NCBI RefSeq assembly: GCF_013294065.1
Contig: NZ_JABSNM010000032.1
Span: forward strand, 1-36,219
DNA: 36,219 nt
Reading direction: 5' to 3'
Source: Sphaerotilus uruguayifluvii
Lineage (GTDB): Bacteria; Pseudomonadota; Gammaproteobacteria; Burkholderiales; Burkholderiaceae_C
A program made the translations under genes and the position numbers. Positions 1 through 36,219 of this stretch are shown piece after piece; position 1 is the stretch's first letter, and the number at the start of each line of letters is the position of its first letter. The notes beneath the pieces were generated by a model. The model searched no databases, was not told the DNA's origin, and was given only the letters and a program-made list of their open reading frames with translations.

Positions 1-152
1 ACCGGCGTGCGCGGCTTGGTCTCCATCGCGTGCGCGATCTGCGGCACGAAGGCCGGGCCGAGACCCAGCGAGGTCGCGGTGAGCGAGCAGTATTTGAGGA
101 GGCTGCGGCGCGAGATGCCTTGCCGCCGCATCACTTCGTAAAACGTTTCCAT
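1..152 (-). CDS. hupS: [NiFe]-hydrogenase small subunit precursor, N-terminal part only (cut by window edge)
   Basis: Only the first 50 codons are inside the window; the gene continues off the left edge. The start is the ATG at 152, with a GAGGAG ribosome-binding sequence about 6 nt upstream. The N-terminus reads [20 protein letters not shown], a twin-arginine signal with an S-R-R-x-L-L-K core (the usual Phe is Leu). It then runs through a hydrophobic stretch to a predicted signal-peptidase site near AHA-METKP. This closely resembles HoxK/HupS of membrane-bound uptake hydrogenases, which carry three Fe-S clusters and are exported by Tat already bound to the large subunit. The cluster-binding cysteines lie outside the window. 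The gene follows cheD by 169 bp, which is not its expected neighbour. The family call is secure; whether the gene is intact cannot be judged here. Confidence 0.9.
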
Positions 153-321
153 GGAGGGCTCCTCGACTCGTTCCCCCTTCGATTCTGGTCGGTCATTCCA
201 CCGGAGAAGGGCCGAAGTGGTCCGGGACAGGGGTCGCATTTCGAGATTGCGCGCCGTGCCGGACCTGCTGCACACCTGCCCGGTCATGCCCGGGTGCAGG
301 GGGGGAACGGAACGGTCGCGC
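153..321 (-). promoter_or_regulatory. Intergenic region upstream of hupS
   Basis: These 169 bp separate the cheD stop codon from the hupS start and must hold the hupS promoter if the gene is transcribed independently. In related bacteria this promoter is sigma-54 dependent and HoxA activated. Several GG-N10-GC matches occur on the minus strand (for example GG complementary to 279-280 and GC complementary to 267-268, reading GGGCAG-5 nt-CAGCA), but such matches are common by chance at this GC content. An imperfect hairpin lies at about 275-300 (CCTGC/GCAGG outer stem, CCGG/CCGG inner stem); it lacks a U-tract, so it is not a clear terminator for cheD. No clear IHF-like A/T-rich site is visible. 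Confidence 0.3.
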
Positions 322-885
322 TCAGCGCGGTCGCATCCGCTGGATCGTCTGCCGCGACGAGCTGCCGCGGCGTACCTCGATGCGGCCCTCGTGCAGGTCC
401 AGCACCACGGTGCGCGGCACGAAGTCGCCGACATCGACCGCCTGCAGATCGAAGCCGTGGCGGTCGATCAGCTCGCAGCCGATGGCGATGTTGCGCTCGC
501 CGATGTTGAAGTTCGGGCCATCCCGGCCCGGCATGGTGTCGGCGCCGCCGTAGAGATGGGTCTGGAAGTCGGCGGGTCGGGTGCCGCTGCGCTCGATGGC
601 ATGCAGCAGCAGGCCGATCGCCTCGTCGCCGAAGCGGGCGTCGGGCGGGCCGCCGCGGCGCTGTCGGCCGGGCAGCAGGTAGTGGCACATCGCGCCGATG
701 CGCCGCTGCGGATGCCACAGCACCAGCGCGACGCACGAGCCCAGCAGCGTGCGCACCGTGCCGGCCTGGGTGCCGAAGTAGAGCTGGCCGGCCAGCAGGT
801 TCAGCGCATGGCCGTGGCGGGGCTGCACGAAGCCGGAGACGGGTTCGCGGTGGTGTACCGCCGCTTCAGTGAGGCGGCTGCGCAT
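322..885 (-). CDS. cheD: Chemoreceptor glutamine deamidase CheD
   Basis: The product has 187 residues. CheD deamidates glutamines on chemoreceptors and, in bacteria with CheC, modulates CheC phosphatase activity. The catalytic pair is visible: Cys51 in [11 protein letters not shown] and His68 in GAMCHYLLP, 17 residues apart as in the Thermotoga enzyme, with Thr46 just before the Cys. The typical YGGADTM and NIGERNI segments follow. The ATG at 885 overlaps the end of cheW by 20 bp, indicating one transcript. Downstream cheB or cheR would often be expected, but the next gene is hupS. The length is normal for the family, so the gene is probably functional. Confidence 0.93.
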
Positions 886-1426
886 GCTGGCGATGCTCGC
901 CGATCAGCCCGACCAGGCGCTGCGGATCGAGGATCGCGGCCAGGTCGAGCTCGGGCGTGGCCTGCTGGCGGTGGCGCACCATGCTGCGCAGATGCGCCGC
1001 GTCGATGCGCGTGCCCAGCCGCGGCACCGGCTCGAGGTCGCGTTCGGCGATGTTGATGACCTCCTGCACCGCGTCGACCAGCACGCCCAGCGTCTGCGTG
1101 CCGCCGTCGTCGGGCAGGCAGACGTCGACGATGACGATGCAGGTGCGCCGGCCGATGACGGTGGCGGGCAGGCCGAGCCGGGCGCCGAGGTCGATCACCG
1201 GCACGACGACGCCGCGCAGGTTCATCACGCCGCGAACGAAGGCCGGCATCAGCGGCAGCGGCGTCATGTGGCCGACCTCGAGGATCTCGCGCACCAGGTC
1301 GATGCGCACCGCGCAGGGCTCCAGGCCGAGCGCGAAGCACAGGAACTGGTGCAGCGGCGATCCGTCGTCCTCCCGGGCCGGCTGGCCGTGACCGCGGGAG
1401 GCGGAAGCGATCGATGAGGCGATCAT
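866..1426 (-). CDS. cheW: Chemotaxis coupling protein CheW
   Basis: The product has 186 residues and couples chemoreceptors to the histidine kinase CheA in receptor arrays. The CheW fold is recognisable: HQFLCFALGLEPCAVRIDLV at the start of the domain, the VRGVMNLRGVVVPVIDL loop, and CIVIVDV and LGVLVDAVQEV strands. The N-terminus has about 25 poorly conserved residues before the domain. The ATG at 1426 was chosen because it lies 25 nt after the receptor stop codon; longer starts would run into the receptor gene. No strong Shine-Dalgarno sequence is visible, so translation may depend on coupling. No cheA is in the window, so the kinase partner must be encoded elsewhere. Confidence 0.93.
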   Translation of the reverse strand: MIASSIASASRGHGQPAREDDGSPLHQFLCFALGLEPCAVRIDLVREILEVGHMTPLPLMPAFVRGVMNLRGVVVPVIDLGARLGLPATVIGRRTCIVIVDVCLPDDGGTQTLGVLVDAVQEVINIAERDLEPVPRLGTRIDAAHLRSMVRHRQQATPELDLAAILDPQRLVGLIGEHRQHAQPPH

Positions 1427-1451
1427 GGCGGGCAGGGCGTGCGGGCCGGGT

Positions 1452-3332
1452 TCAGAAATGACCGAAGCCGGCCTCGATCGCCATCGCCGCGCGGCCGCGC
1501 GAGCCGCTGCCCACCGGCATGGTACGGGCGCGGCGGCTGCCTTCGTCGAAGCCGCCCGAAGACCGTGCGGCACCCGTGCGGGTCGGCGCGGCGGCGCCGA
1601 AGCCGCCGTCGTCCTGCGCCAGACGGAAGAAGGCGATCATCTCCTGCAGCTGCGCGGCCTGGCCGGAGAGTTCCTCGGCGGTGGCCGAAAGCTCCTCGGA
1701 GGCCGAGGCGTTCTGCTGCGTCGCGCTGTTGAGGTGGCTCATCGCGGTGGTGATCTGGTTGACGCCCGCGGCCTGTTCGCCCGAGGCGGCCGAGATCTCC
1801 TGCACCAGCTCGGAGGTCCGGTTGATCGTCGGCACCATCTGCGTGAGCACATTGCCGGCCTGCTCGGCCATCTGCACGCTCGAGCCGGCGAGCTGGCCGA
1901 TCTCCTGCGCGGCGACCTGGCTGCGCTCGGCGAGCTTGCGCACCTCGGCGGCGACCACCGCGAAGCCCTTGCCATGTTCGCCGGCGCGTGCCGCCTCGAT
2001 CGCAGCATTGAGCGCCAGCAGATTGGTCTGATAGGCGATGTCGTCGATGATCGAGATCTTCGAGGCGATCGACTTCATCGCCTCGACGGTGCGGGTCACC
2101 GCCGAGCCGCCCGTCACCGCCTCGCTTGCGGCCTTGGAGGCCATGCCGTCGGTGATGTTGGCGTTCTCCGAGTTCTGCTTGACCGAAGCCGCCATCTCCT
2201 GCAGCGAGGCGGTGGTCTCCTCGACGCTGGCGGCCTGCTCCGAGGCCGACTGCGACAGCGTCTGCGAGGTGCTCGAGACCTGGCTGGCCGCGGCGGTCAG
2301 CGCGTCGGCTGCCGCCATCACGTCGCTGATGGTGCGCGACAGCTTGGTCATCGTGTTGTTGACCGCATCCTTCAGCTCGGCGAAGGAGCCGGCGTAGTGG
2401 CCCTGCACCGGCCGGGTCATGTCGCCGGCCTCCATGCTGGCCATGACCTGCTGGACCTCCTGGATCGGCTCGACGATCGAGTCCATCGTGTTGTTGATGC
2501 CCTCGATGATGCGGCGGAAGTCGCCGGCATGGCGCGCGGCGTCGGCCCGCACGTCGAGCCGACCCTCGGAGGCGGCATCGGCCAGGGTCCGGGTGTCCTC
2601 GACCAGCGCCTTCAGGTTGCTGCGCACCTGCTCGATGGTGCGGTTGATGAAGGCCTTCTTGCCGGGCAGCTGCACCATCGGCGCATCGAAGTTGCCGTCG
2701 CCGAAGGCCTGGATGCAGGCCATGGCCTGCTTCTTGACCGTGATGTGCGCGCCGACCATCGCATTGATGCCCTCGGCCATCGTGCGGAAGTCGCCGTTGA
2801 AGCGGGGTGCGTCGACCACCACGTCGATGTCGCCGCGCTCGTGCTCGGCCGCCATGTGGTTCATCTGGGTGATCAGGCCCTTGAGATTGCGCCGGACCTG
2901 CTCGATCGTGTCGTTGATGAAGGCCTTCTTGCCCGGCAGCTGCGGCATCGGGGCGTCGAAGTTGCCCTGGCCGAACTCGTGGACCACGCCCATCGCCAGC
3001 TTCTTGACCGCGATGTGCGCGCCTACCAGCTCGTTGATGCCCTGCGCCATCTGGCGCAGCTCGCCGCGGTAGCGGCTGGGGTCGATGACGACGTCGATGT
3101 CGCCCTTGTCATGCTCGGACTGCATGCGCGCCAGATCGATGCGCATCTGCGCGACGGTGTCGATCAGCTGGTTGACCGCGGCCGCGGTCGAGTGCAGGTG
3201 CGCGGGCAGCGCGGCGGCATCGATGCGCTGCGAGAAGTCGCCCTGGGCGGCGGCCTGGACGGCACGGGCGAGATGACGCTCGATCGCGTCCTGTTCGCGC
3301 TGGGCCTGGTAGATGCTCTTGATCTGGAACAT
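1452..3332 (-). CDS. Soluble methyl-accepting chemotaxis protein with tandem HAMP-like repeats
   Basis: The product has 626 residues. The C-terminal half is a classical receptor signalling domain: the hairpin tip around residues 429-471 contains [20 protein letters not shown] and [16 protein letters not shown]. There is no signal peptide, membrane segment or recognisable ligand-binding domain. Residues 74-253 hold two near-identical 90-residue units, each starting with a GDIDVV motif and containing [10 protein letters not shown], and a third, diverged unit starts at about 257 (GRLDVRAD). These look like poly-HAMP modules. The last five residues, GFGHF, fit the loose aromatic-x-x-aromatic pattern of a CheR/CheB tether. 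The ATG at 3332 has an upstream GGAG. The signal sensed is unknown; input could come from a partner protein such as the adjacent STAS protein. Confidence 0.92.
2574..3113 (-). repeat. In-gene tandem repeat, two 270-bp units in the receptor gene
   Basis: Codons 74-163 and 164-253 of the receptor encode the same 90-residue module twice in perfect register: GDID at 77-80 and 167-170, [10 protein letters not shown] at 131-140 and 221-230, and GNFDAPM in both. A third unit, weaker in sequence but in the same phase, begins at residue 257. The exact period suggests internal duplication of a HAMP pair. Confidence 0.85.
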
Positions 3333-3350
3333 GGTTGACTTCTCCGGAGG

Positions 3351-3659
3351 TCAGGCCCGCAGCGCGTCCAGACCGTAGCGTTGCAGGGACTCGACCACGG
3401 CGGTCGACGGCTGGAGGATCTGGAGGGTGCGGCCCGATTCGCGCAGGCTGCGCGAGAGTGCCAGCAGCAGCTGGATGCCGGCGCTGTCGCAGGCGTGCAC
3501 GCCCGACAGGTCGAGGCGGCCGTCGGTCTGCGGCAGCCATTCGAGCAGGCGCTCGCGCACCGCGGCGGCCTGCACGATCGTCAGCTCGCCATCGAGGGCC
3601 AGCGCGTCGACCGGAGTCTCGGCGGGCGCATCGGCGCAGGGAATGTCGCTCATCGTCAT
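3351..3659 (-). CDS. STAS-domain protein in the chemotaxis cluster
   Basis: The product has about 102 residues and is a stand-alone STAS domain (anti-sigma-factor antagonist/MlaB type). The conserved loop DLSGVHACDSAGIQLLLALS carries the DSAG serine that is phosphorylated in SpoIIAA-like proteins. It starts just after cheY, ends 18 nt before the receptor, and so belongs to the same transcript. Two in-frame ATGs (3659 and 3653) are possible; an upstream GTG at 3686 would overlap cheY and is less likely. STAS proteins are found in several chemosensory clusters, but the partner here is not evident: no anti-sigma kinase is in the window. The domain call is firm and the role is inferred. Confidence 0.8.
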   Translation of the reverse strand: MTMSDIPCADAPAETPVDALALDGELTIVQAAAVRERLLEWLPQTDGRLDLSGVHACDSAGIQLLLALSRSLRESGRTLQILQPSTAVVESLQRYGLDALRA

Positions 3660-3676
3660 CGCCGCCGCGGTGCCGC

Positions 3677-4039
3677 TCACATGCACAGACGCGAGACCGC
3701 GTCGACCAGCTGCGAGGGCTGGAAGGGCTTGGTGATCCAGGCGCGCACGCCGGCAGCCTTGCCCTCGGCCTTCTTGGTGTCCTGCGACTCGGTCGTCAGC
3801 ATGATGATCGGCGTGAACTTGAACGGCCCGGCCTTGACGAAGCGCGCGAAGCTCAGCCCGTCCAGGCGCGGCATGTTGACGTCGCAGACGATCAGGTTGG
3901 GCTTGTGCGCCTCGAGCTTGCCCTTGGCGTCCTCGCCGTCGACGGCCTCGACGACTACGTAGCCGGCCTTCTGCAAGGCCAGCTTCACCACGGTCCGGAA
4001 ACTGCTCGAATCGTCGACGACCAGAATGGTCTTGCTCAT
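3677..4039 (-). CDS. cheY: CheY-type single-domain response regulator
   Basis: The product has 120 residues and is a receiver domain with no output domain. The active-site residues are in place: acidic pair Asp9/Asp10, phospho-acceptor Asp53 (CDVNMPRLDG), the Thr82/Thr83 switch position (MLTTES), and Lys104 in the TKPF motif, preceded by an aromatic Trp101 where CheY has Tyr106. The ATG at 4039 has a good GAGGTGA Shine-Dalgarno sequence 6 nt upstream. It lies 60 nt after the CheZ-like gene and just before the STAS gene. Phosphorylation would come from a CheA not present here; the output could be the flagellar motor or the adjacent STAS protein. Confidence 0.9.
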   Translation of the reverse strand: MSKTILVVDDSSSFRTVVKLALQKAGYVVVEAVDGEDAKGKLEAHKPNLIVCDVNMPRLDGLSFARFVKAGPFKFTPIIMLTTESQDTKKAEGKAAGVRAWITKPFQPSQLVDAVSRLCM

Positions 4040-4099
4040 GAAATCACCTCGGTCGGGGGCTGTTGTTCAGGGGTGTCGTGCCGGAAATGCATCAGGGGA

Positions 4100-5020
4100 T
4101 CAGAAGAACTCGATGCCGGAGGGGGCGGGCGGCGTGCCCGCGACGCCGCTGCCGTCATGCAGCAGCTGCTGCTCGCGCATCGTGTAGGAGTGCTCGAGCT
4201 GGGCCAGCCAGCGCATCGCGTCGGCATGGGTGGCGTGCTCGTTGCTGGCCATCCACTCGATGAAGCGCTGCATGTCGGCGGCCACGCCGTGCAGCATCTG
4301 GCTCATGCGGTCCTGGAACTGCAGGCCGACGAGCACCTGCTCGAGGTCCTGCTCGATGCGTGCGCTCATGCCGCGGATGGTGTCGGCCATCGCGGTGGCA
4401 TGGCCGGGGGCGGTGTCGGCGAGCAGGCGATCGAGGGCCTGCGCGGCGCGGCTGCGTGCCTGGTCCTGCTGCGCGTGATCGACGCGCAGCTCGGCGGCGA
4501 CCTGCCGGGCCAGCTGCGCCAGCGTCTGGCGGGTGCCGTCGAGGCGCTGCAGTCCGCCGGCCAGCGCGGGATCGGCGCCGGCCAGCACGCTGGCCTCGCG
4601 CAGCGAGCGCTCGACATCCTCGATCTGCAGCAGGCCGTCGGAGAGCTGGGCGAGCAGCTGCTCGCGGCGCTGGCTGGCGAGATCGACCTGGTCGACCAGC
4701 TCGCCGAGGATCTCGTCGCGGCGCTGGACCCAGTGGCGCGAGACCAGCGGCGCGACCGTCTCGTCGGCCTGTCGGCTGACCTCGGTGACGCCGTCGCACA
4801 GCTGGGAGAAGGTCTCCAGCAGCCGGCAGACGCCGTCCTCGACCGCGACGCGCGAGGCGTCGACATGACGCTTCCAGACCGGAACGACCTCGGCGACCAT
4901 CAGGCGCGGGCCGTCGCTGACGGGGGCGTCATCCGCACGATCGGGGACCGGGGGCGCGGTCGGTGCGGCGTCTTCGTGCTCAGGCTGCATGGGCATGTCG
5001 GGTCGGGTGGGAGGGCGCAT
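4100..5020 (-). CDS. CheZ-like chemotaxis phosphatase candidate
   Basis: The product has 306 residues and is predicted to be largely helical and soluble, with long heptad-like stretches. At residues 233-241 it reads LQFQDRMSQ, matching the CheZ active-site helix (FQDLTGQ). Asp237 and Gln241 have the same D-x-x-x-Q spacing as the CheZ residues that insert into the CheY active site. The extreme C-terminus, GIEFF, is an aromatic/acidic tail after a flexible Gly/Pro linker, like the CheY-binding tail of CheZ. It is immediately upstream of cheY. Overall similarity to classical CheZ (about 214 residues) is low, so this is inferred from motif, tail and context. The start is uncertain; ATGs at 4996 and 4990 are alternatives. 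Confidence 0.6.
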   Translation of the reverse strand: MRPPTRPDMPMQPEHEDAAPTAPPVPDRADDAPVSDGPRLMVAEVVPVWKRHVDASRVAVEDGVCRLLETFSQLCDGVTEVSRQADETVAPLVSRHWVQRRDEILGELVDQVDLASQRREQLLAQLSDGLLQIEDVERSLREASVLAGADPALAGGLQRLDGTRQTLAQLARQVAAELRVDHAQQDQARSRAAQALDRLLADTAPGHATAMADTIRGMSARIEQDLEQVLVGLQFQDRMSQMLHGVAADMQRFIEWMASNEHATHADAMRWLAQLEHSYTMREQQLLHDGSGVAGTPPAPSGIEFF

Positions 5021-5086
5021 TCGTGCCCCCGCACTGTGACCCGCCGGCGCGATGCCCGATCGGCCGAATTCGGGACCGAATCGTCC

Positions 5087-5791
5087 TCAGTTGTCCCCGG
5101 AGGGCGAGGGGGCGCCGGCGCCCATGGCTTCCTTCCAGATCCGGACCGGCACATGGTGCGTCAGCCGGAACAGCGCCCGGTCGACCAGCGCCTCGTGCAC
5201 CTCGTGGCCGACGCCATCGGCGATGTCGAGCGTGGCGTCGCCGCCCTCCAGGCCGGAGAGATGCTCGAAGGCGGCGCGAGAGTTCGACGCGGCGATCACC
5301 GCGTCATCGCTGCCGTGCAGGAAGTGGTAGCTGGTCAGCGGCGAGATGGCCTCGGGCAGACGCGCGTAGCGGCCCGAGAAGGCCAGCACGCGCCCGGCCA
5401 GGCCGGGCACCGCCGCGCAGGCCTCCAGCGCCATGATCGAGCCCTGCGAGAAGCCGATCAGCGCGGTGGCGGCCTCGCCGATGCCGAAGTGGCGCTGGCA
5501 GGCGCGGACCAGCTCGACGAAGGCCGGCAGCGCCGCGCGCACCCGCGCCGGGCGGTCTTCTTCGGTCACGCCCTGGATCGAGAACCACTGGCGCCCGGCC
5601 AGCGCCGGATTGGCGTCGAAGGGCTCGACGCCGTCGGGCAGCACGAAGGCCGCGGCGGGAAAGGACTCGCGCAGCGCATGCGCCAGCGGCACGAGATCCT
5701 GCGCGCTGGCGCCGACGCCGTGCAGCAGGATCATCAGCTGCTTCGGGGGCTCGCCGGACTCGGGCAGGATCTGGATCAGTCGGATGTTCAT
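5087..5791 (-). CDS. Serine esterase/carboxylesterase (YpfH-like, alpha/beta hydrolase)
   Basis: The product has 234 residues and is a cytoplasmic alpha/beta hydrolase of the phospholipase/carboxylesterase family. The nucleophile is Ser115 in GFSQGS, the acid is probably Asp163 in HGSDDAV, and the base is His196 in GVGHEVH. The oxyanion-hole region ILLHGVGAS is near residue 22. The physiological substrate of this group is not established; related enzymes hydrolyse short-chain esters. The ATG at 5791 lies 23 nt after the threonine aldolase stop codon, so the gene is probably the last of the gcv transcript. A 66-nt gap then separates it from the CheZ-like gene. Confidence 0.85.
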   Translation of the reverse strand: MNIRLIQILPESGEPPKQLMILLHGVGASAQDLVPLAHALRESFPAAAFVLPDGVEPFDANPALAGRQWFSIQGVTEEDRPARVRAALPAFVELVRACQRHFGIGEAATALIGFSQGSIMALEACAAVPGLAGRVLAFSGRYARLPEAISPLTSYHFLHGSDDAVIAASNSRAAFEHLSGLEGGDATLDIADGVGHEVHEALVDRALFRLTHHVPVRIWKEAMGAGAPSPSGDN

Positions 5792-5814
5792 GGCGCCGAC
5801 TGTACGCCAGCCGC

Positions 5815-6888
5815 TCAGCGGCCGCAGGCCTGGCGGATGTCGGAGGCGAAGGCGTCGACCGACTCCGGCCGGGTGTCCCAGCTGCACATGAAGCGGCAGC
5901 CCCCGCCCGCGATGAACTGGTAGAAGCGCCAGCCCTTGGCATGCAGCGCGTTCACCGCCGGCTGCGGCAGCCGCGCGAAGACCGCGTTGGCCTGCGGCGC
6001 GTGCAGCAGCTCGACGCCGGGCACCTCGCGGAGGGCCGCGTGCAGCCGTGCCGCCATCGCGTTGGCGTGGCGCGCGTTGGCCAGCCAGGTGTCGTTCTCC
6101 AGCAGCCCCAGCCACGGTGCCGAGATGAAGCGCATCTTCGACGCCAGCTGGCCGGCCTGCTTGACCCGCCAGGCGAAGTCCTCGGACAGCGCCCGGTCGA
6201 AGAACACGACGGCCTCGCCGACCGGCAGGCCGTTCTTCGTGCCGCCGAAGCAGAGCACGTCGACGCCGGCGCGCCAGGTGATGTCGCTCGGGTGGCAGCC
6301 CAGCGTGGCCACCGCGTTGGCGAAGCGCGCGCCGTCCATGTGCACCTTGAGGTGGCGGCGCTTGGCGATCGCGGCGATCGCGCGCACCTCCTCGACGCTG
6401 TAGACCGTGCCCAGCTCGGTGGCCTGGGTCAGGCTCACCACCTTCGGCTTCGGGTAGTGGATGTCGTGGCGCTTGGTGACCAGCGACTCCACCGCGTCCG
6501 GCGTGAGCTTGCCGAGCCGCGCCGAGGCGCTCTCGGACTCGCCCACCAGCAGCTTCGAGCCGTTGGAGAAGAACTCCGGCCCGCCGCACTCGTCGGTCTC
6601 GATGTGCGCCACCGGGCTGCAGATCACCGAGTGGTAGCTCTGGCACAGCGAGGCCAGCGCCAGCGAGTTGGCCGCCGTGCCGTTGAAGACGAAATAGACG
6701 TCGCAGTCGGTCTGGAAGAGCTCGCGCAGTCCTTCCGAGACCTGCTGCGTCCAGCGGTCCTCGCCGTAGGCCGGCTCGTGGCCGCTGGTCTGCGCCTCCA
6801 TGAACCAGCGCGCGGCGTTCGGGCACATGCCGGCGTAGTTGTCGCTGGCGAAGTGCTGCTGGGGCAGGGCGGGGTCGGAAGGCGTCAT
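5815..6888 (-). CDS. ltaE: Low-specificity L-threonine aldolase (PLP enzyme)
   Basis: The product has 357 residues and is a fold-type I PLP enzyme that cleaves L-threonine/L-allo-threonine to glycine and acetaldehyde. The PLP lysine is Lys218 in CFGGTKNGLPVG. Asp185 and Arg188 (HMDGAR) and His95 (AHIETDECGG) are conserved cofactor/active-site residues. The N-terminal FASDNYAGMCPN motif is typical. It begins 23 nt after the gcvP stop, which suggests that glycine formed from threonine and glycine oxidised by the cleavage system are controlled together by the upstream riboswitch. The family call is firm; a related beta-eliminating lyase activity is less likely. Confidence 0.9.
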   Translation of the reverse strand: MTPSDPALPQQHFASDNYAGMCPNAARWFMEAQTSGHEPAYGEDRWTQQVSEGLRELFQTDCDVYFVFNGTAANSLALASLCQSYHSVICSPVAHIETDECGGPEFFSNGSKLLVGESESASARLGKLTPDAVESLVTKRHDIHYPKPKVVSLTQATELGTVYSVEEVRAIAAIAKRRHLKVHMDGARFANAVATLGCHPSDITWRAGVDVLCFGGTKNGLPVGEAVVFFDRALSEDFAWRVKQAGQLASKMRFISAPWLGLLENDTWLANARHANAMAARLHAALREVPGVELLHAPQANAVFARLPQPAVNALHAKGWRFYQFIAGGGCRFMCSWDTRPESVDAFASDIRQACGR

Positions 6889-6911
6889 CGTCAGGTCTCG
6901 TCAGGGCAGGT

Positions 6912-9824
<2,913 letters not shown>

Positions 9825-9980
9825 GGCGGTGGCGTCGTCGTCGGGCAAAGGCGCGGCCCGGGCCGGGCCTGCGGGCAGGCCGGCCGCAGGGCGGTCAGGC
9901 GGGAGGAGAAGGGGGCGGGGCGGCGGGAGCGCATGGCGTGCGGTTCATGCGGATCGCACCAGGCTCCCGCGCCGCCGGCA

Positions 9981-10352
9981 TCAGCCCTGGGTCAGGGCGT
10001 CGTAGGCGGTGGCGTCCATCAGGCCGTCGAGCTCGGCCGCATCGCTCACCTTGATCTTGAAGAACCAGCCGGCCTTCAGCGGGTCGGTGTTGGCCAGCGA
10101 CGGGTCGTCGCGCAGCGCCTCGTTGACCTCGACGATCTCGCCCGACAGCGGGGCGTAGACGTCCGCCGCGGCCTTGACCGACTCGACCACGCCGGCGATG
10201 TCGCCCTTGGCGAAGGTGGCGCCGACGGCCGGCAGGTCGACGAACACCACGTCACCGAGCGCGTCCTGCGCGTGGACGGTGATGCCGACGATCGCGGCGG
10301 CGGTGTCGGTGGCGTCGATCCACTCGTGGTCCGGGGTGTACTTGATGCTCAT
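9981..10352 (-). CDS. gcvH: Glycine cleavage system H protein
   Basis: The product has 123 residues and is the lipoyl carrier that shuttles the aminomethyl group between the P, T and L proteins. The lipoylated lysine is Lys60 in VESVKAAADVYAP, and the N-terminus (YTPDHEW) is typical. The ATG at 10352 has an AGGAG ribosome-binding site. It lies 97 nt after gcvT; that gap carries an 18-bp perfect palindrome. Length and motifs are normal. Confidence 0.97.
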   Translation of the reverse strand: MSIKYTPDHEWIDATDTAAAIVGITVHAQDALGDVVFVDLPAVGATFAKGDIAGVVESVKAAADVYAPLSGEIVEVNEALRDDPSLANTDPLKAGWFFKIKVSDAAELDGLMDATAYDALTQG

Positions 10353-10422
10353 GAGGGGCTCCTGGAGCGCATCCCGCAGGATGCGGATGGTTCGTTCGAT
10401 CGGTGAAATGACGGGCTGAGGA

Positions 10423-10440
10423 CGGCCGCCGCGGCGGCCG
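10423..10440. other. 18-bp GC palindrome between gcvT and gcvH
   Basis: CGGCCGCCGCGGCGGCCG is a perfect palindrome beginning 10 nt after the gcvT stop. In RNA it would fold into a short, very stable hairpin. No U-tract follows, so it is not an intrinsic terminator. It could stabilise the gcvT message or temper readthrough into gcvH. Confidence 0.4.
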
Positions 10441-10449
10441 ACGCGTGCT

Positions 10450-11583
10450 TCAGCCGCGGAAGTATCGGTGAGGCGCGAAGGGCATCGCGGTGACCTGCAT
10501 CGGCACGCGCTTGCCGCGCACCTCGGCGAACAGCGCGGTGCCGACCGCCGCCAGCGCGGTCTCGACGTAGCCCATCGCGATCGGCTGGCCGACGCTCGGG
10601 CCGACCGTGCCGCTGGTGACCTGGCCGACGCGGCTGCCCTCGGCGTCGAGCAGCGGCGCGCCCTCGCGCACCGGCAGCCGCTCCAGGCCCGCCAGGCCGA
10701 CGCGACGGCGCGAGGCGCCGCCGGTCAGCTGCGCGCCGATCACCTCGGCGCCGGGGTAGCCGCCGGCGCGCTCGCCGCCCGGGCGGCGCAGCTTCTGGAT
10801 CGCCCAGACCAGACCGGCCTCGACCGGCGTGGTCGCCGTGTCGATGTCGTGGCCGTAGAGGCACAGGCCGGCTTCCAGGCGCAGCGTGTCGCGGGCGCCC
10901 AGGCCCGCGGGCGCGACCTCGGGCTGGGCCAGCAGCGCGCGCGCGAGTTCCACCGCCTGCGCGGCGGGCACCGAGATCTCGTAGCCGTCCTCGCCGGTGT
11001 AGCCCGAGCGGGTGACGAAGCAGTCGGCGCCGGCCAGGCGGAAGTGGCCGCCGGTCATGAAGGTGAGCGCGGCCACGCCGGCGTCCAGGCGCGCGAGCGC
11101 GTCCACCGCCTTCGGGCCCTGCAGCGCCAGCAGCACGCGCTCGGGCTCGGGGATCACCTGGCAGCGCGTGCCGATCTGCGCCTGCAGATGGGCGATGTCG
11201 GCGTCCTTGCAGCCGGCGTTGACCACCAGGAACAGGTCGTCCTCGCGGCGGGTGACCATCAGGTCGTCGCGCAGGCCGCCGGCGTCGTTGGTGAAGAAGG
11301 CGTAGCGCTGCTTGAGCAGGCCCAGGCCGGCGATGTCCTGCGGCACCAGCGTCTCCAGCGCCGCCGCGGCGTCGTCGCCCACCAGGCGCACCTGGCCCAT
11401 GTGCGAGACGTCGAAGAGGGCGGCGGCCTCGCGGCACTGGCGGTGCTCGGCGATGATGCCGGCCGGATACTGCACCGGCATCGCGTAGCCGGCGAAGGGC
11501 ACCATGCGGGCGCCGAGTTCGAGGTGCAGCGCGTGCAGCGGGGTCTGCAGCAGCGGGGCGGAGGCGGCGGGAGCGTCGGACAT
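10450..11583 (-). CDS. gcvT: Aminomethyltransferase, T protein of the glycine cleavage system
   Basis: The product has 377 residues (Escherichia coli GcvT has 364). It releases ammonia from the aminomethyl-lipoyl H protein and transfers the methylene group to tetrahydrofolate. Typical motifs are LHLELGARMVPFAGY near the N-terminus, FDVSHMGQV, RSGYTGEDGYEI and GLGARDTLRLEAGLCLYG. The ATG at 11583 is preferred because the conserved domain begins shortly after it; an in-frame ATG at 11625 would add 14 residues and lies nearer the riboswitch. It is the first gene behind the glycine riboswitch. Confidence 0.96.
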   Translation of the reverse strand: MSDAPAASAPLLQTPLHALHLELGARMVPFAGYAMPVQYPAGIIAEHRQCREAAALFDVSHMGQVRLVGDDAAAALETLVPQDIAGLGLLKQRYAFFTNDAGGLRDDLMVTRREDDLFLVVNAGCKDADIAHLQAQIGTRCQVIPEPERVLLALQGPKAVDALARLDAGVAALTFMTGGHFRLAGADCFVTRSGYTGEDGYEISVPAAQAVELARALLAQPEVAPAGLGARDTLRLEAGLCLYGHDIDTATTPVEAGLVWAIQKLRRPGGERAGGYPGAEVIGAQLTGGASRRRVGLAGLERLPVREGAPLLDAEGSRVGQVTSGTVGPSVGQPIAMGYVETALAAVGTALFAEVRGKRVPMQVTAMPFAPHRYFRG

Positions 11584-11664
11584 CGGGCGGCTCGCTTTCG
11601 TCGAGGTCGAGGGCAATCGGGTCATCGATCTTGAACGGATCGGTCCATCGTCGATCGATGGTGC

Positions 11665-11922
11665 TGCCCTCGCTGTCCGCTTTACCTGAGAGATTGACGC
11701 TGCACGATCCAGGCGGATCGCGTGGCGCTTGCCCCTTCGGTGGACCGCGTCGCCTCGCCTGCTGGCGCTGCCCGCGGTCTCTCTCCAGTGAGGTGTCGGC
11801 CGCGCGTTCTTCGGGTCGCGCGCGGCCGCTTGCCAGTCCTTCTGCCTGAGCGTTCGAGATCGGGGTTTCAGTCCCGCCTCTGCGCCTTCGGCGGCCGCGC
11901 TCGGGGGCGCGGCTCTCTCCTG
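11665..11922 (-). ncRNA. Tandem glycine riboswitch
   Basis: On the minus strand the gcvT leader contains two consecutive glycine-aptamer signatures. Aptamer 1 spans about 11836-11922: GGAGAGAGCC, then GCCGCCGAAGGCGCAGA, ending near CAGGCAGAAGGACTGG. Aptamer 2 spans about 11665-11790: CTGGAGAGAGACC, then CCACCGAAGGGGCAA, ending ATCTCTCAGGTAAAGCGGACAG. The paired GGAGAG and CCGAAGGxGCAA elements are diagnostic of this family, which binds glycine and usually switches on gcv expression. It sits directly upstream of gcvTHP, and aptamer 2 ends about 80 nt before the gcvT start. The boundaries are approximate. Confidence 0.93.
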
Positions 11923-11931
11923 GCGGCGCGC

Positions 11932-11960
11932 AGTTTAACCGGGGCGGCGGCAGGCGCCAA
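11932..11960 (-). promoter_or_regulatory. Candidate sigma-70 promoter for the gcv operon
   Basis: The minus strand reads TTGGCG (11960-11955), 17 bp, TAAACT (11937-11932). This matches the -35 and -10 hexamers at 4/6 each with ideal spacing. Transcription would begin near 11925, at the first base of the riboswitch. The -35 box lies 11 bp beyond the hoxB stop codon, leaving no room for further hox genes. Confidence 0.55.
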
Positions 11961-11971
11961 GCCGGAGGTGC

Positions 11972-12967
11972 CTATCTCCGCCCGGTCTTCCGGATCTGCG
12001 GCGCCACGACCCGGTGGTCGGCGGTGGCGTTCTCGCGCACCCGGCGCGGGGTGGCGCTCTTCGACAGCGAGGCCAGCGCGACGAACCAGGCCTTGGGCAT
12101 GTCGGTGGGCAGGCCCACCGGGATGCCGGCGATCTTGGGCGTCTCGGCGAAGGCATGGCCGGGGTCCTGGAAGCCGGGCTCGGTGCAGGAAATGCAGGCG
12201 TGGCCGCCGCGGGTGCAGCTGCCTTCGCCGTTCCACAGCCGGGTGTTGCAGTCGGCATGCGCCTGCGTGCCCTTGCAGCCCATGTGCTCCATCATGCAGC
12301 CGAGGTCGGAGGGCTTCTCGGCGCTGGCCTTGAACTCGTAGAACTCGTTGCGGGTGCAGCCGTGGTGCACCAGCTGGTCGGCATAGAAGCGCGGCCGGCC
12401 GAGCGCGTCGAGGTCGCCGGGGCCGAGCAGGTCGGCCGCCAGCGCCATCAGCGTCTCCAGCACCCAGCCCGGATGCGTCGGGCAGCCGGCGATGTTGACC
12501 ACCGGCAGGCCGGAGCGGCTGCGGAAGTCGGGCCCGAGCAGGCCGCCCGGGCGCGCGTCGTCGTGCTGCAGACCGGTGGCCTCGGTCGGGTTGCTGCCGG
12601 CCGCGGTCACGCCGCCCCAGGCCGCGCAGGCGCCGACGGCCACCACATGGCGCGCCACGCCGGCCAGCCGCCGCACCCAGTCGATCATCGGCACGCCGGT
12701 GCCGGCCAGCACGTGGAAGCGCCCGCTGCCGTTCGGCCCGCGCAGCAGCGCGCCCTCGACGCACAGCGCGTCCAGCGCGATCCGGCCGGCCAGCAGGTTG
12801 TCGAGCAGCGCGACCATGTCCGCCCCGCTGGCCAGCGACAGCGAAGGATGCCAGAGCAGCCGGATGCCCGCGCCCTCGAGCTGGCCGGCGAAGTCGGCGG
12901 TGTCGGCGCACAGCAGCGACATCGAGCAGCCGCCGCAGCCGCCCGACTGCAGCCACAGCAGGTTCAT
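11972..12967 (-). CDS. hoxB: Regulatory [NiFe]-hydrogenase small subunit (HoxB/HupU), without its large subunit
   Basis: The product has 331 residues. It begins MNLLWLQSGGCGGCSMSLLC with no Tat signal, the hallmark of the cytoplasmic H2-sensing (group 2b) small subunit. Ligands for three Fe-S clusters are intact: Cys11, Cys14, Cys114 and Cys162 (proximal); His201/202, Cys204, Cys224 and Cys231 (distal); Cys240, Cys258 and Cys261 (medial), plus Cys251, which could make the medial cluster [4Fe-4S]. In Cupriavidus, HoxB pairs with the large subunit HoxC and signals through HoxJ to HoxA. Here the ATG overlaps the hoxA stop (ATGA), but hoxC and hoxJ are absent; the gcv promoter follows immediately. 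The length is normal, so this is not a degraded remnant. Confidence 0.92.
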   Translation of the reverse strand: MNLLWLQSGGCGGCSMSLLCADTADFAGQLEGAGIRLLWHPSLSLASGADMVALLDNLLAGRIALDALCVEGALLRGPNGSGRFHVLAGTGVPMIDWVRRLAGVARHVVAVGACAAWGGVTAAGSNPTEATGLQHDDARPGGLLGPDFRSRSGLPVVNIAGCPTHPGWVLETLMALAADLLGPGDLDALGRPRFYADQLVHHGCTRNEFYEFKASAEKPSDLGCMMEHMGCKGTQAHADCNTRLWNGEGSCTRGGHACISCTEPGFQDPGHAFAETPKIAGIPVGLPTDMPKAWFVALASLSKSATPRRVRENATADHRVVAPQIRKTGRR

Positions 12968-14490
12968 GGCAGGTCCCCGGCCGATGCGGGCGCATCCTCG
13001 AGCTGGAAGCGTCGCAGCTTGGCGCGCAGCCCGACGCGCGACAGGCCCAGCTCGGCGGCCGCGCGGGTCTTGTTCCAGCGGTGGCGCAGCAGCGTCTCGC
13101 GCAGCACCATCGCCTCGATCGCGTCCAGGCGCTCCTGCAGCGTGCCGCTCTGCGGCAGGCCGGGCAGGTTCAGGCCGGGCGCGCCGGCCGGCGCATGGCG
13201 GCCGGTCTGGCCGTGCAGCACGGTGGCGGAGAAGTCGTGCGGCGCGATCCGGCGGCCGTCGCCCAGCACGATCGCGCGGGCGATCTCGTTGCGCAGCTCG
13301 CGGATGTTGCCCGGCCAGGGGTAGGCCATCAGCACCGCGATCGCCTCCGGCCCGATGCCGACCTCGGGCAGGCCGAGTTCGGCGCCGACCTCGCCGACGA
13401 GCCGGCGCGCCAGCGGCGCGATGTCGCCGGCCCGCTCGCGCAGCGCCGGCATCTGCAGCGTCATGCCGGCCAGGCGGTAGTAGAGGTCCTCGCGGAAGCG
13501 CCCGGCGCGCACCTCGTCGTCGAGCCGGCGGTGCGTCGCGGCGATCACGCGCACGTCCACCGGCACCGGCCGCGGCGAGCCCACCGGTCGCAGCTCGCCT
13601 TCCTGCAGCACGCGCAGCAGCTTGACCTGGAAGGCCGGCGAGGTCTCGCCGATCTCGTCGAGGAAGACGGTGCCGCCGTGGGCGCGCTGGAACAGGCCGA
13701 CATGGTCCTCGAAGGCGCCGGTGAAGGCGCCGCGCTTGTGGCCGAACAGCTCGGACTCGAGCAGCGTGTCGGGAATGGCGGCGCAGTTCTCCAGCACGAA
13801 GGGGCCGTCGGCGCGCGGGCTGGCGTAGTGGATCGCGCGGCCGAGCAGCTCCTTGCCGGTGCCCGACTCGCCCAGCACCAGCACCGGCAGGTCGAAGCGC
13901 GCCACCCGCGCGGCCATCGCGCAGACCGCGTCGAGCGGGCTGCCCGGCGTGCGCTCGATGCGCTCGAAGCCGAAGGTGGCGCGCGCCTGCGCCAGCCGGT
14001 CGCCGCGGCGGGTGCGCAGCGCGGTGGTGCCGGCGCGCAGGTCGAGCTCGAGCCGGCTGACGCCGCGCTGCAGCGTGCGCGCCTCCACCGCCTGGCGCAC
14101 CGTCTGCAGCAGGTGGTCGGGCACCCAGGGCTTGAGGATGTACTGGTAGATCCCGGCCTCGTTGATGCCGCGGATGATGTCCTCGCTGTCGGTGTAGCCG
14201 GAAATGACGATGCGCACCGTCTCCGGCCAGCGCTCGCGCACCTCGCGCAGGAACTCCACGCCGGTCAGCCCGGGCATGCGCTGGTCGCACAGGATGACCG
14301 CCGCCTCGTGGCGCTCGAGCAGCGCGCGCGCCTCCTCGGCCGAGCTGGCGCACAGGATGCGGAAGTCCTCGTCGAGCGTGCGGCGCATCGCGTCCTGCGA
14401 GCGCACCTCGTCGTCGACCAGCAGCACCAGCGGCAGGTCGGCCTCGTCGGGATCGGCGTCGTCGAAGGGCAGGGAATCGGGGGCGTTCAT
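12964..14490 (-). CDS. hoxA: Hydrogenase transcriptional activator HoxA/HupR (NtrC family)
   Basis: The product has 508 residues with receiver, AAA+ and DNA-binding domains. The receiver acceptor is Asp69 in ILCDQRMPG. The AAA+ domain has Walker A GESGTGKE (207-214), the sigma-54 contact loop GAFTGA (254-259), Walker B near 272-283 (TVFLDEIGE) and the arginine-finger segment FREDLYYRL. A C-terminal HTH (NKTRAAAELGLSRVGLRAKL) ends the protein. In relatives it activates sigma-54 promoters of hydrogenase genes. The ATG at 14490 overlaps the stop of the PAP2 gene, and its own stop overlaps hoxB, so it is translationally linked to both. The sensor kinase HoxJ is not in the window. Confidence 0.94.
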   Translation of the reverse strand: MNAPDSLPFDDADPDEADLPLVLLVDDEVRSQDAMRRTLDEDFRILCASSAEEARALLERHEAAVILCDQRMPGLTGVEFLREVRERWPETVRIVISGYTDSEDIIRGINEAGIYQYILKPWVPDHLLQTVRQAVEARTLQRGVSRLELDLRAGTTALRTRRGDRLAQARATFGFERIERTPGSPLDAVCAMAARVARFDLPVLVLGESGTGKELLGRAIHYASPRADGPFVLENCAAIPDTLLESELFGHKRGAFTGAFEDHVGLFQRAHGGTVFLDEIGETSPAFQVKLLRVLQEGELRPVGSPRPVPVDVRVIAATHRRLDDEVRAGRFREDLYYRLAGMTLQMPALRERAGDIAPLARRLVGEVGAELGLPEVGIGPEAIAVLMAYPWPGNIRELRNEIARAIVLGDGRRIAPHDFSATVLHGQTGRHAPAGAPGLNLPGLPQSGTLQERLDAIEAMVLRETLLRHRWNKTRAAAELGLSRVGLRAKLRRFQLEDAPASAGDLP

Positions 14491-15170
14491 GGCGGGTCCG
14501 ATTGTGTCGTGCCCGGGTAGCGCCCGCATCCGCAGATGCGCGAGGCCCCGCCTGTCGCTCGGGCCAGCGCCAGCACCCAGACCGCGGCCATCAGCGCGCC
14601 GCCGATCAGGTCGGTCGGCCAGTGCACCTGCAGCTGCAGCCGCGTCGCCGCGACCGCGCCGGCCAGCATCAGGCCCGCGGCCAGCCAGCGGGCGGCCGGG
14701 CGCGGCCGGCCGGGCTGCAGCCACAGCGCCAGCACGAGCGCCAGCGCCTGCGCGGTGTGCGCGCTCGGGAAGCTGGCGTCGGGCGGCAGCGGCAGCCCCG
14801 TGGGGAAGAGGTCCGGACGCGGGCGCATCACCCCCAGCTTGACCGCGTGAACCAGCAGCGTCGTGCCCAGCAGCGCCGCCGGCACGAAGGCCGCTTCGTG
14901 CCAGGGCCGCTGCCTGCGGCGCAGCCAGGCCGCCCGCGCCAGCGCCGCCGGCAGCAGCAGCGCCAGCGAGCCGGCCCAGGTCAGCGTGGCGGCCAGCCGG
15001 TCGGCGGAGTCCGAGCGCAGCGCGTGGAACAGCGCCAGTCCGGCGCGGTCCGGCGCGAGGGTGCGACAGGTGCCGGAGCCCGGGCACAGCGCCAGGCCGG
15101 CCGCCAGGCCCAGCATCAGCGCCAGCAGCGCACCGGCCAGCAGCGTGCGCACGCAAGGGCGCCGCGGCAT
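14487..15170 (-). CDS. PAP2-family membrane phosphatase
   Basis: The product has 227 residues and is an integral membrane protein with about five to six hydrophobic helices. It has the three-part PAP2 signature: KLGVMRPRPD, then SFPSAHTAQ, then a TRLQLQVHWPTD segment with the catalytic His and Asp. Such enzymes dephosphorylate lipid phosphates such as undecaprenyl pyrophosphate or phosphatidic acid; the substrate here is unknown. The ATG at 15170 directly abuts the exonuclease stop, and its own stop overlaps the hoxA start (ATGA). This coupling to a hydrogenase regulator is unexpected. Confidence 0.88.
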   Translation of the reverse strand: MPRRPCVRTLLAGALLALMLGLAAGLALCPGSGTCRTLAPDRAGLALFHALRSDSADRLAATLTWAGSLALLLPAALARAAWLRRRQRPWHEAAFVPAALLGTTLLVHAVKLGVMRPRPDLFPTGLPLPPDASFPSAHTAQALALVLALWLQPGRPRPAARWLAAGLMLAGAVAATRLQLQVHWPTDLIGGALMAAVWVLALARATGGASRICGCGRYPGTTQSDPP

Positions 15171-15776
15171 TCAGCGCCCGGTGGCCAGCAGCTGCGCGAC
15201 CCGCTGCTTCGGCAGCGACTGCACCCGCATCAGCCAGTCGGGGTCGCAGCGGCCGCGCCCGTCCGTGCCGCGCAGGTCGGCCTGCATGCGCCCGAGCAGG
15301 TGCGCGGCCATCTCGGCGTCGGCCAGCGCCCGGTGCGCCTGGCCGGTGGCGGGCAGGCCGTGGTAGTCGGCCAGCTCGCCCAGGCGGTGGCTGGGCGCGT
15401 CCGGATAGAGCCGGCGCGACAGCATCACGGTGCAGATGAAGTCGTGCGGCGCCGCCAGCCCGGCCAGCGCCAGCTCGGCCTGCCAGAAGCGGCGGTCGAA
15501 GGCGGCGTTGTGCGCGGCCATCGGCAGCTCGCCGACGAAGCGCGCGGCCTGGCGCATCACCTCGGCGGCGGGCGGGGCGTCCGCGATCATCGCGTTGGTG
15601 ATGCCGGTCAGCTGCGAGATGAAGCCGGGAATGCGCCGGCCGGCGTTCATCAGGCTCTGGAAGCGCTCGACCGGCCGGCCGTCCTCGAGGATGACGATCG
15701 CGACCTCGGTGGCGCGGTCGCCCAGCGCGGGCGAGCCACCGGTGGTCTCGAAGTCGATGACGGCAATGCAGGACAT
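15171..15776 (-). CDS. 3'-5' exonuclease (DnaQ/PolC epsilon-like, DEDDh)
   Basis: The product has 201 residues and is a DEDDh exonuclease domain with no polymerase attached. The metal-binding residues are Asp8 and Glu10 (VIDFETTGG), Asp94 (HNAAFDRRFW), and His148 and Asp153 (AHRALADAEM). It probably trims DNA or RNA ends or proofreads; similar stand-alone proteins are annotated as epsilon-like exonucleases. It is the first gene of the series leading through the PAP2 gene to hoxA-hoxB. The ATG at 15776 follows a 67-nt gap after the upstream beta-rich protein gene. Confidence 0.88.
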   Translation of the reverse strand: MSCIAVIDFETTGGSPALGDRATEVAIVILEDGRPVERFQSLMNAGRRIPGFISQLTGITNAMIADAPPAAEVMRQAARFVGELPMAAHNAAFDRRFWQAELALAGLAAPHDFICTVMLSRRLYPDAPSHRLGELADYHGLPATGQAHRALADAEMAAHLLGRMQADLRGTDGRGRCDPDWLMRVQSLPKQRVAQLLATGR

Positions 15777-15843
15777 GAAGGGCAGCGGGCAGCGGAGAAG
15801 GCCGCGATCATGGCAGATCGCGCCCGGTGCCGGTCCGGCCGGC

Positions 15844-16941
15844 TCAGCGCGAGGGCAGGTCGGTCCCGATCTGCAGCTGCATCGAGCGGTGCCCGCCGCC
15901 GCGCAGGTCGCAGCCCAGCTGCAGCGACCAGCCGCCGCGCTCGACGCCGAAGCCGATGCGGCGCTCGTGCAGGCGCCATTGCGCCGACAGGCCCCAGTCG
16001 CCGGCCCGGCCCTGCCAGCCCAGGCGCGGCAGCGCGCCCCAGCCCGGCAGCCAGACCAGGCCGGCCTGCAGCCGGCCGAGCCCCTCGCCGCGCCAGCCGA
16101 TCTCCAGCGTGCTGACCGGCGCGAGCGTGCGCCGCCAGGAGGGCTGGCGGTTGCGGCCTTCGACCAGCGGCCGGTAGCTGACGAAGCCGTCGGCGTCCAG
16201 TCCGGCCTGGTCGGTCGAGAGCTGCGCCTGCTGCTGCGGCAGACCGCGCCAGCGCAGCCAGCCCGCGTCCTGCCAGCGCAGCTCGCCGTCCCAGGCGCCG
16301 TCGCGCAGCGCCAGCCGCCCGCCCAGCAGCAGCGCCCAGCCGCGTGCGGCCATCGGCTGGCGGAACGGGAAGTCGAGCCGGTCGTCGATCTCGAGGGAGC
16401 GCAGCTCGGCCTGGTAGCGGCCCTCGGCCTGGCGCCAGCCGGCGCGGCCGTCGATCTGGCGCGCGCCGACCCGCTGCAGCGCCAGCGCCTGCGCCGACAG
16501 CGCCAGCGTCACGCCCGGGGCCGGCACCAGATCGCGCGTGCCCAGCTCCAGGCCGGCGCCGGCGAAGCCGAGATGGTCCAGGTCGACGCGCCAGTCGCGG
16601 TCGCGTCCGGGCGTGCCGCCGGTCTCGACCTGGCGCGCCAGATCGAGCGCGCCCTCGCTGGCGATGGCGATCGCGCGCTGGCGCGCCAGCAGCGCGATGC
16701 GCGCGCCGTCGTCGCCGCGGCGCTCGAGCCGCAGCTCGTCGAACAGATAGCCCAGATTGCGCCCGGCGCGCGGATCGAGCGCGCGGGCGGCCTCGTCGTC
16801 GCCGAGCCGGCCCAGCGCCAGCGCGTCGACATGCCGGTCCGAGGCCAGCGAGAGCCGCCAGCCCGGCGCGGCCGGCTGCGCGTGGGCCGCCGCGGCGGCC
16901 GCCAGCAGCAGCGCGGCCAGGCGCGGCGGCATCCGGCTCAC
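15844..16941 (-). CDS. Exported beta-rich protein, possible outer-membrane barrel (unknown function)
   Basis: The product has 365 residues and belongs to no family I recognise. It has an N-terminal signal peptide (ALLLAAAAAAHAQ, cleavage after AHA) followed by alternating polar/hydrophobic strands rich in Trp, Arg and Gly (for example WDGELRWQDAGWLRWRG), which suggests an outer-membrane or periplasmic beta-structure. It lacks the usual C-terminal aromatic residue of classical barrels and ends DLPSR. The GTG at 16941 overlaps the stop of the upstream lipoprotein (GTGA), so the two are probably made together; an ATG at 16932 is an alternative start. Confidence 0.65.
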   Translation of the reverse strand: MSRMPPRLAALLLAAAAAAHAQPAAPGWRLSLASDRHVDALALGRLGDDEAARALDPRAGRNLGYLFDELRLERRGDDGARIALLARQRAIAIASEGALDLARQVETGGTPGRDRDWRVDLDHLGFAGAGLELGTRDLVPAPGVTLALSAQALALQRVGARQIDGRAGWRQAEGRYQAELRSLEIDDRLDFPFRQPMAARGWALLLGGRLALRDGAWDGELRWQDAGWLRWRGLPQQQAQLSTDQAGLDADGFVSYRPLVEGRNRQPSWRRTLAPVSTLEIGWRGEGLGRLQAGLVWLPGWGALPRLGWQGRAGDWGLSAQWRLHERRIGFGVERGGWSLQLGCDLRGGGHRSMQLQIGTDLPSR

Positions 16942-19412
16942 AGGCCGATGTCCAGCGAGACGAAGCTGCCGTCGGTGAAGGTCAGCATCCGGGTGGCGGC
17001 GTCGATGCGGCCGATCAGCGTGTCGCCCGACTTCAGCTCGGCCGAGCTCGGCTGGCCGGTCCAGCCCAGCGAGAGCCTGCTGGTGGCCTCGCGCAGCATG
17101 AAGCGCGCGCCGCTGCCGTCGCTGCCGGGCGTCGCGGTGCCGGAGACCACCATGCGCGGCGCGCCGCCCACCAGCGTGCGGTACTGGAAGCTGACCGCGT
17201 CGGGCTTGTCCTGGTCGCTGTGCATCGTCGTGCCGAGCGTGAACTCGAGCACCGGACGCTGCGGCGCGGTGACGGTGCCGGTCAGCGTCAGGTCGACGCC
17301 GAAGCGGTTGCTGGCGCTGTCGGCCTCGCGCTCGTCGTAGCTGCCCGCGCCGCTGATGCGCGCCTCCAGCGTGCCCTTCAGGAACTCAGTGCTCACCCCG
17401 TCGCTGGTGGTGCGCAGCGCGCCGCTGAGCTGGCCGAAGGTCGGCACCCACGATTCTCCCGAGCGGGTCAGCACCACGTCCTTGAGCCTGAGCGTGCCCT
17501 CGAACTCGGCGCCCGGCGTCGTCCACAGCAGGTCCAGGTCGGCCAGCGTGCCCACCGGCGAGCCGCCGGCCGTCAGCGTCGACAGCGCGAGCTGGCCGCG
17601 GCGCAGCGTCAGCGTGCCGATCTCGGTGCTGGCGTCCGAGTAGGCCTTCAGCGTGCCGCTGACCGCGTAGGTGTCGCTCTGGCTGCTGGCCGACAGGCCG
17701 TCGGCGGCGGTGGCGATGCTGCCGCTCAGCGCGATCGCGTGATGGTGGCTGCCGAACGTGTTCGAGCCCTTGGCGAAGCCGCCGGGCAGGTCGCCGGCGA
17801 GCGTGAAGCCGCGGATCGCGCCCAGCGCATCGAGCGTCGGAACGAGCCGGCCGGTGGATGCCTCGAGCGCCGGCTGCAGCACGGTGTTGGCGGTCACGGT
17901 GCAGCTGGTGCCGGCGTAGTTGCAGCTGCTGATGCGCTGGCGGGCGCGGCTGCTGTAGGCGAAGCTGCCGTCGGCCTGCGGCTCCAGCGTGAAGCCGTGC
18001 ACCCACTCGGTGGTCACGATCGCGTTCTGCGTGAAGCTGCGCGAGCTGCGGTAGACCGCGCGGCAGCCGATGACCCGGGCGTCGGCCGAGCCGGTGGCGC
18101 GGGTGCTCAGGTCGGTGGCGGTGAACAGGCCGCAGGCGCCGGCGATCTGGCCGCCCTGGCTGTCGCCGCCGCGGCTGCGGGTGGTCTGCGCCGAGCGGCC
18201 GGCCATCAGGTCGTTGTAGAGGTCGACGCCCATGAGCATCGTGCCGGCGTCCTTGACCAGCATGTCGACCGGCACCTCGACGCCTTCCATCGCGCTGCGG
18301 AAGCGCCAGGCCTGCACGTTGGCCGCACCGCCGGCCAGCGAGGAGGCCCCGCCGCGGCTGAACATCGCGCCCCAGTCGCTGCGGATCTCGTTGAACAGCA
18401 GCCTGGCCGCGGCGATCGCGGTGGCGGTGGAGTCGGTCGTGCCGCCGGAGCCGCTGCCGCCCGAGGCGGTCGCCGGCGTGCAGCCGCTGTCCTTGCAGCC
18501 GAGGTTGGCGACCACGCCGGCGAGCAGGCTGCCGGGAACGCTGCCGCTGAGCTTCGGCGTGGTCAGCACCGTGCCCAGCGCGGTGTTCAGCGCGCCCGAG
18601 ACGTCGACGGTCGTGCCGCCGCTGCCGGTGGCCAGCTTCAGCGACGAGGTGCTGGACGAGGCCGACAGCGCCTCGACGACGCAGCGGGTGCGCGCGCCGG
18701 CATCGTCGCCGCTGCAGCCGAGCTGGCCGCCGGAGGCCATCTGCGACACCGCCGCGAGCATGACGGCCATCTTCTTCTCGTCCTCGCTCTCGGCCGAGCC
18801 GACCGGGCGGGCGCTGACCGCGGTCGGGTCGAAGCCGAGCAGCTGGGTGACGGTCGAGACGGCCTGCGCGGTGTTGCTGGCGCTGATGCCGCCGCCGGCG
18901 CGCTCGGCCGCGGCGACCACCATCTCGCTGAACGGCGTGATGCTGGCGCTGGTGGTGACCGTGCCGGCCTGCGACGGCGTGATGACCGAGCGCATCGAGA
19001 AGCCGGCCGGCAGCGGCTGCGCGGTGCCGGTGACCTCGTCGAGGTGGGTGGTGCTGCCGTCGGCCTTGGCCGAGACGCGCACCACGTAGGGCCGCGAGAC
19101 GGTGGCGTCGAAGCTCAGGCTGTAGCGGCCCTCGGCGTCGGTGGTGGTCGCGGCCAGCGTGGTCGTCAGGTCGACCGAGCCGTCGGCCGCCACCGGATGC
19201 ACCTTCACGTCGGCGTTGGCCATCAGGCCCTTGGAGGCGATGCCCGACAGCGCCACCGCGCTGGTCGTCGCGGTGCCGCCGCCTGTGCCGCCGTCGCTGC
19301 CACCGCCGCCGCCGCAGGCGGCCAGCACGGCCGCGGCGATCAGCGTGGTGCCCAGGGTCAGCGGCCGCCGGGCGAGGCGGGTCGGGGTGCGTGGGGTCTT
19401 GAAATCGTTCAT
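16938..19412 (-). CDS. Large putative outer-membrane lipoprotein (unknown function)
   Basis: The product has 824 residues. A signal peptide ends in a lipobox, LAAC at Cys33, followed by a Gly-rich linker (GGGGG). Residues 45-120 resemble a carboxypeptidase-regulatory/Ig-like domain (TTTDAEGRYSLSF). The rest is Ser/Thr/Gly-rich and probably beta-structured, with cysteine pairs such as LGCKDSGC and SSCNYAGTSC. No enzymatic motif is seen. The ATG at 19412 has a GAGGAC ribosome-binding sequence and gives an ideal signal peptide. It forms an operon with the beta-rich protein downstream and is divergent from the M6 peptidase. Export is well supported; the function is unknown. Confidence 0.75.
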   Translation of the reverse strand: MNDFKTPRTPTRLARRPLTLGTTLIAAAVLAACGGGGGSDGGTGGGTATTSAVALSGIASKGLMANADVKVHPVAADGSVDLTTTLAATTTDAEGRYSLSFDATVSRPYVVRVSAKADGSTTHLDEVTGTAQPLPAGFSMRSVITPSQAGTVTTSASITPFSEMVVAAAERAGGGISASNTAQAVSTVTQLLGFDPTAVSARPVGSAESEDEKKMAVMLAAVSQMASGGQLGCSGDDAGARTRCVVEALSASSSTSSLKLATGSGGTTVDVSGALNTALGTVLTTPKLSGSVPGSLLAGVVANLGCKDSGCTPATASGGSGSGGTTDSTATAIAAARLLFNEIRSDWGAMFSRGGASSLAGGAANVQAWRFRSAMEGVEVPVDMLVKDAGTMLMGVDLYNDLMAGRSAQTTRSRGGDSQGGQIAGACGLFTATDLSTRATGSADARVIGCRAVYRSSRSFTQNAIVTTEWVHGFTLEPQADGSFAYSSRARQRISSCNYAGTSCTVTANTVLQPALEASTGRLVPTLDALGAIRGFTLAGDLPGGFAKGSNTFGSHHHAIALSGSIATAADGLSASSQSDTYAVSGTLKAYSDASTEIGTLTLRRGQLALSTLTAGGSPVGTLADLDLLWTTPGAEFEGTLRLKDVVLTRSGESWVPTFGQLSGALRTTSDGVSTEFLKGTLEARISGAGSYDEREADSASNRFGVDLTLTGTVTAPQRPVLEFTLGTTMHSDQDKPDAVSFQYRTLVGGAPRMVVSGTATPGSDGSGARFMLREATSRLSLGWTGQPSSAELKSGDTLIGRIDAATRMLTFTDGSFVSLDIGL

Positions 19413-19627
19413 GGCGTCCTCGAGGTCCGGGAAGCGGCGCGTTCCGGGGCGAGGGCTCCCGTCGCGCTGCCGGGGAACCATATCGGTGCGTCGAGGCGGG
19501 CCATGAGTCGAATTGATCCGGCTCCCGGGGCGATTTCTGCGCTGGTACCGCCGGAACCGGCATTGCCGCGTCAAGGCGCCGGTCGGCCGCGTCGACATCG
19601 GCAGGGGCGTTCAACAGGGAGATGCCG
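19413..19627. promoter_or_regulatory. Divergent intergenic region between lipoprotein and M6 peptidase genes
   Basis: These 215 bp must contain promoters for both directions. A TATGGT (minus strand, complement of 19477-19482) is the only -10-like element noted, and it has no matching -35 box. AGGGAG at 19616-19621 is the peptidase ribosome-binding site. No operator or riboswitch-like structure was recognised. Confidence 0.35.
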
Positions 19628-21790
19628 ATGACACCGACGATGACCGCGACGCTGGGCCGGGCCCTGCGGATGCTCGCGCTGCTGCCGGCGCTGCTGGGGC
19701 TGCGGCCGGCGCAGGCGCTGATGCCGCCCGACGAGATCGAGCGCCAGCGCCTGCAGGCCAGCGGCGAGCTGGCGGCGCAGGCCGAGGCTGCGCACGCGAC
19801 CGGCAACCACAAGCTCGATCCGGGCTCGATCGCGTCGCTGTCCTACCGCCTCGGACGCGCGCTCGGCACGGTCGGTGCGGACACGCCGCCGCCGGCCTGG
19901 CGCGGCGGGCTGCCGGCCACCGGGACGCCGAAGGTGCTGGTGCTGCTGGTCGACTTTCCCGATCAGCCGCACGAGGCCGTCAACACGCCGGAGCTGATCG
20001 CCGAGCGCATGTTCGGCCTGGGCGGCGAGAAGGTCGCCGGCTACCCCTACGAGAGCCTGCGCGCCTACTATCGGCGCGCCTCCTACGGCCAGCTCGACAT
20101 CCGCGGGCATGTCACGCCCTGGTACCGGGCCCGCTACAGCCGCGCCCACTACCAGTCGATGGGCAGCGGCGACGGCATGCGGGCGCTGGTCGACGAGGCG
20201 CTGGAGGCGCTGAAGGCGACCGGGCACGGGCTGGCGCAGTACGACCACGACGGCGACGGCAGCATCGACACGCTGTTCGTCAAGTGGGCCGGTCCCGCCG
20301 GCAGCTGGGCCTCGTTCTGGTGGGCCTATCAGACCTGGTACGGCAGCAGCCGCCAGTGGGACGGCAAGGGGCTGCGCAAGATCGTCTGGTCCTGGGCGGG
20401 CGGCAACTACAACCGCGACCCGCTCTACGAGCCGCGCGTCGACATCCACGAGACCGGCCACGCGCTCGGCCTGCCCGACTACTACGACTACAACGACGCG
20501 GTCGGCCCGAAGGGCGGGGTCGGCTGGGACATGATGCACAACAACAGCGGCGACCACAGCGCGTTCTCGAAGTTCGTGCTGGGCTGGCTGACGCCGAAGG
20601 TGGTGACCTCGGGCGCGCAGGCCGTCACGCTGCGGCCCTCGGGCACCTCGCCCGACGCGGTGCTCTTCATGCCCGGGGCCGCGGCCGGCCAGGCCTTCTC
20701 GGAATACTTCATCGCCCACTACCGCCGGCTCGGCGCCGGCAACGATGCCGGCTACATGGGCACCGGCATCTCGCTGTGGCATGTGGACGCGCGGCTGGAC
20801 AGCGGCGGCTGGGGCTACCGGTTCGACAACTCGACGACCGCGCACAAGCTGCTGGCGCTGGTCGAGGCCGACGGGCTCGAGCAGGTCTCGAAGGGCCAGG
20901 GCAGCAGCGCCACCGATCTGTACACCGCCTCGACGCAGTTCGGGCCGACGACGACGCCGTCCTCGGCGCGCTACGACGGCAGCACGACCGGCGCCTCGAT
21001 GAGCGGCATCGGCGTGGCCGGCGCCACGATCGCGGCCACCTTCGCGGTGCAGGTGCCGGTGCGGGTGACGGTCACCCGCTCGGGCACGGGCAGCGGCGCG
21101 GTCACGGCCGCGGCGGTCGGCCTGAACTGCGGCAGCGCCTGCGCGGCGAGCGTCGGCGCCGGCAGCAAGGTCGCGCTGGTGGCGCAGGCGGCGGCCGGAT
21201 CGCGCTTCGTCGGCTGGAGCGGCGCCTGCAGCGGCGCCCGCACGAGCTGCGTGATCGCGCCGGAGGCGGCAGCCAGCGTCGGCGCGGTCTTCGATCTGCC
21301 GGTGCATGCGCTGGAGGTGGCCCGCACCGGCAAGGGCCAGGGCACGGTCCGCGCCGCCAGCGGCGGGCTCGACTGCGGCAGCAGCTGCACCGCGCGCTAC
21401 ACCGCCGGCACCCGCGTCACGCTGACGGCCGTGGCCGATGCGCAGTCGGACTTCGCCGGCTGGTCGGGCGCCTGCTCGGGCAGCACCGCCAGCTGCAGCG
21501 TCACGATGAGCGAGGCGCTGGGCGTCAAGGCGCAGTTCGTGCCGCGCAAGTTCCTGGTGAGCGTGCGCCAGGCCGGTCTGCCCGGCAAGATCGGCGGCGC
21601 CCCCTCGGGCGTGTCCTGCGTCGAGGGCTGCAGCTTCCTGCGCGAGGCCGGCAGCAAGGTGACGCTGACGGCCTCGCCGGCGCGCGGCCAGCGCTTCGTC
21701 GGCTGGGGCGGCGCCTGCACCGGGACCGCGCCTTGCCGGCTGACGATCGATGCGGCGACCTCGATCACGGCCAACTTCGCCGGGCCGTGA
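19628..21790 (+). CDS. Secreted M6-family metallopeptidase with three C-terminal repeat domains
   Basis: The product has about 720 residues and is the only clear plus-strand gene. It has a signal peptide (LALLPALLGLRPAQA), then a metallopeptidase domain with the zinc site HETGHALGLPD (His274, Glu275, His278, Asp284), like immune inhibitor A-type M6 peptidases. Upstream, DHDGDGSIDTL (about 206-216) is an EF-hand-like calcium loop. After about residue 475 come three copies of an InlB/Big-like repeat, each with paired cysteines and a GWSGACSG or GWGGACTG motif. AGGGAG lies 6 nt before the ATG at 19628; an ATG at 19622 overlaps that site and is less likely. It probably degrades extracellular protein. 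Confidence 0.86.
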   Translation: MTPTMTATLGRALRMLALLPALLGLRPAQALMPPDEIERQRLQASGELAAQAEAAHATGNHKLDPGSIASLSYRLGRALGTVGADTPPPAWRGGLPATGTPKVLVLLVDFPDQPHEAVNTPELIAERMFGLGGEKVAGYPYESLRAYYRRASYGQLDIRGHVTPWYRARYSRAHYQSMGSGDGMRALVDEALEALKATGHGLAQYDHDGDGSIDTLFVKWAGPAGSWASFWWAYQTWYGSSRQWDGKGLRKIVWSWAGGNYNRDPLYEPRVDIHETGHALGLPDYYDYNDAVGPKGGVGWDMMHNNSGDHSAFSKFVLGWLTPKVVTSGAQAVTLRPSGTSPDAVLFMPGAAAGQAFSEYFIAHYRRLGAGNDAGYMGTGISLWHVDARLDSGGWGYRFDNSTTAHKLLALVEADGLEQVSKGQGSSATDLYTASTQFGPTTTPSSARYDGSTTGASMSGIGVAGATIAATFAVQVPVRVTVTRSGTGSGAVTAAAVGLNCGSACAASVGAGSKVALVAQAAAGSRFVGWSGACSGARTSCVIAPEAAASVGAVFDLPVHALEVARTGKGQGTVRAASGGLDCGSSCTARYTAGTRVTLTAVADAQSDFAGWSGACSGSTASCSVTMSEALGVKAQFVPRKFLVSVRQAGLPGKIGGAPSGVSCVEGCSFLREAGSKVTLTASPARGQRFVGWGGACTGTAPCRLTIDAATSITANFAGP

Positions 21791-21793
21791 GGT

Positions 21794-22507
21794 TCAGTGG
21801 CGCCGGCGCAGCTCGTCGAGCAGGTCGATCTGCATCTCCTGGATCTCGATCATGCGCTCCCACTGGTGCGACAGCAGGTGGTCCACCTTCTCGTGGAGGT
21901 GGCGGATCTCAAGCTCGGCCTTCAGGTTGATCTGGTAGTCGTTGCGGGCGCGCAGCCGGTCCTTCGCCTCCTGGCGGTTCTGGCTCATCATGATGATCGG
22001 CGCCTGCACCGCCGCCAGGCACGACAGCAGCAGGTTCAGCAGGATGAAGGGATAGGGGTCGACCGGGCGCCAGAACATCACCAGCGAGTTCACGGCGATC
22101 CAGACCGCGATGAAGACCGAGAAGCTGATCAGGAAGGCCCAGCTGCCGCCGAAGTCGGCGATCCGGTCGGCCAGCCGCTCGCCCAGGCTGCGCTGCTCCG
22201 CGTAGTCGCTCTCGACGTCGCTGGCCAGCGTCTGGTGGGTGCGCAGGCTGTCGAGCACCGCGCTGTCGAGCTCGCTGAGCTCGCCCTTTTCGGCCACCAG
22301 AAGGGTCTGGATGTGGCGCGAGCGGTAGCGGGCGAGGTCGGCGTGGCAGATGCGCGAGCGCTCGTTCCAGTCCGGGTGATCGCGGTGGATCTCGGCGGCG
22401 AGGCTTTCGCGCAGCAGAGGCGCGGCGACGGTGTCGCGGCGCGCGAAGCGGTGGCCGCAGACGGCGCAGCAGACGCCGCCGGAGGTCGCGGTCGGGGCAG
22501 AGGACAT
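21794..22507 (-). CDS. DUF1003 inner-membrane protein
   Basis: The product has 237 residues. An N-terminal zinc-ribbon-like stretch (CCAVCGHRF, residues 13-21) precedes a soluble region. Two membrane helices follow at about 123-145 and 152-174 (ending IIMMSQNRQEAKDR, the DUF1003 signature), then a C-terminal coiled coil. No biochemical function is established for this family. It begins 31 nt after hypE and is probably co-transcribed with it. Its stop codon is 3 nt from the convergent M6 peptidase stop, leaving no room for a terminator. Confidence 0.85.
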   Translation of the reverse strand: MSSAPTATSGGVCCAVCGHRFARRDTVAAPLLRESLAAEIHRDHPDWNERSRICHADLARYRSRHIQTLLVAEKGELSELDSAVLDSLRTHQTLASDVESDYAEQRSLGERLADRIADFGGSWAFLISFSVFIAVWIAVNSLVMFWRPVDPYPFILLNLLLSCLAAVQAPIIMMSQNRQEAKDRLRARNDYQINLKAELEIRHLHEKVDHLLSHQWERMIEIQEMQIDLLDELRRRH

Positions 22508-22538
22508 CGAAGGGCGTTCCAGGGGATGGGTGCAGCCC

Positions 22539-23597
22539 TCAGCATATCCGCGGCAATTGCTCCCCGCTGAGCCAGTCGACGACGCGCCGGCCGCCGAAGC
22601 GCGTCTCCATCTGCACGAAGCGGTGCGGGTCGTCGGTGACGATGCCGATGCGCGCGGCCTGCTGCCCGAGCGGATGCGCGTGCATCGCCGCCAGCAGCGC
22701 CTCAGCCGTGTCGGGCGCGCAGATCGCCACCAGCCGGCCCTCGCAGGCGACATAGAGCGGGTCGAGCCCGAGCAGCTCGCAGGCCGCCTCGACCTGCGCC
22801 CGCACCGGAATCTTTGCCTCGTCGAGCGTGATGCCGGTGCCCGACTGGCGGGTGATCTCGTTGAGCGTCGTCGCCAGTCCGCCGCGCGTCGGGTCGCGCA
22901 GCACGCGCACGCTGCCCTCCGGCACGGCCGCCAGCATCGCCGCGGTCAGGCCGTTGAGCGCGGCGCTGTCGGAGACGATCGCGGTCTCGAACTCCAGCGA
23001 CTCGCGCTGCGACAGCACCGCCACGCCGTGGTCGCCGATCGGGCCCGACACCAGCACCACGTCGCCCGGCCGCGCCAGGTCGCCGCCCAGGCGCCGGCCC
23101 GGCGGCAGCCAGCCCGCGCCGGTGGTGCTGATGAAGACGCCGTCGCCGTGGCCCTGCTCGACCACCTTGGTGTCGCCGGTGACGATGGCCACGCCGGCCT
23201 CGCGCGCGGCCGCGGCCATCGAGTCGACGATGCGCTTGAGGTCCGCCAGCGGCAGGCCCTCCTCCAGGATGAAGCTGGCCGACAGGTAGAGCGGCTGCGC
23301 GCCCATCATCGCCACGTCGTTGACGGTGCCGTGCACGCTCAATGCGCCGATGTCGCCGCCGGGAAAGAACAGCGGCGAGATCACGTGCGCGTCGGTGGCC
23401 AGCACCAGGCGGTGGCCGGCGGGCGGCGCGGGCAGCACCGCGCCGTCGTTGCCCTCGCGCAGCGCGGGATTGTCGAAGGCGCGCGCGAACAGCTCCTCGA
23501 TCAGCTGCGCGCTGGCGCGGCCGCCGGCGCCGTGGTTCATGTCGACCCGGCCGTGCTTCAGGTCGAGCGGGCGGGTGTAGTCTTTGCGGAGGGCCAT
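22539..23597 (-). CDS. hypE: Hydrogenase maturation protein HypE (carbamoyl dehydratase)
   Basis: The product has 352 residues. HypE receives a carbamoyl group from HypF on its C-terminal cysteine and dehydrates it with ATP to a thiocyanate, the source of the CN ligands of the active-site iron. The essential C-terminal PRIC motif is present and the protein ends exactly at that Cys. PurM-like ATP-binding segments are visible (NDVAMMGAQPLYLSASFI, VTGDTKVVEQGHGDG, RDPTRGGLATTLNE). The ATG at 23597 gives a slightly extended N-terminus (MALRKDYTRPLDLKHGRVDMNHGAGG region). It is separated from hypD by 71 nt holding a REP-like palindrome, unlike the tight overlaps elsewhere in the operon. Confidence 0.96.
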   Translation of the reverse strand: MALRKDYTRPLDLKHGRVDMNHGAGGRASAQLIEELFARAFDNPALREGNDGAVLPAPPAGHRLVLATDAHVISPLFFPGGDIGALSVHGTVNDVAMMGAQPLYLSASFILEEGLPLADLKRIVDSMAAAAREAGVAIVTGDTKVVEQGHGDGVFISTTGAGWLPPGRRLGGDLARPGDVVLVSGPIGDHGVAVLSQRESLEFETAIVSDSAALNGLTAAMLAAVPEGSVRVLRDPTRGGLATTLNEITRQSGTGITLDEAKIPVRAQVEAACELLGLDPLYVACEGRLVAICAPDTAEALLAAMHAHPLGQQAARIGIVTDDPHRFVQMETRFGGRRVVDWLSGEQLPRIC

Positions 23598-23616
23598 GGT
23601 GGGTGCCGGGGGTGGG

Positions 23617-23634
23617 TTCCCGCCTTCGCGGGAA
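23617..23634. repeat. REP-like palindrome between hypD and hypE
   Basis: TTCCCGC-CTTC-GCGGGAA is a 7-bp perfect stem with a 4-nt loop, flanked by GGG on the left and ATGACGG on the right. The same architecture (GTCAT, 7-bp stem, 4-nt loop, ACCCA) recurs twice at 29932-30008, and it matches a dispersed palindrome family widespread in proteobacterial genomes. It would form a hairpin in the hypD-hypE message. Confidence 0.75.
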
Positions 23635-23668
23635 TGACGGAAGGGGCGTGGACGATGGGCAAGGGCGC

Positions 23669-24804
<1,136 letters not shown>

Positions 24805-24808
<4 letters not shown>

Positions 24809-25059
24809 CGCGGCGTCTCCTCGGCAGGGGTCGGGGCAGGGTCCAGGGCAGCCATCTCGGCGAAGAGCGCCAGCGTGCGCTCGGCCTCCTCGGTGTCGAG
24901 CCGGCCGATGGCATGGCCGACATGCACGATCACGTAGTCGCCGACGCGCGCCTCGGGCGTCAGCGCCAGCGAGATTTCCTTGCGCACGCCGCCGAGGTCG
25001 ACGATCGCCATCAGGTCGGGAAGCAGTTCCGCCACGCGGGCGGGCAGGGCCAGGCACAT
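24805..25059 (-). CDS. hypC: Hydrogenase maturation chaperone HypC
   Basis: The product has 84 residues. It starts MCLALPARV, with the essential Cys2 exposed after Met removal; this residue holds the iron precursor with HypD and contacts the large subunit. The conserved GDYVIVHVGHAI motif with a His is present. It sits 3 nt after the hypF stop and overlaps hypD. A second HypC-like protein, HupF, is encoded at 32183-32575, so general and hydrogenase-specific chaperones coexist. Confidence 0.96.
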
Positions 25060-25062
25060 CGT

Positions 25063-27482
<2,420 letters not shown>

Positions 27483-27486
<4 letters not shown>

Positions 27487-28361
27487 CGGCCGGTGTCCTG
27501 CAGCAGCCAGTCCATCCAGGCGTCCATGCCGACGCCGGTCTTCGCCGACACCAGCAGCACCTCGATGTCCGGATTGACGCGCTGCGCGAAGGCGATGCAC
27601 TGCGCCACATCGAAGTCCAGATGCGGCAGCAGGTCGACCTTGGTCAGCACCATCAGCCGCGCGGCGGCGAACATGTCGGGGTACTTGATCGGCTTGTCCT
27701 CGCCCTCGGTGACCGACAGGATCGCGATCTTGGCGCGCTCGCCCAGGTCCCACATCGCCGGGCAGACCAGGTTGCCGACGTTCTCGATCATCAGCAGCGA
27801 CGGGTCGGCGGCGTGGGCGTGGTCGTGTTCCGGCGCGTCGCCGTGATGGTGGTGACCGTGATGGTGGTGGCCGTGCAGCGGCAGCCGCGCGAAGGCCTCG
27901 GCGATCATCGGCGCATCGAGGTGGCAGCCCTTGCCGGTGTTGATCTGGATGGCCGGCGCGCCGGTGGCGCGGATGCGGTCGGCGTCGTTCGTGGTCTGCT
28001 GGTCGCCCTCGATGACGCCGACCGGCAGGCCCGGCGCGCGGACCTTGAGCGCCTCGATGGTGGCGCACAGCAGCGTGGTCTTGCCCGAGCCGGGGCTGGA
28101 AACCAGGTTGTAGGCGACGACGCCATGGCCGGCGAAATGCGCGCGGTTGGCGTCGGCGATGCGCTGGTTGGCGCCGAGCACGTCGGCCTCGAGCCGGATC
28201 GCGCGCGCCTGGCTCATGCCGGGCACGCTCACCCGCGCCGGGCCCTGGCCGTAGTGCAGGTCGCCGTGATCATGGGGGTGGGCGTGGGCAGGGTCGCTGT
28301 CGCGACCGTGCTGGTGCACCGCACCGGGGGTGCCGGTCGAGCAGCCGCAGATGACGCACAT
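27483..28361 (-). CDS. hypB: Nickel-handling GTPase HypB with an internal His-rich insert
   Basis: The product has 292 residues. It delivers nickel with HypA to the hydrogenase large subunit. The N-terminal high-affinity nickel motif MCVICGC is followed by a His-rich stretch (residues 16-36). The GTPase has its P-loop at 88-95 (SSPGSGKT), the metal site Cys146-His147 (GKGCHLDA) and Cys200, and TKVD for guanine recognition. Unusually, a second His-rich segment ([12 protein letters not shown] and HDHAHA, residues 163-184) lies inside the G domain between the metal-site motif and [10 protein letters not shown]. It may store nickel. The gene is 40 nt after hypA. Confidence 0.96.
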
Positions 28362-28401
28362 GGTGGGGTTCCTTTCGGGGTTCTTCGTCGTTCGGTGGGG
28401 G

Positions 28402-28749
28402 TCAGTCGTCGTGGACCATCAGGTCGACGACGCGCAGCTCGGTGCCGCCGGTGGGCTGCAGCCGGAAGCCCCCGCACGACGGGCAGGCGTCGGCGCGCGA
28501 GCCGATCTCGACCGACTGGCCGCAGCCCAGGCACCAGGCGGTGCCGGGCGGCTCGTCGATGAGGATCTCGGCGCCTTCCAGACAGGTGCCCGGCACGCTG
28601 GCCTCGAGCGCGAAGCGCAGCGCGCGCACCTCGACGCCGCTGAGCGCGCCGGCCTCCAGCCGCAGCAGGCTGACGCGGCGGAAGCGTTCGCGCTCGGCCG
28701 CGTCCTCGACGAGCCGGACGATGCCGCCGGCGAGACTGAGTTCATGCAT
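28402..28749 (-). CDS. hypA: Nickel chaperone HypA
   Basis: The product has 115 residues. The N-terminal MHE motif (His2) binds nickel; the zinc site is Cys73/Cys76 and Cys89/Cys92 (two CxxC motifs 12 residues apart). It pairs with HypB. The ATG at 28749 overlaps the hupK end by 8 bp. Length and spacing are typical, so nickel delivery to HupL is the expected role. Confidence 0.96.
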
Positions 28750-29881
28750 CGGGGGTCACCTCGACATCGACACAGGGGTCGAAGGCCAGCGCGAGCAGAC
28801 GTGCGGCCTCGCCCTGGCGACCAGTATCCGGCAGCGCCGCCAGCGCCTGCGCCAGCGTGCCGCGCGGATGCGCATTCCATTCGGTGGGCGCCAGCACCTG
28901 CCAGGCGGCGACGCGCCGGCCGTCGGCCTCGAGCCGCACCCGGTGCAGCAGCAGGCCGCGCGCCATCTCGCACCAGGCCAGGCCGTCGCCGGGGCCGAGC
29001 GCCAGCGCGCCGCGCTGCAGCCGCCGTGCGCCGTCCGGCCCGGCCAGCCGCACCAGCTCGACCAGCCGCGCGCCGATGCGGCTCCAGGCGCTGGCGCCGG
29101 CCTGCGCGGCCTCGGCCGGCGGATCGGCCTCGCGGCACCACGGGCCGGTGTCGGGCACGCCAGCCGGCGTCGCATCGCCCGGCCGGTGCGGCAGGCGGCA
29201 GAAGCCGGCGTCGGCATCCATCGCGCGGGCCAGCGCGGCCCAGTCGGTCGTGCCGGGGCGCAGCGCCGCCGGGCCCGGCGTGGCCAGCGTGCGCGCCAGC
29301 GGCGCCAGCGCGGCCAGCGCATGCACCGGCGAGCCGGGATCGACCTCGCGGTGGCCGGCCTGTTCCTGCGCCCAGTGCGCGACGGCCTCGAGCCGATCGC
29401 ACGGCGCGGCCGCGTGCCGGCGCAGCCAGTCGGCCGGGGAACTGCCGAGCAGATGCCGCTGCAGCCAGGCCGGCAGCGCGGCGAGCCGCGCGATCGGATC
29501 GAGATCGTCGCGCCAGGGCGGGCTGGAACGCAGCCAGGCGGCGCCCGCGTCGGCACTCGTTCCGAGCCGTCGCGGCAGCTCGTGCCCCAGGCGCAGCAGA
29601 TGCTCGCGAGCGGTGCCCAGGCGCAGCGCCTGCGCGGCGACGGCCGCCTCGGCGGCGGACTCCGTCTGGCCGCGTGCGGCGCGCAGCGCGGCGCGAGCGC
29701 AGTCGCGGTGCGCGTCGGCGCACAGCGAGAACAGCGCGCCCAGCAGCGCCGGCAGGGTGTCGGCGTCGCGGCCCGGCGCCAGCCGGGCGAGCCAGTCGGG
29801 CCGCCCGCCGCTGATCGCCGGGCCGTCGCGGCGACCCGGGTGCAGGCGCAGATGGCCGGCCAGGGCGCGGGCGTCGGTCAT
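28742..29881 (-). CDS. hupK: Hydrogenase maturation factor HupK/HoxV
   Basis: The product has 379 residues. HupK/HoxV proteins are degenerate relatives of the hydrogenase large subunit that, with HoxL/HupF, act as a transient scaffold for the Fe(CN)2CO unit. Here the large-subunit-like end is clear: RGLLLHRVRLE, WQVLAPTEWNAHPRG and a vestigial AFDPCVDVEV where real large subunits have DPCxxCxxH. The N-terminal half is Ala/Arg-rich and diverged, as usual for the family. The ATG at 29881 overlaps the hupJ stop (ATGA). Confidence 0.88.
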   Translation of the reverse strand: MTDARALAGHLRLHPGRRDGPAISGGRPDWLARLAPGRDADTLPALLGALFSLCADAHRDCARAALRAARGQTESAAEAAVAAQALRLGTAREHLLRLGHELPRRLGTSADAGAAWLRSSPPWRDDLDPIARLAALPAWLQRHLLGSSPADWLRRHAAAPCDRLEAVAHWAQEQAGHREVDPGSPVHALAALAPLARTLATPGPAALRPGTTDWAALARAMDADAGFCRLPHRPGDATPAGVPDTGPWCREADPPAEAAQAGASAWSRIGARLVELVRLAGPDGARRLQRGALALGPGDGLAWCEMARGLLLHRVRLEADGRRVAAWQVLAPTEWNAHPRGTLAQALAALPDTGRQGEAARLLALAFDPCVDVEVTPDA

Positions 29882-30507
29882 CGCGTGCGCTCCCGGTCGG
29901 GCCCGCCCACCCCGTCATGCCAGCCGACCCCGTCATGCCCGCGCAGGCGGGCACCCACGAAGGGCGCCGCGGCTGGCGTGCGTGGGTCCTCGCCTTCGCG
30001 AGGATGACGGGGGGGGGAGGGTGGCGAGGGCGGCGAGGGTGTCTCGCTCCAGGACTGGCGCAGCAGCCGCATCACCTCGCGCGCGGTGGCCACCGCCGCC
30101 GGCTGATCCGCGAAGGCGAACATCGGCGAGAACAGCGAGGCCTGCTCCCAGGCGCCCAGGCCCTCGGCCTCGTGCGCGCCGGTGAAGTCCAGCGCGTGCT
30201 CGCCGTAGCGGCGCACCACCGTGTGGCCGAGCGGCGCCAGTCCGGCCGCCTGCAGCGCCGTGGCATCGTGGCCGTCCACCGGCTGCAGCGGCAGGCGCAG
30301 CAGGTTCATGAACCAGGGCGTGACCAGCACGCCGAGCATCGTCGGCGCCGCGCCCGGCGCGGTGCGCAGCGGATCCGGCCCGAAGCCGACCGCCTGCACC
30401 GACAGCGCCGGGTTCAGCACCGGCACGCCGCGCATGCGCGTGGTCGCGATGCGGCGGAACACCGCCTCGAGCCCGGCCAGACGCCGCTGCGGCGCGTCGT
30501 CGCTCAT
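29878..30507 (-). CDS. hupJ: Hydrogenase accessory protein HupJ/HoxT (HybE family) with a repeat-derived tail
   Basis: The product has 209 residues; HybE-family proteins are usually nearer 150-165. The conserved core runs from MSDDAPQRRL through LGVLVTPWFMNLLRLPL to EVMRLLRQSWSE at about residue 156. HoxT/HupJ helps mature the hydrogenase, especially in oxygen. After residue about 156 the frame passes through a Pro/Ser stretch encoded beside a C9 tract and then through a REPIN-like inverted repeat, giving a low-complexity tail (RHPREGEDP, APFVGARLRGHDG). The frame stays open and the stop still overlaps hupK (ATGA), so coupling is preserved. The start overlaps hupI. Confidence 0.88.
   Translation of the reverse strand: MSDDAPQRRLAGLEAVFRRIATTRMRGVPVLNPALSVQAVGFGPDPLRTAPGAAPTMLGVLVTPWFMNLLRLPLQPVDGHDATALQAAGLAPLGHTVVRRYGEHALDFTGAHEAEGLGAWEQASLFSPMFAFADQPAAVATAREVMRLLRQSWSETPSPPSPPSPPRHPREGEDPRTPAAAPFVGARLRGHDGVGWHDGVGGPDRERTR
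29932..30008. repeat. REPIN-like inverted repeat inside the 3' end of hupJ
   Basis: Two REP-like palindromes face each other: TGCCCGC-GCAG-GCGGGCA at 29936-29953 and TCCTCGC-CTTC-GCGAGGA at 29987-30004, with outer GTCAT (29932) and ATGAC (to 30008) and inner CACCCACG/CGTGGGT arms. Together they form a 77-bp imperfect inverted repeat with a short spacer. A partial extra copy, CCCCGTCATGCC, lies just left at about 29910-29921 and repeats at 29929-29940. It overlaps the hupJ coding frame. Confidence 0.8.
30009..30017 (-). repeat. C9 homopolymer (G9 on plus strand) in hupJ
   Basis: Nine consecutive G on the plus strand, read as C9 in hupJ, immediately before the REPIN-like element. Tracts of this length are prone to slipped-strand length change, which here would shift the frame of the HupJ tail and move its stop codon relative to hupK. 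Confidence 0.85.
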
Positions 30508-30752
30508 CGCGGGGCGTCCTCGGCGATGACCATGAACTGCTCGGCGTCGCCGTCGCATTCCGGGCAGCGCCAGTGCGCCGGCAGCGCGGTGAAGGGCGTG
30601 CCGGGCGGGATCTGCCAGACCTCGTCGCCGACCGCCGGGTCGTAGACCCACCAGCAGATCTTGCACTCCAGGCGCGCGTCGGCCGGCAGCCGGGCGGCGT
30701 CGCCCAGATAGCTGCCCTCGAAGCGGGCGGGCGGGTTCGGGGCCGTGCTCAT
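30504..30752 (-). CDS. hupI: Hydrogenase rubredoxin HupI/HoxR
   Basis: The product has 82 residues and is a rubredoxin with a single Fe(Cys)4 site, Cys30/Cys33 (ECKICWWVYDP) and Cys63/Cys66 (HWRCPECDG). An N-terminal extension of about 25 residues precedes the domain, as in other hydrogenase rubredoxins. In relatives it supports maturation of the oxygen-tolerant small subunit under air. The ATG at 30752 overlaps the hupH stop and its stop overlaps the hupJ start, both ATGA. Confidence 0.95.
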   Translation of the reverse strand: MSTAPNPPARFEGSYLGDAARLPADARLECKICWWVYDPAVGDEVWQIPPGTPFTALPAHWRCPECDGDAEQFMVIAEDAPR

Positions 30753-31648
30753 GCCTGCTCCACCCACTGCAGCACCTCGGTCAGCCGCTCGGCCGAGTCC
30801 TCCAGGTCCTCGCGCGCCGCGCAGGCGACCTCCGGGATGCCGCAGACCTCGACCGAGTTGAGGATCACCGTGTCCTGCGAGTTGTAGTAGACGACCCGCC
30901 AGGTGTTGAGCGCGCGCGCGTTGGTGATGCGGCAGTTGCCGTAGCCGCGCGACAGGATCACCACCCGGCCGGTGCCGAGCTGGTGGTCGATCCAGGCGAT
31001 GTCCTGCGGCGTGACCGGCAGCAGCGTCAGGTTGACCACCTCCGGCGGCTGGCCCTCGCGCCAGTGCTGGCGGTGCTCGGCCAGCTCGACCAGGATGGAG
31101 GGCGCATTGAGCACGTCCGGCGGCAGCGGCGCGTCCGGCGCGGGCACCGGCACCGGACGGGTGTCCTCGCGCGCGGCGCGGCGCAGCACCGCCGGCACCG
31201 CGCCGAGCTCGATGCTGTCGTGCACCGTGCCGTCCTCGCCGGTCTCGACCACCCGCCAGACGCCGGCGAAGACCGACTCCTGGATGCGCACCCGCGCACC
31301 GGCGTCGAGCCGGTCGGGCGCGGCCAGCACCTGGGCGCTGACCTCGCCCTCGCCGAGCACCTGGTTGACCAGCGCCAGATCGTCCGCGCCCAGGCCGTCG
31401 AGCCGGACCGGCTCGACCGTCTCGCCGGCCAGAAGCGCCTGCAGCCGCTCGAGCGCCTGCGTCAGCACGCCGACCGCGCCGGCGTGACCGGCCAGCGCCT
31501 CCGGCTCGGGCAGCGCCGGCGCGCGGTAGGTGCTCATGCCCTGCGGCATGGTGATGTAGTCGAGCTGTTCCTCGTCGTCCTGGCTGCCGGGGCCGAGGGC
31601 CACCACCGGAATGGGAAAGGGGCGGGCGGAAGAGAAGGGGGTGTTCAT
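30749..31648 (-). CDS. hupH: Hydrogenase expression/maturation protein HupH/HoxQ (HyaF family)
   Basis: The product has 299 residues. Recognisable HupH motifs are near the N-terminus (LDYITMPQGMSTYRAP) and in the C-terminal domain (PQDIAWIDHQLGTGRVVILSRGYGNCRI; NTWRVVYYNSQDTVILNSVEV). HoxQ/HupH works with HoxO/HupG as a chaperone of the small-subunit precursor. The ATG at 31648 has a GGAGAC site and gives the standard start. It follows hupG by 55 nt and overlaps hupI. Confidence 0.93.
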   Translation of the reverse strand: MNTPFSSARPFPIPVVALGPGSQDDEEQLDYITMPQGMSTYRAPALPEPEALAGHAGAVGVLTQALERLQALLAGETVEPVRLDGLGADDLALVNQVLGEGEVSAQVLAAPDRLDAGARVRIQESVFAGVWRVVETGEDGTVHDSIELGAVPAVLRRAAREDTRPVPVPAPDAPLPPDVLNAPSILVELAEHRQHWREGQPPEVVNLTLLPVTPQDIAWIDHQLGTGRVVILSRGYGNCRITNARALNTWRVVYYNSQDTVILNSVEVCGIPEVACAAREDLEDSAERLTEVLQWVEQA

Positions 31649-31703
31649 CGGGGTCTCCGCGGATCGGGGGATCGGGATCGGTGGGGCGGCCCGGCGGGGC
31701 CGT

Positions 31704-32186
31704 TCAGTGGCAGGACGGCGCATCCGCCCCGGCGCCGGCCGCGGCGATGCCGATCGGTGCGCGCGTCGGCGTGCGTGCGAGCATCTCGCCGACCCGCGCC
31801 ACATAGTCGATCCAGTCGTGCATGCCGTCGAGCGCGCCCAGATAGCGGCCCTCGCGCAGGAAGATCAGCACCGGCCAGCGCTGCGAGCCGTGCTGGCGCG
31901 CCAGCGCCTCCTCGTGCTCGCGCGCGGCCACGCCGATCTCGAAGCGGTCGCCGTGGGCGCGGCGCAGCTCGGGCAGCACCACCGCCACGTCCAGCGCCTC
32001 GGGAAACCGCACCGTGTCGCCGCCGAGCAGCAGCACCCGGTCGCCGCCCTCGGCGGCCCAGGCCGCGCAGCGGTCGGGCGTGACGACGCGGGCGCCGAAC
32101 TCGCGCACCAGGCGCGCGAACAGCGGGTGCAGGTCGGCGGCGGGATCGGCCGTGCCGACGGTCGGGTCGATGACGGGAGAGTTCAT
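31704..32186 (-). CDS. hupG: Hydrogenase small-subunit chaperone HupG/HoxO (HyaE, thioredoxin-like)
   Basis: The product has 160 residues with a thioredoxin fold but no CxxC redox motif, as is normal for HyaE/HupG. Core segments are VLLLGGDTVRFPEALDVAVVLPEL, FEIGVAAREHEEALARQHG and WPVLIFLREGRYLGALDGM. These proteins bind the Tat signal of the small-subunit precursor and delay export until assembly. The ATG at 32186 overlaps the hupF stop (ATGA). The C-terminus (GADAPSCH) is a short flexible tail. Confidence 0.93.
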   Translation of the reverse strand: MNSPVIDPTVGTADPAADLHPLFARLVREFGARVVTPDRCAAWAAEGGDRVLLLGGDTVRFPEALDVAVVLPELRRAHGDRFEIGVAAREHEEALARQHGSQRWPVLIFLREGRYLGALDGMHDWIDYVARVGEMLARTPTRAPIGIAAAGAGADAPSCH

Positions 32187-32575
32187 CGCGGAAGTTCCGT
32201 GTTCGTGGAGGACAGGGGGGAAAGGTCGGGCGCAGGCGCGGGAGCGGGGGCAGGCGCACCGGTCAGCGCTGCCAGCGCGGCCGCGTCCATCGCCGAGGGC
32301 AGCACGAAGGCGGCGGCCGCGTCGGCGGGCAGCAGGCCGCTCATCGCGCCGGCGACCAGGTCGAGCGTGGCGTCGATCTCGGCGGCGCGCTGCGCGTCCA
32401 GCCGCTCCTGCACCCGGTCGAGAAAGACCAGCACCCACTCGCCGGGCGCGCAGGCGCCGACCAGCGCGGTGTCGACCGCACGTTCCTCTCCGCGGCCGGC
32501 TACCCGGACCCAGCCGGCCGGCAGCGTCTGGCCGGGCGCGGGCGCGATCACCTTCATCGGCAGTCCGACGCACAT
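32183..32575 (-). CDS. hupF: HypC-like hydrogenase chaperone HupF/HoxL
   Basis: The product has 130 residues. It begins MCVGLPMKVI, with the essential Cys2, and belongs to the HypC/HupF family; the core is followed by GEWVLVFLDRVQERLD. Unlike HypC, it has a C-terminal extension ending in a Pro/Ala-rich stretch. In Cupriavidus, HoxL with HoxV transfers the iron unit to the large subunit. The ATG at 32575 is 1 nt after the hupD stop and the gene overlaps hupG, so it is tightly coupled. Confidence 0.93.
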   Translation of the reverse strand: MCVGLPMKVIAPAPGQTLPAGWVRVAGRGEERAVDTALVGACAPGEWVLVFLDRVQERLDAQRAAEIDATLDLVAGAMSGLLPADAAAAFVLPSAMDAAALAALTGAPAPAPAPAPDLSPLSSTNTELPR

Positions 32576-32576
32576 G

Positions 32577-33281
32577 TCAGGCTCCCGCGGCGCTGCGCGC
32601 CGTCGGCGGCATGAAGCGCTCGTCGCCGATGCGGCAGGCGGCGGCGGCGGCGGGCCGGCCGGCCTCGTAGGCCTGCAGCGACAGCGTCGGCACGGTGACG
32701 GCCTCGTCGGCATCCGGCGGCACGTCGCGCGGCAGGGGCTGCGCGCCCCAGGCCCGCAGCCGCTCCAGCGCCAGCGCCACCGCGTCGTCGACCGCCAGGC
32801 GCACCTTCGGGCGCAGGCTGCCGCCGTAGTCCTCGAGCTCCTCGGGCTGGCAGCCGATCAGCAGCACCTCGGCCGGATAGTGGCCGGTGAGCTGCGACAG
32901 CATCAGCACCTCCTGGAAGCCGGTCTGGTGCAGGCTCATCTTCTTCGCGCCGAGAAACTTCGGCACCTCCTCGTTCTCGACCTGGTGCAGCGTGCCGGGC
33001 GCCAGACCGTAGTCGACCGCGTCGAGGATCAGCAGCCGTGCGGCGGCCTGCACATGCTGGATCAGGTACAGGCCCTGGGTGCCGCCGTCGATCAGCTGCA
33101 CCTCGGGCAGGCCGGCGCCCTCGGCGAAGGCCCAGTGGCGCTGCAGCGCCTCGACGCAGCGCACGCCGAAGCCCTCGTCGGCCCACAGCACGTTGCCGAT
33201 GCCGAGCACGACGATCGGGCCGGGCGGCACAGGGATGTCACCCGAGGGGTGGCAGGTCGGTTCGGGCGTGTCGGATGTCAT
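32577..33281 (-). CDS. hupD: Hydrogenase large-subunit maturation endopeptidase HupD/HoxM
   Basis: The product has 234 residues. HupD cleaves the C-terminal extension of HupL once nickel is inserted. Nickel-sensing residues typical of HybD/HoxM are in place: Glu36 (GNVLWADEGFG), Asp87/Asp90 (LDAVDYG) and His118 (KKMSLHQTGF). The first about 20 residues precede the conserved VVLGIGN and are probably flexible. The ATG at 33281 lies 67 nt after the HigA-like gene. Its substrate, the HupL tail, is encoded at 35146-36219. Confidence 0.95.
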   Translation of the reverse strand: MTSDTPEPTCHPSGDIPVPPGPIVVLGIGNVLWADEGFGVRCVEALQRHWAFAEGAGLPEVQLIDGGTQGLYLIQHVQAAARLLILDAVDYGLAPGTLHQVENEEVPKFLGAKKMSLHQTGFQEVLMLSQLTGHYPAEVLLIGCQPEELEDYGGSLRPKVRLAVDDAVALALERLRAWGAQPLPRDVPPDADEAVTVPTLSLQAYEAGRPAAAAACRIGDERFMPPTARSAAGA

Positions 33282-33348
33282 GGCTGACCTCGGCGGTCGG
33301 AGGGGTTCAGAAGTTCGGAAGGATTCGGGCGGACGAGGGGCGTGCGTC

Positions 33349-33705
33349 TCAGCCGGCCGGGGGGCGCTGCACCGGCCGGTCGCGGCCCTCGCGCATGCGC
33401 TCGCGCAGTTCGCGCCAGTGGTGGTAGCTGTCCCAGCGCGCCTGAAGCTGCAGCCAGAACCCGGTGTCGACGCCGAAGGCCAGCGCGCAGCGGATGGCCG
33501 TGTCGGCCGACATCGCGCGCTGGCCCAGCACCAGCTCGCTGACCCGCCGGCGCGAGATGCCCAGCAGCCGCGCCGCCGCGCTCTGGCTGATGCCCAGCGG
33601 CATCAGGCAGTGGCGGTTCAGGAAGCGGCCCGGGTGCTCGGGCCGGCGCAGGGGCACGCCGCGTGGTGCAAGCGGCAGGGCAGGCAGGCGGGGGGCGGCG
33701 CGCAT
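33349..33705 (-). CDS. HigA/VapI-type XRE-family HTH protein, orphan
   Basis: The product has 118 residues. The region from about residue 30 to 95 matches HigA-type antitoxin/HTH proteins: LGISQSAAARLLGISRRRVS, then ELVLGQRAMSADTAIRCALAFG and FWLQLQARWD. No HigB-like toxin is adjacent. It sits between hupC (30 nt upstream) and hupD (67 nt downstream), both in the same direction, so it is co-transcribed with hydrogenase genes. Such genes are not part of the standard hup/hox set. It may regulate the operon, be a leftover addiction module, or control another target. An N-terminal Pro/Arg-rich stretch and a C-terminal Arg-rich tail flank the domain. Confidence 0.82.
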   Translation of the reverse strand: MRAAPRLPALPLAPRGVPLRRPEHPGRFLNRHCLMPLGISQSAAARLLGISRRRVSELVLGQRAMSADTAIRCALAFGVDTGFWLQLQARWDSYHHWRELRERMREGRDRPVQRPPAG

Positions 33706-33735
33706 CTCGGCTCGGGCTTTCAGGCAGCGGACGGG

Positions 33736-34476
33736 TCAGTCCTTGAAGGTGCGGTAGCCCGAGATCATCGTGCTGACGATGCTCTGGCGGCCCATGATGT
33801 CCTCGCGGATCGCCGCATAGATGTGAAGCGTCACGAAGATCGCCATGCCCCACATGCCCATGCGGTGCCAGGTGTGCACGTCCTGCGACTGGCCCATCAG
33901 CGGGATGACCCAGCCGAAGAGCCGGTCGGCCCAGGAGCCGCCGCCCAGACCCTCGCCGTACATCGCGAAGCCGGTGCAGACCATGAACACCGAGAACAGG
34001 AAGAAGCCGCAGAACATCGCCAGCCGCGCCATCGGGTTGTGGCCGACGTACTGGTTGGGCTTCGGCACCAGGAACAGGTACCAGCCGATCATCCGGAACA
34101 CTTCCTTCCAGTACGCGGGCGTCAGCAGCGGCAGCGTGAACAGCTCGCGCGCGTGGTGGTTGCCCACCAGCGCCCAGTAGATCCGCCCGAGCAGGCCGAC
34201 CGCGAACACATAGGCCGCGGCGAAGTGCGCGAAGCGGATGTAGCCCATCAGGAAATGGTCGCTGGCCTCGCCGGGCATCGTCGGCAGCGGGCGGCCGATG
34301 AAGTAGCCGGTGACGGCCAGCACGGTGATCGCCAGCGCGTTGATCCAGTGCCAGACGCGCACCGGCGCCTCGTACACGTAGACCGACTTGATCGAGCGGC
34401 CGTGCGCGACCGCGTCGGCGTCGATGCCGGTGGCGCCGGCCAGCTTCTGCGAAGTCGGCGAAGCGTGACTGCTCAT
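33736..34476 (-). CDS. hupC: Ni/Fe-hydrogenase b-type cytochrome HupC/HoxZ
   Basis: The product has 246 residues. It anchors the hydrogenase to the membrane and passes electrons to quinone. It has about four membrane helices with His residues for two b hemes: RVWHWINALAI (first helix), YIRFAHFAAAYVFAVG, and DVHTWHRMGMWGMAIFVTLHIYAAI near the C-terminus. The ATG at 34476 follows hupE by 43 nt. Normally it directly follows hupL; here hupE intervenes. Confidence 0.95.
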   Translation of the reverse strand: MSSHASPTSQKLAGATGIDADAVAHGRSIKSVYVYEAPVRVWHWINALAITVLAVTGYFIGRPLPTMPGEASDHFLMGYIRFAHFAAAYVFAVGLLGRIYWALVGNHHARELFTLPLLTPAYWKEVFRMIGWYLFLVPKPNQYVGHNPMARLAMFCGFFLFSVFMVCTGFAMYGEGLGGGSWADRLFGWVIPLMGQSQDVHTWHRMGMWGMAIFVTLHIYAAIREDIMGRQSIVSTMISGYRTFKD

Positions 34477-34519
34477 CGTTGTCTCCTCGTTGGTGGCCGG
34501 ATGCAGGGGCGCTGGGGGC

Positions 34520-35113
34520 TCAGGCGCGAGCCAGCAGCATCAGGCCGGCCAGGCCGACCGCGCCGCCGAGCGCGTGCCAGGCGCGGACCTGCAGGTCCGC
34601 CATCGCCCGGCCCAGGCCGAGGCCGGCGGCGTGCAGCAGCGCGGTCGTCGCGACGAAGCCGGCGGCGTAGCCGGCGAACAGGCCGCCGGCGGGCAGCTCG
34701 GCGCCGTGCGCCAGGCCGTGCATCAGCGCGGCCGCGGCGGTCAGCGCCAGGCCGGCGCCGACCGGCACCTGCCGCGCGAAGGCCAGCATCAGGCCGAACA
34801 GCAGCACGCTGGCGGCGATCGCGCTCTCGCCGAAGGGCAGCGCCAGGCCGGCCGAGCCGGCCACCGCGCCGGCCAGCAGCGCGGCCAGGAAGGTCGCCGG
34901 GCCGGCAGCGCGCCGACCGGCCGGCAGCGCCACCGCCGACCAGGTGCCGACCGCCACCATCGCCAGCAGGTGGTCGAGGCCGAGCGGGTGCGCCAGGCCG
35001 GCGAACAGGCTCTCGGTGCCGTGGCCGGTGTGGGCCTGCGCGGCGCCGGTGGCGGCCAGCGCCGCGACCGCGCCCAGGGCGCGCAGGATCGTCTTCTTCG
35101 TGTTCAGGGTCAT
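34520..35113 (-). CDS. hupE: HupE/UreJ-family nickel permease
   Basis: The product has 197 residues. An N-terminal signal-like helix ends near AQA-HTGHG, exposing a His-rich start in the mature protein, followed by several membrane helices. The family motifs HPLGLDHLLAMVAVG and LMHGLAHGAELP carry His/Asp residues proposed to bind nickel. HupE of Rhizobium mediates nickel uptake for hydrogenase. GAGGAG lies 6 nt before the ATG at 35113; an ATG at 35119 abuts that site and is less likely. It is placed between hupL and hupC rather than after hupD as in Rhizobium. Confidence 0.92.
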   Translation of the reverse strand: MTLNTKKTILRALGAVAALAATGAAQAHTGHGTESLFAGLAHPLGLDHLLAMVAVGTWSAVALPAGRRAAGPATFLAALLAGAVAGSAGLALPFGESAIAASVLLFGLMLAFARQVPVGAGLALTAAAALMHGLAHGAELPAGGLFAGYAAGFVATTALLHAAGLGLGRAMADLQVRAWHALGGAVGLAGLMLLARA

Positions 35114-35145
35114 GGACATCTCCTCGGGGGACGGGTCGCCGCGCT

Positions 35146-36219
35146 TCAGCGCACCTTGACGGTGGCCATTTCCTGGCCGTCCGGGCTCATGACGTGCGTC
35201 GAGCAGGCCAGGCAGGGGTCGAAGGAATGCAGGGTGCGCAGGATCTCGACCGGCTGCTCCGGGTTGACCATCGGCGTGTTCAGCAGCGAGGCCTCGAAGG
35301 CGCCGATCTGGCCCTTGTGGTCGCGCGGGCTGCCGTTCCAGGTGGTCGGCACGACGCACTGGTAGTTCTCGATCTTGCCGTCCTTGATGCGGATCCAGTG
35401 GCCGAGCATGCCGCGCGGCGCGGCGACGGTGCCCACGCCCTTGGCCTCCTTCGGCCAGGTGCTCGGGTCCCACTTCTCGACGTTGGCGGTGGCGGTGTCG
35501 CCCGCCTTGATGTTGCCGACGAGCTGGCGGAAGTCGTCCATCAGCATCTCGCTGCAGTACTGGCTCTCGAGCGCGCGCGCCAGCGTGCGGCCGATGGTGC
35601 TGGGCAGCAGCTGCTTGAGCGTGTAGTCGGTCTCCGGCAGGCCCAGCGCCTTCGGCACGTCGTGGTTGACCATGCGCGCGGAGAAGTCCACCTGCTCCTT
35701 GACGCGCTGGCAGTGCTTGTTCCCTTGGGTGGCGTGCACGTAGCCGAGGATGTAGCGCGACAGCGGGCCGACCTCGACCGCGTGGCCGCGCCAGCGCGGC
35801 GACTTGATCCACGAGTACTTGGCCGACTCGTCGAGCTGCTCGATGTGGGTGCGCGTGCCCTTGAAGTTCGGGCCCTCGGGCTTGAAGTCCGGCTCGGTGA
35901 CGCCGTCCCAGGGGTGCAGGCCCCGGGTCTCGTCGCCGTACTTGTACCAGCTGTGGGTCACGAACTCCTGCACCTGCTCGGGGTCGCGCGGGTCGATCGG
36001 GTGGATCTTGTCCCAGTTGCCGTCGAGGATCACGCCGCCGGGCAGCTGGTGCGTGGCGTGGTCGTAGGGCACCTTCTCGTAGGTGCCGTAGTCGGCGACG
36101 TTCTTCGCGCTCAGGCCGCCGCCGTGCAGCCAGCCGGCCTGCTTGTAGATCGTGCCGATCGCCAGCACGTCCGGGATGTAGACGTTGTTGTTGAACTCGA
36201 TCATCTCCCGGATGCGGGC
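35146..36219 (-). CDS. hupL: [NiFe]-hydrogenase large subunit, C-terminal 357 residues (cut by window edge)
   Basis: The catalytic H2-binding subunit; the first about 260 residues lie beyond the right edge. The visible part runs from [17 protein letters not shown] through [20 protein letters not shown] and [20 protein letters not shown] to the C-terminal nickel motif DPCLACSTH. The last 15 residues ([15 protein letters not shown]) form the extension that HupD would remove after the His. The sequence resembles HoxG/HupL of membrane-bound uptake hydrogenases. The N-terminal Cys pair cannot be checked. The gene is followed 32 nt later by hupE. No hupS is visible upstream because the window ends. 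Confidence 0.95.

Follow-up and report, generated by a model that had tools for sequence, protein, structure and literature searches.

HoxB of Sphaerotilus uruguayifluvii as the probable small subunit of a regulatory hydrogenase with its partners HoxC and HoxJ encoded at the opposite end of the hup cluster

Background

Regulatory [NiFe]-hydrogenases of the HoxBC/HupUV kind, which we take to be group 2b, usually have hoxB next to hoxC. In Cupriavidus necator the genes hoxA-hoxB-hoxC-hoxJ are contiguous, while in Rhodobacter capsulatus and Bradyrhizobium japonicum the sensor genes hupU and hupV stand together upstream of hupSL, with the regulator gene downstream. In C. necator, HoxBC, HoxJ and HoxA accompany the cluster of the membrane-bound uptake hydrogenase (PMC4257681), and the regulatory hydrogenase passes the H2 signal via HoxJ to HoxA, such that without H2 HoxJ phosphorylates and inactivates HoxA, the unphosphorylated HoxA being the activating form (PMC10073562).

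Here, we present an analysis of a hoxB gene located in the window, a stretch of 36,219 nucleotides that makes up one entire contig (C32) of the 48-contig assembly of Sphaerotilus uruguayifluvii (genome G000). An earlier note on this DNA had described a complete hoxB without hoxC or hoxJ, and had offered two options: either the missing genes sit elsewhere after a rearrangement, or HoxB has taken on a role alone or with HupL. Based on the gene content of the whole assembly and on the gene order in relatives, we consider it highly probable (roughly 0.93) that this HoxB serves as small subunit in a regulatory [NiFe]-hydrogenase of the ordinary HoxBC/HupUV type, with the genes of HoxC and HoxJ heading the hup cluster to which hoxB belongs, assembly of the sensor in trans and control of hupS by HoxA.

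Results

HoxB is intact with all its Fe-S ligands, as the earlier note had read it from the sequence: the frame of 331 aa carries both NiFe small-subunit domains (PF01058 and PF14720), and twelve Cys/His residues (C11, C14, C114, C162, H201, C204, C224, C231, C240, C251, C258 and C261) are each identical in 82/82 HoxB sequences. We take these twelve to be the expected ligands of three Fe-S clusters plus C251, the assignment of residues to clusters being part of the same assumption. Conservation extends to the C-terminal part, where a single residue occupies at least 95% of the rows in 38 of the 57 columns of residues 275-331, versus 157 of 274 before. By eye, the N-terminus (MNLLWLQSGGCGGC) has no Tat signal, while HupS has an RRSLLK leader. 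Among solved structures, 43 distinct sequences match HoxB at E values up to 1e-5; the best of them, at E 2.7e-73, is 7uur, which bears the name Hydrogenase-2 small subunit and is presumably the mycobacterial Huc. Identity amounts to 99% with HoxB of S. sulfidivorans D-501 and 98% with that of S. natans ATCC 13338.

The coupling of hoxB to hoxA by an ATGA overlap, also claimed earlier, can be read directly at the junction (GCCATGAACC), and HoxA carries GAFTGA and DQRMPG motifs. The spacing from hoxB to gcvT varies between relatives and is ~0.35 kb in the window, where the earlier note had placed the start of a gcv promoter 11 bp beyond the hoxB stop and a weak TTGGCG-N16-TTAAAC was read by eye at this place. 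A decayed hoxC behind hoxB was considered and rejected, there being no hoxC match anywhere past hoxB in the window and so short a distance to gcvT. The features of the window and of contig C16 are collected in Table 1.

Table 1. Positions of the hydrogenase genes and neighbouring features in the window and on contig C16.
Feature	Contig	Position	Strand	Description and basis
hupS, second start	window	1..152	-	Tat leader; cut by contig end; 165 bp match the C16-end hupS start with 94.5% identity
gcvT	window	10450..11625	-	first gene past hoxB
Glycine riboswitch aptamers (two, tandem)	window	11663..11923	-	between hoxB and gcvT; Rfam RF00504, 50.0 and 40.2 bits
hoxB	window	11972..12967	-	small subunit of the regulatory hydrogenase, 331 aa, lacking a Tat signal; translation, PF01058 + PF14720, Cys/His ligands
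hoxA	window	12964..14490	-	NtrC-type response regulator, 508 aa (receiver, sigma54 AAA+, HTH_8); Pfam
HupK	window	28742..29881	-	degenerate, large-subunit-like; PF00374 23.9 bits, under the cut-off of 25.8
hupC	window	33736..34476	-	cytochrome b561-type hydrogenase subunit; PF01292
hupL, copy 1	window	35146..36219	-	cut by the other contig end; by synteny would run on toward hupS on C16
hoxC	C16	108909-110396		full-length, 495 aa
hoxJ	C16	110426-111790		454 aa, PAS + HisKA + HATPase_c; Pfam

The reported absence of HoxC and HoxJ holds for the window contig and fails for the genome. Within the window, tblastn gave no match to HoxJ (Leptothrix discophora query) and no HoxC, the best match to the latter being hupL with 30% identity. 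Across the genome, Pfam gave five matches to the large subunit, namely two hupL (at the right end of the window and where contig C26 begins), HupK and, on contig C16, two stretches belonging to a single protein. This protein is HoxC, with 67% identity to that of L. discophora (tblastn), and is directly followed by HoxJ (64%), the pair being located 0.6 kb from the end of C16. HoxC of G000 shares 98% identity with that of genome G315 and 78% with that of G058. It lacks a C-terminal extension and ends in DPCMVCTVH, the final His of which is present in 76/76 HoxC rows. I62 and F110 are likewise found in 76/76 rows (S. natans HupL has V and L there), and we assume from work on C. necator that Ile62 and Phe110 are the bulky residues of the gas channel. 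The genome thus combines the Fe-S ligands, the missing Tat signal and C-terminal extension, I62/F110 and the presence of both HoxJ and HoxA, all of them features of regulatory hydrogenases; the adjoining of hoxB and hoxC, which is usual and not defining, is not seen in G000, where the two genes are on separate contigs.

The contig ends coincide with a repeat. C16 stops inside hupS, past the Tat leader, and the left end of the window (minus strand) lies inside a second hupS, the last 95 bp of these two ends being identical, while the two hupL copies are 91.9% identical over 1075 bp. Since four contig ends lie in copies of hupS or hupL and the assembly yielded no hupS body, its only match to the small-subunit C-terminal domain being HoxB, we conclude that a duplicated hupSL stretch is absent from the assembly and that all four ends break off at it. 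HoxC and HoxJ would accordingly appear on a separate contig because hupSL is duplicated and the assembly halts at it. C26 continues for 252 bp past its 95-bp match, and its end is therefore not a plain k-mer break.

Gene order in relatives points to how these contigs would join. In S. natans ATCC 13338 the order is hoxC-hoxJ-hupSL...hoxA-hoxB, with gcvT, cheD and aroC further on along the same contig; a single BLAST alignment of 3512 columns, at 92.4%, matches the hoxC-hoxJ-hupS stretch of C16 to this genome, and the hupL end of the window follows 1.77 kb past that stretch, on the same contig and strand. G058 shows the same order on a single contig, as does G315 on two contigs, the break between which falls inside hupK. 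Because cheD (left end of the window) and aroC (C26) adjoin in S. natans and G315, 25 bp apart, we regard C26 as the other neighbour of the window; in G058, where the best cheD match reaches 36% only, the two are not neighbours. By this synteny the contigs would be ordered C16 - hupSL1 - C32 - hupSL2 - C26 across an unsequenced gap, and, given a gap of the same length as in S. natans, the end of hoxJ would lie ~24 kb before the start of hoxA. Most likely, then, a single hup cluster opens with hoxC-hoxJ and closes with hoxA-hoxB. Of the two options raised earlier, it is the placement of hoxC and hoxJ elsewhere after a rearrangement that agrees with these results, the pair on C16 corresponding to the head of the hup cluster in S. 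natans and the split arrangement being shared by S. natans, S. sulfidivorans and G058. Also by synteny, hupS2-hupL2, a convergent cytochrome b gene and a chemotaxis-receptor gene would lie between cheD and aroC (window 1-152, minus strand; L120:1-3598), and in G058 (L122:10431-11618) a gene between hoxJ and hupS resembles, by eye, a PilT-type ATPase.

The split is rare beyond this genus. Among the best 80 of 575 loci found with HoxB, hoxC lies at most 1 kb after hoxB in 72 and at 2.6 kb in 3 (Derxia); in another 3 (S. sulfidivorans, S. natans and MAG.507) there is no hoxC within 10 kb past hoxB, and in 2 too little sequence is left past hoxB. In the family, HoxC is present at E <= 1e-100 in 68/399 genomes (with up to 3 candidates scored in each), and 67 of these also have HoxB (up to 5 candidates scored in each). 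When the positions were compared by eye, the two were within 2 kb in 63/67, including partial matches in G065, G274 and G336 (only part of HoxB) and in G209 (part of HoxC), and were split in 4/67 (G000, G315, G058 and G248), all in the genus of the window, a further member of which, G373, has hoxB and hoxC adjacent. In G248, a MAG, hoxC and hoxJ lie near gcvT on one contig, with hup and hoxAB on another.

Variations on the usual arrangement were also seen elsewhere. The ~2.6 kb interval between hoxB and hoxC in Derxia (L044:10996-13574), the same in L047 and L075, contains an opposite-strand frame matching multicopper oxidase domains. Two loci (L020:12723-16496; L127:9975-13613) encode, between hoxC and hoxJ, a hybrid histidine kinase in which Pfam recognises PAS, HisKA, HATPase, receiver and Hpt domains; a reading of the gene in this position in G248 and L020 as a GGDEF/EAL protein was ruled out by Pfam. 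G170 has no NiFe large subunit and only fragments of hoxA and hoxB, on a contig with gcvT, cheD and aroC (L132:12152-12655, G170:C9). G354 represents the reverse orphan, with hoxC-hoxJ (L133:5170-7975, G354:C13) and no match to the HoxB query for either HoxB or HupS among 9/9 candidates scored, a gap being possible in its ~140 contigs.

A small divergent gene adjoins hoxC in all five split genomes (G000, G315, G400, G058 and G248), occupies another position in L. discophora and Sphaerotilus mobilis and was not found in G170. As it accompanies hoxC in all five, the position of hoxC-hoxJ is probably old in the split group. Trees of HoxB and HoxC were built on 76 shared rows, with L010, L011 and L012 dropped as the same genomes as G315, G400 and G248, as judged by equal coordinates and, for L011, by the handle G400. 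The window is grouped with G315, G400 and G058 in the HoxC tree (support 100/99) and in the HoxB tree (93/94, with the long-branched MAG row L035 inside), and the five split genomes form one group in 4% (HoxB) and 3% (HoxC) of bootstrap trees, which makes G248 an unsure member. A foreign replacement of hoxCJ was considered and set aside, as both trees agree on the grouping of the window; with the deep branches unresolved and G248 firmly in neither, the trees prove neither conflict nor co-descent.

Purifying selection on hoxB is indicated among the three closest genomes (G000, G315 and G400), with dN/dS of 0.079, 0.070 and 0.046 for the three pairs (0.05-0.08), compared with 0.21-0.22 versus G058 and 0.24-0.44 versus G248. 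Among the same three genomes, dN/dS was 0.11-0.24 for hoxC (0.40-0.47 versus G058, 0.48-0.70 versus G248), 0.14-0.22 for hoxJ (up to 0.46 versus G248) and 0.13-0.21 for hoxA (up to 0.43 versus G248). Third codon positions are mostly G or C, and the larger of these values, which are given uncorrected, may be inflated by underestimation of dS at such positions. Upstream of hupS, a search with one pattern in the split genomes other than G248 located the sigma54-like box GGCACGCGACTTG 47-50 bp before the start in 4/4 copies that follow hoxJ (G000 on C16, G400, G315 and G058). The same single pattern did not find the box before hupS2, and a loose pattern revealed no evident conserved box of this kind before hoxC.

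Discussion

A regulatory hydrogenase whose genes are divided over the two ends of one cluster is supported by gene content, by the gene order of relatives, by the intact residues and the conserved promoter-like box, and by purifying selection among closely related genomes; the link across the gap and the assembly in trans are predicted from these, and the signalling steps from C. necator. As all four genes are open, the simplest reading is that the circuit is the same as in C. necator. HoxB and HoxC would be made at the two ends of the cluster and assembled in trans, and in the presence of H2 the HoxBC-HoxJ complex would, by analogy with C. necator, lift the inactivation of HoxA by HoxJ, upon which HoxA, by the same analogy, would activate the sigma54-like promoter before hupS.

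The sensor subunits could also be usefully uncoupled, with HoxB produced together with HoxA, and HoxC together with HoxJ, from two transcription units, one at either end of the cluster. The amount of HoxB relative to HoxC-HoxJ would then act as a second input setting the strength of H2 control over hupSL, an extension that we regard as unlikely. Still less likely is a sensor in decay, in which hoxA and hoxB are leftovers and hupSL is expressed constitutively, as unphosphorylated HoxA is active in C. necator: the remnants in G170, where no large subunit was found, fit such a course, but in G000 all four frames are open, dN/dS is low among close relatives and the kinase, receiver and ligand motifs are present. 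We give hardly any weight to HoxB as an orphan acting alone or with HupL, the second option of the earlier note. Conservation of hoxB and the lack of hoxC within 10 kb downstream of it in S. natans and S. sulfidivorans would be expected of an orphan, but both of these species and G000 possess the hoxC-hoxJ pair, two hupS starts for the two hupL copies provide HupL with a partner of its own kind, and HupS has the Tat signal that HoxB lacks; with a conserved HoxC that bears regulatory-hydrogenase features in the same genome, and an arrangement common to S. natans, S. sulfidivorans and G058, this option finds no support. That the split itself is an error of assembly or binning is equally hard to credit, for although the window's contig ends at a repeat and G248 is a MAG, gcvT follows hoxB inside the contig, no hoxC or hoxJ follows hoxB in G315, G400 or G058, and both cluster ends are on one contig in S. 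natans and G058.

The preferred reading of a divided but ordinary regulatory hydrogenase removes a false orphan, a contig break having made a standard H2 sensor look partnerless. It also describes a rearranged order of sensor genes, confined to one genus in the family sample, which suggests that co-transcription of the two subunits is dispensable and offers a natural test of sensor-subunit assembly in trans. The available text of a paper on hupUV clusters makes no mention of parted hupU and hupV, a literature search too small to call the split unreported, and in a limited search on Sphaerotilus hydrogenases neither word occurred in the title or abstract of any paper returned.

Compared with known systems, the locus contains the same four kinds of protein as C. 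necator (Ralstonia eutropha), namely the HoxBC sensor, the HoxJ kinase and the HoxA regulator, the names being used here by family homology. Gene order is the difference between the two, with hoxC-hoxJ opening and hoxA-hoxB closing the cluster in G000, and the circuit is otherwise read as the same. The contiguous order hoxA-hoxB-hoxC-hoxJ is found in L. discophora (L042; HoxB 80% and HoxC 67% identical to G000) and in S. mobilis (L050; 79% and 66%). A parallel in layout exists with HupUV of R. capsulatus and B. japonicum, where sensor genes likewise lie upstream and the regulator gene downstream of hupSL, whereas in S. uruguayifluvii the two sensor subunits themselves are parted.
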